DNA of 64,000 bases from Ignavibacteriales bacterium (lineage in GTDB: Bacteria; Bacteroidota; Ignavibacteria; UBA10030). The stretch's first letter is position 1; each line of letters opens with the position of its first letter. The stretch spans positions 233,101-297,100 of the forward strand of contig JAPLFR010000015.1 of NCBI GenBank assembly GCA_026390575.1. Direction: 5' to 3'. A program made the position numbers and the translations under genes. Shown piece after piece: positions 1-64,000 of the stretch. A model generated the notes under the pieces. The model had not been told where the DNA came from, searched no databases, and was given only the letters and a program-made list of their open reading frames with translations.

Positions 1-71
1 TGAATTAATTTTCCAGTTTACAATATAGAGTAGTAAAAATAAAATCATTCATCAATTATGGAGATACTATC

Positions 72-650
72 ATGAAAAGAATAACAATCGTCCTTCTTGC
101 CATTTTCGTTGCCGCGGTGTCTGTGTCGGCACAATCTGACTGGAAATTAGACAAAGTCCATTCCAGCGTCACGTTCACAGTGCGCCATATGGTTATTTCT
201 GAAGTCACTGGAAGCTTCAAAGATTTTACCATTGCTCTGAAATCCGCAAAGGATGATTTCTCGGATGCAGAAGTCCAGAGCACCATCAAGGTCGGCAGCC
301 TCAGCACAGATAATACCATGCGGGATAATCATCTTAAATCTGATGACTTTTTTAATGCTGAAAAATTTCCGGAAATAAATTTTAAGAGCACATCGTTTGA
401 AAAACTGGGCGATAATAAATATAAAATCACCGGTGATTTGACAATTCGCGATGTGACGAAGAACGTGACATTTGATGCAATACTCAACGGTACGCTTAAA
501 ACTGATCGTGGTGTGCTTTCTGCCTGGAAAGCCACTACGACAATTAATCGGTTTGACTACAATTTAAAGTGGAGCAAAACGCTCGAAACAGGCGGTATGA
601 TAGTTGGAAAAGAAGTGACCATCACATTAAATTTAGAATTGAACAAGTAA
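72..650 (+). CDS. YceI family periplasmic protein
   Basis: This is a 192-residue protein with a signal peptide at about residues 1-21 (hydrophobic core then SVSAQ) and a YceI-type lipocalin-like domain filling the rest. The N-terminal W-x-L-D-K-x-H-S-S-V segment, the VRHM segment and the T-x-N-x-x-RDNHLKS block are characteristic. YceI proteins are periplasmic beta barrels that bind amphiphilic or isoprenoid molecules; the ligand here cannot be read from sequence. A GGAG stands 8 nt before the ATG. The gene is monocistronic in this window and is followed by a strong hairpin at 663-691. Family assignment is secure; physiological role is unknown. Confidence 0.9.
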   Translation: MKRITIVLLAIFVAAVSVSAQSDWKLDKVHSSVTFTVRHMVISEVTGSFKDFTIALKSAKDDFSDAEVQSTIKVGSLSTDNTMRDNHLKSDDFFNAEKFPEINFKSTSFEKLGDNKYKITGDLTIRDVTKNVTFDAILNGTLKTDRGVLSAWKATTTINRFDYNLKWSKTLETGGMIVGKEVTITLNLELNK

Positions 651-662
651 CCCTTTCTCAAA

Positions 663-691
663 ATGGAGCCTGCTTATTCAGCGGGCTCCAT
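663..691 (+). terminator. Rho-independent terminator-like hairpin after yceI gene
   Basis: An 11-bp stem (one T-G wobble) with a 7-nt loop starts 12 nt after the YceI stop codon. It is followed by a moderately T-rich tract (TCTCTTTATT). It is well placed to end the yceI transcript. Confidence 0.65.
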
Positions 692-737
692 CTCTTTATT
701 CTCCCACTCAATTAGCACTAGAATATTTCAGGTATTG

Positions 738-756
738 CTATTGCATTAGGCAATAG
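738..756 (+). terminator. second inverted repeat upstream of pfkA
   Basis: CTATTGC and GCAATAG form a perfect 7-bp stem around a 5-nt loop, followed by TTAATTTCTTC. It could be a second, weaker terminator of the upstream transcript or a structure in the pfkA leader. The T-tract is poor, so the role is uncertain. Confidence 0.3.
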
Positions 757-846
757 TTAATTTCTTCAATGAAGAGTTTTTCTTCTTAATTCTCATAGAA
801 GCTACGACGCTGGAATTGTTTTTCTTTTGTAAGAAAGGAATACACA

Positions 847-1956
847 ATGAAACGTCACCCAATCAAACGCATAGCTATTAACACCGGCGGCGGCGATGCA
901 CCGGGTTTGAATGCCGTCATCCGCGCAGCGGTTGTTTCTGCCATTAATCGCGGGTGGGAATGTTACGGCATACGCGATGGCTATAATGGATTGCTGGAAC
1001 CGAAAAATTATCCTGATGGTGGAATCATTCCGCTACCCAGGTCGAAAGTGCGCGGTATTACGCATCTCGGCGGAACGATTCTTGGCACTACGAACAAAGG
1101 CAATCCGCTGAAATGGCCAGTAAAAGGAAAAGATGGTCAACTGCATGAAATCGATCGTACTGATGAGCTGATAAAGATGTTTCAGAAAAACAAAATTGAT
1201 GCGCTTATAGCTATAGGCGGCGATGGATCGCTCGGAATAGCAAATGTACTTTCGCAAAAAGGATTACGTGTGGTCGGCGTTCCTAAGACCATCGACAATG
1301 ATTTGGATAAGACAGTTATTACATTCGGATTTGACACGGCAGTCTCGTTTGCAACAGCATGCATTGATCGGCTGCATACGACTGCGGAATCGCACCAACG
1401 TGTAATGGTTGTGGAAGTCATGGGCCGCTATGCTGGATGGATTGCTCTTGAGTGCGGTGTTTCGGGTACCGCAGATGCGATTCTCATCCCAGAAATTCCT
1501 TATGATATTCACAAGATTGCAAATAAAATTGAAGACCGTTGGGAAAGCGGGGCACATTTTGCTATCGTCGTAGTAGCGGAAGGCGCTAAACCGAAAGGCG
1601 GAACAGTTTCCGTTGTCTCGAAAGAAATCGGCCGGGCTGAAAAGCTTGGTGGTGCGGGTGAACGCGTTGCGAAAGAAATTCAGGATATTACTGGAAAAGA
1701 AACGCGTTGTGTGGTACTCGGACATCTGCTGCGTGGCGGAACCCCGACAACTTTTGACCGGCTCATTTCACTTCGTTTTGGCGCAGCGGCTGTCCGCGCC
1801 TTAAGTGAAGGACAATCCGGGATCATGGTTGCATTAGATCCGCCAACCGTACGGTATGTGCCTCTTGCCGATGCAACCCATCGGATGAAAACCGTTCCTA
1901 CCGATTGCGATATTATTCTTACAGCGCGTGATTTGGGAGTCAGTTTTGGAGATTAG
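847..1956 (+). CDS. pfkA: 6-phosphofructokinase
   Basis: This 369-residue cytoplasmic glycolytic enzyme phosphorylates fructose 6-phosphate to fructose 1,6-bisphosphate. Visible signatures are GGGDAPGLNAVIR near residues 14-26, GGDGS at 124-128, PKTIDND at 146-152 with the catalytic aspartates, and MGRYAGW at 192-198. In this family a glycine after GGD marks ATP use and an aspartate marks pyrophosphate use. Here it is glycine, but the residue before TIDND is lysine, which is usual in PPi-type and group III enzymes. The protein is therefore probably a group III PFK, whose phosphoryl donor cannot be called firmly from sequence. AAAGGA precedes the start. No other glycolytic genes are nearby. 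Confidence 0.9.
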   Translation: MKRHPIKRIAINTGGGDAPGLNAVIRAAVVSAINRGWECYGIRDGYNGLLEPKNYPDGGIIPLPRSKVRGITHLGGTILGTTNKGNPLKWPVKGKDGQLHEIDRTDELIKMFQKNKIDALIAIGGDGSLGIANVLSQKGLRVVGVPKTIDNDLDKTVITFGFDTAVSFATACIDRLHTTAESHQRVMVVEVMGRYAGWIALECGVSGTADAILIPEIPYDIHKIANKIEDRWESGAHFAIVVVAEGAKPKGGTVSVVSKEIGRAEKLGGAGERVAKEIQDITGKETRCVVLGHLLRGGTPTTFDRLISLRFGAAAVRALSEGQSGIMVALDPPTVRYVPLADATHRMKTVPTDCDIILTARDLGVSFGD

Positions 1957-2062
1957 TTGATTCATGAAATGTAGATGAAAATCCAACTATATTTAAAGTA
2001 TATTCTTTCGTACAAATTATTTCAACCCAGACATCGAATTATAAACTATTGGGGGCTATACT

Positions 2063-4033
2063 GTGACCAGACCAACGATAAACACCGACGCAAAAAGCCA
2101 GCAAGTTGAAAAAGCCCTTCAAGCATCAGATATGCGTTATCGACTGCTTGCCGAACACATGCGAGATGTGATCTGGACGATGGATCCGGATGGACAATTT
2201 ACGTACGTCAGTCCGTCTGTTTTTCACTTAAGAGGCTATACGGCAGAAGAAGTGATGCGGCAATCCGTCCAAGAAGCTTTTACGTCCGACTCTGCAATTC
2301 GGGTGTTAGCCGGCATCAATGTTTTATTAGCGGAGAATGAGATTCAAGATGTTCATGCAAATTGGGAATTGCAGCAGCCATGTAAAGATGGGAGTACGGT
2401 ATGGACTGAAGTGAGTGTGAATATTATCCGTGATAAACTCGGACCTGCATATACCGTTCTTGGGGTAAGCCGTGATATAACCGAGCGTAAAATTGCTGAA
2501 GGAATAATCGCTGAACAGGCTCATCTGTTAAATGTTGCTCTTGATCCAATTATTCTACGGGATATGAATGATGGTCTTATCTTTTGGAATAAAGCAGCTG
2601 AAAACTTATATGGTTGGACCTTCGATGAAGCAAAGTCATTAAAAGCCGCTCAGTGTATCGCAGAAGTGGATCAGCCCAAATACGAACGTGGAGTGAAAGA
2701 ATTTATTGAAAAAGGAGAATGCAAAATTGAATTGCAGCAAAGAGCCAAAAATGGCCGCAAAATAATAACACTCTCTCAATGGTCTCTTGTGCGGAATCGG
2801 GAGGGTGAACCTTACGCCCGCCTCGCCATCGACCGTGATGTTACCGAACAGCGTTATTTTGAAACACAGCTTCGCCGATCACAACGAATGGAAAGTCTAG
2901 GAACATTAGCGGGCGGTATAGCACACGATTTAAATAATGTTCTCGCACCTATCCTGATGTCAATCCAAATCTTAAATATGAAACTTACTGATCCCAACCT
3001 TAAAAAGCTTATTGCATCTCTTGAAGCGAGTACCAAACGGGGCAGCGACATTATTAAGCAGGTATCGACCTTTGCGCGCGGTACCGAGAAGAACTTTGCG
3101 CCTCAACAATTACGATATATTATTGCGGAAATAGAATCTATTATCAAGGGAACGTTTCCTAAGAATATTCAAGTACGCATCGGAATTTCAAAGGATCTCT
3201 CGCTTGTTTTGGGCGACGCGGCACAATTGCAACAGATGCTGATGAATCTCTGCCTCAATGCACGCGATGCTATGCCTGACGGAGGCCGTCTCACCGTGAC
3301 CGTAGAGGGCATGTACATGGATGAAAGCTTTGCTCGCATGATACTCGGTGCTCATCCGGGTCAGTATGTCGTGCTTACAATTGCGGATACGGGCACGGGC
3401 ATCCCAATGGAAATTCAAGAAAAAGTATTTGAACCGTTTTTTTCAACAAAAGATAAGGGGAAGGGGAGTGGACTTGGTCTTTCCATGGTCTATACCATTG
3501 TAAAATCGCACAATAGTTTTATCAAATTGTACAGTGAAATTGGCAAAGGAACAGAAATAAAAATCTTTCTCCCTGCGACTCAACAAACCGAGAAAAAGGT
3601 TGCCCCTCATTTAGAGGATGTACCTACAATGGGCAACGGAGAAAACATTCTTGTTGTTGACGATGAACTGTCTGTATTAGAAATTTCTAAAGAAATACTC
3701 GAGGTGCGCGGCTATCGTGTGCTGACAGCTGCAGATGGAGCGGAAGCAACTGCCCTTTTTGCCAGTGCAGAAAAAGGATCCATTGACCTCGTTATAACGG
3801 ACATGAACATGCCGTTGATGGATGGATCATCGACCATCAGAGCATTAAGACGGCTTGCACCATCTTTAAAGATAGTCGTTTCAAGCGGTTTATTGACAGA
3901 TGTAAATTCGGCAGGTGTGGCTGGCCTCGATATTCAAGGATATCTCACAAAACCATACACAGCCGACCAGCTTACGTCAATGGTAAATAAAGTTCTCAAA
4001 AAAGAATATCATCCAGAATCCGGCAAGAGTTAA
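2063..4033 (+). CDS. Hybrid PAS sensor histidine kinase with C-terminal receiver domain
   Basis: This 656-residue soluble kinase starts at GTG, with a GGGGG run 8 nt upstream. Two PAS/PAC modules occupy about residues 23-143 and 150-265. The HisKA domain carries GGIAHDLNN with phospho-accepting His288. The HATPase_c domain has the N box around NLCLNARDAMPDGG (395-408), the G1 box ADTGTGIP (441-448) and the G2 box GKGSGLGLS. A receiver domain spans about 528-645, with the acidic pair VVDDE, phosphoacceptor Asp580 and Lys630. No membrane segment is present, so it should sense an intracellular signal. No DNA-binding partner is adjacent. The following gene is another kinase, 132 bp downstream. 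The ligand of the PAS domains is unknown. Confidence 0.88.
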   Translation: MTRPTINTDAKSQQVEKALQASDMRYRLLAEHMRDVIWTMDPDGQFTYVSPSVFHLRGYTAEEVMRQSVQEAFTSDSAIRVLAGINVLLAENEIQDVHANWELQQPCKDGSTVWTEVSVNIIRDKLGPAYTVLGVSRDITERKIAEGIIAEQAHLLNVALDPIILRDMNDGLIFWNKAAENLYGWTFDEAKSLKAAQCIAEVDQPKYERGVKEFIEKGECKIELQQRAKNGRKIITLSQWSLVRNREGEPYARLAIDRDVTEQRYFETQLRRSQRMESLGTLAGGIAHDLNNVLAPILMSIQILNMKLTDPNLKKLIASLEASTKRGSDIIKQVSTFARGTEKNFAPQQLRYIIAEIESIIKGTFPKNIQVRIGISKDLSLVLGDAAQLQQMLMNLCLNARDAMPDGGRLTVTVEGMYMDESFARMILGAHPGQYVVLTIADTGTGIPMEIQEKVFEPFFSTKDKGKGSGLGLSMVYTIVKSHNSFIKLYSEIGKGTEIKIFLPATQQTEKKVAPHLEDVPTMGNGENILVVDDELSVLEISKEILEVRGYRVLTAADGAEATALFASAEKGSIDLVITDMNMPLMDGSSTIRALRRLAPSLKIVVSSGLLTDVNSAGVAGLDIQGYLTKPYTADQLTSMVNKVLKKEYHPESGKS

Positions 4034-4165
4034 TACTATTCAATAGTTTTCTCCGTGCTATCAGTGTTTATATCCTGGTAGTAATTCAATAAAATAATAA
4101 GAGTGTCGGTGAAGTGTCAATCCTGACATATTCTGAGATGTATGAAATAGCAAAGGATAATTGTT

Positions 4166-5530
4166 ATGATATCTAGCACAGATCCAAGAATTCGGAAATA
4201 TGTTGAAGTTGCCCATGCAATGAAGAAAGGAAGCTTCAACGTCGCTATTTCAAAAGAAGGAACGGATGAAGTGGCTGAGCTCGGAGCTGCACTGGAAGAC
4301 CTTGCTCGTTCATTGGATAAACGTTTTGAAGAAATCAGAACGCTCTCGGCTATTACAGCGCATGTTAATTCAGGGATGATGTTAGACGACGTGCTCAATT
4401 CTGTTTTTGAATCCTTTAGACCCATTATTCCATACGATCGCATTGGATGCGCACTTATTGAAGAAAACGAAAAGATTGTACGTGCGTATTGGGCGCGTTC
4501 GGATGCATTAGACATGGTGATAACGAAAGGATATTCGGCGCCGCTGGAAGGAAGTAGTTTGCACACCATTATGAAAACAGGCAATCCTCGTATTATCAAC
4601 AACTTAGAAAATTACCTTGTCGAGCACCCTCACTCCGATTCAACACAAAAAATTGTAAGAGAAGGAATGCGCTCCAGTTTTACATGTCCTTTAAGTGCAC
4701 TGGGAAAACCCATCGGATTTCTTTTCTTTTCCAGTATGAAACCTGATATGTATGCAAAAATTCATCGGGATATTTTTATTCAAATTGCTAATCATTTATC
4801 CACTATTGTAGAAAAAAGCAGGTACCTTCAGCAGCTTCTTGAATTGAACGAGCTTAAAAATAAATTCCTTGGCATGGCAGCGCACGATTTGCGGAATCCA
4901 CTTTCGACCATTAAAGGGTATCTTGAATTATTCCTCACCGATGCATTAGGCAAACTCACCGTTGATCAAAGAGAAGTGCTGAATGATATGAATCAGTCAA
5001 GCGACCATATGCTGGAGTTGATCAATGATCTTCTCGATGTGACGGCAATTGAGACGGGAAATTTACAACTGAAGCGAGAAACGACAGAAATCGGCGAACT
5101 CCTTCACGCTGCTCAGGCTTCACTTCGTGTGCTTGCACATGCGAAGTCGATAGAAATCATACTCGACCTTCCCGAGGTACTCCCTGTTCTGCAAATCGAT
5201 CAGGCGCGGATTAAACAAGTGCTTACGAACCTCATCACGAATGCATTGAAATATTCTTTTTCTCATACTACCGTTACACTCAATGTCAGAGTGTTTGAAA
5301 AAGAGGTGTGGATTGCCGTAAAAGATCAGGGACAAGGTATTCCGGTTGAAGAAATGAAACATCTGTTTAAGGAGTTTTCACGTACAAGCGTGAAGCCCAC
5401 CGCAGGCGAAAAATCGATCGGGCTTGGTCTTGCTATTACGCGCCGCATCGTCGATGCTCATGGTGGTATTATTTGGGTGGATAGTGAAATTGGAAAAGGA
5501 TCAACGTTTACTTTTTCACTGCCGATATAG
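4166..5530 (+). CDS. GAF-domain sensor histidine kinase
   Basis: This is a 454-residue kinase without membrane segments. Residues 8-58 resemble the amphipathic helices of a HAMP module although no transmembrane helix precedes them. A GAF domain follows at about 60-215, then HisKA (NKFLGMAAHDLRNPLS, His240) and HATPase_c with an N box near NLITNALKYS, KDQGQGIP and GLGLAITRRIV. AAAGGA stands about 9 nt before the ATG. It lies 132 bp after the hybrid kinase, and the two may act in one pathway. The stimulus is unknown. The downstream asparaginase-domain gene starts 34 bp later and may be co-transcribed. Confidence 0.85.
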   Translation: MISSTDPRIRKYVEVAHAMKKGSFNVAISKEGTDEVAELGAALEDLARSLDKRFEEIRTLSAITAHVNSGMMLDDVLNSVFESFRPIIPYDRIGCALIEENEKIVRAYWARSDALDMVITKGYSAPLEGSSLHTIMKTGNPRIINNLENYLVEHPHSDSTQKIVREGMRSSFTCPLSALGKPIGFLFFSSMKPDMYAKIHRDIFIQIANHLSTIVEKSRYLQQLLELNELKNKFLGMAAHDLRNPLSTIKGYLELFLTDALGKLTVDQREVLNDMNQSSDHMLELINDLLDVTAIETGNLQLKRETTEIGELLHAAQASLRVLAHAKSIEIILDLPEVLPVLQIDQARIKQVLTNLITNALKYSFSHTTVTLNVRVFEKEVWIAVKDQGQGIPVEEMKHLFKEFSRTSVKPTAGEKSIGLGLAITRRIVDAHGGIIWVDSEIGKGSTFTFSLPI

Positions 5531-5564
5531 AAAGAAACGGACTGATATCAAGAGGAAATACTAT

Positions 5565-6053
5565 ATGGCAATTAGAATTTTTATTACCGGTGGAACATTT
5601 GACAAAGAATACAATGAGCTGGATGGCAAACTATTTTTTAAAGATACACACCTTCCGGAAATGCTTAAATTAGGAAGATGTAAAGTGCCCGTGGATATCC
5701 GTGCACTGATGCTTGTTGATAGCTTAGAAATGACCGACGCAGATCGTCAGATTATTGTTGAACAAAGTCGGAAATGTAAGGAAGATCGAATTGTTATCAC
5801 ACATGGCACAGACACAATGGAAGAAACAGCAAAGGTGCTTGGTCAAGCGAGCCTGGATAAAACCATTGTCCTTACCGGGGCCATGGTGCCGTACAAATTT
5901 GGCAGTTCAGATGGACTATTCAATCTTGGCAGCGCGCTCGCGTTTGCGCAAACTCTCCCCCGAGGTGTTTATATTGTAATGAACGGCCGGTATTTTACAT
6001 GGGATAATGTGAAAAAAAATAAAAAAATTGGAGAGTTTGAAGAAGCCAGGTAA
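5565..6053 (+). CDS. Short asparaginase-domain protein
   Basis: This 162-residue protein corresponds to the N-terminal half of type I/II L-asparaginases. Both catalytic threonine motifs are present: TGGTFDKE near the N terminus and THGTDTMEETA near residues 77-87. LTGAMVP follows. The C-terminal domain of full-length asparaginases is absent. The open frame extends upstream to 5424 inside the preceding kinase gene, but the ATG at 5565 has AAGAGGAAA just before it and begins directly with the first beta strand, so I chose it. Stand-alone short asparaginase-domain proteins are a recognised family; whether they hydrolyse asparagine is not settled by sequence. Confidence 0.78.
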   Translation: MAIRIFITGGTFDKEYNELDGKLFFKDTHLPEMLKLGRCKVPVDIRALMLVDSLEMTDADRQIIVEQSRKCKEDRIVITHGTDTMEETAKVLGQASLDKTIVLTGAMVPYKFGSSDGLFNLGSALAFAQTLPRGVYIVMNGRYFTWDNVKKNKKIGEFEEAR

Positions 6054-6110
6054 TATGAGGATATTTGGTTAACGAACACGACAGCCCGTTTCGCCATGGA
6101 CTTTTTGTTT

Positions 6111-6166
6111 GTGAACGCTGTAGGGATCTGAGCCGAAGGCTCATGCGCCTCTGGCGCAGAACCTAC
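6111..6166 (-). repeat. Broken tRNA-Val 3' fragment carrying two back-to-back hairpins
   Basis: Positions 6111-6125 match 6192-6206 of the neighbouring tRNA-Val 3' end at 14 of 15 positions. The 7-nt AACCTAC at 6160-6166 matches tRNA positions 6211-6217. In the intact tRNA only four bases of T loop lie between these parts. Here there are 34 nt containing two perfect 6-bp hairpins with 3-nt loops, at 6129-6143 and 6144-6158. The rest of the tRNA is missing. The remaining gene-free sequence from 6054 to 6562 holds only the tRNA and a leader hairpin. Confidence 0.6.
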
Positions 6167-6192
6167 TCTATTTGATATTAAAACTGAAGATG

Positions 6193-6267
6193 TGGACGCT
6201 GTAGGGTTCGAACCTACGACCTCTGCCTTGTAAGGGCAGCGCTCTGAACCAGCTGAGCTAAGCGTCC
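6193..6267 (-). tRNA. tRNA-Val (anticodon UAC)
   Basis: Read on the minus strand, a 7-bp acceptor stem (GGACGCU with AGCGUCC) closes a cloverleaf. The D arm lies around AGCUCAGCUGGUU. The anticodon stem CUGCC/GGCAG holds loop CUUACAA, giving anticodon UAC. The T arm is GUAGG-UUCGAAC-CCUAC. The discriminator is A and the CCA end is not encoded. No other tRNA is adjacent. Confidence 0.95.
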
Positions 6268-6483
6268 ATTTCAACACCATTCAAATTTACGGATTCTTCT
6301 CTGCTATTGCAAACCTCCAATAATCATACTAATTGAGAGAAAATAATCGCATTGATTATACTGAAAATAATATCCTTAATATTGAGTCGAGTGGGAATCA
6401 TTTTCGTCTCCAGACTGTTTTAATTTCAGTTCTTCAAATGTAATTCACGCTACTTAATTGATTTAGCACCTTTTTTTTCGTAG

Positions 6484-6503
6484 GATAGCTTCAGAAAGCT
6501 ATC
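6484..6503 (+). promoter_or_regulatory. Perfect hairpin in the leader of the respiratory operon
   Basis: GATAGCTT and AAGCTATC form a perfect 8-bp stem around a 4-nt loop, 60 nt before actA. It follows a run of T residues, and a weaker CGGT/ACCG pair comes after it. It could be a leader RNA structure or an operator. There is no T-tract after it, so it is not a standard terminator. Confidence 0.4.
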
Positions 6504-6562
6504 ATCATATCGGTGTGTTCTACCGGTATAATTAAAAACAGGAGAATGTACACCGAACGTTT

Positions 6563-7132
6563 ATGAAAAAAGCGCTCCTTGATTACACACTTCGCATTCG
6601 TCTGCCAATCATTCTCTTTGTTGGAGTGCTGTCGTTCATTGCTACGTATTTCTATTCTCGCGCTGAACGCGACGGAATAGGATATTCACCCGTTCAGCCA
6701 ATTGCATTTTCGCATAAGCTTCATGCTGGTACAATGCAAATTGACTGCAAGTATTGCCATTCTGCGGTTTCATTCTCTCCCCATGCAACCATTCCTTCTG
6801 TGGCAACGTGCATGAATTGTCACGCAATAGCACGAAAAGATAAACCTGAAATCGTCAAACTCACAAAATATTATAACGAAGGTATAGCTTTGCCATGGAA
6901 ACGCGTTCATCGTGTACCCGATTATGCATATTTTAATCATAGTGTACATATCAACAAAGGAATCGAATGTGCGAGCTGCCATGGTAAGGTAGAAGATATG
7001 GATGGTGCGATGCAGGTATCGGAGTTTTCTATGGCAGCGTGCTTGAATTGTCATCGCAATGCACGAACTTTGCTAACAAATATTCATGGAGTGAAAATGG
7101 GACCAGAAAATTGTTATGCGTGTCATCGTTAA
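6563..7132 (+). CDS. actA: Alternative complex III subunit A, pentahaem cytochrome c
   Basis: This 189-residue protein has one N-terminal membrane segment (about residues 13-31) and five CxxCH haem c motifs, starting at residues 62, 83, 136, 160 and 184. Additional histidines such as the FSHKLH and FNHSVH segments are likely distal haem ligands. Five haems behind a single anchor is the hallmark of ActA, which passes electrons from ActB towards ActE and the oxidase on the periplasmic face. It is the first gene of a plus-strand operon running to about 21.35 kb. The operon order (actA, actB, actC, actD/E, actF) supports the assignment. Confidence 0.92.
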   Translation: MKKALLDYTLRIRLPIILFVGVLSFIATYFYSRAERDGIGYSPVQPIAFSHKLHAGTMQIDCKYCHSAVSFSPHATIPSVATCMNCHAIARKDKPEIVKLTKYYNEGIALPWKRVHRVPDYAYFNHSVHINKGIECASCHGKVEDMDGAMQVSEFSMAACLNCHRNARTLLTNIHGVKMGPENCYACHR

Positions 7133-7142
7133 ACGGTTGAGT

Positions 7143-7355
7143 ATGGAAACAACACAAGAAAAATATTCACATAGTCGCCGTTCATTTTTTGTGCGACTTT
7201 TTAGCGGTATCGCAGGAGGTTGGATAGTGGGCAATCTGTTCTCAAGCCTTGTACGCAGCACAACAGGCACTGGGAGTAAGAGAGTTGTGCAGGCTAAGAT
7301 CAATCCATTGGCAGTTCAACGCACGAATAAGGATTCAATATCTCATGGCGCATAA
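7143..7355 (+). CDS. Small twin-arginine membrane protein in the act operon
   Basis: This is a 70-residue protein starting 10 nt after actA and ending inside the first codons of actB (11-nt overlap with the actB start at 7345). An earlier in-frame ATG at 7116 lies inside actA and is less likely. The N terminus carries S-R-R-S-F-F followed by a hydrophobic stretch of about 18 residues, which looks like a Tat signal or signal anchor. No cofactor motif (CxxCH, Rieske or FeS cysteines) is visible in the remaining 35 residues. It resembles the N terminus of a Rieske-type precursor without its cluster domain. I do not recognise a family; a structural role in complex III is only suggested by position. 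Confidence 0.6.
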   Translation: METTQEKYSHSRRSFFVRLFSGIAGGWIVGNLFSSLVRSTTGTGSKRVVQAKINPLAVQRTNKDSISHGA

Positions 7356-10300
7356 TCCGAAATACTGGAAGAGCCTCCGTGTGTTGGAAAACAAAAAACC
7401 TGAAGTTTCCCCGGATAGTGATGAGTTTATGGGTGGTGTGACAGATGATTTTTCTCCATCGGAAATGTCCGGAATGTCACGCAAACAGTTCCTTGCGTTG
7501 CTTGCTGCTTCCGCGGCCTTTACTGTAACGGGGTGTTCAAACTATCGAGACAAAGGTGAAATTGTACCTTATACAAAAAAACCCGAAGAGGTGACACCCG
7601 GCATTCCAAATTACTATGCTTCTACTTGTACGGGGTGTTCACAGTCATGTGGTATTCTTATTAAGACGCGAGAAGGACGTCCGATTAAAGTCGACGGTAA
7701 TCCCGATCATCCAATCAATCGTGGAAAGATTTGTGCAAAGGGACAGGCGAGCATTCTGAATCTCTACGATCCATTTCGTCTGCGCACAACACAGTATGGC
7801 AGTGCTTCCAATAAACATGGAGATGTGTCCTGGAAGCAGGCCGATGAAGAAATTATCCGTAGTCTTTCTGAAGCGGTTCAGCGTGGAAAAGAGATTGCTC
7901 TTGTGACCAGGGCAATCAATTCACCGACAACGAAAAAGCTCTTGGATGAATTTAAAACGAAGTTCCCAACAACAAAAGTCTATAGCTATTCACTTTTCAA
8001 TAATGAAACGCGCAGAAGGGCATGGCAAAAATGCTACGGTTCAAAAGAGTTGCCGGTCATTGAGTGGGAAAAAGCGAAAATTATTCTCGCGCTGGAATCC
8101 GATTTCCTTGGGACAGATGGAATGGTTGTTGAACAAATCCGGAAATTCTCGGATGCCCGGGATGTCATGAAAACGAAGAATTTCAACCGCTTTTACAGTA
8201 TTGAGGGCGTGATGTCTCTTACCGGGGCTAATGCTGATTACAGACTGCGACTTCGGCCTGATGCTCAGTTAGAATTTATTTTAGCGCTTGCAACGGAACT
8301 TGGGACTGATAAGTTTTCCTCGAGTTTGTCTCTTCGAGATGTTGCCCAGAAACATGGACTTTCAACGGAGATACTGCAACACCTTGTTGACGATTTAAGG
8401 AACTATCGCGGTGAAGCGATGATATACGCCGGGGATATTCTCTCGGAAGAAGTGCATATTGCCGTGAACTATTTGAATGAGCTTCTCGGGAATATAAAAC
8501 TTTTCCAGAAGGAACATTGTGCAATGAATGTTGTGCCCTTATCATCGTCGGAAGAAATAGAAACTCTTGTCAGTGAGATGAAATCAGGAAAGGTAGGGAT
8601 TGTCATCCACTTTGATTCAAATCCTATCTATCATCTTCCGAAAGAATTTGGCTATGAAGAAGCGCTGAAATCCGTACCGGTGAGTATCGGTCTTGTCGAG
8701 GCGGATAACGAAACATCTCGGCATTGTACGTTCGTGCTGCCGATTAATCATGCGTTCGAATCGTGGGGTGATTATCAAGTAAGGAACGGAATGCTTTCTC
8801 TGCAGCAGCCGGTCATCGCTCCGCTGTATGATACACGGCAAAAAGAAGCTGTTGTGCTTTCGTGGATAAATAAAAATGAATCCTACAAGGAAACAATCTA
8901 CCACGAATACCTTATGAGCCGCTGGGAAAAAGAAGTATTTCCGATGCTCAAGCTTAAAGTTGATTTCAAGACGTTTTGGTACTCCTCTTTGCATGACGGA
9001 ATTGTGGAGTTTCATGAGCCAATTAAAAGCACAGGAAAGTATAACACACGTGCGCTCACTTCAATTGCGCTCTTACCTGTCTCTGGTATGGGAGTCGCAT
9101 TGATAGAAAGTTCCTTTCTTGGTGATGGTTCGTATGCAAACAATGGCTGGCTTCAAGAGCTGCCGGATCCGATTTCAAAAATTGTGTGGGATAACTACGC
9201 TGCGGTCTCACCAAAGACGGCAAAGTCTCTTCACGTTGATAACAATGATGTGGTAGAAGTGAGGCTGCCGCAAGGATCGGTACTAATACCGGTCTTTTTA
9301 CAGCCAGGACAAGCAGATGATTTTATTTCTCTATCACTCGGCTATGGACGAATAAACGCCGGTCCGGTGGGAAACAATGTCGGAGTGAATGCAAACCAAT
9401 TACTATCCAAACACTCTTTTACCGGCTCACGCGTGTTCACGGGGGCGACGATAACTAAAACCGCGAGTCACTACGAACTTGTTTCAACGCAAGAACATCA
9501 TTCACTTGATGACGAATTCACTAAAAATCTGCATCTCAAAAGAAAAATTATCCGCGAAGGAACGCTTGCAGAATACGAAAAGAATCCAAATTTCCTTCAC
9601 GAAGAAAAAACAGAATTGCTCAATATCACCCCCGAAGTCGAATACAAAGGTGTCAAATGGGCAATGGCAATTGATCTGAACAAATGTATCGGATGTAATG
9701 TTTGTGTGGCGGGGTGTAATGTAGAAAATAATATCCCTGTCGTAGGCAAAGAGCAAACGGCAAAAGGACGCGCCATGCAATGGATTCGTATCGACCGATA
9801 TTACTCAGGAACCGATGCAAATCCATCGTTAAGTCATCAACCTATGTTATGTCAGCATTGCGATAATGCGCCATGTGAAAATGTGTGTCCTGTTGTAGCC
9901 ACGAACCACAGTCCCGACGGTCTTAATCAGATGGTGTACAACCGGTGTGTCGGCACAAAGTATTGTTCGAATAACTGTCCGTATAAAGTACGCCGATTTA
10001 ATTTCTACAATTGGCGAAACAGTTTCGCAGATGGATATTACGAACAGCAGCCGGTTAGTCTCGTGCACAATCCGGAAGTAACTGTTCGCTCACGCGGCGT
10101 TATGGAAAAATGTACCTTCTGCATCCAACGGATTATGGAAGCCCGGCAGCATGCAATAGAACAAGGGCGTGAACTTGCAGGCAGTGATGTAAAAACTGCA
10201 TGTCAGGAAGCGTGTCCTGCGACAGCGATAGTGTTTGGAGATATGAATGATCAGAATTCAGAAGTATCGAAATACCGCACGCATACATTGGGGTATCACG

Positions 10301-10380
10301 TACTGGAAGAAACGAATGTGCGTCCGAATGTAACATACCTTGCCAAGTTGCGCAATGTTGAATCGGAGAAATCGACTTGA
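7345..10380 (+). CDS. actB: Alternative complex III subunit B, FeS and molybdopterin-oxidoreductase-like fusion
   Basis: This 1011-residue subunit starts at the ATG at 7345 (MAHNPKYW). The first 65 residues match the extended Tat-type leader known in this family: YWKSL near the start, then S-R-K-Q-F-L and a hydrophobic stretch ending V-T-G-C. A molybdopterin-oxidoreductase-like domain follows (about residues 90-740), with cysteines 95, 98, 102 and 130 arranged as a ferredoxin-type site. The C-terminal domain has four cysteine clusters: DLNKCIGCNVCVAGC, CQHCDNAPCENVC, CVGTKYCSNNC and CTFC with CQEACP. These match the FeS clusters that pass quinol electrons to ActA. It overlaps actC by 4 nt. 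Confidence 0.93.
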   Translation: MAHNPKYWKSLRVLENKKPEVSPDSDEFMGGVTDDFSPSEMSGMSRKQFLALLAASAAFTVTGCSNYRDKGEIVPYTKKPEEVTPGIPNYYASTCTGCSQSCGILIKTREGRPIKVDGNPDHPINRGKICAKGQASILNLYDPFRLRTTQYGSASNKHGDVSWKQADEEIIRSLSEAVQRGKEIALVTRAINSPTTKKLLDEFKTKFPTTKVYSYSLFNNETRRRAWQKCYGSKELPVIEWEKAKIILALESDFLGTDGMVVEQIRKFSDARDVMKTKNFNRFYSIEGVMSLTGANADYRLRLRPDAQLEFILALATELGTDKFSSSLSLRDVAQKHGLSTEILQHLVDDLRNYRGEAMIYAGDILSEEVHIAVNYLNELLGNIKLFQKEHCAMNVVPLSSSEEIETLVSEMKSGKVGIVIHFDSNPIYHLPKEFGYEEALKSVPVSIGLVEADNETSRHCTFVLPINHAFESWGDYQVRNGMLSLQQPVIAPLYDTRQKEAVVLSWINKNESYKETIYHEYLMSRWEKEVFPMLKLKVDFKTFWYSSLHDGIVEFHEPIKSTGKYNTRALTSIALLPVSGMGVALIESSFLGDGSYANNGWLQELPDPISKIVWDNYAAVSPKTAKSLHVDNNDVVEVRLPQGSVLIPVFLQPGQADDFISLSLGYGRINAGPVGNNVGVNANQLLSKHSFTGSRVFTGATITKTASHYELVSTQEHHSLDDEFTKNLHLKRKIIREGTLAEYEKNPNFLHEEKTELLNITPEVEYKGVKWAMAIDLNKCIGCNVCVAGCNVENNIPVVGKEQTAKGRAMQWIRIDRYYSGTDANPSLSHQPMLCQHCDNAPCENVCPVVATNHSPDGLNQMVYNRCVGTKYCSNNCPYKVRRFNFYNWRNSFADGYYEQQPVSLVHNPEVTVRSRGVMEKCTFCIQRIMEARQHAIEQGRELAGSDVKTACQEACPATAIVFGDMNDQNSEVSKYRTHTLGYHVLEETNVRPNVTYLAKLRNVESEKST

Positions 10381-11747
10381 CTACAGCAGTCATTGACTAT
10401 TCAAAAGAACCACAGATTACAACGAAGCCGGTTGCGTCGGCGGACATTGACGCAACAATTGAAGCTCCATTAAATCGTTTCCCATCGCAGCGGTGGTGGA
10501 TCGCATTTGGTGTTACACTTTCTGTATTGGCGTTTGGTCTCTTTGCAGTAATAATGATCCAAATAAAAGGACTTGGAGTGGCGGGTTTCAATCAGCCCGT
10601 TGCGTGGGCGTTTGATGTTACAAATTTCGTTTTCTGGGTTGGCATCGGTCATGCAGGTACGCTTATTTCAGCTATACTTTTTCTGATGCGCCAGCGGTGG
10701 CGGAATGCCATTGCACGTTTTGCGGAGGCAATGACTATCTTCGCAGTCATATGCGCCGGCATGTTTGTGACAGTGACACATCTTGGCCGTGTTTGGTTGA
10801 TGGGATATCTCTTCCCGTACCCCAATCAACATGGGTTGTGGATCAACTTTAACTCGCCGCTCGTGTGGGATGTGTTTGCTGTTTCGACATATTTCACCGT
10901 TTCGTTCGTTTTTTGGTATCTCGGTCTCATACCGGACTTTGCAACATTACGTGATCGGGCGGGAAATAAGTATAAAAAAATTATCTATTCGATCCTGAGT
11001 CTTGGCTGGCGGTTTTCGAATCGTCATTGGACGCACTATGAACGGTTGTATCTTATCCTTGCAGGTTTTGCTACTCCGCTCGTGCTCTCGGTACATACGA
11101 TTGTGAGTTTTGATTTTGCAGTTTCGATTATGCCGGGTTGGCATGCAACAATCTTTCCGCCATACTTTGTTGCCGGTGCAGTCTTTTCCGGTTTTGCGAT
11201 GGTGCAGAACGTGCTTATTCTTGTTCGGAAGATGTTCAAATTCGAGCACATCATTACGATAAAACATCTTGAAAATATGAACAAAGTCATGCTTCTCACT
11301 GGCAGTATGGTCGGGTATGCATATGCGATGGAATTCTTCATGGCTTGGTACAGCGGAAGCCAGTTCGAACGGTTTGTGTTCCTCAACCGTGCACTTGGGC
11401 CGTACGCGTGGGCATACTGGACGATGGTTACCTGTAATGTTATTTTTGTGCAGGGCTTCTGGTTTAAAAAGATTCGCACGAACGTTCCTGTTATGTTTGT
11501 GATTGGAATATTGGTGAATGTCGGCATGTGGTTTGAAAGGTACGTTATCATTGTGACATCTCTTTCGCGTGATTTTTTGCCGTCGAGCTGGGGACATTTT
11601 TCACCGACACTCTATGATTATGGAATTCTATCGCTTGGATTCGGTTTATTTTTCACCTGTGTACTGCTCTTTGTCCGCTTCCTGCCGTCGGTTGCGATGG
11701 CAGAGTTGAAAGCGGTGGTCGATGGCGCACAACCAAAGAAGCATTGA
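10377..11747 (+). CDS. actC: Alternative complex III subunit C, NrfD-like quinol-oxidising membrane protein
   Basis: This is a 456-residue integral membrane protein of the NrfD/polysulfide reductase type with about ten hydrophobic segments. The TTG start at 10377 overlaps the actB stop (TTGA), and GGAG lies 10 nt upstream; no nearby ATG competes. The first membrane helix follows an N-terminal cytoplasmic tail of about 40 residues (FPSQRWWIAFG). In this complex ActC supplies a quinol-binding site at the periplasmic side and docks the FeS domain of ActB. Its position between actB and actD/E is the canonical one. Confidence 0.92.
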   Translation: MTTAVIDYSKEPQITTKPVASADIDATIEAPLNRFPSQRWWIAFGVTLSVLAFGLFAVIMIQIKGLGVAGFNQPVAWAFDVTNFVFWVGIGHAGTLISAILFLMRQRWRNAIARFAEAMTIFAVICAGMFVTVTHLGRVWLMGYLFPYPNQHGLWINFNSPLVWDVFAVSTYFTVSFVFWYLGLIPDFATLRDRAGNKYKKIIYSILSLGWRFSNRHWTHYERLYLILAGFATPLVLSVHTIVSFDFAVSIMPGWHATIFPPYFVAGAVFSGFAMVQNVLILVRKMFKFEHIITIKHLENMNKVMLLTGSMVGYAYAMEFFMAWYSGSQFERFVFLNRALGPYAWAYWTMVTCNVIFVQGFWFKKIRTNVPVMFVIGILVNVGMWFERYVIIVTSLSRDFLPSSWGHFSPTLYDYGILSLGFGLFFTCVLLFVRFLPSVAMAELKAVVDGAQPKKH

Positions 11748-11760
11748 ACAAGAAACGTCT

Positions 11761-12900
11761 ATGATGCAAAAACAATTGTATTCTATAACAGCCCTGTTCG
11801 ATTCGCCGGATGAAATTATTCAAGCGGCAGAAAAAACAAACAAAGCGGGATACACAAAGTATGATGTGCATACACCATATCCTGTTCATGGCATGGACCA
11901 TGCGATGCGATTGAAAACCTCGAAGATCGGTTATTTTGCATTCGTATTCGGTCTGCTTGGTGCAATGAGTGCTGTTATATTCATTTCATGGATAACGATC
12001 TCTGATTATCCGCTCGTCATCGGAGGAAAGCCATTCTGGTCGTGGCCTGCATTTGTACCTGTTTCATTTGAATTGACGGTCTTATGTGCATCTGTACTTT
12101 CAACGCTTACAATGATTATTCTCTACTTCAAATTTCCGAACACTGCACATCCACTGCATGACACACAGTATATGAAACATATTTCGTCCAACAAATTTGG
12201 TCTTAGCATCCAGGCAGAAGACCCAAAGTTCGATGAAAAACTAGTAAGAGGATTTTTAAAGTCAGTCGGCGGAAAAGAGATTACTGCTGTCTTTTTCGAA
12301 CCAGAAGAAATCAACCATGGGCAAAAGCTGTTCGATTGGAAGTTTATCGGTGTTCTCGCGGTTGTTGCGCTTACAGTTTCGGCAGCGACATATTTCACGC
12401 TCAATAAGTTCATGTACATGCAGCCCTTCAACTGGATGATGGTGCAGAACAAATTGAAACCACAGCAGTCGAGCGATTTATTTAAGGATGGCATTGGAAT
12501 GCGGCAGCCAGTGGAGGGAACTGTCGCTCGAGGATTTATACCGTATCCTTTCAAAGGAAAACCGGAGGATGCCGGAAAATATCTCGTTGATCCGTTGCTC
12601 CCGACAAAAGAAGTTCTGGATCGGGGAAAGTCGAAATATCTTACCTTTTGCAGTCCTTGTCACGGTAACTTCGCACGCGGTGACAGCCGTTTGCAGGGGC
12701 AATTCCCAAATCCGCCGACTCTCCATTCTGACAAAGTACGCAATTGGCCTGATGGTAGAATTTATCACGTTATCACGGAAGGACAGAATGCGATGCCGAG
12801 TTATGCTCCTCAACTTTCTCCGGAAGATCGCTGGGCAATCATCAATTATATTCGTGTACTCCAGCGGGCGCAGAATGCAAAGGAGTCCGACTTGAAATGA
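11761..12900 (+). CDS. Fused alternative complex III subunits D and E (membrane protein plus monohaem cytochrome c)
   Basis: The N-terminal 180 residues form an ActD-type (DUF3341) domain: ITALFDSPDE and YTPYPVHGMDHAM-like segments around two membrane helices. After another membrane helix near residues 195-215, the C-terminal half is a class I cytochrome c with CSPCH at about 297-301 and an AMPSYAPQLSPEDR segment giving the axial methionine. ActD and ActE are separate genes in the best studied systems, so this is a fusion. The frame is open from an ATG at 11722, but the domain begins at the 11761 ATG pair; I chose that, with moderate certainty. The gene overlaps actF by 4 nt (ATGA). Confidence 0.88.
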   Translation: MMQKQLYSITALFDSPDEIIQAAEKTNKAGYTKYDVHTPYPVHGMDHAMRLKTSKIGYFAFVFGLLGAMSAVIFISWITISDYPLVIGGKPFWSWPAFVPVSFELTVLCASVLSTLTMIILYFKFPNTAHPLHDTQYMKHISSNKFGLSIQAEDPKFDEKLVRGFLKSVGGKEITAVFFEPEEINHGQKLFDWKFIGVLAVVALTVSAATYFTLNKFMYMQPFNWMMVQNKLKPQQSSDLFKDGIGMRQPVEGTVARGFIPYPFKGKPEDAGKYLVDPLLPTKEVLDRGKSKYLTFCSPCHGNFARGDSRLQGQFPNPPTLHSDKVRNWPDGRIYHVITEGQNAMPSYAPQLSPEDRWAIINYIRVLQRAQNAKESDLK

Positions 12901-14081
12901 GCGATCAGTATTCTTCGATAGAATCTTTGAAGAAACCATTGCCTACGATTATCAACAGTGTCGGCTGGGGATTTCTTTTATTAGGAGCAGCGTGTTATGC
13001 ACTTGGCTATTTGGTGGATGCACGCCATGCAGCATTTGTTCACGTAGTGAATTTTCTTTTCCTAACGAGTATCGGCATTGGCGCTTTGTTCCTCATTGCA
13101 CTTGAATATATCGCCGGGGCCGTCTGGAGTGTTCCGATGCGGCGAGTGAACGAGTTTCTTGCCACGTTAACTCCTATCGCAGCACTGATGGCATTGCCGC
13201 TTTATTTTCATCTCAATGACCTCTATCGATGGGTGAAGGCAGAAACCGTTGCGCATGATGCCGTACTAAAAGTAAAAGAACCGTACCTCAACGTCAATTT
13301 TTTTACATTTCGGTTTGTTGTTATTTTCGGATTGTGGACACTGTTCCTTTATTTGTTTACACGGAACTCGCAGAGGCAGGATATCGATAAAGATCAGAAA
13401 CATACAAAATTTAATATAGGTCTTGCCGCAGCTTTCATGCCAATCTTTGCGATCGGATTAACACTTATTGCAATTGATTGGGCAATGAGTCTGGAGCCGC
13501 ATTGGTATTCAACAATTTATGGTGTGTATTATTTCTCCGGCACTATTTTGGCGGGAATATCAGCAGCAACGTATATCATCGTAAAACTACATGAGCATGG
13601 ATATTTTCCGCAACTAAGGCGCGATCATTTTTACAGTCTCGGCACGTTGATATTTGTTTTTGTCAACTTCTGGGCATATATAGCATTCAGTCAATTTCTG
13701 CTTATCTGGTATGCGAACCTTCCGGAAGAAACGTACTGGTTCATCGCCCGCTGGAAAAATGGCTGGGAGTATATCTCGATGCTCCTTATTGTTGTCCATT
13801 TTGCTGTACCGTATTTTATGCTGTTGTCTCAGGATTCAAAGATGGATCTAAAACGTCTGAAGTTTATGTCCATATGGGTACTCTTTGCACACTTGCTTGA
13901 TTTGTATTGGCTTGTCATGCCGAGTTATAGTACATCGCCGGTAGTGAGCTGGATGGAAATTAGTTTTCCTCTTCTCATTGTTGGCTTAGTTATAGTAACA
14001 TTTTCATGGAAAATGAAACGACAGAATTTGATACCAATCGGCGACCCGAAGCTCGAACGCGGATTAGAATTTCGATTGTAA
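12897..14081 (+). CDS. actF: Alternative complex III subunit F, second NrfD-like membrane subunit
   Basis: This 394-residue polytopic membrane protein has about ten hydrophobic segments and is the paralogue of ActC that completes the quinol:cytochrome c oxidoreductase membrane core. Translation is coupled to the ActD-ActE gene through ATGA. Typical features are the conserved aromatic-rich loops such as DWAMSLEPHWYSTIYGVYYFSG and the WLVMP segment near the C terminus. In known structures this subunit holds a possible proton path rather than a redox cofactor. Nineteen nucleotides separate it from the next cytochrome gene. Confidence 0.9.
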   Translation: MSDQYSSIESLKKPLPTIINSVGWGFLLLGAACYALGYLVDARHAAFVHVVNFLFLTSIGIGALFLIALEYIAGAVWSVPMRRVNEFLATLTPIAALMALPLYFHLNDLYRWVKAETVAHDAVLKVKEPYLNVNFFTFRFVVIFGLWTLFLYLFTRNSQRQDIDKDQKHTKFNIGLAAAFMPIFAIGLTLIAIDWAMSLEPHWYSTIYGVYYFSGTILAGISAATYIIVKLHEHGYFPQLRRDHFYSLGTLIFVFVNFWAYIAFSQFLLIWYANLPEETYWFIARWKNGWEYISMLLIVVHFAVPYFMLLSQDSKMDLKRLKFMSIWVLFAHLLDLYWLVMPSYSTSPVVSWMEISFPLLIVGLVIVTFSWKMKRQNLIPIGDPKLERGLEFRL

Positions 14082-14100
14082 TTGATGATAGAAAAGACGA

Positions 14101-15036
14101 ATGGATCAAACACCACACTATAAAGATGAGATCGACTGGCGGGATTTGGCAAGAAAACCGGAGAAGTTATTTGGTTATTCGTATATCTATGTTCTTGCTG
14201 CCTTGGTTGGCATTGGATTACTCTACGTCAGGAATCTGAATACGATTGGGAAGAACGGAGTGAATCCAACAGTTTTGCAAGACTCCACGGCCTTGATAAA
14301 AGATATTCCTCTTCGGAGTCCGCGGCTCATTCCACCGCTCGATGTGATGAAAGCTGGTGTCTCAACGCCGGAGTTCATTAAAAAAGGGCAGGAATTGTTT
14401 AAGGCAAATTGTGTTGCATGCCATGGTGAGAACGGTCAAGGCGACGGACCAACGGCATCGATGCTGAATCCGAAGCCGCGTAATTTTCATTCACTTGCAG
14501 GTTGGAAAAACGGCTCAAAAGTTTCGCAGATGTATAAAACACTGGAAGAGGGAATTACTGGGGGCGGAATGGCTTCATACAATTATATGCCGCCTGAGGA
14601 TAGGTTTGCTCTTATTCACTACACACGAACGTTGGCGAATAACCAACCACAGGATTCTCCGGATGAATTAAATCAGCTTGATGCTGCATATCAGCTTTCG
14701 AAGGGAATGAACGTTACCGGACAGATTCCCATTAAAAAGGCAATGCAAATTGTAATAAAAGAAGATGATCCTTTGATCGCAAAGATTCAGGAAATCAAAA
14801 GGAAGATGGATGCATCAGAGACCGTCGGCGCGGAGACATTAAAACTTGTCTCGTTCAATGAAACGAAAGTAATAATAAGCGCCCTGCATATGAAAAATAA
14901 CGTGAAGAATGTGGATGAGTTTATCAGAACCGTATCTTCAGATCCGATTCATAATGGATTTAAAACAAACGTCATTTTGCTATCCCACGATGAGTGGATA
15001 GAGTTGTATCGATATATTTATTCAGTCATTCAATAG
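14101..15036 (+). CDS. Membrane-anchored monohaem cytochrome c
   Basis: This 311-residue protein has an N-terminal cytoplasmic stretch, one membrane helix (about residues 27-43) and a class I cytochrome c domain with CVACH at 104-108. The likely methionine ligand is in SYNYMPPEDR. About 110 extra residues follow the haem domain (residues 200-311), are charged, and match nothing I recognise. It is placed right after actF and before sco, so it may be the ActE-like electron carrier or a link between complex III and the oxidase. The preceding fused ActD-ActE already contains one monohaem domain, so this operon encodes two. Confidence 0.85.
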   Translation: MDQTPHYKDEIDWRDLARKPEKLFGYSYIYVLAALVGIGLLYVRNLNTIGKNGVNPTVLQDSTALIKDIPLRSPRLIPPLDVMKAGVSTPEFIKKGQELFKANCVACHGENGQGDGPTASMLNPKPRNFHSLAGWKNGSKVSQMYKTLEEGITGGGMASYNYMPPEDRFALIHYTRTLANNQPQDSPDELNQLDAAYQLSKGMNVTGQIPIKKAMQIVIKEDDPLIAKIQEIKRKMDASETVGAETLKLVSFNETKVIISALHMKNNVKNVDEFIRTVSSDPIHNGFKTNVILLSHDEWIELYRYIYSVIQ

Positions 15037-15048
15037 AGACATATACCT

Positions 15049-15816
15049 ATGAAACAGAAAAGTATTATTGTTCTTCTACTCCTCATATTTACGATGAAGG
15101 GAATAGGACAGCAGGCAAAGCATCCTGTCGGTATCATCGAAAAACTTGGGCAATATGTACCAATGGATGTTGAGCTTTATGCTGAATCGGGCAACCTTGT
15201 ACAGCTTAAGTCAATCATCGATAAACCGACTATCATTACCTTCGTCTATTACAAATGTCCCGGTATTTGCAGTCCTCTCTTAACAGAGGTGGCAAAGATT
15301 GTTGACAAAATGGATCTCGAACTCGGCAAGGATTATCAGATTCTTACATTGAGCTTCGATCACAATGAACGCCCGGAACTTGCTCAGGAGAAGAAGGATA
15401 ACTATCTCACGGAGATTAAAAAGACGGTCAATCCTAATGGATGGAGATTCTTCACCGGTGATAGCGTGAACATCCATCGGTTTACTGATGCAGCAGGATT
15501 TTATTTTGCCAAAAGCGGGAATGATTGGATTCATGCCGCTACACTTATTGCCATTTCTCCGCAGGGGAAAGTGACGCGCTATCTCTACGGAATTCATCAA
15601 CTTCCATTGGATGTAAAACTTGCACTGATGGAGGCGTCTGAAGGAAAAACAAGTCCGACGATTTCCAAGGTGCTCAACTTCTGCTATGCGTACGATCCGG
15701 AGGGGAAACATTATACATTCAATGTTGTCCGCATCAGCGGTGTCGTGATTATTGGACTCGTAGCAGTCTTTATGTTTGTCTTTGTTGTAAAGCCAAAAAA
15801 GAAAGCTGAAAGGTAA
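15049..15816 (+). CDS. SCO1/SenC-type copper chaperone
   Basis: This 255-residue protein has a signal peptide (about residues 1-20), a thioredoxin-like Sco domain and a C-terminal membrane helix (about 228-248). The copper ligands are visible: CPGIC (Cys-x3-Cys) after FVYYK, and a histidine in the WIHAATL segment. Sco proteins deliver copper to the CuA centre of oxidase subunit II. The gene sits 12 nt after the cytochrome gene and 7 nt before oxidase subunit I. The C-terminal anchor is a less usual arrangement than an N-terminal one. Confidence 0.9.
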   Translation: MKQKSIIVLLLLIFTMKGIGQQAKHPVGIIEKLGQYVPMDVELYAESGNLVQLKSIIDKPTIITFVYYKCPGICSPLLTEVAKIVDKMDLELGKDYQILTLSFDHNERPELAQEKKDNYLTEIKKTVNPNGWRFFTGDSVNIHRFTDAAGFYFAKSGNDWIHAATLIAISPQGKVTRYLYGIHQLPLDVKLALMEASEGKTSPTISKVLNFCYAYDPEGKHYTFNVVRISGVVIIGLVAVFMFVFVVKPKKKAER

Positions 15817-15823
15817 TAAGGAT

Positions 15824-17461
15824 ATGACAACTGCAACTGTTGCTGCAGAACCGGACTTTTATCACGAGAAGACAAGATTCAAAGGAATCTTCGGCTGGAT
15901 ATTCAGTACCGATCATAAACGGATCGGCATCCTCTATCTCATTGCCATAATCACATTTTTCTTAACCGGGATGACGATCGGAGTGTTGATGCGGTTGGAG
16001 ATGTTATATCCGGAAAATACTATCGTTACGGCGCAAACATACAATATGTTTTTTACGCTGCATGGCATCATTATGATTTTCTTGGTTCTTATTCCCGTGT
16101 TTCCAGCAGTGTTTGGTAATTTTTTTCTGCCGCTCATGATTGGTGCGAAAGATGTATTTTTCCCGCGTTTAAATCTTTTGTCTTGGTGGCTCTTCATTGC
16201 CGGTGGAACGCTTGCACTTGTTTCGCTTTTTCTTCCAGGCGGTGCTGCAGATACCGGATGGACATTTTATGTTCCGTACAGCATTCGTTCCAATACGAAT
16301 ATTATCCCGGCACTGATGGCAGCATTCATCCTTGGTTTTTCCTCAATTTTAACTGGTTTGAATTTTATCACTACTATTCATCGCATGCGAGCGCCGGGAA
16401 TGACATGGTTTAAAATGCCATTGTTCACATGGTCATTATATGCAACGGGATGGGTACAGGTTCTTGCCACACCCGTTATTGGTATTACATTGTTGCTTGT
16501 CACGATTGAACGGTTGTTTGGTGTGGGAATCTTCGATCCAACGCTCGGAGGTGACCCTGTCTTGTATCAGCATTTATTCTGGATGTATTCTCATCCTGCC
16601 GTCTATATTATCATCCTTCCTGCGATGGGAGTGGTATCGGATATCATTCCTGTGTTCGCACGACGAACGATCTTCGGATATAAATTTATCGCTTATTCCA
16701 GTTTAGCAATTGCTTCTGTCGGTTCGCTTGTGTGGGCACATCATATGTTTACGGTTGGAATGAGTAATACAGGAATGTTTGTGTTCTCACTTTTGACTTT
16801 TCTGGTTGCAATTCCGAGCGCTATCAAAGTCTTTAACTGGGTTGCAACCCTGTACAAAGGATCGATTGAACTTGAAGTTCCTCTCCTTTTTATGCTTGCC
16901 TTCATCGTGCAATTCAGTATCGGCGGACTTACCGGTTTGATGCTTGGAGCACTCTCGGTGAATATTCATGTGACGGATACCTATTTCGTTGTCGGCCACT
17001 TTCATTATGTGATGTTTGGCGGGACAGGATTCGCCCTCTTTGGCGCGTTGCATTATTGGTTCCCGAAAATGTTCGGCAAGATGTACAAAAAGCGGCCTGC
17101 GTTTATCGGTTGGCTATTTATGACGGTTGGATTTAACATTCTTTATTTCCCGATGCTCATTCTGGGATATATGGGTATGCCGCGAAGATATTATCATTAC
17201 CTTTCTGAATATGAAACGCTTCAACGTATTGCAACGGTCGGTTCATGGATTATGGTTGCCGGTATTCTTCTTCTTATTATTAATCTCATCATTTCATTAA
17301 AACGTGGGGAAAAAGCATCGGCGAATCCCTGGGGCGGACGAACGCTTGAGTGGACAGTCTCGTCGCCGCCGCCCTCAGAAAATTTTCATACGATTCCGGT
17401 CGTCACTACAGGACCCTATGACTATTCAGAATATGAACGAACCGCACCGGAGGCAAGGTGA
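15824..17461 (+). CDS. ctaD: Cytochrome c oxidase subunit I (A2-type haem-copper oxidase)
   Basis: This is a 545-residue, roughly 12-helix catalytic subunit. Conserved ligands are visible: His80 in FTLHG (low-spin haem), His257 and Tyr261 in WMYSHPAVY, His306-His307 for CuB, and the FHYVMFGG segment for the haem ligands. The D-channel glutamate of GHPEVY is absent and replaced by the YSHPxVY signature of A2-type enzymes, as in Rhodothermus marinus. The enzyme reduces oxygen to water and pumps protons. Its stop overlaps the GTG start of subunit III. Confidence 0.95.
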   Translation: MTTATVAAEPDFYHEKTRFKGIFGWIFSTDHKRIGILYLIAIITFFLTGMTIGVLMRLEMLYPENTIVTAQTYNMFFTLHGIIMIFLVLIPVFPAVFGNFFLPLMIGAKDVFFPRLNLLSWWLFIAGGTLALVSLFLPGGAADTGWTFYVPYSIRSNTNIIPALMAAFILGFSSILTGLNFITTIHRMRAPGMTWFKMPLFTWSLYATGWVQVLATPVIGITLLLVTIERLFGVGIFDPTLGGDPVLYQHLFWMYSHPAVYIIILPAMGVVSDIIPVFARRTIFGYKFIAYSSLAIASVGSLVWAHHMFTVGMSNTGMFVFSLLTFLVAIPSAIKVFNWVATLYKGSIELEVPLLFMLAFIVQFSIGGLTGLMLGALSVNIHVTDTYFVVGHFHYVMFGGTGFALFGALHYWFPKMFGKMYKKRPAFIGWLFMTVGFNILYFPMLILGYMGMPRRYYHYLSEYETLQRIATVGSWIMVAGILLLIINLIISLKRGEKASANPWGGRTLEWTVSSPPPSENFHTIPVVTTGPYDYSEYERTAPEAR

Positions 17462-18072
17462 CATCATCAGCAATAGAACATAGTCACCGAGATGATGTCG
17501 GTTCAAGGATGGGATTGTGGCTGTTCCTCTTCAGCGAATTAATCCTCTTCGGAGGAATGTTTATTATTTATGCAGTCTATCGCTTCAAGCATCCCGTAGA
17601 ATTTCATCTTGCATCGGAGGAACTCGACCCCTTCATAGGAACAGTAAATACAATTATCCTATTGACAAGCAGTTTAACCGTGGCGATGTCCATCACCGCT
17701 ATTCAAGAAGGAAAGAAAAATCTATCGATGTCGTTGGTAGGGATGACGATTGTTTTTGCCGCAGTGTTCTTGGTGAATAAGTACTTCGAATGGAGTCATA
17801 AGATATCTCTCGGCATCTATCCTCAATCGCCGGATCTCATAAATAAACCGCCGGGAGAAATATTGTATTTTGGATTATACTATGTGATGACAGGGCTGCA
17901 TGCTCTGCATGTTATCATCGGAATGGTGATTCTTGCAGTTATGATGGCATATATAAGAAATGGAAAGATCAATAAGGATTCATTTGTCCGGCTTGAAGCT
18001 GGAGGACTCTATTGGCATCTGGTGGATATCATTTGGATTTTTTTATTTCCTCTGTTTTACTTGATTCAGTAA
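17458..18072 (+). CDS. ctaE: Cytochrome c oxidase subunit III
   Basis: This 204-residue subunit has about five hydrophobic helices, beginning after a short hydrophilic N terminus (RMGLWLFLFSELILFGG). The GTG start overlaps the subunit I stop codon as GTGA, indicating translational coupling. The HALHVIIGM segment and the C-terminal WHLVDIIWIFLFPLFYL are typical of the short bacterial form. It stabilises subunit I and the D-type proton path. Confidence 0.92.
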   Translation: MTSSAIEHSHRDDVGSRMGLWLFLFSELILFGGMFIIYAVYRFKHPVEFHLASEELDPFIGTVNTIILLTSSLTVAMSITAIQEGKKNLSMSLVGMTIVFAAVFLVNKYFEWSHKISLGIYPQSPDLINKPPGEILYFGLYYVMTGLHALHVIIGMVILAVMMAYIRNGKINKDSFVRLEAGGLYWHLVDIIWIFLFPLFYLIQ

Positions 18073-18096
18073 CGTTTTCTTCGACGGTGAAAAGAC

Positions 18097-18426
18097 TTGA
18101 AAAAATTGAGTGATAAAACGAATAAAGCAATAGCACAACAAGCTGACCATCAACAACATCAGATCATTGGTTATGGCAGGTACGTCCTTATCTGGCTGGG
18201 ACTGCTCGCGTTAACGTGTACGACCGTAACCTTTGCAGGCATCAATCTGGGTCGTTGGATTATTATTACAGCTCTTACCATTGCTTCTATCAAATCAATG
18301 TTGATGCTTAATATTTTTATGCATTTGAAATATGAAGACCGATTATTCAGAATTTTTGTCGGAGTAGCCATTGTAACTTTTATCATCTTCATTTCATTAA
18401 CCTTTTTTGACTATGCTTTTTACTGA
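18097..18426 (+). CDS. Cytochrome c oxidase subunit IV, prokaryotic type
   Basis: This 109-residue protein has three hydrophobic segments (about residues 29-46, 51-70 and 83-105), including an LMLNIFMHLKYEDR motif common in bacterial COX4/CyoD-like subunits. The start is TTG at 18097, with GGTGAAAAG just upstream; no ATG is available in frame. It lies between subunits III and II. Small subunit IV proteins assist assembly of the oxidase. Confidence 0.82.
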   Translation: MKKLSDKTNKAIAQQADHQQHQIIGYGRYVLIWLGLLALTCTTVTFAGINLGRWIIITALTIASIKSMLMLNIFMHLKYEDRLFRIFVGVAIVTFIIFISLTFFDYAFY

Positions 18427-18440
18427 ACAGGATTATTGAA

Positions 18441-19100
18441 ATGTTTTCAGGATCATCTCCATTTTCAGATAATGTTGACACCACGTTTTTAACGATCACG
18501 GGAATCTCTCTGCTTGTATTGTTGGGATTGTTGATTGCGATGGTGTACTTTGTTATACGATACAGCCGTAAGAAAAATCCACATCCTACAAATATCGAGG
18601 GACACATTCCCTTGGAAATCACCTGGACAGTTGTTCCTCTTGTCCTTTTTATGGGCATGTTTTATATGGGATGGCGGGATTACCTGACAGAACTAAAGGT
18701 GCCGGACAATGCGATGCCAATCAAGGTAACCGCTCAAATGTGGAAGTGGACTTTTGAATATCCCAATGGCGTACAAACCGACACTCTGTATGTTCCAATG
18801 AATATACCGATCAAATGCACTCTCCACTCGATGGATGTCAATCATTCGTTTTATATTCCATCGTTCCGCATAAAAAAAGATGTTATCCCTAATCGTGAAA
18901 ATGTCATGTGGTTCAAAACAGTACGAAAGGCTTCTTACGACATTGCATGTGCGGAGTACTGCGGGCTTGACCATTCCTATATGTATACAAAGGTTATCTC
19001 GCAAGATTCATCCGATTTTGACCATTGGTATCGGGATATATCAGCACAACAATCAAAACCCTATCTACCATTTGTCAATGTCATGAAGCAACCGGATTAA
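18441..19100 (+). CDS. ctaC: Cytochrome c oxidase subunit II with CuA site
   Basis: This 219-residue subunit has two N-terminal membrane helices (about 15-40 and 62-78) and a periplasmic cupredoxin domain. All CuA ligands are present: His135, Cys170, Glu172, Cys174, His178 and Met181 in the C-x-E-x-C-x3-H-x2-M pattern. There is no signal peptide and no C-terminal cytochrome c domain, unlike caa3 oxidases in which the haem c is fused here. The next gene supplies a cytochrome c domain on a separate membrane protein. The first residue stretch is short, so the N terminus is probably periplasmic. Confidence 0.95.
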   Translation: MFSGSSPFSDNVDTTFLTITGISLLVLLGLLIAMVYFVIRYSRKKNPHPTNIEGHIPLEITWTVVPLVLFMGMFYMGWRDYLTELKVPDNAMPIKVTAQMWKWTFEYPNGVQTDTLYVPMNIPIKCTLHSMDVNHSFYIPSFRIKKDVIPNRENVMWFKTVRKASYDIACAEYCGLDHSYMYTKVISQDSSDFDHWYRDISAQQSKPYLPFVNVMKQPD

Positions 19101-19104
19101 TACT

Positions 19105-20472
19105 ATGGAAGTTCTCAAAGATATTGCAATACCCCAATCATTGGAACATTTCCATCTGCTTGTGCTTATCTCGACTCTTAGCTCCCTTGTGTTTATTCCT
19201 TATCTCGGTTTTGTAGCAGGATCATCTCTTTTATCGTTGTGGTATAACCACCGAGGGCGCAAGGATAATAATGTTGTTTTTCTCCAATTCGCACATGAAC
19301 TTATTGATCGTGCACTGTTCAATAAAAGCCTCATTCTATTTCTGTCGATTCTTCCTGGATTATCGCTGGTATTTGTGTATGCGCAATTCCTGCAAGGGAC
19401 ACAATCCATCGGAGTGAGTCTCGCCGGCTTTGGTTTCTTATTCCTCCTCATAGGGATGGTGCTTCTTTATTCCTACAAGTACACTTTCCGCGTGCAGGAA
19501 ATACTTGGATCTTATCAGCAATTACTGAAGGACCAGCCCAACAAGCAATCTGAAAAGGCAGTGGTCGCATATCAGGAATCGAACACACGGGCACATTTTC
19601 GTTCAGGCAGATTTGGAATATTCTTTCTCTGTGCAGCATTTATACTCTATGCTGCAGCTCTAAGTGTCACGGCAAATCCCATCAATTGGGAATTGGATTC
19701 CGTTATTACTCTTATTATTTCTCTGAATGTGTGGCTAAAGGTTGTCGAGTTTTTATTTCTCAGTATAGGAGTAACGGGCATCGGGATACTTTTTTTCTCG
19801 TTCGCATGGGAGAATCGGAAAGAACATATAGAAGATTATTCAACGTTAGTAAAAAAGCTCGGCGTTCGGTTCAGTGTTATTGGATTGTTGGGGCTGCCGG
19901 CTTCTGTGTTATTGAATGTTACAGTGATTTCCGATGAAGCACTCTCAGGATCGATCTATTCGCTTACAGGTGCGGCAATTGTTTTCTTTTTTTTATCGGC
20001 GCATTTCATCTATGGATACTATCGATCGCCGCAATCCATTGCACTTACGGTGGGGTTCGCACTGTTCTTGTGTGCAATGGGAATGCTCGTGATAAGCGAC
20101 AACCTTTCACTTGGTACAGCAACGCGCAGTCAGGTAGCACTCCTTGCAAACTCCCATGATAAATCTATAGAAGAATTAAAGGCTGCGCTCGGAGTAGCGA
20201 CAGTATCATTCACAGGAGAAGGAATCTATACTACCAGATGCGAATCTTGTCATCTCTTTGACAAGAAAAAAGTAGGCCCGCCATATTATGAAACGATTCC
20301 AAAATATCAAGGAAAGAAAGCAGAATTGGTTTCGTTCATTCTCCATCCCATAAAAAAGAACACGGATTATCCACCGATGCAAAATCCGGGATTACGGTCA
20401 GCTGAAGCAGATTCCGTTGCAAATTATATCATGCGGAAAGTTGCATCTTCTCTCCCACGTGGAGCACAATAA
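19105..20472 (+). CDS. Polytopic membrane protein with C-terminal cytochrome c domain
   Basis: This is a 455-residue protein. Residues 1-355 contain about eight hydrophobic segments, the first preceded by a histidine pair region (SLEHFHLLVL). The last 85 residues are a class I cytochrome c domain with CESCH at 379-383 and a probable Met ligand in YPPMQNPG. It starts 4 nt after oxidase subunit II and so is coupled to it. It may replace the haem c domain found on subunit II of caa3 enzymes. The membrane part has no oxidase or NrfD signature that I recognise; a distant relation to bd-type subunit I is possible because of the N-terminal FHLLVLIS-type helix, but this is weak. Confidence 0.78.
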   Translation: MEVLKDIAIPQSLEHFHLLVLISTLSSLVFIPYLGFVAGSSLLSLWYNHRGRKDNNVVFLQFAHELIDRALFNKSLILFLSILPGLSLVFVYAQFLQGTQSIGVSLAGFGFLFLLIGMVLLYSYKYTFRVQEILGSYQQLLKDQPNKQSEKAVVAYQESNTRAHFRSGRFGIFFLCAAFILYAAALSVTANPINWELDSVITLIISLNVWLKVVEFLFLSIGVTGIGILFFSFAWENRKEHIEDYSTLVKKLGVRFSVIGLLGLPASVLLNVTVISDEALSGSIYSLTGAAIVFFFLSAHFIYGYYRSPQSIALTVGFALFLCAMGMLVISDNLSLGTATRSQVALLANSHDKSIEELKAALGVATVSFTGEGIYTTRCESCHLFDKKKVGPPYYETIPKYQGKKAELVSFILHPIKKNTDYPPMQNPGLRSAEADSVANYIMRKVASSLPRGAQ

Positions 20473-20473
20473 C

Positions 20474-21355
20474 ATGAAATATTTAAGTTCGCTGGCTCTT
20501 CGTCATACAAGTACACTCTCTGATTACGCAGTGCTGATGAAGCCGGAGTTGACGCTGCTTTCCGTATCAACGGCTGTCGGCAGTGCATACATAGCACTTC
20601 AAGGCTCGACGCATTATTTTCTTCTCGTTCATACGCTTCTCGGGACAATACTCGTTGGTGGTACAGCCGGAGTATTGAATCAATATATTGAACGCCAATA
20701 TGATGCGATGATGAAACGAACAGAACACCGTCCAATTCCCGCTGGACGCGTTCAACCTGCAGAAGCTCTGTTCTTTGGGATCCTGCTCGGCATTGCCGGA
20801 CTATCCTATCTTGCAATTTTCACGAATTGGGTTGCTGTTTCACTTTCGGTGTTAACGCTTGTCAGCTATCTAGCAATTTATACTCCACTCAAGAGAAAGA
20901 CTCCGTTCGCGACAGTAATCGGAGGAATTCCCGGGGCATTACCGCCGCTCATCGGTTGGGCAATTGTGCGCGGCAGTGTTTCGATGGAGGCGTGGGCGCT
21001 TTTTTTTATTCTCTTCTTTTGGCAAATGCCGCACTTTCTTTCGCTTGCCTGGATGTATCGGAAGGATTATGCTCGTGCGGGATACAAATTGCTGGTTGTG
21101 CTAGATCAAACGGGAGATATCACAAGCCGGCAGATTCTTATTTATTGTTGTGCACTTATTCCGGCTTCATTGATGCCGACGTTAATAGGATTTTCTGGGT
21201 ACGCATATTTTACAGGAGCATTCATATTGTCGATATCTTTATTAATAACGGGGATTGCTTTTTTTCGGAAACAATCGCCTCTTGCTGCACGTAGGATTTT
21301 TTATACTTCGCTGCTAGTTCTTTCACTCCTATTCACATTGTTGATACTTGCATAA
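20474..21355 (+). CDS. ctaB: Protohaem IX farnesyltransferase (haem O synthase)
   Basis: This 293-residue UbiA-family membrane enzyme attaches a farnesyl group to haem B to make haem O. The first prenyl-diphosphate motif is present, with Asn69, Asp77, Arg82 and RP at 86-87 followed by IPAGR. Nine hydrophobic helices are visible. The frame is open from 20417, but the ATG at 20474 directly follows the upstream stop, has GGAG before it, and matches the family N terminus. It is the last gene of the respiratory operon. No haem A synthase (ctaA) is in the window. Confidence 0.93.
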   Translation: MKYLSSLALRHTSTLSDYAVLMKPELTLLSVSTAVGSAYIALQGSTHYFLLVHTLLGTILVGGTAGVLNQYIERQYDAMMKRTEHRPIPAGRVQPAEALFFGILLGIAGLSYLAIFTNWVAVSLSVLTLVSYLAIYTPLKRKTPFATVIGGIPGALPPLIGWAIVRGSVSMEAWALFFILFFWQMPHFLSLAWMYRKDYARAGYKLLVVLDQTGDITSRQILIYCCALIPASLMPTLIGFSGYAYFTGAFILSISLLITGIAFFRKQSPLAARRIFYTSLLVLSLLFTLLILA

Positions 21356-21435
21356 CAGAAATAGAATTTGATTATATTAACTGTAAGCATCAGATTTTTG
21401 TTGCTGTAAATGTTTTTACTATTTAGGAAAATACC

Positions 21436-21849
21436 ATGATAGACGCAAATTCTACATCAGAAGAAAAATCTGGGCTATCCGCCAAGATGGCACTGTGTGT
21501 TGCAGCATTTACAATGGTGGGAATCGATGGAGAATTCAAGGAAGAAGAATTACAAAAGCTTCGCAGTTTGATTCACACGGATGAGTCGGCATTTGTAAAA
21601 GCGATCAGTTTCTATAATGAACGGCCTCTTGATGTTTGTATCAAAGTAGTTACTGCAAAGTTGAACGATGAACAAAAACGGATAACATATCATATTCTCT
21701 ACGACCTTGCACAGGTCGATCGTGATTTTGCACTATCCGAACAAGATCTTCTCGAACAGTATGCTGCAGAATTCAGGCTAGACAAGAAATATATTTCATC
21801 GGTGAAAGATATGCCAAGTCATAAATATAATCTTGCGGCGTTCGAATAA
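21436..21849 (+). CDS. TerB-like helical protein
   Basis: This is a 137-residue soluble all-helical protein. The AAFTMVGIDGEFKEEELQKL segment and the later LYDLAQVDRDFALSEQDLL segment are the two acidic-loop helices of the TerB/tellurite-resistance fold. This fold occurs in many proteins unrelated to tellurium, so function is unknown. AGGAAAATACC precedes the ATG. It is 80 bp after ctaB and may have its own promoter. No other ter genes are near. Confidence 0.65.
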   Translation: MIDANSTSEEKSGLSAKMALCVAAFTMVGIDGEFKEEELQKLRSLIHTDESAFVKAISFYNERPLDVCIKVVTAKLNDEQKRITYHILYDLAQVDRDFALSEQDLLEQYAAEFRLDKKYISSVKDMPSHKYNLAAFE

Positions 21850-21863
21850 TTTGCACACTGTAA

Positions 21864-22811
21864 GTGGCGTTGAGGCATACAGTGGTGAAACGCGCCTTGC
21901 TCAAATGGTTCCTAGGAATTCTTCTTTTCCTTTCCTTATTTGTATGCCTCCTCGTCATATTCTTTTCATTGAAAGATTACTCACGTTATTTCCGATCAAT
22001 ACGCGGCGCACAGACAAGTATTTCCATTCAACAGTATGCATCTGATGCTCATACTCAGAAATCGTGGCTGACCATAAAGGCTGACAACGGCTTTCGTGTA
22101 CAAGCTGGATTGCTCGCCCCACGCGATTCGAGCAAGCGATATCCTGCTATCATTCTTCTCGGCGGTAAGGCAACAGGCAAATACGCTGTCAATTACGCGC
22201 TCGACATCGACAATGTTGTTATCCTTGCGCTTGATTATCCATACGAACCACGCGAGTCATATACCTTCTGGACAATTCTGTGGGATGTGCCTCGTGTAAG
22301 GAAAGCGCTTCTTGATATGGTGCCGACTGCGATACTTGCAGCAGATTATCTTTTCAGCCGTCACGATGTGGACACAACACGATTAGTGATTCTCGGTTAC
22401 AGCTTTGGCGCGCCTTTTGTTCCTGCTATCGTGGCTCACGACAGGCGAGCAGCGGCGGCAATCATGGTGTACGGCGGTGGGGAATTGACTTCGATAATTC
22501 GCCACAATATGGCACGATATGAATCAGCGTGGCTGAGTGAATTTGTTGGAAGACTCGGCGGAGTGCTTCTTCATCCTCTGGAACCCATGAGATATGCTGA
22601 TAAAATTTCTCCAACGCCGCTCGTTATGATCAACGGTGCAAATGATGAGCAAATTCCGCGTTACAATACCGAATTATTCTTTCATGCTGCCAGAGAACCA
22701 AAGAAACTCATCTGGCTGAAATCCCAACACGTGCGTCCCGAGAATGAAGATTTAACTCGACGTATCATCACTACATTGAAAGAAGAACTTAAAAGATTAA
22801 AAATCCTTTGA
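21864..22811 (+). CDS. Membrane-anchored alpha/beta hydrolase
   Basis: This 315-residue protein has one N-terminal membrane helix (about residues 12-36) and an alpha/beta hydrolase domain. The nucleophile motif GYSFG, a downstream Asp in NGANDEQ and a histidine in SQHVRP suggest an intact triad. It belongs to the broad dienelactone hydrolase/DUF-type esterase group; substrate unknown. The start is taken at GTG 21864, but GTG 21882 and 21885 are also in frame and no strong ribosome-binding site decides between them. It ends 71 bp before the convergent transporter gene. Confidence 0.7.
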   Translation: MALRHTVVKRALLKWFLGILLFLSLFVCLLVIFFSLKDYSRYFRSIRGAQTSISIQQYASDAHTQKSWLTIKADNGFRVQAGLLAPRDSSKRYPAIILLGGKATGKYAVNYALDIDNVVILALDYPYEPRESYTFWTILWDVPRVRKALLDMVPTAILAADYLFSRHDVDTTRLVILGYSFGAPFVPAIVAHDRRAAAAIMVYGGGELTSIIRHNMARYESAWLSEFVGRLGGVLLHPLEPMRYADKISPTPLVMINGANDEQIPRYNTELFFHAAREPKKLIWLKSQHVRPENEDLTRRIITTLKEELKRLKIL

Positions 22812-22882
22812 ATATCACTTGGCGAAGAATGATGCGATGCCTGCCTCCTATTCTCTGCATAAATCTCATTTCTATAAAGAAC

Positions 22883-24934
22883 CTACCTTTTTCCATTAGC
22901 AAAGATGCGAACAGGCAGCACCATACAGTTCATTGCCCCGAATTGCAGGCGCCGCTGGATTGCATACGCTGTCTCGCTGTGAAGAATGCGTTGATACCAT
23001 TTTTCACGCTCAAACACTAACTTGCCAGCGAAGAAAATTGATCGCGGGTATTCTTTTACAATAGATGCAGATAATTTTTCTATTTCCTCGATAACATCTG
23101 TTCCTGCCGCGAGACGGTAGTCGGCACCTAAGCCAAATTGATTTGCAAGATTAACATATTGTTCTAAATATTTTTGCTGTGCCGCCATTAATTCATCCAA
23201 TTCACTTTGACCTTTCAAGGTACTTGCATCAATATTCACAACAGAGATAAATATTACATTCTTAAAGTGATTCGGAAAAAGTTTTTGGATAAAAAGAAAA
23301 GAATGGATTCCAAGTCCGCTGTACTCTTTCACCATTAAAACTGCGGTGTTTGCCTGAGGAAGAACTTTTATTGAAGTCCAACCTACGACAGGGGGAATGT
23401 CTGAAAGAATATCGTCAAGTCGTTTGAGGTGGTTCCCGACTTTTCTATAATGACGCCGGATCCTGAAACAAAGCAGGATGATGCCGCTTGTGATAACAAG
23501 AGTTACCCAACCGCCGACAGAAAATTTTTCATAGATGCTAACCATAAGAATGGAGAGACATAGAACCAAACCTATAACATGGATAACGATGTGCCGCGAC
23601 CAATCAGGATATTGTGTGCGATTCTTGATCCAATATCGAACCATACCCATTTGTGAGAGAGAAAATGTAAGAAACACATTGATCGAGTACATAAGAATAA
23701 GTGTTCGTGTACCACCTCCTGTTACAACGAGGATACCAATGGCGGCGGCAGCAATCAACACTACACCGTTTTGCATGGTTAATCGATCTGAAAGCGAAGC
23801 AAACCGTCGCGGCAACCATGAATCCACGGCCATATTTGCCATTACACGCGGACCATCAATGAATCCAGTTTGTGCTGCTACAAATAGCAAAGCAGCTTCA
23901 GAAGCAAGTGTAAGAACAACAAACATCCACCCAACTGATACTCCTCCCAACAACCAGCTGCCGGCAAACCGATCGAGTAGGACTGCGTTCATGGTTTTAC
24001 CGGTTACCGGGGTTACATGATAGAGCAGGTAGCAAACCATAATCCCTCCTGCAGTTACAGCGAGAGAAATAGCCATATACACCATTGTTCGTTTGGCAGT
24101 ATCAATCTTCGGTTCTCGCATAATTTGGATACCGTTTGAGACAGCTTCGAGACCAGTATACGTTCCTGCACCCATGGAATAGGCACGAGCAAAGATTGCC
24201 GTCATCCCGAGAAAACCTAATGTTTGCAGACCATTGGTGAAGTCGCTATGCATCTTACCAGCAACTTGCTGTACTTCTGTTAAGTGGAATCCAATGCCTC
24301 CAAAAATTAATACAATATGCGTTACGAGAAAAAGAAGAAATATCGGCATAAGAATCGTGACCGACTCCTTCACGCCGCGGAGATTCATTATCATGAGCAG
24401 GAAAATAACGGCAGCAACGACAATAAGTTTGTACTGGTGCCATTGATGTGGAAGGACACTGAACATCTGATCTGCACCACTGGCAATTGATACAGAAATA
24501 GTCAGAACATAATCGACCAGTAGCGCTGAACCCGATACCACCCCGAAATGAGGACCAAGCAACCGACTGGCAACCGTATAGCCGCCCCCGCCGGAAGGGA
24601 AATGCTCGATCATACGTGAATAGGAATATGAAATAATAAATACTGTAAAGGCAGTTGCTAAAGCAAGTGCAACTGCAAGGTATGCATGGCTCTCGAGAGC
24701 GCGGAATGATTCATCAGGACCATACGCCGACGAAGAAAGTCCGTCTGCTCCTAATCCAACCCAGGCAAGAAATGCAATGAGTGAAATGCGATGAAAAACT
24801 CCAGGATCTTTGATGCTTCGAGGTGCACCAAGAATGGCGCGTTTTATTTTAGTAGAAAACCTTTTTTCTGAATCATCACCAAGAGATGAGGGATCACCAT
24901 CTGAAGAATTATCGGCACTGCCTTGTTCCATCAT
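22883..24934 (-). CDS. APC-superfamily transporter, KimA-like potassium uptake candidate
   Basis: This is a 683-residue protein with about 12 transmembrane helices (residues 48-500) and a cytoplasmic C-terminal domain of about 180 residues. The first helix region contains LGADGLSSSAYGPDES (61-76), the SSxAYG signature of the APC family, including the KUP-like KimA/YdaO potassium transporters. KimA imports potassium with protons and has a comparable C-terminal domain. The location, divergent from the kdp cluster, supports a potassium role but does not prove it; an amino-acid permease is the alternative. I see no c-di-AMP riboswitch-like leader upstream. Confidence 0.78.
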   Translation of the reverse strand: MMEQGSADNSSDGDPSSLGDDSEKRFSTKIKRAILGAPRSIKDPGVFHRISLIAFLAWVGLGADGLSSSAYGPDESFRALESHAYLAVALALATAFTVFIISYSYSRMIEHFPSGGGGYTVASRLLGPHFGVVSGSALLVDYVLTISVSIASGADQMFSVLPHQWHQYKLIVVAAVIFLLMIMNLRGVKESVTILMPIFLLFLVTHIVLIFGGIGFHLTEVQQVAGKMHSDFTNGLQTLGFLGMTAIFARAYSMGAGTYTGLEAVSNGIQIMREPKIDTAKRTMVYMAISLAVTAGGIMVCYLLYHVTPVTGKTMNAVLLDRFAGSWLLGGVSVGWMFVVLTLASEAALLFVAAQTGFIDGPRVMANMAVDSWLPRRFASLSDRLTMQNGVVLIAAAAIGILVVTGGGTRTLILMYSINVFLTFSLSQMGMVRYWIKNRTQYPDWSRHIVIHVIGLVLCLSILMVSIYEKFSVGGWVTLVITSGIILLCFRIRRHYRKVGNHLKRLDDILSDIPPVVGWTSIKVLPQANTAVLMVKEYSGLGIHSFLFIQKLFPNHFKNVIFISVVNIDASTLKGQSELDELMAAQQKYLEQYVNLANQFGLGADYRLAAGTDVIEEIEKLSASIVKEYPRSIFFAGKLVFEREKWYQRILHSETAYAIQRRLQFGAMNCMVLPVRIFANGKR

Positions 24935-25298
24935 CTTTCCAAAATGTACAACATATTAAATATTTTACTCTATTAAGGTACAGAGTAATCAGCAGAAAGG
25001 ATAGATTATCGGTGGAAATGAAGTAAAATTGCAACAATGAATACTATCGTTCATATCTAAAAAACGTTAGTTTTTTAAATTTTTATATTTTTTTTATAGC
25101 TGAGAGCCATTTCTTTATATTTTCTTTATATAAGATTTTGTTTCGCTTTTTCAGTTTCAGATATCCTCTTATAACTTCTTTATAGCCTTACATCATCTTT
25201 TTATATCTCCTGAATTGCGCTTTTAATTCTTACTCGTGAAATTACTCCTGCACGATCTAAAGGAACACAGCAAACATCATCATTCAAGAAAGGTCCCT
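24935..25298. promoter_or_regulatory. AT-rich divergent control region between KimA-like gene and kdp cluster
   Basis: These 364 bp hold no gene. They are markedly AT-rich, with long T runs on the plus strand from about 25071. They contain the TTTATA array described separately and must carry the promoters of both the minus-strand transporter and the plus-strand kdp cluster. A GTG at 25236 is in frame with the first kdp-side gene but has no ribosome-binding site, so I place that gene's start at 25299. Confidence 0.7.
25082..25205 (+). promoter_or_regulatory. Helically phased TTTATA array, candidate KdpE operator
   Basis: Exact TTTATA hexamers begin at 25082, 25093, 25114, 25125, 25179 and 25200, and CTTATA begins at 25168. 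Successive spacings are 11, 21, 11, 43, 11 and 21, close to whole turns of about 10.7 bp. The triplet 82-93-114 is repeated as 168-179-200 with the same 11 and 21 spacing. The E. coli KdpE site in the kdpFABC promoter also contains TTTATA followed by a T-rich segment. KdpE is encoded at the end of this cluster. Regulation by KdpE is inference. Confidence 0.5.
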
Positions 25299-25568
25299 AT
25301 GGCATTACTCATCGTTTCATTTAACATCAAAAATTCTGAGAAGGATCATTCAGAGCTGCTCTCGCGAATAGAGAAATACTCCAATATTCAGCTCTCGGAA
25401 TCTTCCTATGTTATTATAACAGATAAAACACCGAAGATTGTATGTGAAGATCTAATAAAATTTCTTGAGAAGAACGACAACTTGTACGTCATAACCTTGA
25501 AGCGGCCGTACGAAGCATATGGATCAAAGCTGGCAATCGACTGGCTCAATAAATCGCTGACATACTAG
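25299..25568 (+). CDS. Cas2/SinR-like small ferredoxin-fold protein heading the kdp cluster
   Basis: This 89-residue protein starts at the ATG at 25299, with AAGAAAGG 6 nt upstream. Its layout resembles the Cas2-like SinR family: an initial strand ALLIVSFNI, a helix with SELLSRIEKY, a strand SESSYVIIT, a DKTPKIVCEDL helix, then NLYVITLKRPYEAYGSK. These proteins share the Cas2/VapD ferredoxin-like fold but are found outside CRISPR loci. No CRISPR array or cas gene is present. It lies 30 bp before kdpC and is co-directional. A role in potassium control is only suggested by position. Confidence 0.6.
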   Translation: MALLIVSFNIKNSEKDHSELLSRIEKYSNIQLSESSYVIITDKTPKIVCEDLIKFLEKNDNLYVITLKRPYEAYGSKLAIDWLNKSLTY

Positions 25569-25598
25569 CTAAGAATGCAAGTGGAAGGATGTTGATAT

Positions 25599-26192
25599 AT
25601 GTTTATAAAAAATCTTCGTATATCGCTTATCGCCATTGTGCTGTTTACATTGCTCACCGGCTTGCTGTACCCGCTTCTTGTGACTGGAATTGCACAGCTT
25701 TTTTTTCCTGAGAAAGCCAACGGAAGTATTTTAATAAAAAATGGAAAAATACTCGGCTCCGCATTGATCGGGCAACCGTTTCATGACCCAAAATATTTCT
25801 GGAGCAGGCCCTCGTCAACAGGGCCGTTCCCCTATAACGCAGGGGCATCGAGCGGATCAAATTATGGATCGCTCAATCCGGCATTTCTTGATGGAGCTCG
25901 TAAGAGAGTTCAGGACCTGAAAGCTGCAGATTCATTAAATACTCAACCGGTCCCTATCGATCTTGTGACGGCTTCCGGAAGTGGGCTTGATCCGCATATG
26001 AGTGTTGCATCTGCCCTCTATCAATTAGAACGTGTGGCAAAAAAACGGAATGTGCAGGTCGCGCAAATTCGCTCTCTTATCGATCAATACACTGAAGAAC
26101 GCACCCTCGGTTTTCTCGGAGAGCCACGAGTGAATATTCTCAAATTGAATCTTGCACTCGATGCAATGCAATTATCTACCAGAGGAAAATAA
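25599..26192 (+). CDS. kdpC: Potassium-transporting ATPase subunit C
   Basis: This 197-residue subunit has a single N-terminal membrane helix (about residues 8-32) and a periplasmic domain. Family motifs are clear: FFPEKANGS, LIGQPFHDPKYFWSRPS, YNAGASSGSNYG, and ASGSGLDPHMS. KdpC stabilises the KdpFABC complex and the potassium-bound state. GGAAGGA precedes the ATG. Its position before kdpF-kdpA-kdpB is unusual, because in the common kdpFABC order it is last. Confidence 0.97.
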   Translation: MFIKNLRISLIAIVLFTLLTGLLYPLLVTGIAQLFFPEKANGSILIKNGKILGSALIGQPFHDPKYFWSRPSSTGPFPYNAGASSGSNYGSLNPAFLDGARKRVQDLKAADSLNTQPVPIDLVTASGSGLDPHMSVASALYQLERVAKKRNVQVAQIRSLIDQYTEERTLGFLGEPRVNILKLNLALDAMQLSTRGK

Positions 26193-26194
26193 CT

Positions 26195-26305
26195 ATGGAC
26201 GACATCATCTATATCTGCATTGCGGTTGTATTTTTTCTTCTTACTTGGGGGCTTATGAAGATGTGTGAATTCCTTGGAGAAAATAAAACAGGAGGGAAAT
26301 CATGA
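26195..26305 (+). CDS. 36-residue single-span membrane protein upstream of kdpF
   Basis: ATG at 26195 opens a 36-codon frame ending TGA at 26303-26305. It starts 2 nt after the kdpC stop and overlaps the kdpF start (ATGA). AGAGGAAA lies upstream. The product is a hydrophobic helix (about residues 4-20) ending TWGLMKMCEFL, then a polar tail. Short proteins of this W-G-L-x-x-x-C-E/D type occur ahead of kdpF in some other bacteria as I recall it, but I cannot name the family. Tight coupling on both sides argues that it is translated. Confidence 0.6.
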   Translation: MDDIIYICIAVVFFLLTWGLMKMCEFLGENKTGGKS

Positions 26306-26394
26306 GCGGGCTCTATTGTATTTCGGGAATTATTTCCATCGGGCTTTTGATCTACTTGTTTGTGGCGCTTTTAAAGCCGGAGATATTCGAATGA
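26302..26394 (+). CDS. kdpF: Potassium-transporting ATPase small subunit F
   Basis: This is a 30-residue, single-helix protein. It overlaps the preceding small ORF by 4 nt and overlaps the kdpA start by 4 nt (ATGA at 26391). GGAGGG stands 6 nt before the ATG. The YLFVALLKPE segment is the conserved KdpF core. KdpF stabilises the KdpFABC complex. Confidence 0.88.
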   Translation: MSGLYCISGIISIGLLIYLFVALLKPEIFE

Positions 26395-28133
26395 CAATCA
26401 ACGGAATTATTCAAATCGCATTTTATCTTACGGTGTTGACTCTTCTTACAAAACCGCTCGGTGTTTTTATGGCTCGTATATACCAGAGGGAAAAAACGTT
26501 TCTTGATCCTGTCCTTGGACCGATCGAACGCCTTATCTATCGTCTCGCAAAGATTAATTCCAACGAGGAGATGGATTGGAAAGCGAATGCTCTTGCAATG
26601 CTTCTCTTTAATGTTGTCGGTTTTTTGTTTGTATACGCGTTGCAACGTTTACAGCAATTTCTTCCATTGAATCCTCAGGGGATGGCAGCCGTTACTCCAG
26701 ACTCTTCATTCAATACCGCTGTGAGCTTTGCTACGAATACGAACTGGCAGGGCTACAACGGTGAAACGACGATGAGTTATTTGACACAAATGCTCGGTCT
26801 GACTGTCCAGAATTTTGTTTCCGCAGCGACAGGAATGGCGGTGCTTGCGCTTTTCATCCGTGGAATTGCTCGCCATTCGGCAAAGACACTCGGAAATTTT
26901 TGGGTCGATATGACCCGCAGTATATTATACATACTTCTGCCTCTTGCTAGTATCTTCTCACTTGTGCTCGTATCGCAAGGAGTTATACAAAATAATTCTG
27001 CATATGTCTCTATTCCCTTTCTTCAATCGACAACCGACACAGGCGGCGTGAAAGTAGCAGATCAGGTTCTTGCGATGGGGCCGGTGGCTTCTCAAATTGC
27101 CATTAAACAATTAGGAACCAACGGCGGGGGTTTTTTCAATGTCAATTCAGCACACCCGTTTGAGAATCCCACGCCGTTGACAGATTTCTTAGAGATGCTT
27201 GCAATTCTGCTTATACCTGCGGCATTGTGTTATACTTTCGGTAAAATGGTGAAAGACACGCGTCAGGGCTGGGCAATCTTTGCTGCAATGATGTTGATAC
27301 TCGTCGCGGCAGTGTTTTGGATGTATAGTCTTGAAGGATCGGGCAATCCTAAACTAACCGCACTCGGCGTGGATCAACAATCGACTTCAATTAATCCCGG
27401 TGGTAATATGGAGGGAAAGGAAGTCCGATTCGGTATTCCCAACTCGGCAGTCTGGGCAACTGCAACAACAGCTGCCTCGAATGGCTCTGTGAATGCAATG
27501 CACGATTCTTACACTCCACTCGGTGGAATGATAACGCTCATTATGCTTCATCTTGGAGAAGTCGTTTTTGGCGGGGTTGGTTCGGGTTTGTACGGTATGC
27601 TCATTTTTGTCGTTGTGGCTGTATTCGTTGCAGGATTGCTTGTAGGACGGACGCCGGAATATCTCGGCCACAAAATTGAAGCATATGAAATGAAAATGGC
27701 ATCCCTTTTAATCCTTATTATGCCGATCACGGTTCTCGTTTTTACAGCAATTGCCGTGGTCACGGCTGCTGGGAAAGCAGGGATCATGAATCCCGGTCCT
27801 CATGGATTTAGCGAGATTCTCTATGTCTTTACATCTCAAGCGAATAATAATGGAAGTGCCTTTGCTGGAGTAAGTGCAAATACACCATTTTATAATCTGA
27901 CCGGCGGTTTGGCAATGCTGATCGGCAGGTACTGGCTTGCCGTTCCAACACTCGCACTTGCCGGTTCTCTTGTACGAAAAAAACTTGTTCCTGCGGGAGA
28001 AGGAACACTGCCGACACATACACCGCTGTTTATCTTTTGGCTTATTGCCGTCGTCCTTATTGTCGGTGCGTTGAACTTTTTACCAGCTCTTGCGCTCGGT
28101 CCGATTGTCGAACATTTCATAATGATACAATAG
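26391..28133 (+). CDS. kdpA: Potassium-transporting ATPase subunit A
   Basis: This 580-residue polytopic channel-like subunit selects and passes potassium. It is a member of the superfamily of K+ transporters with four selectivity-filter repeats; segments such as SFATNTNWQGYNGE, IKQLGTNGGGFFNVNSAHPFENP and FTSQANNNGSAFAG are diagnostic. The frame is open upstream to a GTG at 26265, but the ATG at 26391 overlaps the kdpF stop and matches the KdpA N terminus (MTINGIIQI), so it is the start. Thirty bp separate it from kdpB. Confidence 0.97.
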   Translation: MTINGIIQIAFYLTVLTLLTKPLGVFMARIYQREKTFLDPVLGPIERLIYRLAKINSNEEMDWKANALAMLLFNVVGFLFVYALQRLQQFLPLNPQGMAAVTPDSSFNTAVSFATNTNWQGYNGETTMSYLTQMLGLTVQNFVSAATGMAVLALFIRGIARHSAKTLGNFWVDMTRSILYILLPLASIFSLVLVSQGVIQNNSAYVSIPFLQSTTDTGGVKVADQVLAMGPVASQIAIKQLGTNGGGFFNVNSAHPFENPTPLTDFLEMLAILLIPAALCYTFGKMVKDTRQGWAIFAAMMLILVAAVFWMYSLEGSGNPKLTALGVDQQSTSINPGGNMEGKEVRFGIPNSAVWATATTAASNGSVNAMHDSYTPLGGMITLIMLHLGEVVFGGVGSGLYGMLIFVVVAVFVAGLLVGRTPEYLGHKIEAYEMKMASLLILIMPITVLVFTAIAVVTAAGKAGIMNPGPHGFSEILYVFTSQANNNGSAFAGVSANTPFYNLTGGLAMLIGRYWLAVPTLALAGSLVRKKLVPAGEGTLPTHTPLFIFWLIAVVLIVGALNFLPALALGPIVEHFIMIQ

Positions 28134-28163
28134 CTTATTGAGAGAAAAGAAAGCAACACTTAT

Positions 28164-30266
28164 ATGACAACACAATCTTCACAACCGCTAAAGAAACCGC
28201 TAGGGCTTACCGGTGAAATGTTTCGTCGTGCTATAATTGATTCGTTTGTGAAATTGAATCCAAGATCAATGGCGCGGAATCCCGTGATGTTTGTCGTGGA
28301 AGTAGGAAGCATTCTCACAACGGCATTATGGATTCAAGCATTGCTCGGTACCGGAGAAGCACCGGCATGGTACATCGGCTTCATATCACTCTGGTTATGG
28401 TTCACGGTTCTCTTTGCAAACTTTTCAGAAGCACTCGCAGAAGGACGTGGAAAAGCACAAGCTGAAGCATTGCGCCGATCACGCCGAGATACCACGGCAA
28501 AACGATTACACAATCCTCAACGGAAATCGACCTTTGATATCATCACATCCACGGATTTACAAAAGGGCGATATGTATCTCGTCGAAGCTGGAGATATCAT
28601 TGCGGCTGATGGTGAGGTACTAGAAGGCATCGCCTCCGTGGATGAAAGTGCCATCACCGGTGAAAGTGCCCCTGTCATTCGTGAATCTGGTGGTGACCGC
28701 AGTGCGGTTACCGGCGGCACACGCGTGCTTTCCGATTGGTTGATTATTCGCGTAACTATAGAACCCGGCGGTGGTTTTCTCGACAGGATGATTCATTTGA
28801 TTGAAGGTGCCAAACGGCAAAAGACTCCGAATGAGATTGCGTTAAATATTCTCTTGGCTGCCTTCACAATAATATTTCTGATTGTATGTGTAACGCTGCT
28901 TCCGTTTTCACTTTTTAGTGTAGCGGCAGCTGGACAGGGAACACCGATAACAGTAACCGTACTTGTTGCTCTTCTTGTGTGTTTGATTCCTACAACCATC
29001 GGCGGCCTTCTTTCTGCAATTGGAATAGCAGGTATGGATCGCATGATCCGTCATAACGTGATTGCAACATCCGGACGTGCTATTGAAGCTGCCGGCGATG
29101 TCGACGTTCTGCTGCTGGATAAGACCGGTACAATAACACTTGGAAATCGCATGGCGACTGAATTCACGCCTGCACCTGGAATTTCCAAGGAACGCCTGGC
29201 TGATGCAGCGCAGCTTGCATCTCTTGCAGATGAGACACCGGAAGGGCGGTCAATAGTTATTCTTGCCAAAGAAAAATACGGATTGCGCGGCCGTGATATC
29301 CATGACATCGCGGCGCATTTTGTTCCCTTCAGTGCTCAAACACGCATGAGCGGCGCCGATATTCTTCCTGAGGGCCGTAACGGCAAAAGGATCATACGGA
29401 AAGGTGCAACAGATTCAATGAAAGCGTACATCGAAGAACAAGGAGGCGTATTCCCGCCGGCAGTTCAGCAGTCCGTTCAGGATATCAGCCGGCTTGGAGC
29501 AACGCCCCTCGTCGTTGCAGAGAATAAAGAAGTACTCGGCGTGATTCATTTGAAAGATATTGTTAAAGGCGGAATCAAGGATCGATTTGCACACCTGCGA
29601 AAAATGGGAATTAAAACTGTAATGATCACTGGTGACAACCCGTTAACAGCAACTGCCATAGCTGCTGAAGCGGGTGTAGACGATTTTCTTGCAGAAGCAA
29701 AACCGGAAGATAAACTTAAACTTATTCGTGATTATCAAAAAGGCGGACGGCTTGTTGCAATGACCGGCGACGGTACCAACGACGCTCCGGCGCTCGCTCA
29801 GGCAGATGTCGCTGTTGCAATGAATACCGGCACGCAATCCGCCCGTGAAGCTGCAAACATGATAGATCTCGACAGTAACCCGACAAAACTGATGGAGATT
29901 GTCGAAATCGGCAAACAGCTTCTTATGACGCGCGGAACTCTTACCACATTCAGTATCGCGAACGATATTGCAAAATATTTTGCGATCATTCCCGCCGCTT
30001 TCGCAACAACGTATCCCGTATTGAACGCATTGAACATTATGAAGCTTGCCACGCCCGAAAGTGCCATTCTCTCTGCAGTCATCTTTAATGCGTTGATCAT
30101 TGTTGCGTTGATTCCCTTGGCACTGAAAGGAGTAAAATATCGTCCGGTCAGCGCCGTTCAATTGTTGAGAAGGCATTTGCTCATCTATGGAGTGGGAGGA
30201 GTGATTGCTCCATTTATAGGAATCAAGCTGATCGATATGCTTATGGTCGCAATGAGGATTGTTTAA
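28164..30266 (+). CDS. kdpB: Potassium-transporting P-type ATPase subunit B
   Basis: This 700-residue catalytic subunit hydrolyses ATP to drive potassium import by KdpFABC. The phosphorylation motif DKTGT has its aspartate at 319. TGES is at 165-168, and the hinge motif [18 protein letters not shown] is near residue 530. The number of membrane helices is consistent with a P1A ATPase. It is preceded by kdpF-kdpA and followed by a small membrane protein rather than kdpC. In E. coli the TGES serine is a site of inhibitory phosphorylation; this serine is conserved here. Confidence 0.97.
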
Positions 30267-30292
30267 TTAAGCCACGAAAGGGGATCGAGGAT

Positions 30293-30475
30293 ATGAACGA
30301 ACAAAAAGATGTAGCGGGAGAAAAATTACCTGAAGAAGAAAGCCAATTTCAGCACTTGGTAATTGTTATCGTACTAGCGCTTCTTCTTGGATTTTTGGCC
30401 GGATTTCTTTCACATGATCACCTGGTCCATTTCGCTCCTGACCATTTGGATTGGAAGAGTTGGTACCCACGGTAA
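30293..30475 (+). CDS. 60-residue single-span membrane protein between kdpB and kdpD
   Basis: This small protein has an acidic N-terminal tail (about residues 1-19), one hydrophobic helix (about 21-38) and a histidine/aspartate-rich tail including SHDHLVHFAPDHLDW. It begins 26 bp after kdpB, with GAGG upstream of the ATG. I recognise no family. The position suggests an accessory or regulatory subunit of the Kdp pump or of KdpD. The histidines might bind a metal, but there is no direct evidence. Confidence 0.55.
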   Translation: MNEQKDVAGEKLPEEESQFQHLVIVIVLALLLGFLAGFLSHDHLVHFAPDHLDWKSWYPR

Positions 30476-30480
30476 AATCC

Positions 30481-30502
30481 AGAATGTTCATTATAACATT
30501 CT
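30481..30502 (+). terminator. Inverted repeat between the pump genes and kdpDE
   Basis: AGAATGTT and AACATTCT form a perfect 8-bp stem with a 6-nt loop, beginning 5 nt after the small ORF's stop codon. No T-tract follows. It may attenuate transcription or stabilise the upstream mRNA end, giving lower kdpDE than kdpFAB expression. Confidence 0.4.
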
Positions 30503-30594
30503 ATCTCTCCGTTTATCAGCTAAAATAAGCCATTAGGTGCATCATACAGAAGTTATGGTGATGTATCTTGTTTTGAATGTAATTATATTTCCCT

Positions 30595-33264
30595 ATGCCA
30601 GCAACTAACGATATGCGTCCCGATCCCGATACGCTTCTTCACCTTATAAAAAAGGAAGAAGAAAAGGAAAAAAGGGGAAAGCTGAAAATATTCTTCGGCA
30701 TGTGCGCAGGTGTGGGGAAGACGTACGATATGCTGAAGGATGCGCAGGTTGCCCTTTCAAAAGGCCTTGATATTGCGATAGGATATGTAGAAACACATAA
30801 ACGTCCTGAAACTGAAGCTCTTCTTTCTGGCCTGCCGATTATTCCAAGAAAGACGTTCGAGTACCGTGGGACCACACTCGAGGAGATGGATTTAGATGCT
30901 GTCCTTTCCAGAAAACCGCAGCTAGTGCTTGTGGATGAACTCGCGCATACAAACGTTCCCGGAAGCCGGCACACAAAACGGTATCAAGATGTGCTTGAGC
31001 TGCTCGATAATGACATCGATGTTTTCACGACACTAAATGTTCAGCATCTCGAAAGCCGCGCTGAAACAGTTGCACAGATCACCGGCAGTCTTGTCCATGA
31101 AACGGTTCCTGATTCGATATTTGAAGCCGCAGATGAAGTTGAAGTGATAGATATTTCACCGGATGAGCTCCTGAAACGGCTTGCTGAAGGGAAAGTCTAC
31201 ACTCCCGAACGTTCAAAACGAGCGGGTGAGAATTTTTTCCGGAAAGGAAATCTCACCGCTCTGAGAGAAATGTCTCTCCGTTTGACGGCTGAACGCGTCG
31301 ATCAACAGTTACGGGAATATAAACAAACGAAGCGGATTTCAGAAACATGGAAATCCGGAACACGATTGATCGTCGGTATTGGTGTCGATCCGCAGTCGCT
31401 TTCCGTCATCCGCTGGGCGCGTAGGATTTCCTACACGATGGATGCATCGTGGGTGGTCGTCCACGTTGAAACTTCGGCAAGGATAACGGAACAAGAAACA
31501 GAACAACTTGCAAAGAACTTCAAACTTGCAAAGGAACTTGACGCAGAAATTATCACAACATCCGATGAAGATATTGCCGGTGCGCTGTTGCGTGTAGCGC
31601 GCGAGCAAAATGCGACACAAATACTGATCGGAAAACCAAAACGGCAAACACTTTTTCGCACATCACGGCTTGTGGACGACCTTCTGAAGAAAAGTCAGGA
31701 TATCGATATTTATATTGTTGGACATGAAGATGATGCGCAACCGCCCGCACGGCGCTTTTTTATTCCAAAGATTCAATCCGGATTTGTTCAGTACCTCGTT
31801 GCCGCACTCATTGTGTTCGGCGTGGCACTCGCTTGTTTTCCCCTTACAGCATGGATCGGTTATCGAACCGTTTCGTTTATCATTCTCTTGACAGTTTCCT
31901 TGCTGCCTCTGAGGATGGGACGCGGCCCGGTTCTTTTAGGCGCAGCGTTTGGAGCATTGTCGTGGGATTTTCTCTACATTGCTCCCTTGTTCACATTTTC
32001 CATTGGCCATGTGGAAGATGTTTTGATGCTCGCGATGTTCTTCATTGTGGCTGCAGTAACAGGAACGCTCTCCGCCCGTGTCCGTGAAAGGGAAAAAGCT
32101 GTCCGGCAGCGCGAAATCAAGTCATCGGCACTCTTTGCCCTCACGAAGGATCTCTCATCGGCACATTCGCAGAACGAAGTTATTCAAGCTGCCGTATCGA
32201 ACATCAAAAAGTTTTTTAATGCAGATGTGGCAGTGTTTCTTGGCGAAGCAGATGGTGATATGAACCCGACGCCGCACACTGCAAGTTCATGGAAGCCTGA
32301 TGAAAAAGACCGTAGTGTTGCTGCGTGGACATACTGGAATGAAAAAAAAGCCGGTAAATATACCGATACACTTCCGTTTGCACAGGCGACGTATTATTCC
32401 ATGTCGGGGCCGCGTTATCCATTGGGTGTTCTCGGCGTGAGGTTTCAGAGCGATGAAAAACTATCGCTTGATTATGAAACCTTGCTCGAAAATTTCATTG
32501 CACAGATTGCCTCGGCTGTGGAACGTGAGCTTTTAAACGATATGACAAAAAAGTCCGTTATTGTTGCAGAATCAGAACGTTTATATAAAACACTCTTTAG
32601 CTCTATTTCCCATGAGCTCAGAACTCCGATTGCTTCCATCATGGGAGCGTCCGAAAATTTACTTTCGGATTCTCAATCACAAGTGTCTGCGACAACCAAG
32701 GAACATAGCAAAGAAATTCATATTGCCGCTGAACGTCTCAACAGGCTTGTTGCGAATCTTCTGGATATGACACGAATCGAATCTGGAATGATTAAACCGA
32801 AATTGGATTGGTGCGATGTGCGTGACTTAATCCATGTGACCGTGAAAGGGCTTGAACGAGAGGTTGTCGACTACCATGTCGTTATGAGCATTCAAGAGGA
32901 TATGCCATTGGTGAAATTGGATTTCGGTCTCATGGAGCAAGCTCTCACGAATCTCATCTATAACGCAGCGGTGCACACGCCAACCGGTACACAAATTGAA
33001 ATAGATGCCCGGGTGGAGGAAAATCAATGCAACATTATCGTTTCCGACAGCGGACCTGGCATTCCACCGTCGGATATGAAGAAAGTATTTGATAAATTCT
33101 ATCGCGCTGAAGGAACGACAACAGGCGGAACCGGATTGGGCCTTCCTATCGCAAAAGGATTTATCGAAGCCCATCGGGGAACGCTGTCTGTCCGGAACAG
33201 AACAAGCGGCGGTGCAGAATTTACGATCACCATACCAATCAAAACAGAACCGGCATCTCTATGA
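30595..33264 (+). CDS. kdpD: Potassium-responsive sensor histidine kinase
   Basis: This 889-residue protein has the full KdpD architecture. The N-terminal KdpD domain has a Walker A motif GMCAGVGKT at 35-43 and DELAHTNVPGSRHTKR. A universal-stress-protein domain follows (about 255-380), then four closely spaced membrane helices (about 400-495), a GAF-like domain, HisKA with SISHELRTP (His673) and HATPase_c ending GGTGLGLPIAKGFIEAH. In E. coli KdpD senses low potassium or osmotic stress and phosphorylates KdpE. Its stop overlaps the kdpE start by 4 nt. Confidence 0.95.
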   Translation: MPATNDMRPDPDTLLHLIKKEEEKEKRGKLKIFFGMCAGVGKTYDMLKDAQVALSKGLDIAIGYVETHKRPETEALLSGLPIIPRKTFEYRGTTLEEMDLDAVLSRKPQLVLVDELAHTNVPGSRHTKRYQDVLELLDNDIDVFTTLNVQHLESRAETVAQITGSLVHETVPDSIFEAADEVEVIDISPDELLKRLAEGKVYTPERSKRAGENFFRKGNLTALREMSLRLTAERVDQQLREYKQTKRISETWKSGTRLIVGIGVDPQSLSVIRWARRISYTMDASWVVVHVETSARITEQETEQLAKNFKLAKELDAEIITTSDEDIAGALLRVAREQNATQILIGKPKRQTLFRTSRLVDDLLKKSQDIDIYIVGHEDDAQPPARRFFIPKIQSGFVQYLVAALIVFGVALACFPLTAWIGYRTVSFIILLTVSLLPLRMGRGPVLLGAAFGALSWDFLYIAPLFTFSIGHVEDVLMLAMFFIVAAVTGTLSARVREREKAVRQREIKSSALFALTKDLSSAHSQNEVIQAAVSNIKKFFNADVAVFLGEADGDMNPTPHTASSWKPDEKDRSVAAWTYWNEKKAGKYTDTLPFAQATYYSMSGPRYPLGVLGVRFQSDEKLSLDYETLLENFIAQIASAVERELLNDMTKKSVIVAESERLYKTLFSSISHELRTPIASIMGASENLLSDSQSQVSATTKEHSKEIHIAAERLNRLVANLLDMTRIESGMIKPKLDWCDVRDLIHVTVKGLEREVVDYHVVMSIQEDMPLVKLDFGLMEQALTNLIYNAAVHTPTGTQIEIDARVEENQCNIIVSDSGPGIPPSDMKKVFDKFYRAEGTTTGGTGLGLPIAKGFIEAHRGTLSVRNRTSGGAEFTITIPIKTEPASL

Positions 33265-33950
33265 GCAATCTCCCAAAAATTCTTGTTATCGATGATGAGG
33301 TACAAATGCGGCGATTGCTTCAACTCACCCTCGAGCCGAATAGTTATAACCTGAAATTTGCATCGAAAGGAAACGATGGAATTGTCATGGCCGGCTCCGA
33401 GCGGCCTGAACTCATCATACTTGATCTCGGACTTCCGGATATCGACGGGCTGGCCGTTTTAAAAAAAATTCGTGAATGGGCCACGATTCCTATTATTATT
33501 CTTTCTGTCCGGAATGACGAAAGCGATATTATTTCATGCCTCGATGCAGGAGCCGATGACTACTTGATAAAACCATTTCGTACGGGAGAATTAATAGCGC
33601 GTGTACGAACAGCATTGCGCCATAGGCCTAAAATTCAGGACAAAGAACTTTTTACTTCCCACAACCTTACCGTTGATTTGACAACACGCCTTGTAAAAAA
33701 AGGAAATGACGTTGTAAAGCTGACAGCAACGGAATATTCCTTGTTAACATTGTTTGTGCGAAACGCAGGAAGAGTTCTGACACATAAATATATCCTTGAA
33801 CAGGTCTGGGGACCGACCTATGCTGAAGAAGCACAATATACCCGTGTCTATGTAGGTCAGCTGCGAAAAAAAATAGAAGACGATCCATCAAATCCGAAAA
33901 TTATCGTTACAGAATCTGGCATCGGCTACCGGATGAATGTTGAAGAGTAA
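33261..33950 (+). CDS. kdpE: OmpR-family response regulator
   Basis: This 229-residue regulator has a receiver domain (acidic pair DDE at 11-13, phosphoacceptor Asp55, Lys near KPF) and a winged-helix DNA-binding domain (about 130-225). It is coupled to kdpD by ATGA. Phosphorylated KdpE activates the kdp structural genes in known systems; here the TTTATA array at 25082-25205 is the best candidate target. The convergent cydB ends 74 bp away. The gap has weak inverted repeats (CAGAGC at 33953 with GCTCTG at 33990) that may serve as a bidirectional terminator. Confidence 0.95.
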   Translation: MSNLPKILVIDDEVQMRRLLQLTLEPNSYNLKFASKGNDGIVMAGSERPELIILDLGLPDIDGLAVLKKIREWATIPIIILSVRNDESDIISCLDAGADDYLIKPFRTGELIARVRTALRHRPKIQDKELFTSHNLTVDLTTRLVKKGNDVVKLTATEYSLLTLFVRNAGRVLTHKYILEQVWGPTYAEEAQYTRVYVGQLRKKIEDDPSNPKIIVTESGIGYRMNVEE

Positions 33951-34024
33951 GGCAGAGCTTTTCCAGAGGGAAAAACGAGATGAATGAACGCTCTGGTTAT
34001 TCAGAAGTATTTATCCTGATTGTT

Positions 34025-35041
34025 TCAGTAACTCTCCTCGGTAATCTCAACCTTCCCACGAAAAACATAGTGGATGAAGATTGAATACACGATCACAATT
34101 GGAATGCCAATACCAGCAATGACCAGCATCGTCTGTAATGTCAATGGACTGGAGGAGGAGTTAGAGATCGTAAGACTATACTGAAGATCGATGGACGACG
34201 GCACGAGTCGTGGATAGAGACTAAGTGCCATTTGGCCTAACATCGTCGCGATGATCAATGACGAAATGAGAAATGCACGGTTGAATTTTCCCGACTTTAG
34301 AAGAATCGGCAGGTACACGATACTTCCTAATAATGCTATGAGAAATACATAGAACATTGGACTGCCGGGTGAATCTTTGAAGAGAAATGGAGACGCAAGC
34401 CACGTCCATATTGTTACAATGACATAGAGTATTACATAATCGATCCAAAGATGCGATGCCCATTTCTGACAACGATCGCGCAGATCACCTTCGGATTTTG
34501 TTGCGAGGTAGATTGCGCCATGCATCGTAAAAAGGATGAGACTCAACAAACCAACACCGATGGAATACGGATTAAGCAGACCAAAGAATGTGCCGAGATA
34601 ATTGCCATTCGCATCAATTGGTACCCCGTGAAGAATATTTCCAATTGCAACACCAAAGAGAAGGGCTGGAAGCAGACTTCCGAGTCCGAATGCCCAATCC
34701 CATGCACGCCGCCATGTTGGCGAATCAACTTTATTGCGGAACTCGAAAGACACCGCACGGAATATAAGCGCTGCCAATAGCAGCGTGAATGCGATATAGA
34801 AGCCACTAAACACTGTTGCATAGACAGCCGGAAACGCTGCGAATAATGCACCTCCGCCAGTGATCAGCCAGACTTCGTTTCCATCCCACACAGGACCGAT
34901 GGCGTTGAAATGGATACGCCGTTCTTTTTCATCACGACTGAAGAGCGACAAAATACCGACGCCAAAATCAAATCCATCCAAAATCGCGTAACCGATAATG
35001 AGCACACCGATAAGCCAAAACCAAATCGTGTTTAGATCCAT
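34025..35041 (-). CDS. cydB: Cytochrome bd oxidase subunit II
   Basis: This 338-residue membrane subunit of a quinol oxidase has about eight helices. The N terminus, with ILDGFDFGVGIL and the following WDGNEVWLITGGGALFAAFP, is the conserved CydB opening. It starts 12 nt after cydA and completes the bd oxidase that reduces oxygen with high affinity. No recognisable cydX-type small ORF follows. With the A2 oxidase upstream, the cell has two terminal oxidase types. Confidence 0.95.
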   Translation of the reverse strand: MDLNTIWFWLIGVLIIGYAILDGFDFGVGILSLFSRDEKERRIHFNAIGPVWDGNEVWLITGGGALFAAFPAVYATVFSGFYIAFTLLLAALIFRAVSFEFRNKVDSPTWRRAWDWAFGLGSLLPALLFGVAIGNILHGVPIDANGNYLGTFFGLLNPYSIGVGLLSLILFTMHGAIYLATKSEGDLRDRCQKWASHLWIDYVILYVIVTIWTWLASPFLFKDSPGSPMFYVFLIALLGSIVYLPILLKSGKFNRAFLISSLIIATMLGQMALSLYPRLVPSSIDLQYSLTISNSSSSPLTLQTMLVIAGIGIPIVIVYSIFIHYVFRGKVEITEESY

Positions 35042-35053
35042 AAGTATAAACTC

Positions 35054-36373
35054 CTATGCATGTGTATGCTGCGGTCCATGTTTTACTTCTCGTACCAGAA
35101 TATAGATATACAAAATACCAAGTAATAAATAAATGAGACCGAAGAGAATGATGGAGAATCCAATTTCACCTGCAGTGACTGTAGCGGAGTGCGCGTCCGC
35201 CGTTCGTAATAGACCATAGACAATCCATGGCTGACGACCAACTTCAGTGGCAATCCACCCAAGCTGACATGCTGCGAGCGGCAGGGGAATAGAGCAGACA
35301 AAAAGTCGGAGCAGCCACTTCGTTTCAAATAATTTTTTCCTCCGAAGCTGTATGACGGCAAAGAATGTAACGGCAATGAAATACATTCCCAGCACGACCA
35401 TATTGTGAAATGAAACAAATGTCAGCCAGAGCGGTGGAATGTTTTCCGGCGGAAATTCATTAATGCCCTTAATTTTTGCATTGACGTCGCCAAATGCCAT
35501 CCAGCTCAGCATGCCCGAAATTTCCATTTTGGCTTTTAACTCTGGCGGTTTTGTGAATGGAATTGCAAAGAAGACAAGCGGCGCTCCCGATTGCGTTGTA
35601 TAAAGTCCTTCAATGGCGGCAAACTTTTCCGGCTGTGTGCGCGCAACCTGTCTTGCGTGTTCGTGGCCTAACGGCATCAGCTCGAGCAGAGAAGTAATTA
35701 ATCCGAAAATGACAGCAATCTTTAACGCACGCTGCGCAAGTTCAGTTTCTTTCCCTTTGAGAAGGAGATATGACGCAATACCTGCCACAAAAAATGCTCC
35801 GGCAATCAACGCAGCATCCATAGTATGAAGATAACGAATCATAGTTGACGGATTGAAGACGGCTTCGGAGAAGCTGGTCAGTTCTGCTCTCCCATTTCTT
35901 AGTACATATCCTGCCGGAGTTTGCTGCCATGAATTTGCTACAATAATCCAGAATGCCGAGATGGTTGCACCAACTGATACCATCAGAATTGAAAACCAGT
36001 GAACACTCTTAGCGACTTTGCTGCGACCAAAAAGATAGAGTCCGAGGAAACCAGATTCAAGGAAGAAAGCAAAAATACCTTCAGCGGCAAGCGGGGCACC
36101 GAAGATATCGCCTACAAATTTTGAATACACAGCCCAGTTAGTTCCAAATTGAAACTCCATAACAATACCCGTTGCCACGCCGACGGCAAAGGTTAATGCA
36201 AGTAGTTTCCCAAAAAACTTACCCATACGCACATATACTTCATCATTCCTTCGCCAGCCAATGCCTTCCATAATCACCAGGAGCCATGCGAGCCCGATGG
36301 AGATCGGTGGAAAGAGGAAATGAAATCCGATTGTCAACGCGAATTGCAAACGTGCAAGTAACAGTGCATCCAT
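35054..36373 (-). CDS. cydA: Cytochrome bd oxidase subunit I
   Basis: This 439-residue quinol-oxidising subunit contains the haem ligand region LQFALTIGFHFLFP near the N terminus and the GRQPW motif at 379-383. At this length it has a short Q loop (E. coli CydA is over 500 residues). The frame is open to 36445, but the ATG at 36373 has GGAGA 7 nt upstream and fits the family start (MDALLLARLQF), so I chose it. It is followed directly by cydB. No assembly genes cydCD are in the window. Confidence 0.95.
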   Translation of the reverse strand: MDALLLARLQFALTIGFHFLFPPISIGLAWLLVIMEGIGWRRNDEVYVRMGKFFGKLLALTFAVGVATGIVMEFQFGTNWAVYSKFVGDIFGAPLAAEGIFAFFLESGFLGLYLFGRSKVAKSVHWFSILMVSVGATISAFWIIVANSWQQTPAGYVLRNGRAELTSFSEAVFNPSTMIRYLHTMDAALIAGAFFVAGIASYLLLKGKETELAQRALKIAVIFGLITSLLELMPLGHEHARQVARTQPEKFAAIEGLYTTQSGAPLVFFAIPFTKPPELKAKMEISGMLSWMAFGDVNAKIKGINEFPPENIPPLWLTFVSFHNMVVLGMYFIAVTFFAVIQLRRKKLFETKWLLRLFVCSIPLPLAACQLGWIATEVGRQPWIVYGLLRTADAHSATVTAGEIGFSIILFGLIYLLLGILYIYILVREVKHGPQHTHA

Positions 36374-36491
36374 AAAAAGTTCTCCAATAATGTTGAGGGA
36401 ACCAGGTACCGCATTCATACGTAGAAATAAAACTAATGATTCCAAATCAGAAAAATACAGCGTGGTAAGAAATCGGAAAATGAAAACTCAA

Positions 36492-36863
36492 TTAATTCGG
36501 ATCAATATCTCTGTGTACAATGTCGGGCGAGAAAGCCGGAAGACAAACGGCGATATATTCTGCGCCATTCGGTTCCGGAGAACTATATTGAACCCATTCT
36601 CCCTTTGTAACGATGATCGCTTTACCGGCTGAGACATTAATTGATCCGGTCTTTGTCACGACGCGCAATGTGCCGCGAAGGACTACTGTGTACTCATCAA
36701 ATTCAGGTGTTTGACCTGGTTCTACCCATCCGCCAGGACTTCTCATCCGTGCAATGCTTACACCACTTGTGTTAGAATTAACCCTGCCTATAAATTCTTC
36801 AATAATCTTTGGTTTGTTTCCGGCAGCTTTCACGATAGATGGTGATGGAATGAGCGTTGGCAT
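36492..36863 (-). CDS. Cupin-domain protein
   Basis: This 123-residue single-domain cupin has a GGWVEPGQTPEFDEY first motif and a second half with SAGKAIIVTKGEWVQYSSP. The metal-binding histidines of the first motif are largely replaced (EPGQTPEFDE), so metal binding is uncertain. The frame extends upstream, but the ATG at 36863 has AGAAAGG at a good distance. It lies 61 bp downstream of the potassium channel gene on the same strand. Function unknown. Confidence 0.7.
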   Translation of the reverse strand: MPTLIPSPSIVKAAGNKPKIIEEFIGRVNSNTSGVSIARMRSPGGWVEPGQTPEFDEYTVVLRGTLRVVTKTGSINVSAGKAIIVTKGEWVQYSSPEPNGAEYIAVCLPAFSPDIVHRDIDPN

Positions 36864-36924
36864 AAAAAATAAAACCTTTCTACAGAGAAGAACTCTTTTC
36901 ACCAATTGAGCATTACAGGAACCG

Positions 36925-37926
36925 TCACTTTGATAACTTTGCCCGCAGAACTTCAAGCTGCTCTGGATTACCAATGACGATAAGCGTATCACCTGTATCA
37001 AGGATAGTGTGCGGCGGGGGATTGAAGATAAAATCCCGTTCGTCTATTCCACGCCGCATTGAAACAAGCACAATGTCAGAAGATGCAAGTACATCGCAAC
37101 TCTTTATTGACTTACCACGATAATTTGTTGTTGGGCCAATCTTTACTTCATCTACTCGCAATGAAGAATTATCGCGCATCATCGAATCTAAAAATGTTGT
37201 CGTATCCGGACGTATCAATTCAGATGCCATCCGTAAGCCGCCAATATATGGAGCAGACACAGCCGAATCAGCGCCGCTGCGGAAAAATTTCTCTCGCACT
37301 TCAATATCATCTACTTTTGCCACGATGCGAAGCTTCGAATTCAATCCGCGCGCCGTGATAACTACGAATAAATTGTCCTTGTCTTCTGGTAATGTACTGA
37401 CAAGACCAATAGCGCGATCTATCCCTGCCGACCGAAGAACGTCATCGTTTGAGGCATCGCCTTCAATAGTTGGAATGCCGCGGTTGATAAGAGTTTGCAC
37501 CTTTTTAGGATCTTTCTCAACGGCGACGACTTTCCGCTTTGTTCTGATAAGTTCTTCCAAAACATAATGCCCGTTTTTTCCAGCGCCGCAAAGAATATAA
37601 TGATATGATATTTTTTTAATGTTACGTTCCATTTTGCGTCTCCTAAGAATTCCGCTTATGCCTCCCTGCACGATGAATTGTGTTATCTCCGAAATGCCGT
37701 AGAGGATAATGCCCATACCGCCTAAAATCAAAAATATGGTAAAGACACGTCCGGCAATAGTCAGCGGATGGGTTTCTCCGTACCCAACCGTAGCAAGCGT
37801 GATCACCGACATATACAACGAATCAAAGAGCGACCAGCCCTCGATGATGTGATAGCCTAACGTACCCGCAATGAGGATAAGCACAAGTAAAAAAATTATT
37901 TGAAGAGCGTTTCGTGCAGCGTTCAT
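36925..37926 (-). CDS. RCK-domain potassium channel
   Basis: This is a 333-residue two-helix potassium channel. The pore has the selectivity filter TVGYG at 46-50, between helices at about 9-28 and 60-80. A Rossmann RCK (TrkA-N) domain follows, with GAGKNG at 114-119, and then a TrkA-C domain (about 255-333). The architecture is that of MthK/Kch-type channels, gated by a ligand or nucleotide. It sits close to kdp and the KimA-like transporter, making potassium a theme of this region. Its direction of flow and gating ligand cannot be read from sequence. Confidence 0.92.
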   Translation of the reverse strand: MNAARNALQIIFLLVLILIAGTLGYHIIEGWSLFDSLYMSVITLATVGYGETHPLTIAGRVFTIFLILGGMGIILYGISEITQFIVQGGISGILRRRKMERNIKKISYHYILCGAGKNGHYVLEELIRTKRKVVAVEKDPKKVQTLINRGIPTIEGDASNDDVLRSAGIDRAIGLVSTLPEDKDNLFVVITARGLNSKLRIVAKVDDIEVREKFFRSGADSAVSAPYIGGLRMASELIRPDTTTFLDSMMRDNSSLRVDEVKIGPTTNYRGKSIKSCDVLASSDIVLVSMRRGIDERDFIFNPPPHTILDTGDTLIVIGNPEQLEVLRAKLSK

Positions 37927-37964
37927 ATTCTTTTTCGAATTTCCTTATCGCTTCCTGTAAAAAG

Positions 37965-40445
37965 TTAATTCCGATTTTCAAACTTTTTCCAATCGCTGGC
38001 ATACCGTTGAATTTTCTCATCGGCAAGCGCGTTGATCGTGCCGGGTTCAAAAGTGTTGTCAGATTTCTTCTTTCCTGCTTTCCGTCCGGTGAGAATTTCC
38101 ATTCCCTCATCGATGGATTTTACAGCATAAATTGAAAATTTCTTTTTCTCAACTGCTGTATATACTTCTTCACGCAGCATCAGATCGTTTACATTTTGGA
38201 ATGGAATAATAACACCTTGTTTACCTGTCAATCCGCGTGCTTTACAGACATCGTAGAATCCTTCAATTTTAAGATTCACTCCTCCTATCGGTTGAATTTC
38301 ACCTTTCTGATTGACTGAACCAGTGACAGCAATGTCTTGACGAATGGGAATTTCTGAAAGACTGGAAAGGATGGCATAGATTTCCGTGGAGGATGCGCTG
38401 TCGCCGTCGATGCCGCCGTACGATTGCTCAAAGGTAATGCTTGCATCCATCACCAGCGGTTTGTTTTGCGCAAACATGCTTCGAAAATATCCGCTCAGGA
38501 TCGCTACACCCTTGTTGTGCGTTGGGCCGCTCAACTCGGCCTCACGTTCTATATTGATGATGCCGTTGCGTCCAAGTGATGTGCGTGCCGTGATGCGGGA
38601 TGGCTTACCAAACTCATGTTCGCCAATATCATACACAGAAAGACCATTCACCTGTCCTACCTGTGCACCCTCTGTGTCGATCATAATCGTACCGGTATAG
38701 ATCATCTCTTGAATTTTTTCTTCTATCAAATTTACACGATAAATGCGCTCCTCCAACGCTTGTTCGACATGATGAGAGAGAACAAGCTCGGCTTTCTCTT
38801 TTCGCGCCCAGTAGCTCGCTTCACGTGCTATATCGGCAATGATGTTAAACCGGGTGGAAATTTTTTTCTGGCGTCCTGCAAGCCGCACTCCGAACTCGAT
38901 GATTTGTATTAAAGCGGAAGAACTAAAAGGAAGCAGTTTCTCATCATCGCAAATCATTTTAATGAAGCGTACATATTGCGCCACAGTGCCTTTTGTCTTA
39001 GGCATTTCAAAATCAAAGTCAGCGCGAATCTTAAATATCTTCTTGAAGTCATTGTCGCGGAAATAGAGCAGATGGTAGATCTCCGTTTCACCGATCATAA
39101 TCACTTTCACGTTAATCTCAATCGGCTCAGGCTTCAAGCTTGCGGCGGAGAATCCAAATAATGGCTCGTACGTTTGAATATCAATCAATCTCGTGCGCAA
39201 CGTGCGTTTCAAATCTTGCCAAACACCCGGTTCGATCAACACATCGAGTGCATTAAGAACAAGGTACCCGCCGTCTGCACGTAAAAGTGAGCCGGCTTTA
39301 ATTTTTGTAAAGTCAGTACGCCAGACACCGCCTTTTTCAATTTCGCGTTCCACAACACCAAAGATATTTTTATATTTTGGATTTGTTTCGATAACAATGG
39401 AAACATGCTGTGTTTCTGAATTATCTACCAGTACGTTCACCTGAAACTCTAAAAAGGTATCTTCTTCTTTTCCGCCTTCTCCGTCCTCTTCTTGTTGCAC
39501 ATTCTGATTTGGAAAAGCTATTTGTTGTTTGCGAAATCGTTCAAGATTATTTCGAATGTTCATTCGCACTTCTTCAAAGTACGCATGCAGTTTGGGATGT
39601 TCGTATGTCGCATGCAAAACACGCATGGCTTCATCCACCGCCGGCATGACAAGCTGTTCTTCTAATTCGCTTAACGACAATTGTACTTTATTTTCAATAT
39701 TTCTCAGTTCACGGAAAACAGTCGCCATCTGCTTTTCTAAATCCGTCAATACATCGCGCATGGCATCGAATTGTTCTTTGCTGAACTCGTTTTTCTGAAC
39801 CAGTGCTTCTATTTGGTCTAATCCCATAGGTGTCCCGTTGACCACCGGGACAATGTCCGGCCGCATCGAATTTCCGGTTTGCACTTGTACGAGATCAAAC
39901 CCTCGATCCTTCACACGCCGCTCGAAATCTTTCAAAACACTTTTCTGCCGTTCCTGAAAATGCAATACTAATTTCTTGCGTGTTTGCTGGTAGCGTTGGC
40001 TTTCGTACACAGCGGGAATGTCCCGCAGTAATTCCTTAATAAAATTTTCCATATCCTGCTTCAGGCCTCGTCCTTGACCCGAAGGAAGAGAGATGGCAAT
40101 GGGCGTATCCGGGTTTTTAAAATTGTACACATAGCAGTGGTCCTTCATCTGACCCGGTTTATTTTTAAAGTCCTGCAGAAGACGCTTGATGGTAGTTGTG
40201 CGTCCGGTGCCAGTGCCGCCTGTAACGAAAATGTTGTACCCGTCATGCTCCATCTCTAATCCGACCCGCAGTGCACGCACAGCGCGTTCCTGTCCGATAA
40301 TTTCACGTGTTGGATGGATGTCGTTTGTGGATTTAATGCCGAGCGATTTTGGATCGCATTGCCAGCGCAATTTGTGAACTTGTAACGGTGCGTGTGCAGG
40401 CGCAGATTTAAGACGAGTTGCTTGAATACTGTTTTTCTTCTTCAT
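37965..40445 (-). CDS. LonB-type ATP-dependent protease
   Basis: This 826-residue protein of the AAA_32/Lon-like family lacks the N-terminal LAN domain of classical Lon. The P-loop is GGTGTGRT at 76-83. A long helical insertion follows and then a Lon-type protease domain with catalytic Ser683 in GDSAS and Lys726 in GVNLK. These proteases degrade or regulate unknown cytoplasmic targets. It begins about 120 bp from nth and ends 38 bp before the potassium channel gene on the same strand. The assignment to family is firm; substrates are unknown. Confidence 0.9.
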   Translation of the reverse strand: MKKKNSIQATRLKSAPAHAPLQVHKLRWQCDPKSLGIKSTNDIHPTREIIGQERAVRALRVGLEMEHDGYNIFVTGGTGTGRTTTIKRLLQDFKNKPGQMKDHCYVYNFKNPDTPIAISLPSGQGRGLKQDMENFIKELLRDIPAVYESQRYQQTRKKLVLHFQERQKSVLKDFERRVKDRGFDLVQVQTGNSMRPDIVPVVNGTPMGLDQIEALVQKNEFSKEQFDAMRDVLTDLEKQMATVFRELRNIENKVQLSLSELEEQLVMPAVDEAMRVLHATYEHPKLHAYFEEVRMNIRNNLERFRKQQIAFPNQNVQQEEDGEGGKEEDTFLEFQVNVLVDNSETQHVSIVIETNPKYKNIFGVVEREIEKGGVWRTDFTKIKAGSLLRADGGYLVLNALDVLIEPGVWQDLKRTLRTRLIDIQTYEPLFGFSAASLKPEPIEINVKVIMIGETEIYHLLYFRDNDFKKIFKIRADFDFEMPKTKGTVAQYVRFIKMICDDEKLLPFSSSALIQIIEFGVRLAGRQKKISTRFNIIADIAREASYWARKEKAELVLSHHVEQALEERIYRVNLIEEKIQEMIYTGTIMIDTEGAQVGQVNGLSVYDIGEHEFGKPSRITARTSLGRNGIINIEREAELSGPTHNKGVAILSGYFRSMFAQNKPLVMDASITFEQSYGGIDGDSASSTEIYAILSSLSEIPIRQDIAVTGSVNQKGEIQPIGGVNLKIEGFYDVCKARGLTGKQGVIIPFQNVNDLMLREEVYTAVEKKKFSIYAVKSIDEGMEILTGRKAGKKKSDNTFEPGTINALADEKIQRYASDWKKFENRN

Positions 40446-40567
40446 AGCTCGCGTACGTTTGTGGTGGCAGGTATTATGTTCCTTCGATAGTACGGAAAAG
40501 AGGTATAAGTTTCAAACACATCATCCAGGTGAATTTATCAATTGATTCTCCCTGGGCACTGTGGCGG

Positions 40568-41194
40568 TCAGATCACTTTATTGTCTTTGCAGTACTCACA
40601 CACACTATTCATAACACATTCTACACAATTTGGTTTTGTCGGCCTGCAAAGTTCCCGGCCAAGATAGGAAAACGACATACCTGCTGCATTCCAGTACTTC
40701 TCTGGAATAGTATCCATCAACGCTTTCTCCATTTTCTCAGGTGTATTTTCTGCTGTGATGCCAAGCCGCGGTACGACACGTAAAACATGCAAATCAACAA
40801 TAATGCCTTGCGGCACTCCACCGGCTTCGCGAATAATCACGTTTGCCGATTTTCTGCCGATACCCGGAAGTTCCGTTAATTCTTTCATTGTAAGCTGTAT
40901 TTTCTTCTCATCACCTAAGCATTGAGCAATCCGAATAAGCCAATCTGCCTTTTTCCGAAATCCCCTTACGGATTTGATGAATGGAAATAATTCTTCTGGA
41001 TGCGCAGTAGCAAGCTGTTTCATCGAAGGAAAGTGATTGAATAATTCAGGCGCAAGCTTGTTCACTGCTGCATCGGTTGTTTGTGCGGAAAGTACTACCA
41101 TGACCATGAGCTGGTACGTATTTGCGTACTCCAACGGATGTTTTTTCTTTCCGTACTTCTTAAAAAGTAATTGAAGCTGAGGAAGATACTTCAT
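40568..41194 (-). CDS. nth: Endonuclease III
   Basis: This 208-residue bifunctional DNA glycosylase/AP lyase removes oxidised pyrimidines in base excision repair. The helix-hairpin-helix ELPGIGRKSANV includes catalytic Lys115, with Asp134 in VDLHV. The [4Fe-4S] cluster ligands Cys183, Cys190, Cys193 and Cys199 show the C-x6-C-x2-C-x5-C pattern. The 266 bp between it and the next gene upstream contain no convincing gene. Confidence 0.95.
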   Translation of the reverse strand: MKYLPQLQLLFKKYGKKKHPLEYANTYQLMVMVVLSAQTTDAAVNKLAPELFNHFPSMKQLATAHPEELFPFIKSVRGFRKKADWLIRIAQCLGDEKKIQLTMKELTELPGIGRKSANVIIREAGGVPQGIIVDLHVLRVVPRLGITAENTPEKMEKALMDTIPEKYWNAAGMSFSYLGRELCRPTKPNCVECVMNSVCEYCKDNKVI

Positions 41195-41460
41195 GACTTT
41201 TTGTGCCTCTAGTATTTGATTATGTGTTTTGGTGATGGCACTGTTTGAACGACCGAATTCTCAGCATGAAAATAGAATTCTCGCATGCGAAAAACCTTTC
41301 TCTTGTTTTGACGGATAAAATGCCCTCTTCCATGGCGGCAACTCCCAACCGTCCATGCCGATAAAGATATCGGAAACAGATTGTGTTTCTGTCTCTGGTT
41401 ACGTATTCATTGGCATCAAGGAATTTGATTGATCTCTCAGAACGGAAACTCAAAAAAGTT

Positions 41461-42783
41461 TTACTGTCCTGGTTCTTCTTCATTCGATATTGGTGTTTTT
41501 TTTATCCGGACTGATTCGACGGCGTTATCGACAACCTTTTCTGTTGTGAACTCAAGGCCATTCAATCGCAAACATTCGCCAGCGGCGGGAATATGCCCAA
41601 GTTGTTCAATCACAAATCCCCCAATGGAACGGATGTCGAGAGGCGACAGTTCAATTGAAAAGAGTCGCTCAATATCATTTGTGGTGATATAACCAGCGAC
41701 CATAAATTCATTCTCACCAATTTTTACGACGTCAGGTGTTTCTCGGTCGAACTCATCTTGAATGTTGCCAACGAGTTCTTCCAGCACATTTTCGAGCGTG
41801 ATGAGACCTGCTGTGCCTCCATATTCATCTGCAAGAATGATCATGTGCGTTTTTTTCTGAAGACTTGTAGTCAACACTCTTTCGAGCGTGGCTGTTTCCG
41901 GTAAAAACGTAGCGTCCCGAAGAACAGAATTCAGCGTAAAATCTGGCTGCAGATGCTTGTCATGTTTGAATATATCTTTTGTATAAACGATGCCGATAAT
42001 ATTGTCAATGGTATCTTTGAAAACAGGGAAACGGGAAAACTTGTTCGCACGCATAATAGCTATGGTCTCCTTGACCGGTATCTGAACGGACAAAGCGACA
42101 ATCTCTCTTCGGGGAATCATCGAATGCCGTGCTTGTTTCTGGTGAAAGTCCATGGCATTCAGTGCGATATTGCGCGTCGTGGCGGAGACGTGCTTGTCTT
42201 GGGCAAGAATCAAGCGTAGTTCCTCTTCCGTATGAGCTAATTCAGAATCTGTGGATACTTTAATTCCGACGAACCGAAGCAAGCCATTGGAGGAAGAGTT
42301 CAGTAAAGTGATAATCGGTTTGAATAAGAAGAAAAAAATACGCATTGGTGAAGAAACGAGAAGAATGGTCTCGCGGGATTTTTGAATGGCAAGTACTTTC
42401 GGTGCTTGTTCACCGACGACAATATGGACTGCTGTTATTAACGCAAATGCAACAGCGAACGAGACACCATGAACAATTTCCGATTGTGTAACTCCAATCC
42501 AGTGAAATGTTGGACGCAGCATGTTTGCGGCAAGCGGTTCGCCGATCCATCCAAGGACCAAGGACGTCATGGTAATTCCTAATTGTGTTGCTGAAAGATA
42601 CGCTGTCGAGTGGAGAAGTATATCGCGGGCGATCTTGGCATGCCAGTTTCCTTTGATCGCTAACGGCTCAATTTGTGTGAGTCGCACTTTGACAATGGCA
42701 AACTCTGCAGCAACAAAAAATCCGTTAAGGAAGACAAAGAAAAGAATTATGAACACATCAATGACGTATTGCCAGAATTCCAT
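41461..42783 (-). CDS. CNNM/CorC-family membrane protein (DUF21, CBS pair, CorC domain)
   Basis: This 440-residue protein has an N-terminal DUF21 domain of three to four helices, beginning FFVFLNGFFVAAEFAIVKVRL. Two CBS domains (about residues 210-330) include RFPVFKDTIDNIIG, and a C-terminal CorC/HlyC domain contains GGFVIEQLGHIPAAGE. Such proteins are linked to magnesium or cobalt efflux. The ATG at 42783 has AAAGAG upstream; a TTG nine codons earlier is the alternative. The gene stands alone between nth and the helicase-like gene. Confidence 0.88.
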   Translation of the reverse strand: MEFWQYVIDVFIILFFVFLNGFFVAAEFAIVKVRLTQIEPLAIKGNWHAKIARDILLHSTAYLSATQLGITMTSLVLGWIGEPLAANMLRPTFHWIGVTQSEIVHGVSFAVAFALITAVHIVVGEQAPKVLAIQKSRETILLVSSPMRIFFFLFKPIITLLNSSSNGLLRFVGIKVSTDSELAHTEEELRLILAQDKHVSATTRNIALNAMDFHQKQARHSMIPRREIVALSVQIPVKETIAIMRANKFSRFPVFKDTIDNIIGIVYTKDIFKHDKHLQPDFTLNSVLRDATFLPETATLERVLTTSLQKKTHMIILADEYGGTAGLITLENVLEELVGNIQDEFDRETPDVVKIGENEFMVAGYITTNDIERLFSIELSPLDIRSIGGFVIEQLGHIPAAGECLRLNGLEFTTEKVVDNAVESVRIKKTPISNEEEPGQ

Positions 42784-42901
42784 GAATACTCTTTCAATTG
42801 TTCGCGTCAATATAACCGATTATGTCTCATGCTTCAAGGAAAGTAGTGCAAGGCGGGAAAATGATAGCGTTCCCTTGATTTTTGGCTGCATGGCCGCCGT
42901 G

Positions 42902-45766
42902 TTACCGGCGCACCTGTTCCGAAACCCAGCTCAGGTATGCTTCTAAGCGTGTAAGGAAGTTGAGATACGCAGTTGACCAATCGGCTGGATTGTCGGGTCT
43001 GTTTTTACCGAGCAACTCTTGAAATACGCGCGATACTTCAACGGCAATTTTCTTTTTACCCTCTTCAATGACGGCTTCGACATCGGAAGAATAATACGCG
43101 CGCAGATTTCGGATATCTTGGCGAACGCGAGCTTCTGGACCCTTGCTTGCAAAGAAGGATAAATCTGTATTCTGTCCGCCGGACATTTCGTAGATAAGCA
43201 TGTTCCATTTTTCCATCACACCACGGAAATGCTTTTCATTTTCGCATAGATCCAAAGGCAGTTTACGCAATGCCTGTTCCGTTGCAAAGGAATTGCGGAA
43301 GATCAGATCGCCTCCTACGAATTGCGACACAAGATTTACATCGGTGCGCCAGCCGAGCACACGCTGTACTGCAGTGAAAACCTCTTGATCCTTGTCGTGT
43401 CCGGTGTTGGCGGCCGCTTTCGTTTCCCATTGTCTCGACATCATTTTCATGTAGATTTCGAGTTCGTGATCCACCTTCTCTTTTGGCGCGTTCATCGATT
43501 CCGCTGGAACAACTGTTTGTGGCTTATTGCGGTACAGCTTATAAAGTTCTTCGCGCTGCATTTGATTGAGATCATCGAATTTTTTTACAGCGCCACTACA
43601 GGATAATTGCTGTTCATCTGCTTGCGCCTGAAGCAGCATCAACAACCGTGTGAAGAGTCGATCATGATACAAAGATCTGAAGTGCGACATATCTGCAATG
43701 ACATACAAGTCTTCGCCGACGCAGGAAAAAACCGTGTTGAAGAGACGTGCAATTTTGTGTTCACCGATCTTTTTATCATCGATGGAGCGCATGGTGTAAT
43801 CCACACCTGCCATCGTTGTGTCAAAAATAACTGCGTTTTTACGCCGGTTGCAAAAACTTTGTGGCGTGCCGACTTCAACATTTTTAATCCCCTGAACCCG
43901 TAATTGCAGCTTCGTGTAAAGTGTTGGACCGGTAAACGGAAGAATGACTCCCACGTCCAATGCACCTCGATCGGATTCCATGAGCGCATGCTTCACACAT
44001 TCGATAACTTGCTTTGTGTGGAGTTCATTATAGGGCAGGATTTTTTTCTTACCGGCATATTGCTTACATCGAGATCGGACCTTGCTTGTATCAATAAAAT
44101 AAATTTTACCATTTGCTTTTGGCGAGGCATGGACAGTGATCTTTTCATCAAATAAAACCGACGCCATAAACAACGATAATTTTGGAGTTGTAGCATTAAG
44201 CGATTTCATGAAAATAGACCAGCTTGGATTCCGTTCGGACCAATCGAAGAGCCGATGCAGTTCAGTTGTCTTTGCTACGTACAGAAAAATATCCCTCTGA
44301 AGCCAATGTTCGTTTTGCTCATCTGAAGAAACAGATTCGGGTTCTACCTGAAACGGATCGCCTGCAATAACAAATTTATCTTTCGCCAGCGTTGATAATG
44401 CGGCAAGCGTTGGCAGGTTGACGCGTTGAGCTTCATCCACAATCACGAGATCGAACTGCTGATTCCGTATGGCAGGATCTATTAATGCTGCAGAAATACC
44501 GGTGGCAATAAAGAGCTTTGAACGAAGCAATGCTTGTTCGTCCACAGAAATAAAATCTTCCACTGCTTTTGTTACTTTTTCCAAGCCGCCTAAATCATCA
44601 ATTCTCTTGCCGATTTCTCTAAATTCCATTTGCTCCCGCGGCGTGATTGGTGCATCAAGTTCAATAGTTGTGATTTCATTCGAGATCGTTTGCTGAATGG
44701 AGAGCAATCGCTTGTAGTTCTGCTGCTCGCGCGTTAGTTGTTCGTGTGCAAGCTCAACATCATTCTTGGAAAATCCCTTCTTCATACGCTCAAGGAGCGA
44801 TGAGTTTTCTAATTCAACGATGACTTGATTAAGTTCAGTAATTTCATTCGATGCTTGATCGATTTGTTTGCGAAGCTCTGCCAGTCGGTCGCGTTTCTCC
44901 TGTACCCTATGATAGAAGTCTTCATGAAGAATTTGCTTAATTTTAATTTGCCAGTACGCGTTCAACAATGCAACTCGTTCTTGAAACACCTTACGCTTTT
45001 CAGCTTTTGCAGTTTCCACTTGGTGCTCAAACGAGTACGGTGCAATGGTATCGAAGACACCAGGTGACGGGAGATCGACACGCGCAGCAAATTTTGCCAT
45101 CTTGATGCCAAGTTGATCACCAAAACTTACGGTTTTTAAAAGCATTGAATCGACATTATCATTCGATGGCGCAACAAACAGTACTTTTCGGCCGGCTTTT
45201 AAATAGCTGAGCGCAGTGAGCGCTAATACGTGTGTCTTGCCGGAAAGAATAGGACCCCACACCATCGTGACTCTGTTCTGTAAAATTTTTTTCACAGTCT
45301 CGAGTTGTTCATGAGATGTTGTCGCGACACCATTTGTTTCAAAACTCACGATGTGACTGTTTCTTTTATCTGTCGGTTCAAAGAGGAGATGCGGAATAAG
45401 AGATCTCACATCAAGCTTTTGGAGTAAATCAATAATTGGTTTGTGTTCGTCTTCATAATTCCAGGAACAGTTTGTTTCCGGAAGAGAAGCACCAAAATCT
45501 TGCGGCAACGCTACAATGAAAAATTGATTTTCCATGGAAATAACATTGCCGATGACGCTGATGGGTTGTTGCTGCCCAAACGTGAATGTGGCACGTTCTG
45601 TGGTGCGGAGAAGAATGTCCTCAGGAATTTCAAAACGATAGTACGTGTATCCGGCAAATGCACCGATGCGTTCGCCGCTGAACAGTCGTATCTCCCGGCG
45701 AGTAGCTTTGAGCTGCTCAAGTTCTTTCTGAAGTGCTTCGGCCAGTTGTATAAATAATTCTTTCAC
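42902..45766 (-). CDS. Divergent superfamily 1 (Upf1/DNA2-like) helicase-like ATPase
   Basis: This is a 954-residue protein. Walker A is GPILSGKT at 171-178 and Walker B is VIVDEAQR at 442-448. Motif III-like GDPFQVEP is at 469-476. A coiled coil at about 250-370 is inserted between the two. The second RecA-like domain is recognisable (VGVILPFTGPT, VGTPQSFCN), but motif V has FCNRRKN in place of the usual F/Q-G-R-E. The motif VI region (NTVFSCVGEDLYVIAD) lacks the usual arginine. The final 200 residues match nothing I know. It may be a strand-remodelling ATPase or have lost helicase activity. It diverges from the hpnE-like gene. Confidence 0.72.
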   Translation of the reverse strand: MKELFIQLAEALQKELEQLKATRREIRLFSGERIGAFAGYTYYRFEIPEDILLRTTERATFTFGQQQPISVIGNVISMENQFFIVALPQDFGASLPETNCSWNYEDEHKPIIDLLQKLDVRSLIPHLLFEPTDKRNSHIVSFETNGVATTSHEQLETVKKILQNRVTMVWGPILSGKTHVLALTALSYLKAGRKVLFVAPSNDNVDSMLLKTVSFGDQLGIKMAKFAARVDLPSPGVFDTIAPYSFEHQVETAKAEKRKVFQERVALLNAYWQIKIKQILHEDFYHRVQEKRDRLAELRKQIDQASNEITELNQVIVELENSSLLERMKKGFSKNDVELAHEQLTREQQNYKRLLSIQQTISNEITTIELDAPITPREQMEFREIGKRIDDLGGLEKVTKAVEDFISVDEQALLRSKLFIATGISAALIDPAIRNQQFDLVIVDEAQRVNLPTLAALSTLAKDKFVIAGDPFQVEPESVSSDEQNEHWLQRDIFLYVAKTTELHRLFDWSERNPSWSIFMKSLNATTPKLSLFMASVLFDEKITVHASPKANGKIYFIDTSKVRSRCKQYAGKKKILPYNELHTKQVIECVKHALMESDRGALDVGVILPFTGPTLYTKLQLRVQGIKNVEVGTPQSFCNRRKNAVIFDTTMAGVDYTMRSIDDKKIGEHKIARLFNTVFSCVGEDLYVIADMSHFRSLYHDRLFTRLLMLLQAQADEQQLSCSGAVKKFDDLNQMQREELYKLYRNKPQTVVPAESMNAPKEKVDHELEIYMKMMSRQWETKAAANTGHDKDQEVFTAVQRVLGWRTDVNLVSQFVGGDLIFRNSFATEQALRKLPLDLCENEKHFRGVMEKWNMLIYEMSGGQNTDLSFFASKGPEARVRQDIRNLRAYYSSDVEAVIEEGKKKIAVEVSRVFQELLGKNRPDNPADWSTAYLNFLTRLEAYLSWVSEQVRR

Positions 45767-45857
45767 GTTTGCCTTGAAAGCTTCTTCGGTGGGTACACTT
45801 CACTTTCTTAAAGCACAAATTCATCTTTAAAGTATAAGTTTTGTGAACAAAGTCAAG

Positions 45858-45871
45858 ATACGTATACGTAT
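45858..45871. promoter_or_regulatory. 14-bp palindrome in a divergent promoter region
   Basis: ATACGTATACGTAT is a perfect palindrome lying between the minus-strand helicase-like gene (start 45766) and the plus-strand hpnE-like gene (start 45934). A second inverted repeat, TCTCAT-A-ATGAGA at 45914-45926, overlaps the GAGAGAAG ribosome-binding site of the latter. Either could bind a dimeric regulator. No regulator gene is adjacent. Confidence 0.35.
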
Positions 45872-45933
45872 GCTTTCCGAAAAACTCAAGGATTTGAACT
45901 GATATTTTATTATTCTCATAATGAGAGAAGTGT

Positions 45934-47310
45934 ATGCATACATATGATACTATAATTTTCGGCGGTGGGATAAGCGGATTAAGCGCGGCAGTGGAATTAT
46001 CGGCCCTCGGCCGTAGAATCTTATTATTGGAACAACGCGGGTACTGCGGCGGACGGACGCATTCTTTTCTCGATGCCGCAACAGGCAGCTCAGTGGATAA
46101 CGGTCAGCATCTGATGATGGGATGCTACCACGCAACACGCCGATTTTTGCGATTGATTGGCACTGAGCATCTTGCATTGCTCCAGCCGGCGCTTCATATT
46201 GATTTTTTGCGTCCATCTCAAAAATACAATCATCTTGATTGTCACCGGTTTCCTGCACCTTTCAACCTACTTGTTGGCTTGCTTGGATTCACCGCAATTC
46301 CATTCAAAGACCGCTTAAAAATGCTTCTGGTTGCAAAGGAATTGAAGCACACGTCGCCTGAAAAAGAGCTGGAATTGGATCATCTTACCGTAGAAGCATG
46401 GCTCACTAAGCTGAGGCAGTCTGACATCAGTAGAAAGTTTTTATGGGATGTTATTACGATTGGTTCGCTGAATAATTATCCAAAGAATGTTTCGGCGCTG
46501 ATGTTGTTCCGCGTTCTGCGAGCGGCATTTCTTGGAAATACTGAAAATGCCAGTCTGTTGATTCCGCGTGTAGGTCTGAGTGAGTTATTTGTGGATCCGG
46601 CGGTGCAATTTATCAAAGCTCACGGTGGTGAAGTGCGCACCGGTATGGGTGTAGAGCGTATAATAGTGGAGGGAACACATGTTCGATCAGTACGAACCTC
46701 AGAAGGGAAGGATTTTCATGCGGAGTCATTCATCAGTGCAATTCCGTGGTATTCGTTCGAAGAAATTCTATCGGCAAGTCGTAAAGATTCGAAATTCGAA
46801 AGTGATCAAAAAGTTTTCATTGCAGACAACCGCGTAAGAGAAAACTTTAAATCTTCACCTATCATCTCCATTCATCTTTGGCTTGACCGGGAAGTTACCG
46901 ACCTCGACTTCGCCTCATTACTGGAAACTCGCATCCAATGGTTCTTCAATAAGAGTACGTTGTTGAATGAAAAGAAAGAAGTATCAGCTGCCTGTCAGTA
47001 TCTTTCGCTCGTTATCAGCGGTGCGGAGGAATTTGTTAAATTGAATAAAAAGCAATTAGCAGAAATTGCGATGGAAGATTTACAGCGAGTCCTACCGCAC
47101 GCACAGAACGCAAAAGTAATTCACTCATTGGTGATAAAAGAGAAGCGAGCCACGTTTTTACCTTCACCAGGTCTTGAAGCGCTTCGTCCAAACGCACGAA
47201 CAAAATGTGAAAATCTCTTTCTCGCCGGTGATTGGACTGCAACCGGGTATCCTGCCACGATCGAAGGAGCTGTCATGAGCGGAAGAAGAGCAGCGGAGTT
47301 GATTGGGTGA
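45934..47310 (+). CDS. FAD-dependent amine oxidase-type enzyme, HpnE-like
   Basis: This 458-residue flavoprotein has an N-terminal FAD-binding motif GGGISGLSAAVEL. A VDNGQHLMMGCYHATRRF segment resembles hydroxysqualene dehydroxylase (HpnE), which makes squalene in hopanoid synthesis. The C terminus AGDWTATGYPATIEGAVMSG is the usual FAD-closing motif. Other carotenoid desaturase-type enzymes share this fold, so the exact substrate is open. No squalene synthase (hpnCD) or cyclase is in the window. GAGAGAAG precedes the ATG. Confidence 0.75.
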   Translation: MHTYDTIIFGGGISGLSAAVELSALGRRILLLEQRGYCGGRTHSFLDAATGSSVDNGQHLMMGCYHATRRFLRLIGTEHLALLQPALHIDFLRPSQKYNHLDCHRFPAPFNLLVGLLGFTAIPFKDRLKMLLVAKELKHTSPEKELELDHLTVEAWLTKLRQSDISRKFLWDVITIGSLNNYPKNVSALMLFRVLRAAFLGNTENASLLIPRVGLSELFVDPAVQFIKAHGGEVRTGMGVERIIVEGTHVRSVRTSEGKDFHAESFISAIPWYSFEEILSASRKDSKFESDQKVFIADNRVRENFKSSPIISIHLWLDREVTDLDFASLLETRIQWFFNKSTLLNEKKEVSAACQYLSLVISGAEEFVKLNKKQLAEIAMEDLQRVLPHAQNAKVIHSLVIKEKRATFLPSPGLEALRPNARTKCENLFLAGDWTATGYPATIEGAVMSGRRAAELIG

Positions 47311-47366
47311 TCGGGAGCTTCGCGGATATGAGTTACCAGGACTTGTCCAAGAAATCACAAATGTTA

Positions 47367-47390
47367 GCGTCAGGAGGTAACTCCTGACGC
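47367..47390. repeat. Perfect 10-bp-stem palindrome between convergent genes
   Basis: GCGTCAGGAG and CTCCTGACGC pair perfectly around GTAA. It lies between the convergent hpnE-like and DUF4139 genes. On neither strand is the hairpin followed by a T-tract (an A run follows on the plus strand), so it is not a standard terminator. It may be a small dispersed palindromic element or a transcript-end structure. Confidence 0.55.
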
Positions 47391-47403
47391 CACTAAAAAA
47401 GCA

Positions 47404-47452
47404 ATCAGCGAAATCTGTAATCTGTGTAAAATCTGTTCCATCTGTGAAATCA
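47404..47452. repeat. 49-nt dispersed repeat, copy 1
   Basis: This 49-nt segment aligns without gaps to 63752-63800 at 40 of 49 positions. Both consist of ATCTG-type words at short spacing, beginning ATCAGCG and ending GAAATCA. It lies just after the DUF4139 stop codon on that gene's 3' side. Confidence 0.55.
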
Positions 47453-47453
47453 C

Positions 47454-48977
47454 TTACCAGTTATATCGTATCGTGTAGGTAATTACTTTTTCTTCATCCT
47501 TCTTGAGTTTCACTGGGAACTTGATTGTCGTCTGATCCACCTTCTCCCACATAGCATTGCTCTTCGTAATGTCCCATTCATTCCAGCGCCATGGATGTTC
47601 ATAGACCATGACTTCCACAGGTTCGGATTTATGATTGCGTACTTTGATTTCAAACGTCTCATCAACAACGTGTCCAGGTACAATGACACGGAAATTTTGC
47701 TGAGTGCGTTCGCCAACGATGTCAAAGGCGTTACCGAGATAGAGTTTTATTTCTTCGTCCTTCGGCGTATGGTCAATTTCATCTTCGCCCACAAACTGTT
47801 CTTTGCCGTCATCATCGCGTTTATAGACGCGCACTTTACCCTTCGGTAATGCAATACCAAGTCCGTCTTTCTCCTCGTTTTTGAATGTAACAAACACACC
47901 AATCTTTTTGTTGGACTGCTGACCAAAGCTCGCCTGCTCGCGGTAGGAATAATTGTTAGACCAGTACCGCCACTGATTGGACAAACCGTCATAAATAAAA
48001 ACTTTTTTAGTGAAAACATTTTTTGCCGAAGTAAGTTCGATTTGTTTTGTCTCGTTGTTGCTGATGTCTGTCTTGCGTTGCAGCGAATAAAGCTTGTATT
48101 CAAAAAGTTCCTTCTGCTGGAATTGAGGGGCTGCTGCGTCTGCTTCCATCATGCTCATAGATTTTCTCATGCCTAAACCGGCTTGTGCTTCCTTTACAAG
48201 ATTCACATCGCCTGCAACTAACTTCAATCCTGCGTTTTTAAATGTTGTTCCGGAATTATTTATGATTGTCACCCAGCCGGTTAAATCCACCTGTGCATCA
48301 TTTGCATCGAGTAGTGCGACATAGTTGCAACTCCACGTCAACTGTCCAGCTAAATAACTGATTTCTGTTTTATGTTCACCTTGTTTGGAATTTGTCACGA
48401 GCCATTCGAGCTGAGGCTTGAGGATCAATCCCTCCGGCAACGCCGGAAGGATGAGCCTGCCTGCGGGAGAGATTTCAATCTTTCCGTTGATCTCCGCAAT
48501 CATTTGTCCTGTCATATAATACGGTGCACTGCCGCTATACGGATTATATCCCGGTTGAGGCTGCCAGCCCGTAGCAAGGAGTTTCCCTTTGACGGTATAC
48601 TCTTTCTTTGATTCATTGTCTGTCCTGATAAACTCCACTTCTTTGCCGATATATTTTTCCATGAGCTTGGCTTCGTGAACAAGATCGTACTGGTAATTTT
48701 GTTCCAGCACCTTTACTGCCGACGGATCGGTAAGACTGGAAAAGTGAAGCGATGTGCCATCGAGGGTAGCTGGAATATCAGGAATGGTAATACGATTCAA
48801 TCCTTTTAATAAATCAATTGTACGTTCTTCGCGCACGAGCGCAAGATTTTGGTTATAGATTGTCAGATCGACTGATATTCGTTCACTGGCAGATTGTTTT
48901 ATTTGTGCTGGAGAATGAGAACCAATGACGATCAACCAGCAAAAAACGAGAAATGACAAATAGACATTCTTTTTCAT
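47454..48977 (-). CDS. DUF4139-domain secreted protein
   Basis: This 507-residue protein has a signal peptide (about residues 1-25) and the DUF4139 architecture: an N-terminal domain with the TIYNQNLALVREER opening and a large beta-rich C-terminal domain ending KDEEKVITYTIRYNW. The DUF4139 family has no established enzyme activity. The frame is open from a TTG at 48995, but the ATG at 48977 with GGGAG upstream is preferred. It is convergent with the hpnE-like gene and separated from it by the palindrome and the 49-nt repeat. Confidence 0.82.
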   Translation of the reverse strand: MKKNVYLSFLVFCWLIVIGSHSPAQIKQSASERISVDLTIYNQNLALVREERTIDLLKGLNRITIPDIPATLDGTSLHFSSLTDPSAVKVLEQNYQYDLVHEAKLMEKYIGKEVEFIRTDNESKKEYTVKGKLLATGWQPQPGYNPYSGSAPYYMTGQMIAEINGKIEISPAGRLILPALPEGLILKPQLEWLVTNSKQGEHKTEISYLAGQLTWSCNYVALLDANDAQVDLTGWVTIINNSGTTFKNAGLKLVAGDVNLVKEAQAGLGMRKSMSMMEADAAAPQFQQKELFEYKLYSLQRKTDISNNETKQIELTSAKNVFTKKVFIYDGLSNQWRYWSNNYSYREQASFGQQSNKKIGVFVTFKNEEKDGLGIALPKGKVRVYKRDDDGKEQFVGEDEIDHTPKDEEIKLYLGNAFDIVGERTQQNFRVIVPGHVVDETFEIKVRNHKSEPVEVMVYEHPWRWNEWDITKSNAMWEKVDQTTIKFPVKLKKDEEKVITYTIRYNW

Positions 48978-49065
48978 AGCCGACTCCCTGTTCAATGTAG
49001 AGTGCTAAGAGTTTATGCAGATAATATATAAAATGTGAAGTAGCTCTGTTACCAAATTTATTCTA

Positions 49066-49977
49066 TCAAGTAGACGTAACGGTTTTGCGTGTTGCCATTA
49101 TATCCCACAGTTTCATCAAAGCCGGTGCGATAGCAAGTGCAAGAAATGCTACTAATACTCCAACCACAGCATCAGTCACATAATGGTAACGGCAATAAAA
49201 TGTGGAAATGTAAAGTGAAAGAATAATTGGCGTCAGAACCCAGAATGATGGACGATGATACCGATAAGCCATCACCCACATAATGGTTGCGGCGGCTGTA
49301 TGCGGACTGGGAATCGATCCGCCGGCAAAGTGCAGGTACTTCCGCATGCACTCACCAAGAAATGTCCACATCCAACCGTCTAACGGAACAGTGTATAACT
49401 GTTTGATATAATGCATCGGACTTGCAACAGGAAAAAGAATAAAGCCAATATCACAGAGAATGTTAGTGAATCCGAGTGTAAAGAAGTAATCCTCCATTGC
49501 CAGCTCGCCGCGTAAATAATAAATGATTCCGCATAGAACTGGATACATCGGTACATAAATGACGTAAGAAAACATCATCCATTCCGTCAGCGGCTTAGAA
49601 ATAAAGTCTTCTATCCACAGCGTTGGCTGCACATTGAATACCCATTGCTCAAAATCGAGCACATAATCGTCCATCCATCTGCCGTAAATGAGTAACTGGA
49701 ATTTATCGACAGCCCCGAAGAGATACGCATAGGTAAGCACAATCGGAACCATGCGGAGAAAAAACTTCCAGAATTTTTTCGTTGCGTGTTCGCTGAATTG
49801 GTTGAAGAGAATATACGCAATGGCGACGGCGATATTCTTGAGAACGAGTATCCACCAACCATCGATCCGATAAGAAAAGATGATCGCGAGTAAACTGAAA
49901 ACAGCAAGCGTTGCAAGAATCAATCCATCTGTTGCACGAAGTTGGAGTTTGCCGATTGTCAATCGTTTGTTCGTCAT
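49066..49977 (-). CDS. PAP2-superfamily membrane phosphatase
   Basis: This 303-residue membrane protein has about seven hydrophobic segments. The active-site motifs of the inositolphosphotransferase-like PAP2_3 group are visible: GGSIPSPHTAAATI and YCRYHYVTDAVVG, giving the catalytic histidines and an aspartate. It probably acts on lipid phosphates at the membrane. The ATG at 49977 was chosen over an open frame that extends into the upstream hairpin region (49998-50079). It lies downstream of the CPBP gene on the same strand, with hairpins between. Confidence 0.8.
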   Translation of the reverse strand: MTNKRLTIGKLQLRATDGLILATLAVFSLLAIIFSYRIDGWWILVLKNIAVAIAYILFNQFSEHATKKFWKFFLRMVPIVLTYAYLFGAVDKFQLLIYGRWMDDYVLDFEQWVFNVQPTLWIEDFISKPLTEWMMFSYVIYVPMYPVLCGIIYYLRGELAMEDYFFTLGFTNILCDIGFILFPVASPMHYIKQLYTVPLDGWMWTFLGECMRKYLHFAGGSIPSPHTAAATIMWVMAYRYHRPSFWVLTPIILSLYISTFYCRYHYVTDAVVGVLVAFLALAIAPALMKLWDIMATRKTVTST

Positions 49978-50020
49978 AGTCTTTCTAATCTTAGGATACC
50001 TTCCGAAGGGCTGGAAGCCT

Positions 50021-50047
50021 AAAAATGATGTACGCAAAGCGTACATC
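50021..50047 (-). terminator. Terminator hairpin after the CPBP gene
   Basis: On the minus strand, GATGTACGC and GCGTACATC form a perfect 9-bp stem with loop TTT, followed by ATTTTT. This is a good intrinsic terminator for the epimerase-CPBP transcript and would separate it from the PAP2 gene. Confidence 0.65.
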
Positions 50048-50056
50048 AAATTCTAG

Positions 50057-50079
50057 AGAAAACCTTCGGAAGGTTTTCT
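50057..50079 (-). terminator. Second hairpin touching the CPBP stop codon
   Basis: AGAAAACCTT and AAGGTTTTCT form a perfect 10-bp stem with a 3-nt loop, starting at the last base of the CPBP stop codon. It contains CCTTCGGAAGG. A related CCTTCCGAAGG occurs in inverted form at 49999-50009, so the two hairpins may be parts of one nested palindromic element. Confidence 0.55.
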
Positions 50080-50801
50080 TAGCCAAAGCATATAAAATAA
50101 TCCAGCGAGATTCCGAGTATCCAGTGTGTTGCGATTGAAGGCCAGATTGATTTTGATCGATAGACCATAATTCCCCATACAAGTCCGCCAAGGATAGAAC
50201 TGTAAATCTCGCTATCCGGTTTGCCGATATGGACTATGCACGAGAGCGCTACCTGCACAAGGATTGCACCCCAAACGCCGAAGCGGTCGGTTAATCCGAA
50301 TTGCATAAATCCGCGGAAAAATAGTTCCCAGCCGAAGTAAAAAATGAGATAGGCAACGGCATGGATTGCAAACATCGGCATCGACTCACCGGCGCCTTTG
50401 TACAAAGGATACTCTGCAATGTACTGTGGATCCTTTGCTGAAGGATAGGACAGCGCTACCATCACGGCTCCGATAACCAGCGCTACAGGAATCCAGAATT
50501 TCCAATCTCCAATTTGTAATCCATAATCAGCGAGAGGCTCCTTAAAAACAAACTTGATGACGGCGATTGCAATGACGCCGAGCAGAACAAAGGCGGAAAG
50601 ATAATTGTACCACTCCGCTGTCATGGCAGCGCTATTGAAAATGAGAAGTTTGTCGCTGAGATGAGCCAGGTAAAATGATTTAGAACCGTAGTATTTCCAC
50701 GTTGTAAGAACGAGCGGTGCAAGGAGAAGTATGATTGCCGGTTTCTTGTTCTCTTTGGAAAAAAATGCAGGGAGCGAAAAAAAATTCTCGAGACTCTTCA
50801 T
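50079..50801 (-). CDS. CPBP-family intramembrane metalloprotease
   Basis: This 240-residue membrane protein of the CPBP (Abi/CAAX protease-like) family has about seven helices. Catalytic motifs are GWELFFRG (one glutamate where many members have two), the CIVHIGKP histidine and THWILG near the C terminus. Its substrate is unknown; members process prenylated proteins or bacteriocin-related peptides. It overlaps the upstream epimerase gene by 4 nt (ATGA), so the two are co-translated. Confidence 0.82.
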   Translation of the reverse strand: MKSLENFFSLPAFFSKENKKPAIILLLAPLVLTTWKYYGSKSFYLAHLSDKLLIFNSAAMTAEWYNYLSAFVLLGVIAIAVIKFVFKEPLADYGLQIGDWKFWIPVALVIGAVMVALSYPSAKDPQYIAEYPLYKGAGESMPMFAIHAVAYLIFYFGWELFFRGFMQFGLTDRFGVWGAILVQVALSCIVHIGKPDSEIYSSILGGLVWGIMVYRSKSIWPSIATHWILGISLDYFICFG

Positions 50802-51817
50802 GATTTATTCTTCCGAAGTTCACGTTGCTGTAAAATCCATTCGTACGTCAATCGTACGCCTTCCCTCAGCGGAGTAAACGTGTATCCAAGTTCACGTTCG
50901 GCTTTGGTACACGAGAATGCCCAATCCTGTAGAAATGTTTCCACCCAGCCGGTAGTGATTTGCGGGTAGATGCCGAATTTTTCTGCTGCGAATTTCTGGA
51001 TACCACCGTACGCAAGTCCTACTTTAGGTGGAAGATTGATCTGGAAATGTTTCCTGCCGCTTACTTCATCCACCAGTTCGTAGAAATGTTTCAGGGATGC
51101 ATTTTCGCCGCCGATAATATACCGCTCGCCAATGCGCCCTTTTTCCATTGCAAGGATATGTCCACGTACGAGATCATCTACTAAAACATAATTCCCAATA
51201 TTAACGCCGCGGTTGAGAAGAATTGGCACCAAACCGCGATCGTACTGATCAATCATTAAACTGACGGAATTTCCTTCCGTCAGTTTACCGGGGCCGTACA
51301 CGCGTGTGGGATTTACCAAGACGACAGGAAATTCTTCAGTCGCCATTTTGATTGCTTCTTTTTCTGCGATCGCCTTTGTCTCTTCATATTCTGTGTAGTA
51401 TTTCGATGTGATGCGAAGCATTGTTTCGTTGCCGATGATACCGGGCGTCGTAGGTCCAAAAGTAACGATGGTGGATGTCCACACCACCCGCTGAATGCCG
51501 GCTTGCCTGGCGGCGTCGAATACATTTTGCATACCGAGGACGTTATGGTCATGGAATATTTTTGGATCTCGCGCCCAGTTCTTGGCATATGCCGCAAGGT
51601 GAAAAACGTGCGTGCAGCCACTCATCCCTGCAATAAGAGAATCACGATCCATAATATCGCCTTGGACCAGCTTAATATTTTCATTATGAAGTCCTTCGCG
51701 ATTACTTTTGGCGCGTGTCAATGCATGAACCGAGTGCCCCTGACGGACCAGTTCGTTGACAAGCTTTGTGCCGATAAAACCGGTCGCGCCGGTCACAAAA
51801 AAAGTTGTTGGCTTCAT
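50798..51817 (-). CDS. NAD-dependent epimerase/dehydratase
   Basis: This 339-residue extended short-chain dehydrogenase has the Rossmann motif GATGFIG at 10-16, WTST at 113-116 and the catalytic pair Tyr144-x3-Lys148. The HLAAYAKNW and NVLGMQNVFDAARQAGIQRVV segments resemble dihydroflavonol reductase-like and HpnA-like epimerases. An HpnE-like enzyme is encoded about 4 kb away, so a hopanoid or polar-lipid role is possible but unproven. It is coupled to the CPBP protease gene. Confidence 0.82.
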   Translation of the reverse strand: MKPTTFFVTGATGFIGTKLVNELVRQGHSVHALTRAKSNREGLHNENIKLVQGDIMDRDSLIAGMSGCTHVFHLAAYAKNWARDPKIFHDHNVLGMQNVFDAARQAGIQRVVWTSTIVTFGPTTPGIIGNETMLRITSKYYTEYEETKAIAEKEAIKMATEEFPVVLVNPTRVYGPGKLTEGNSVSLMIDQYDRGLVPILLNRGVNIGNYVLVDDLVRGHILAMEKGRIGERYIIGGENASLKHFYELVDEVSGRKHFQINLPPKVGLAYGGIQKFAAEKFGIYPQITTGWVETFLQDWAFSCTKAERELGYTFTPLREGVRLTYEWILQQRELRKNKS

Positions 51818-51930
51818 TTGTTCTTTCTTTGAAGCGGCAGGATTACCGCCATAGTTATATTTAGACTGTGATTAAGGTAGAAAAAAATGGTGCGAGAGAC
51901 AACGAAGAACTCTGAAATCTCATACAGACA

Positions 51931-52884
51931 TTATTTTTTCTCTGATATGAATCCCATCTCGTTCAGCCACATTTCGCAAAGTTTTGTCCACAGTTCTGTT
52001 GAACCAAGATTATCGCGAAGTCCGATGGTATGTGCCCCCAGTGGAAATTCATGAAAACTCACCGATACATTACTGTCGAGAAGCGCTTGATAGAAAAGCA
52101 AGCTATTGCGAACAGAAACCGCTGGATCATTCAATGCATGCACAATAAAGCTTGGAGGTGTTGTAGAAGTTACCTGCAAATGTGCAGAGTACTTTTCAAT
52201 AAGAGTTTTTGACGGATGAGTGCCAAGAAGGTTATCCCTGGTTCCACTATGGGCGTATTTTCCTAAATCAATTACCGGAGAAATCAAAATGAGAAAGTTC
52301 GGCCGGAAAGACACATTATCAAGTGAATCTCCAATGGAAGATACATTTTCCATCTGCGTTCCAAGTGTTGCAGCCAATTGGCCGCCGGCTGATGTACCGA
52401 ATATTCCTATTTTGTCTGGAAGGATTCGCCAGTGAATTGCATGAGCGCGAATAAAACGCATTGCACGTTGTGCATCCTGCAACGGAACAATGTACCTATT
52501 CTGAAGATTGGGTGCGTTGGGAAGGCGGTATTTCAGAACAAATGCGATCACCCCGAAAGTATTAAACCATTTCGCAATCTGGAATCCGGCTGCATGAATT
52601 GATAAATGGTCGTATCCACCGCCGGGACAAATAACAACTGCGGCTCCCTTATTTTCTTGCACGGAAGGGAAGAATGCCCACATACCCGGTGTTCCTACTT
52701 TGTAAATCCGATCATTGGCAATACTATCTTCAACGATCGTACCTTTGGAGTTAGGCATTAAACCTTTCGGCCACAGTGGAATGAATTCTTGTGCAGAAGC
52801 TGGAATGAGAATAATAATTGTTACAAGAAAATAATACGATATATATTGAATAGCCGTTACTTGAGAGCATAGCATTCTTGGCAT
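51931..52884 (-). CDS. Secreted alpha/beta hydrolase, acetylesterase-like
   Basis: This 317-residue protein has an N-terminal signal peptide (to about residue 31, SAQ). The oxyanion motif PGGGYDHLS, the nucleophile motif GTSAG, an aspartate in ALNDPAV and a histidine in LGAHTIGL suggest an intact hydrolase. It resembles acetyl-xylan esterase/BD-FAE type enzymes that deacetylate polysaccharides. An ATG three codons inside the chosen start is also possible. The gene lies 17 bp downstream of the next minus-strand gene. Confidence 0.8.
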   Translation of the reverse strand: MPRMLCSQVTAIQYISYYFLVTIIILIPASAQEFIPLWPKGLMPNSKGTIVEDSIANDRIYKVGTPGMWAFFPSVQENKGAAVVICPGGGYDHLSIHAAGFQIAKWFNTFGVIAFVLKYRLPNAPNLQNRYIVPLQDAQRAMRFIRAHAIHWRILPDKIGIFGTSAGGQLAATLGTQMENVSSIGDSLDNVSFRPNFLILISPVIDLGKYAHSGTRDNLLGTHPSKTLIEKYSAHLQVTSTTPPSFIVHALNDPAVSVRNSLLFYQALLDSNVSVSFHEFPLGAHTIGLRDNLGSTELWTKLCEMWLNEMGFISEKK

Positions 52885-52901
52885 TCTGCATTTCCTCTCA
52901 T

Positions 52902-53801
52902 TTATTTCTTTCTGTAGTTAAATCGCAATACGGTGGGTTTTTTGCTTTGCCCCTCATTTGATATGAGCATGTCCCCGTTTTCAAGAAATGTAATTCCTTC
53001 TGCTTTATTAAACAGTGCTGGATTCAATTGTTCAATATGTTCAAGGTCACCATGCATGCTGAAAATAGAAAGAAGGTAATCGGAAGCGGAAAGCAGGAAA
53101 AGTTTATTCGTCAATGGATGTATACAGACTGCGGAAATTTTAAATTTCATTACCGGTTCTGTTGTTTGTCCTTTTTTCTTTGTCCGTGCTGGGAGATGAA
53201 TGTTATTCTCACGTGCAAATTCTTTAATTTCCTGAAGGTCAAAGACGAAGACAGGTTTCTTGGAGAGCGTTTTTGATTGTAAATCAAAAGCATATATTGC
53301 TCGTTTTTTTTTGTAGGCATGGCCTTTTACAATTTTACCCTTACACGCAATGAGCAGTCTGTTATTATGTTGGTCGTAGCAGAGTCCTTCATTATTGCTT
53401 GATGGAATGCCTGTTGCATACGTGGTCACATGAAAATCGTTTGATTCATATTCTGAAATTTCAAATAAGGTGCCGTCACTTCTGAGAACATATATTGTCT
53501 TGTGAACCCGTGCTATCCCTTCATAGTCACCGTCACCGTTGAAAGTGTATTGCCTTTTAATTTTATTTATTATGATGTCATAAATAAAGAGAATTCCATT
53601 ATCGTCTTGAATGCAAGCAACAGAGGTGGAATCAATAGAAGTGAGTCCTGATATTTCACGCAAAATATCTGGGAGCACAAGGGAAACGTCGGGAGAAGTT
53701 AGATTGTACCCTGTTATTATTTTGTCATTTGTAACGGTTGATCCACTATACAAGAGAGTAAATAGAAAAATGATCGGCATATGTGATATGGCATTTAACA
53801 T
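52902..53801 (-). CDS. SdiA-regulated-like beta-propeller protein
   Basis: This 299-residue protein has an N-terminal signal peptide (about residues 1-20) and a beta-propeller region. It matches the SdiA-regulated family: REISGLTSIDSTSVACIQDDNG, DYEGIARVHKTIYVLRSDG, NNEGLCYDQHNNRLLIACKG, and EGITFLENGDMLISNEGQ. Such proteins are extracytoplasmic; some bind calcium, but no function is fixed. The gene may be co-transcribed with the esterase 17 bp downstream. Confidence 0.78.
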   Translation of the reverse strand: MLNAISHMPIIFLFTLLYSGSTVTNDKIITGYNLTSPDVSLVLPDILREISGLTSIDSTSVACIQDDNGILFIYDIIINKIKRQYTFNGDGDYEGIARVHKTIYVLRSDGTLFEISEYESNDFHVTTYATGIPSSNNEGLCYDQHNNRLLIACKGKIVKGHAYKKKRAIYAFDLQSKTLSKKPVFVFDLQEIKEFARENNIHLPARTKKKGQTTEPVMKFKISAVCIHPLTNKLFLLSASDYLLSIFSMHGDLEHIEQLNPALFNKAEGITFLENGDMLISNEGQSKKPTVLRFNYRKK

Positions 53802-53846
53802 AATTCAATTGTTTTTCAAATTACCGCGATCTATCTAAAAGCGCAA

Positions 53847-53877
53847 GCGGTATAACGGGTGGAGGTTAACTTACCGC
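53847..53877 (-). terminator. Bulged hairpin 12 nt after the acetyltransferase gene
   Basis: On the minus strand, GCGGTA and TACCGC pair, and inside them TAAC pairs with GTTA around a C-rich loop. A CTTTTAG tract follows a few bases later. It may end the cassette-region transcript, or be a degenerate recombination site, since GTTA and TAAC face each other in it. Confidence 0.35.
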
Positions 53878-53889
53878 AAGATACATACA

Positions 53890-54372
53890 TCATAATTTCT
53901 TTTCCAGTTCGATTTCATCACGCAAGGGAATGCCGTCTTTGCCAATTATTGGAATTTGTGGTTTAAGTTGACGGGATCTTTCAATCGCATTGCGATGCAC
54001 TGCTACAAGAACATATCCTCTCCGTTGATAAAATCGCAAAGCATGCAGATTATCATTTGTTGTAATAAGCCAAATTCGATTACTTTCTTTCTCTTTTGCA
54101 ACTTCTTCAACAGATTTCAAAAGGGCTGATCCTATACCACGACCTTCAGCAAGACTGTCAAGCGACACCACTTCACATGCTCCTTCCTCGAATCTATACG
54201 TGAGAAGGCCCGCAGGAACATTTCTATCAATGGCAATAAAACCAGACAATTCGTTCGCAGCATGAAGGACGCCTCGAGAAACAATTGTAGGTGATCCCCA
54301 TCGATCAGTGAGAATGCGATTAATCCACGATTTATCAGTATCATTAATATGTCGGATACTAATCGAGTTCAT
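53890..54372 (-). CDS. GNAT-family N-acetyltransferase
   Basis: This 160-residue acetyltransferase has the acetyl-CoA motif LAEGRGIGSALL in the middle and the NDNLHALRFYQRRGYVLVAVH segment of motif B. The ATG at 54372 was chosen over the longer open frame because it begins at the family N terminus; the upstream part runs through a repeat. It is the last gene of a minus-strand series separated by repeats. Acetyltransferases are frequent cargo of integron cassettes. Substrate unknown. Confidence 0.82.
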   Translation of the reverse strand: MNSISIRHINDTDKSWINRILTDRWGSPTIVSRGVLHAANELSGFIAIDRNVPAGLLTYRFEEGACEVVSLDSLAEGRGIGSALLKSVEEVAKEKESNRIWLITTNDNLHALRFYQRRGYVLVAVHRNAIERSRQLKPQIPIIGKDGIPLRDEIELEKKL

Positions 54373-54390
54373 GAGAAATTTATACGCGGT

Positions 54391-54479
54391 GCACCTTATG
54401 GCGGCTACGTCCGTTCCGATATTACATATCGGGATTCGATCGCGATCACGCATGGCGGGATCGGGCTTCGGCGCTGATA
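54391..54479 (-). repeat. Palindrome-rich cassette-boundary repeat, copy 1 (degenerate end)
   Basis: This 89-nt element shares most of its core with copies at 55119-55209 and 55838-55930, including a hairpin of CCGATAT/ATATCGG type around GTA and the palindrome GATCGCGATC. It ends 18 nt before the acetyltransferase start. The GTTAGGC end seen in the other copies is lost here. Homology with copy 2 continues upstream (plus 54480 to about 54552). GTTAAGC and GTTCAAC boxes lie in the next 40 nt, and a CCCC/GGGG hairpin at 54605-54625 follows the lipoprotein gene. Confidence 0.6.
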
Positions 54480-54645
54480 AGTTTCAATATGCACCCAGCG
54501 AAGCGAGTTCACACTGGTTCTTTCAATTTTGTAATGACCTATGCTCGCCATGCTTAACGTTCCAACGCTCATCCGGTCAGCTTGTTGAACGTTTTGTGTG
54601 AAACCCCCTCTTTTTGCGGGGAGCCTCTGGCGCATACCAAATATA

Positions 54646-55089
54646 TTACATTGGTCTCATCGAAAACCGAATGCGTAATCCTCCGTCAGAACTCGAAGGA
54701 CAGCCACCTTTGTTCGTCGTATAGAATGGATTACATATTATCGTTGTGTCGAAATAACCGCGCGTTGAAACAGTAAATGAATATTTGTGTACCTCTGTGC
54801 CAAATGAGAATGGTGGACTGCAAATCAACATACTATCTAGTTGAATAACATTAGTACTAATCGGAGTAAGCAATTGGGGATTTGTTTTTGTGCTGTCGAG
54901 GAAGATATTGGAAATCGCAACAGCCGGAATTAAACTACCTGTGACTGAATTGGTAATTGACTCGACGTGCAATATTGCCTCTTTATAGATGTGAACGCAT
55001 GGCCCAACGGTTCCTCCGTCGTCCAATGTCTTACAGCCAAATTGAATGAGGATCTGAAAAAGAATTACTATGGTCGTCAACTTGTGCAT
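54646..55089 (-). CDS. Small lipoprotein of unknown function
   Basis: This is a 147-residue protein with a lipoprotein signal peptide whose lipobox is QFGC (Cys19). The mature part is beta-rich and has five further cysteines. I recognise no family. It lies between two cassette-boundary repeats, starting 30 nt after the GTTAGGC end of copy 2. No strong ribosome-binding site is visible. It could be an integron-cassette gene; such genes are often unique small secreted proteins. Confidence 0.6.
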   Translation of the reverse strand: MHKLTTIVILFQILIQFGCKTLDDGGTVGPCVHIYKEAILHVESITNSVTGSLIPAVAISNIFLDSTKTNPQLLTPISTNVIQLDSMLICSPPFSFGTEVHKYSFTVSTRGYFDTTIICNPFYTTNKGGCPSSSDGGLRIRFSMRPM

Positions 55090-55118
55090 TCAGTTAATGT
55101 GGCTATTCTTGTGCGCCC

Positions 55119-55209
55119 GCCTAACGGACCGGCGCTAAGTCCGTCCCGATATTACATATCGGGACGCGATCGCGATCCCGCTTGGCGGTATCGGACTGCC
55201 GCGTTGATA
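55119..55209 (-). repeat. attC-like palindromic repeat, copy 2
   Basis: Read on the minus strand, this 91-nt element runs from ATCAAC to GTTAGGC. It holds AGTCCG facing CGGACT, a perfect hairpin (CCCGATAT-GTA-ATATCGGG) and GATCGCGATC. GTTAGGC fits the integron R' consensus GTTRRRY and AAC faces it at the other end. It ends 29 nt before the lipoprotein gene. The block from 55119 to 55390 is flanked by GCCTAAC and GTTAGGC in inverted orientation. The stretch 55090-55400 holds no gene. Confidence 0.55.
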
Positions 55210-55314
55210 ACTTTCGTAATGCAACCAACGAAATGAGTTCATGCTGAAAAAGAAATTATTAAGAACGAAACCTATGCGAGCCATGTGCCGCTTTACGGCA
55301 TCCCGTACAGCGGG

Positions 55315-55390
55315 ACTTAACGTATCCAGCCTGCCCGCCATGCTTCACCTTTTGGCGGGCTGGCAACCGTCAGCTTGATCCTGGTTAGGC
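55315..55390 (-). repeat. Alternative 76-nt attC-like site
   Basis: On the minus strand this segment begins GCCTAAC (fits RYYYAAC) and ends GTTAAGT (fits GTTRRRY), with a strong internal stem of AGCCCGCC-type and GGCGGGC-type arms. It starts 10 nt after the stop codon of the 131-residue secreted protein gene. The 76-nt length is typical of attC sites. Confidence 0.45.
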
Positions 55391-55400
55391 GTTGCAGTTG

Positions 55401-55796
55401 TTAATGGCTCGAATGCCAACTTGTAATTCCCCAAACGCCATCTTTGTTCTTCATTAACGCAAAAGTATGAAACCGCACATCGTTTGCCACGGTAGTAGTT
55501 TTTAGAGCCATCACAGCTGTATTTGCCTCAGCAGAGACAACTAATTTGAAAAAAAAGAAGTGACAGCCTTCATAGGTTTTCTGCAAGTCAACTTTACTCG
55601 GTGTAGTTTCTGAAAAAAGGCTATCAGAGACAATCATTAATACTTGATTGTCAGATTTTCCTTCGAGAAAATTTTGAACTGTATTTTGCACTGTTAAAAA
55701 TATCTCGTGATTGTTTTGAGGCGACTTCGTTTGGGAAATACTGGGAATTATCCAGAAGATAGATCCAATAAACAGAACTACGGTTCGACGAATCAT
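55401..55796 (-). CDS. Small secreted protein of unknown function
   Basis: This 131-residue protein has a signal peptide (about residues 1-21, ending ISQ) and a mature part with alternating helix and strand. The C terminus KNKDGVWGITSWHSS is reminiscent of NTF2-like or SnoaL-type folds, but I cannot assign a family. AAAAGGAGG stands 4-5 nt before the ATG, a strong ribosome-binding site. The gene lies between attC-like copies 2 and 3 and is a plausible cassette gene. Confidence 0.65.
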   Translation of the reverse strand: MIRRTVVLFIGSIFWIIPSISQTKSPQNNHEIFLTVQNTVQNFLEGKSDNQVLMIVSDSLFSETTPSKVDLQKTYEGCHFFFFKLVVSAEANTAVMALKTTTVANDVRFHTFALMKNKDGVWGITSWHSSH

Positions 55797-55837
55797 TTTA
55801 TCCTCCTTTTAATATTAACGAATCATTTGTCAGCAAC

Positions 55838-55930
55838 GCCTAACGGACCGGCGGCTAAGTCCGTCCCGATAATACATATCGGGATTCGATCGCGATCACG
55901 CTTGGCAGGATCGGACTGCGGCGCTGAATA
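55838..55930 (-). repeat. attC-like palindromic repeat, copy 3
   Basis: This 93-nt element starts about 30 nt after the Ig/FGE lipoprotein gene stop and ends in GTTAGGC, 42 nt before the next gene. Its central 65 nt closely match copies 1 and 2. CGGACT with AGTCCG and GCCGC segments can pair. The opposite end is ATTCAGC instead of a full RYYYAAC, so pairing of the R boxes is imperfect. Confidence 0.55.
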
Positions 55931-55960
55931 GATGTAAAAAATTTTGGATTACTGTAAATG

Positions 55961-57448
55961 TTATTTTTGTACACATCGAAAGCCAGTATCGGTGCTATAC
56001 CGAACTGTTGGAGCGAAACCGCCGAAGTGTTGGCCCACTTCACAATAACTCTTATCAGCACTGTAACAACCACCTCGCACGATTCGCATCTCGATTTGTG
56101 ATCCTGGTGTCGAAGGTCCTTTAGGATCAATCGCTCCACCTACTGGATATGTATTATCAACCAGCCAATCCCAGCACAGTTCATAAACATTACCGCTCAT
56201 ATCAAATAGACCGAGTTCATTTGCTTTTAATTGTCCAACAGGCTGAGTAGTGCCTAAAGAATTTAAGTTATACCAAGCCACTTCTCCGATAGTGTTACTG
56301 CCGCTGTAGGAATAATTATGAGAGTAGATTCCTCCTCGCGCGGCAAACTCCCATTCCGTTTCTGTCGGCAACCGATACCCGTTTGCGGTCCATTTTACCG
56401 CACTACTATTAATTGAAATTTCACCAGTGCGATACACAGTTGTCTGTGTGCTGTCCGTATAATAGACTGGTGTCAATCCTTCTTTTTCTGATCGGGCATT
56501 ACACCACTTCACAACCTCATACCAGTTCACCTGAGTAACGGGATGATGTATTGTGCCGTTGTTTCCATTATTTCCTGCAGGAATATCAGTGTTCGTGTAG
56601 CCATGAGTTAATGCCCAATTTCTCACATCTGTCCATAACCCATATGTCACTTCGTATTTATCCATCTTGAAACTGCTAATAGTGATTGGAGTTGTCCGAG
56701 CAGTAAAAGTGCCGCCGGCTATCGATACATAGGAAAATGTCGCTGTTGTTGTGAACCGCCATATTGGACCGCTTGTTATTGCGCCTTTCTTATCTCTCGC
56801 TACTATTTTCCAATAATAGGTAGCATTTACTACCAAATCATTTTGAATGATATAGGTACTAGATTCTTGGGTTGCGACAATTGTTGTTGGCGGATTAACC
56901 GTTCCACGATAGACATCATATATTAATGTATCTCCGTCGGGATCGTTGCATGACCAACTAAGATTAATTGGGGAGGAAACTGAATTTGCATTATCTGTTG
57001 GAAACGGATTGGCAGGTACAGTAGGTGCATTGTTTGTGATAACCTTGATTTTTATGTTGACCACTGACGAAGAACCGCTTTGGCCATTCTGATCGGTTCC
57101 TTTTGCCATAACAGTATGTTCTCCGCTTAAGCCCGTTGTGTTCCAATCGTATTCATAAGGTGAAGAACGATCAACACCTGCAAATTGTCCATCAATATAA
57201 AACTCTACTTTTGTGATGCCTTTACTATCTGTAGCATCAACAATAATTTTATAGACAGTATCAGCTTTTATCTCTGATCCATTCGCAGGTGATACAACGG
57301 CAACAACTGGATTTTCTGTCTCCGTCGGCTGAGTTGAATTATCCTTGCATGAGACAAACACAAAAAGTATGAAGAACGGGAGGTACACTTTGAACATAGT
57401 CATCGTTAATTCTCTCATGTATATGGAAGTATGTTGAATGAGTTTCAT
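55961..57448 (-). CDS. Lipoprotein with Ig-like, FnIII-like and formylglycine-generating-enzyme-type domains
   Basis: This is a 495-residue protein. A long N region precedes a lipobox-like FVSC at about residue 34. A bacterial Ig-like domain (about 45-135) contains VVSPANGSEI and GITKVEFYIDG. A fibronectin-III-like domain (about 140-235) contains DPDGDTLIYDVY. A SUMF1/FGE-sulfatase domain (about 240-495) contains KYEVTYGLW, GYRLPTETEWEFAARGG and MSGNVYELCWDW, and ends FRCV. AAGGAG is well placed before the first ATG, fixing the start. Many bacterial SUMF1-type proteins are not sulfatase activators, and no sulfatase gene is nearby. Confidence 0.82.
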   Translation of the reverse strand: MKLIQHTSIYMRELTMTMFKVYLPFFILFVFVSCKDNSTQPTETENPVVAVVSPANGSEIKADTVYKIIVDATDSKGITKVEFYIDGQFAGVDRSSPYEYDWNTTGLSGEHTVMAKGTDQNGQSGSSSVVNIKIKVITNNAPTVPANPFPTDNANSVSSPINLSWSCNDPDGDTLIYDVYRGTVNPPTTIVATQESSTYIIQNDLVVNATYYWKIVARDKKGAITSGPIWRFTTTATFSYVSIAGGTFTARTTPITISSFKMDKYEVTYGLWTDVRNWALTHGYTNTDIPAGNNGNNGTIHHPVTQVNWYEVVKWCNARSEKEGLTPVYYTDSTQTTVYRTGEISINSSAVKWTANGYRLPTETEWEFAARGGIYSHNYSYSGSNTIGEVAWYNLNSLGTTQPVGQLKANELGLFDMSGNVYELCWDWLVDNTYPVGGAIDPKGPSTPGSQIEMRIVRGGCYSADKSYCEVGQHFGGFAPTVRYSTDTGFRCVQK

Positions 57449-57817
57449 AGGATTTCTCCTTAATAGAGACGATGAATATTTGCCGCTTTATTGAACTGTT
57501 TATAACAAACAATCAAACCAATAACGCACAATGTTTCGATAATGCTTATCTTCCTCTCAGAGTTCAGGATATGCGATGATGGGGTTGATTGAACTAGTCT
57601 TTTGCCTTCAATATGCACGAATTGTTAATAACGTGCGAAACTATTTTCCTTAGTATTGCCTTTTTAGAGATGTAGTGGTTCTGTTGTAACTCCCGTGCTC
57701 CCGAAATCAACCACTCGATATAAATTTACAGTAGACCATCGACTTTGTCAAGGAATAATAGATCGCCATTGAGCGCCATCACAATTTGCTGCTTGTTCCT
57801 GGTTATTTATTTTTCTG
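57449..57817. other. Gene-free stretch upstream of the Ig/FGE lipoprotein
   Basis: These 369 bp contain no convincing gene. A short inverted repeat (GCACG at 57615 with CGTGC at 57632) is visible, and the promoter of the lipoprotein gene probably lies near its 5' end. No copy of the cassette-boundary repeat is present, so the array appears to end at the lipoprotein gene. Confidence 0.5.
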
Positions 57818-59065
57818 CTATTTCCGCGGAGTTCCTTTCATCTCATGTAATACATACGCGAACACACCAAACGCGCGCACTGCTTCTGATTGCGCGTGTA
57901 CCGTCCCAACTTCATTCACCTTGTAACCATCTTCACCGCCACTCGGATTCCATCCGTTTCTGATGCCGTCGTCTATCGGGCGATGGAGCGTGATCAATGC
58001 ATTGCCGTGATGGTTTGTCCATACGTGTTCCAGCATCTTTTCAATTTTGTACGGAATATCGGGAAGACGGTCCGGAGCAATTTGATACGCATCTAATATG
58101 AAATGAACGAAAGCGCCGTTTCCATCCATCCGCAGTTGATAAAAATCCTGCGAATCGACCCAGCCGTTCGCCGGATCCATAATGCGATGTGCTGTTGCTG
58201 CGGCGATCTCTTTATATTTTTTATCGCCGGTCATCCGGAACATTGCCGCCCCGATTGAGCACATGCCTGCACCTTCCCAAGGAAACTGCCTGCCGAATGC
58301 TGCCTTTCCTTCGTCCCCTTTCCATATTCCATGACCGCGATAAAATTTTTTCTCCACTCCCGGGTACTTCGCATCGCCGTTCCATACCAGCATAGCATCC
58401 GTAAAAAATTGCCGCTCGTGTGTTGCTTCAAAGAGCCAGCATGCCACGGCCGCCATTTGGTTCATATTGCTGTTTGTGAATATTCTAAAATTGCCTTGTG
58501 CGCCGGGAGTATAATTATACCAGCTCCAAAAGCCCTCGTGATTGGAAAGCCGTCCTTCGCGTTTCGCTTCTAAATATCTTTTTTTTGCATCATCCACCCA
58601 TTGAATATTCTTCCTCCCGGACATATCCCACCAGTACATTTCTGCTAAACAGACCCAAGCACGGTCGTCCACCCATGTTCCATTCTTCATATCGAGAAGC
58701 CGGTATGTGTCGGTGTAGAGCGCCAGCAGATTTTGATCGCCGGTCGCAGCATAAAGATGGGCATCTCCGATAGCACCGTACGCTCCTTCCCATTCCGCAT
58801 TATACACTTGATGGAAGAGGATGTCAATCGCATAGGCGCGCTGTATTGTACGATGAAGGAGATCGGGAGTACGAGATCCTTGCGGTGGTGCGTGTTGAAC
58901 AATGGACGGAGATTCATTCTTCGTTCCGAAGAATTTATCTCTCGTAAGAAGATAAACCGCTGCGAGTAATGCGAACAGACCAAGTGCGGTAATTATAAAA
59001 TACTTTATGCGGGGTATTGTTTTCTTCGGTGGAGTTGCTTGATATCGTTTCTGTTTATTTGGCAT
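57818..59065 (-). CDS. Membrane-anchored GH76-like (six-hairpin) glycosidase-type protein
   Basis: This 415-residue protein has a basic N terminus and a membrane helix (about residues 22-41). The remainder forms an alpha/alpha-barrel. WVDDRAWVCLAEMYWWD resembles the DD-containing active-site region of GH76 alpha-1,6-mannanases and related six-hairpin enzymes. FPWEGAGMCSIGAAMFRMTGD is another helical-hairpin repeat. The barrel is expected outside the inner membrane. Substrate is unknown and the family call is by pattern only; unsaturated glucuronyl hydrolase-type folds are an alternative. Confidence 0.6.
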   Translation of the reverse strand: MPNKQKRYQATPPKKTIPRIKYFIITALGLFALLAAVYLLTRDKFFGTKNESPSIVQHAPPQGSRTPDLLHRTIQRAYAIDILFHQVYNAEWEGAYGAIGDAHLYAATGDQNLLALYTDTYRLLDMKNGTWVDDRAWVCLAEMYWWDMSGRKNIQWVDDAKKRYLEAKREGRLSNHEGFWSWYNYTPGAQGNFRIFTNSNMNQMAAVACWLFEATHERQFFTDAMLVWNGDAKYPGVEKKFYRGHGIWKGDEGKAAFGRQFPWEGAGMCSIGAAMFRMTGDKKYKEIAAATAHRIMDPANGWVDSQDFYQLRMDGNGAFVHFILDAYQIAPDRLPDIPYKIEKMLEHVWTNHHGNALITLHRPIDDGIRNGWNPSGGEDGYKVNEVGTVHAQSEAVRAFGVFAYVLHEMKGTPRK

Positions 59066-59180
59066 CTACAATGGCGAAGTATTTAATCAAATGTAGATAA
59101 AAGCCATCTGAGACACAAAGAAAAAGCTCTTAAGAGAAGGCAGGAGCCGATGAGTAGAAAACCAATGAGCCACCTTTGTC

Positions 59181-59205
59181 ATTCCCGAATGTTTCAATCG
59201 GGAAT
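59181..59205. repeat. Short inverted repeat (ATTCCCGA/TCGGGAAT)
   Basis: An 8-bp perfect inverted repeat with a 9-nt loop lies in the 240-bp gap between two minus-strand genes. On the plus strand it is followed by CTAACTTTTT, but no plus-strand gene precedes it. The GTCATTCCCGA...TCGGGAATC form recalls dispersed extragenic palindromes seen in many genomes. Confidence 0.4.
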
Positions 59206-59305
59206 CTAACTTTTTAATAATAATCTATGTAAGAATAGCCAATCACTGAAAATTTGCTGATGTCAATCCAAGCGTTTCGAGAATATCGCAGCAATCGTTA
59301 TCCAA

Positions 59306-60694
59306 TCAAAAATGATAATTCAGAGAGACAACACCAAAAATATTTTGCTGTATTCCGCTCAACAGATATATCCCTTTTCCCAGGATTTGCTCTGCCAAAT
59401 ATCCGTTGAGTACAAATTGGTTGATGACGATGCCAACTCCGAGAGAAACTGCTTGTTTCGATGATGAAAGTCCAAACGATGGCACAAATCCCGGTTCCAC
59501 GGTAATGTTGGATTCGATGGACGGCAGGGGGGAAGGTGGTTCTATTCGTGTTCGTTGCATGGAAATCCGTTTAAAGAAACCTGCACGTATCAATAACCAC
59601 TTTGCAGCCGCAAATTCAACTCCGGCATTGATCTTGGGAAGGTCAAACCATGATCGCGTATACCTTGTTGTTTGGTGAATTATTCCATTGTAGCTTGCTA
59701 CATCATTCTTGAGAGTAATATATTGAATACTTAACCCCATCACCGCCAGTCCGTTTTCCCATCGAGATTGAAGCCCTGCCCCGAGTTCACATTCCCATTT
59801 TGAATAACTATTCGGCAGCGGCAGCAAATAATTAGACTGCGGCTTGCTGGTTACTTCCGGCTCATAGAAAAAATATTCTGTCCGGGCTATTGGAACAATC
59901 GAGAGTCTCGGTGAAATCTTATAGAATACTCTTCCGACGAGAGACAATTCATATCCTGTCGCAGAAAACGAAGATTCCACAACCGGAGCATTTGTGTTAT
60001 TATCTGAATAGTCGGAGGAAGCACTGTTCAATCGAAAACATCCGGCAAGATCGAGTGTAGTAGTTTCGTTGAGAGGATAGAGTACACCGGCTTTGATTCC
60101 GTACTGGCTGAGAGCGGCAGAACATTTTCTCCCCTGAGAAACAGTTCCTGTTCCATCGTCATCTCTGCTCCAGCTGGATTCATAGAGAGCGATCCCGATT
60201 GACGCATGACCAAGTGTAAACCCGGCGATGAGCTGGAGCGGCGTTAACGGTTCACTGGAAGATTGAACAAGAATATTTTGCAAGTATGAATCGAGGGCAG
60301 ATTTCATGTAGTCACACGCAGAATAGTATCCGCCGGTTTGATATCCATAGGAGTTCTCCGAAAACATAGGACCCTCGCGTTTTCCAACAGTCAGTCCCAA
60401 TGTGACGTTTTCAAGTGCAAAACTCACTCCATAAAATTGGTTGGTCGATGAAAAACCGGAGCCGCTGGCGAATCCCGTACCCAACTCAACAGAAACAAGA
60501 TTGGAGTATTGCTCGATATATGCTGGATTGATATACAAATCCGTATAATCGTTAAGAAAGTAATTTGCGGGACCACCGCCTAACGCGAGGGTTCTTGCAT
60601 ACCCTCCTTGAATCGCCACAGTCGTGTCACTTGCTTGAGATACAGGATAGTATAATAAGCATGCCACACATACCACCGCCAATTTATATATCAT
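59306..60694 (-). CDS. Outer-membrane beta-barrel protein
   Basis: This 462-residue protein has a signal peptide (about residues 1-21, ending SQAS). Its sequence is rich in amphipathic strands, including YTDLYINPAYIEQYSNLVSVELG near the N terminus, and ends in a strand with terminal phenylalanine (VVSLNYHF). The N-terminal ARTLALGG and INPA patterns resemble the PorV/FadL-like long-chain transporter group. Function is not determined. It is followed by a gap holding a short palindrome and preceded by the Ig-like lipoprotein gene on the same strand. Confidence 0.72.
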   Translation of the reverse strand: MIYKLAVVCVACLLYYPVSQASDTTVAIQGGYARTLALGGGPANYFLNDYTDLYINPAYIEQYSNLVSVELGTGFASGSGFSSTNQFYGVSFALENVTLGLTVGKREGPMFSENSYGYQTGGYYSACDYMKSALDSYLQNILVQSSSEPLTPLQLIAGFTLGHASIGIALYESSWSRDDDGTGTVSQGRKCSAALSQYGIKAGVLYPLNETTTLDLAGCFRLNSASSDYSDNNTNAPVVESSFSATGYELSLVGRVFYKISPRLSIVPIARTEYFFYEPEVTSKPQSNYLLPLPNSYSKWECELGAGLQSRWENGLAVMGLSIQYITLKNDVASYNGIIHQTTRYTRSWFDLPKINAGVEFAAAKWLLIRAGFFKRISMQRTRIEPPSPLPSIESNITVEPGFVPSFGLSSSKQAVSLGVGIVINQFVLNGYLAEQILGKGIYLLSGIQQNIFGVVSLNYHF

Positions 60695-60751
60695 ATATTT
60701 TCTCTTTCTGCCGCCGAATATCGTGATGTACGTAGAGACAGGTATTCATAG

Positions 60752-62146
60752 TTATGGTCGTGTGACAAATGAAAACACATACGGTTTTTTCAATGGTACA
60801 TCGTACATATCCCGGACATTTGTTGAAACAGTGACAGTGTACTTTGTATTACTCGCCATTCCTGATGAAGGCGTAAATATTATCGTTTGAGGATAATCGT
60901 ACGAGGAGTATGGGTTGTAATATGAAAAACTCCCCGCTACTGGTGGAGATATCTGGATTGCGGATTGTGACTGTACTGACGCTAGCTTTACATAACTATT
61001 GAAGGTTATACTAATTGTCTGAGTTGGTGATACAAAGAGCTGCGCATTCTGCGGACTGACATTGGTTATTGCAAAGGCAGCGGTCCGGAACCACATGTCG
61101 TAATCTTTTCCTAACGCAATACCGTCCTTGTCAAGTGCATTGCCGCCGATATGCACGGATATAGTTGTATCTGTCAGGAATGGCCCGCCGGGATAGATCA
61201 GGAGAACATTCTCTTCCGGCCAGAGGAATAATTTATTCATATTCGGAGAGACAATGGTTGCAGATTCGGTTGATGTTGGTTCCATTCTTCGAGGGAAGGT
61301 AATTCGGATACCCGAATTGGAGAGAGGATCTACTTCCTCGTCACCATACATAGGCGTTGATTGAATCCCATAAATCGTTGTATAAGATTGAACAGTTCTA
61401 AAATTAAATGTTAAGGGGAATCGTACATGATTGCCCGCGGTATCTTTTGCCGCGGTTGACAGGGTAACCGAGTAATTTGTGTCGGCGAAGCAATCCTTTT
61501 TTGCGATCACATATGTAAACGAGGACACCTTGCTGTAGGTAGTAATCGTAGCCCCTTTCTCAGAGCGAACGCCCGATGCATTGTCCGCATACATAGTCGT
61601 ATACGGCGCCCAAGTATACTGACCCCAAACGAAAACACCATCCGTTGCCGGTAACGTTGAAAACGCCTGTTCAACACTTGCCCGATCCATAGGCTGGGTA
61701 AAGGTAATGGAAATCGAGATGCGGCCATAGCGCCAGTCATAGACAATCTCGTCTTTATCATTCGGGTAATAGGTTGAGACCAATTCCGGCACTTTTGAAA
61801 GATCGACATCCCCCAGATACATGATCGCACCACCCGTGATAACAACATTCTGACGCTCGTAAATCCGGTATTGGTCTGTGCGGATCGTGAGTGTGTAATT
61901 TCCGGCGCGAAGATCACGGAACGTAAAAGATCCATCCACAGGATTGATTGCTATCGAATCCACCGGGCTGAGCTGGGAAACAATCGCCATAGCACTGCTC
62001 TCCTTTTGCAGAACACGGCCGAGCAAATCACCATGGAGTAAATCATTGTGATAGATTTTTTCGCTATCGTAGTTATACTCAACAATTTTATCCTGGCATC
62101 CAAATGAACATACGATAACTGCAAGGTAAACGAAGAGCCGTTTCAT
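60752..62146 (-). CDS. Lipoprotein with repeated bacterial Ig-like (Big_5) domains
   Basis: This 464-residue protein has a lipoprotein signal ending SFGC (Cys17). A carboxypeptidase-regulatory-like domain (about residues 50-120) contains DGSFTFRDLRAGNYTLTI. At least three Big_5/SbsA-like Ig domains follow, marked by ITFTQPMDR, ITFPRRMEP and ITFNSYVK. The frame is open from 62245, but the ATG at 62146 has AAGGAG upstream and fits the signal peptide. It is likely a cell-surface protein, and its strand and spacing suggest an operon with the barrel protein. Confidence 0.8.
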   Translation of the reverse strand: MKRLFVYLAVIVCSFGCQDKIVEYNYDSEKIYHNDLLHGDLLGRVLQKESSAMAIVSQLSPVDSIAINPVDGSFTFRDLRAGNYTLTIRTDQYRIYERQNVVITGGAIMYLGDVDLSKVPELVSTYYPNDKDEIVYDWRYGRISISITFTQPMDRASVEQAFSTLPATDGVFVWGQYTWAPYTTMYADNASGVRSEKGATITTYSKVSSFTYVIAKKDCFADTNYSVTLSTAAKDTAGNHVRFPLTFNFRTVQSYTTIYGIQSTPMYGDEEVDPLSNSGIRITFPRRMEPTSTESATIVSPNMNKLFLWPEENVLLIYPGGPFLTDTTISVHIGGNALDKDGIALGKDYDMWFRTAAFAITNVSPQNAQLFVSPTQTISITFNSYVKLASVQSQSAIQISPPVAGSFSYYNPYSSYDYPQTIIFTPSSGMASNTKYTVTVSTNVRDMYDVPLKKPYVFSFVTRP

Positions 62147-62709
62147 GGCTTTCTCTCCTTTGTTGATCGTGAATTTGATTTCTGCGGGAAATTTTCTGAC
62201 GGTATTGTACTCAATCCTATACCGAAGGTCAACTTCTCTCGTCAAAGAATTATTCCTACGTATATAAAACGATTAATGAACCTTCTACACCTATTACGGC
62301 GTTCATAATTCAAATTCAACAAGTAAAAAGAGCCCGCTGCTGCTTCCTTCTGTAAATACAAAGCAAGACACCTGTAATAAAATCGGGCTAAATACGGCAT
62401 TGGTATGATAACAGTAATAGACGTAACAGAGTATGCACGATTTATTAAAGGATTTCGCGAAGCGAAAGTACGATAAAGTGAATTTTGCATCGAGTCAGCC
62501 AATAAAAAAAAATGCTAAAAATCTGTTCTCAATGTTGGAACATTGGGAACCCATGCTGCGTCTACCATCATTCGTGCATTTGACTTCTCTGCAATGGTTC
62601 ATGCGGAAGTCCGTTACGAATTTGTAAATCAGTGCTTGGAAATGTGGTTCATTTTTCATAAAATTGTTCCGCTCTGAAAGGCGAACATTCACTAACTTGT
62701 AAGAAACCT
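62147..62709. other. Gene-free divergent intergenic region
   Basis: These 563 bp separate the Ig-like lipoprotein gene (minus) from the ABC transporter gene (plus). Short open frames on both strands have no ribosome-binding site or recognisable product, so I call none. An inverted repeat, CAATGTT-GG-AACATTG at 62530-62545, is a possible operator. Promoters for both flanking genes should lie here. Confidence 0.45.
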
Positions 62710-63657
62710 ATGGCTATTGCAGTTCGAAATTTGACAAAACTCTACGGCACCGAAAAAGCGGTGAACGATATTTCGTTCGATGTGAAAACAGGCGAAATTC
62801 TTGGCTTTCTTGGTCCCAATGGTGCCGGCAAAACCACGACGATGAAAATCATCACCTGTTACATGCCGCCTACATCCGGTAAGGTTGAAGTGGAAGGTTT
62901 GGATATCGCCGAACATTCGTTTGACGTGCGGAAAAAAATCGGGTACCTGCCTGAGATGAATCCACTCTACTTTGATATGAATGTTGTGGAATATTTAGAC
63001 TACTCCGCACGCCTGCATGGATTGAAAGATGCTCTGTTGAGAAGCCGGTTGAAGGAAATGATCGATGTGTGCGGCATTGCCGATGTGAGGCACAAAGACA
63101 TCGGCGAGTTGTCGAAAGGATTTCGCCAGCGTGTGGGACTTGCGCAGGCGATGATTCACGATCCCGAGGTGCTCATTCTTGATGAGCCGACCAGCGGTCT
63201 TGACCCGAATCAAATTGTGGAGATACGTAATCTTATCCGCCAGCTTGGCCGCGCAAAAACAGTTGTGCTTTCCACGCATATACTTTCAGAAGTACAGGCA
63301 ACCTGCGACCGCGTCATCATCATTAATGAAGGAACAATCGTTGCCGATGGGACGCTGGAGCAATTGCAGCAAGATTTCCGCGGCTCCGAAAAGATTTCAT
63401 TGGAATTAAAAGCCAACACGACAAATGCAATGACGGCGATGTATCCAAAGTTCAAAGAAATCTTGCATGTAGAGTCGGTAGAGTATGTCGGGCAGGAAGG
63501 CGATGTGCACAAGTTCTCCATTCTCACAGAAAAAGGATTTGACATTCGCGAACAAATTTTCAGGCGTGCAGTATCTGAAGGATGGGTATTGATGGAAATG
63601 TCGCGTAAGGCGACGAGTCTGGAAGAAGTCTTCCATAAACTAACGACTTCAGAGTAG
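62710..63657 (+). CDS. ABC transporter ATP-binding protein, GldA-like
   Basis: This 315-residue ATPase has Walker A GPNGAGKTTT (about residues 35-44), the signature LSKGFRQRVGLAQ, Walker B VLILDEPTSGLDP and the H-loop LSTHIL. The last 90 residues form an accessory domain common in ABC-2-type exporters. The overall sequence resembles GldA of gliding motility and other ABC-2 transporter ATPases of this phylum. The gene is followed, 146 bp on, by the start of an ABC-2-type permease. The substrate is unknown. Confidence 0.85.
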   Translation: MAIAVRNLTKLYGTEKAVNDISFDVKTGEILGFLGPNGAGKTTTMKIITCYMPPTSGKVEVEGLDIAEHSFDVRKKIGYLPEMNPLYFDMNVVEYLDYSARLHGLKDALLRSRLKEMIDVCGIADVRHKDIGELSKGFRQRVGLAQAMIHDPEVLILDEPTSGLDPNQIVEIRNLIRQLGRAKTVVLSTHILSEVQATCDRVIIINEGTIVADGTLEQLQQDFRGSEKISLELKANTTNAMTAMYPKFKEILHVESVEYVGQEGDVHKFSILTEKGFDIREQIFRRAVSEGWVLMEMSRKATSLEEVFHKLTTSE

Positions 63658-63751
63658 TTGAGTATAAAGTATCTGAGGTGTCAGGAGTGGAGCAAGCAGC
63701 CGGCAATATACAGCGAAGAGTGATCAGTGACTAATGAAGAGTGAAAAAATT

Positions 63752-63800
63752 ATCAGCGAAATTAGTAATCTGCGTTCAATCTGTGTAATCTGGGAAATCA
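63752..63800. repeat. 49-nt dispersed repeat, copy 2
   Basis: It aligns gap-free with 47404-47452 at 40 of 49 positions. Here it ends 3 nt before the ATG of the permease gene, so it forms the whole ribosome-binding region. Confidence 0.55.
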
Positions 63801-63803
63801 TTT

Positions 63804-64000
63804 ATGAAATTTGACATCAAAGAATTACCAACGCATCTCGGCAAGCTTTCCAATGTGGGAACAATCTTTAAAAAAGAATTGCGTTCCTATTTCAACTCGG
63901 CAGTAGCATATGTCGTCATTGTCGTGTTCCTCGCCATTGTCGGCTGGATGTACACGAGCAGCATGTTTCTTATCAACGTGGCATCGCTCCGCATGATGTT
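63804..64000 (+). CDS. ABC-2-type transporter permease, truncated by the window end
   Basis: Only the first 65 codons are present. After a hydrophilic N terminus comes IFKKELRSYFNSAVAYVVIVVF, the typical opening of ABC-2/GldF-type permeases (KKELRSYFxSPxAYVV), and a first membrane helix. Placement after the ATPase gene supports pairing. No classical Shine-Dalgarno sequence is evident because the 49-nt repeat runs up to the start codon. Confidence 0.75.
   Translation, partial: MKFDIKELPTHLGKLSNVGTIFKKELRSYFNSAVAYVVIVVFLAIVGWMYTSSMFLINVASLRMM

Follow-up and report, generated by a model that had tools for sequence, protein, structure and literature searches.

The KdpDE pair is a textbook two-component system whose response regulator, KdpE, turns on emergency potassium uptake, and yet the picture of its action at the promoter comes from a single E. 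coli site of 17-23 bp. What, then, is to be made of seven closely related hexamers lying ahead of the kdp genes of an Ignavibacteriales bacterium? They are found in a 64,000-nucleotide stretch of DNA, the whole of which was analysed (the window), from a genome of 3.82 Mb in 16 contigs whose named relatives are Ignavibacteriae/Bacteroidetes MAGs, and they sit in a 364-bp region between kdp and a divergent transporter gene, in the following setting.

22883..24934, minus strand: divergent gene for a KimA-like amino-acid/K+ permease-type transporter (Pfam AA_permease_2)
25299..25568, plus strand: small ORF of 89 aa between the predicted operator and kdpC (ORF list)
25599..26192, plus strand: kdpC (PF02669, E 3.9e-72)
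26265..28133, plus strand: kdpA (PF03814)
28164..30266, plus strand: kdpB (P-type ATPase domains; homologue search)
30595..33264, plus strand: kdpD, sensor kinase (PF02702, DUF4118, HisKA, HATPase)
33261..33950, plus strand: kdpE, response regulator and presumed ligand of the boxes described below (best PDB matches include KdpE, 4kny/4kfc)

The gene order kdpC-A-B-D-E (25599-33950), with kdpC leading, is kept in most of the lineage, while other phyla mostly have A-B-C. The 89-aa ORF, which matched no Pfam or NCBIfam family, has relatives in two same-genus genomes (L132 and L133, 53-60% identity) and no match in three others (L131, L134 and L135). A same-family genome also holds fragmented kdpA, kdpB and kdpC matches together with operator-like boxes (L144, G009:C69), which suggests a decaying extra kdp copy.

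The hexamers themselves, read directly from the sequence, are these.

25082, 25093, 25114, 25125, 25179 and 25200, plus strand: TTTATA
25168, plus strand: CTTATA

Their successive gaps of 11, 21, 11, 43, 11 and 21 bp and their span of 118 bp had been reported in an initial annotation of this DNA, which proved exact to the base. The seven share an optimal common period of 10.75 bp with a phase concentration of 0.994, a value matched by none of 20,000 random draws into 124 bp, and the phasing of the six exact copies has P = 0.0001 by the same number of random placements. The whole window carries 27 TTTATA on its plus strand, six of them within the array. Could base composition be enough? In a spacer of 29% G+C, curvature or chance might produce such words with no specific protein involved, and TTTATA-type pairs do occur at background rate elsewhere in the genome. 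Shuffles of the 364-bp region that preserved dinucleotides, as the initial annotation had proposed, contained on average 0.77 hexamers and 0.001 11-bp pairs, and not one of 20,000 attained the observed numbers, six for TTTATA and two for pairs at exactly 11 bp. This result, together with a box model that holds across phyla (below) and the fact that kdp upstream regions far richer in G+C retain these words at these spacings, already contradicts an origin in composition, which is scarcely credible.

The known KdpE site offers a natural key to the array. In the E. coli kdpFABC promoter, this site (kdpFABC-BS) reads TTTATA-N5-TTTACA, and neither half-site can dispense with its TTTA (PMC3264566). 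We define a KdpE box, after this biochemically demonstrated architecture, as two TTTATA-type half-sites 11 bp apart, that is, 6 bp plus a 5-bp spacer, which gives four predicted boxes in the window.

25082..25098, plus strand: predicted KdpE box A1, TTTATA-TTTTT-TTTATA (score 18.5 under a model trained solely on other phyla)
25114..25130, plus strand: predicted KdpE box A2, TTTATA-TTTTC-TTTATA (score 19.2, other-phyla model; exactly 32 bp after A1)
25168..25184, plus strand: predicted KdpE box B1, CTTATA-ACTTC-TTTATA (score 14.1, other-phyla model; 86 bp after A1)
25200..25216, plus strand: predicted KdpE box B2, TTTATA-TCTCC-TGAATT (32 bp downstream of B1, with a degenerate second half-site)

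Judged as TTTAYA-like direct repeats whose first two bases are T, A1 and A2 are perfect, B1 has one mismatch (its first base, C) and B2 conforms in its first half-site only, the lone TTTATA at 25200. All four have an AT-rich 5-bp spacer, and hence the 11-bp period, and a second box starts exactly 32 bp downstream of the first in both cases (25082/25114, and 25168/25200 with its degenerate last half-site). Two modules emerge: module A (25082-25130), with four perfect half-sites at 0, 11, 32 and 43, and, 86 bp further on, module B (25168-25216; half-sites at 25168, 25179, 25200 and 25211), which repeats this layout, except that its first half-site is poor and its last degenerate. B2 coincides with a segment that is conserved as TTGATTGC in relatives, where the counterpart of its last half-site is TTGATTGC or CTGATTGC. 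Every box lies upstream of kdp and faces it, with the small ORF between operator and kdpC. The window thus has in common with kdpFABC-BS the AT-rich 6-bp direct half-sites, the 5 AT-rich bp between them, the position upstream of kdp and, in E. coli, a reading by KdpE; it differs in that the E. coli site is described as one box, whereas the window has two modules, each of them a pair of boxes at 32 bp. Very probably, on this sequence evidence, the array represents two copies of a conserved operator of paired boxes, to which KdpE is predicted to bind.

How unusual is this arrangement in the genome? A scan for three half-sites (TTTAYA-N5-TTTAYR-N15-TTTA), with the reversed pattern as control, returned a single exact match, which is module A, and eight matches at ≤1 mismatch, modules A and B among them. 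The other six do not exceed what the reversed pattern yields (nine), and the idea that they form a KdpE regulon was dropped on these counts; one of them, on C16, adjoins no K+ gene recognisable from its short ORFs. An AT-rich run with three TTTATA-type pairs lies upstream of a response-regulator gene on C2 (L145, G000:C2:143417-143474), is of low complexity and is without the 32-bp unit.

Whether the boxes are a general property of kdp promoters was addressed with 94 upstream regions, 80 of them from GTDB species genomes and the remainder from same-genus, family and order genomes, E. coli and the window (loci with too little upstream DNA were left out). At a position matrix score >= 9, boxes are found on the kdp-facing strand in 83/94 loci and on the other strand in 4/94. 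Circularity was avoided by crossed training, in which a model from other phyla was tested on the window's lineage and conversely. The other-phyla model finds kdp-facing boxes in 15/20 relatives, as against 1/20 on the opposite strand, and so the conservation in related genomes on which the initial annotation had made its reading depend is borne out; the lineage-trained model finds them in 38/72 loci of other phyla, as against 2/72. The classical Bacteroidota kdp loci (L161-L171) have no KdpE box near kdp, which suggests that they are under different control, and some phyla are also without recognisable boxes.

The same collection defines the unit of the operator. Although box-to-box spacing never entered the training of the matrix, 23 of the 34 box pairs lying 17-130 bp apart are at exactly 32 bp, and every other distance occurs at most once. 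The peak persists with both crossed training sets (16 and 7 pairs) and in hold-out loci, which for other phyla included plasmid records, where six of seven pairs are at 32 bp (Bacteroidota-phylum genomes, a Cupriavidus and a Streptomyces plasmid). In that Streptomyces plasmid kdp locus (L187:1349-1397), the two boxes, exactly 32 bp apart, are on the strand opposite to kdp. When half-sites are counted relative to the best box, they are enriched at +32 (27/81 loci) and at +43 (45/81), while the remaining offsets average ~1 with a maximum of 5, excepting -32 (9/81) and -21 (11/81), which are the same spacings viewed from box 2. The regular phasing noticed in the initial annotation is therefore real, but because the anchored peaks fall at 0, 11, 32 and 43, the better unit is an 11-bp half-site pair repeated every 32 bp, and evenly phased single hexamers were dropped as the functional unit. 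This 32-bp double operator occurs in Ignavibacteria-type bacteria, Nitrospirota, Planctomycetota, Chloroflexota and Proteobacteria, and we found no description of a second box in a kdp promoter in the open-access papers searched.

Is the second box really a box? A more conservative reading has one 17-bp KdpE box per promoter, the hexamers 32 bp downstream being half-site-like core-promoter (-35) elements, and it draws on the resemblance of TTTACA/TTGACA half-sites to a -35 element and on E. coli, which is described with a single box and whose words at +32/+43 are merely TTTGCG/TTTGCA (these may nevertheless be a weak second box). The core promoter bears on this. In a cross-phylum alignment, sequences with both boxes share a -10-like TA...T at +59 to +64, and its E. 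coli counterpart at +59, TACCCT, falls at the -10 region by the published KdpE footprint limits of -72 to -50 (PMC3264566). A -10 at +59 with a 17-bp spacer would place the -35 between the half-sites, at +36 to +41, whereas half-sites at +32 and +43 give spacers of 21 and 10 bp. The downstream element, moreover, is also a pair of half-sites 11 bp apart, in many cases no weaker than the upstream one, and in module A all four half-sites are perfect TTTATA, which makes the single-box reading rather improbable. For PhoB, pho boxes occupy the -35 region. The position of the -10-like word in the alignment agrees with a PhoB-type promoter, in which the activator box lies over the -35 region and the -10 follows ~10 bp after the last half-site, and by this analogy we infer that box 2 would occupy the -35 region of kdp promoters. 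In the window's lineage, a TAnnTTTG-like word reminiscent of Bacteroidota promoters can be seen by eye ~20 bp past the last half-site; the window itself has weak TATAAT-like words alone, no clear -10 and no good TAnnTTTG, and in a promoter/terminator scan of the window promoter-like sites were at chance level. An array of sigma-70 promoters (-35/-10 hexamers, 16-18 bp spacer) was rejected, since it does not account for half-sites spaced at 11 and 32.

The double operator also needs a reader, and KdpE is the obvious candidate. The window KdpE is a full OmpR/PhoB-type regulator with E. coli KdpE structures among its closest solved relatives, and its score against the NCBIfam KdpE equivalog (238), while below the curated cut-off (325), tops all families. 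The DNA-contact residues R193, R200 and T215 of E. coli KdpE (PMC3264566) correspond to R195, R202 and T217 in an alignment to 4kny. PhoB-family regulators at large use ~11-bp direct repeats (PMC4415409) and the genome encodes a few other full-length OmpR-type paralogues, 33-38% identical to KdpE, one of which might bind the array instead. That is very unlikely: boxes and kdp operons go together from phylum to phylum, and KdpE has been proven to bind this motif in E. coli and, by re-reading, in M. smegmatis. The 22-bp M. smegmatis site, CCGTAAAGAAACCATCAAGGCC, was mapped experimentally, and its authors see no similarity to other KdpE sites (PMC5401905). Its reverse complement holds TTGATG-GTTTC-TTTACG (TTGATGGTTTCTTTACG), a near-consensus box that scores 20.4 with a matrix trained without mycobacterial sequence. 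The mapped site thereby supports the matrix, independently and from experiment, as a description of KdpE sites. The published orientation is opposite to that of the box, and the mycobacterial site may be oriented like the boxes of the Streptomyces plasmid. With the E. coli half-site and 11-bp period, the retained contact residues and kdp-facing boxes across phyla, the extended, same-face KdpE platform before kdp that the initial annotation had envisaged is supported.

Is the doubling into two modules equally conserved? Half-sites extend beyond one module in 5/5 same-genus genomes, with two full or nearly full modules in each of G001, G003 and G004, and a clear box plus a partial module in each of G002 and G005. 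The position and order of the modules vary (G003 and G004 have one ahead of the small ORF and another ahead of kdpC), and inter-module spacing is different in each genome; the doubling is therefore conserved only loosely.

The platform had also been proposed to control kdp and the divergent KimA-like gene together. The two share the 364-bp region, and KimA adjoins kdp in 4/5 same-genus genomes, an adjacency that does no more than permit joint control. All boxes point to kdp, and the opposite strand, which nowhere in the upstream region scores above 8.5 (the best kdp-facing box reaches 21.9), has none; this part of the proposal was not upheld and joint control seems unlikely, if less so than a single-box promoter. 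The Rfam match in the window is a tRNA alone, which leaves the space between kimA and kdp without a c-di-AMP riboswitch. Elsewhere in the genome there is another KimA-like gene, with 59% identity (G000:C11:75924-77858, L149).

How might a double operator work? In each module, the two boxes are 32 bp, or three helical turns, apart, on one face and in one direction. Upon K+ limitation, KdpD would phosphorylate KdpE, and each box would take one KdpE dimer, head to tail. The downstream dimer, in the -35 region, would recruit RNA polymerase in a PhoB-like manner, the upstream dimer would stabilise it or add a contact, and the second module could give higher occupancy or a sharper response. Pho boxes are likewise 11-bp direct repeats bound by head-to-tail dimers, with several boxes per promoter, and E. 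coli PhoB contacts sigma (PMC4415409); their half-site sequence is different, and in kdp promoters the boxes follow each other at 32 bp and leave a turn empty in between. The complex PHO operators of S. coelicolor also have varying numbers of direct repeat units (PMC4415409), but kdp box spacing is, unlike theirs, nearly invariant.

What goes beyond the initial annotation is (i) the 32-bp box-to-box unit, (ii) its occurrence as two modules and (iii) a layout general to kdp promoters. On balance, we favour the view that in many phyla a pair of KdpE dimers binds the kdp promoter at an invariant step of 32 bp, the second of them sitting in the -35 region as PhoB does, and that the single-box picture of E. 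coli and the 'dissimilar' mycobacterial site are versions of one operator, which is duplicated in the window's lineage. A fixed 32-bp double operator across phyla would imply that two dimers form a defined complex with RNA polymerase, and would give a sharp, testable rule for the spacing, while the derived box reconciles the mycobacterial site with other KdpE sites and makes kdp regulation predictable in uncultured genomes.
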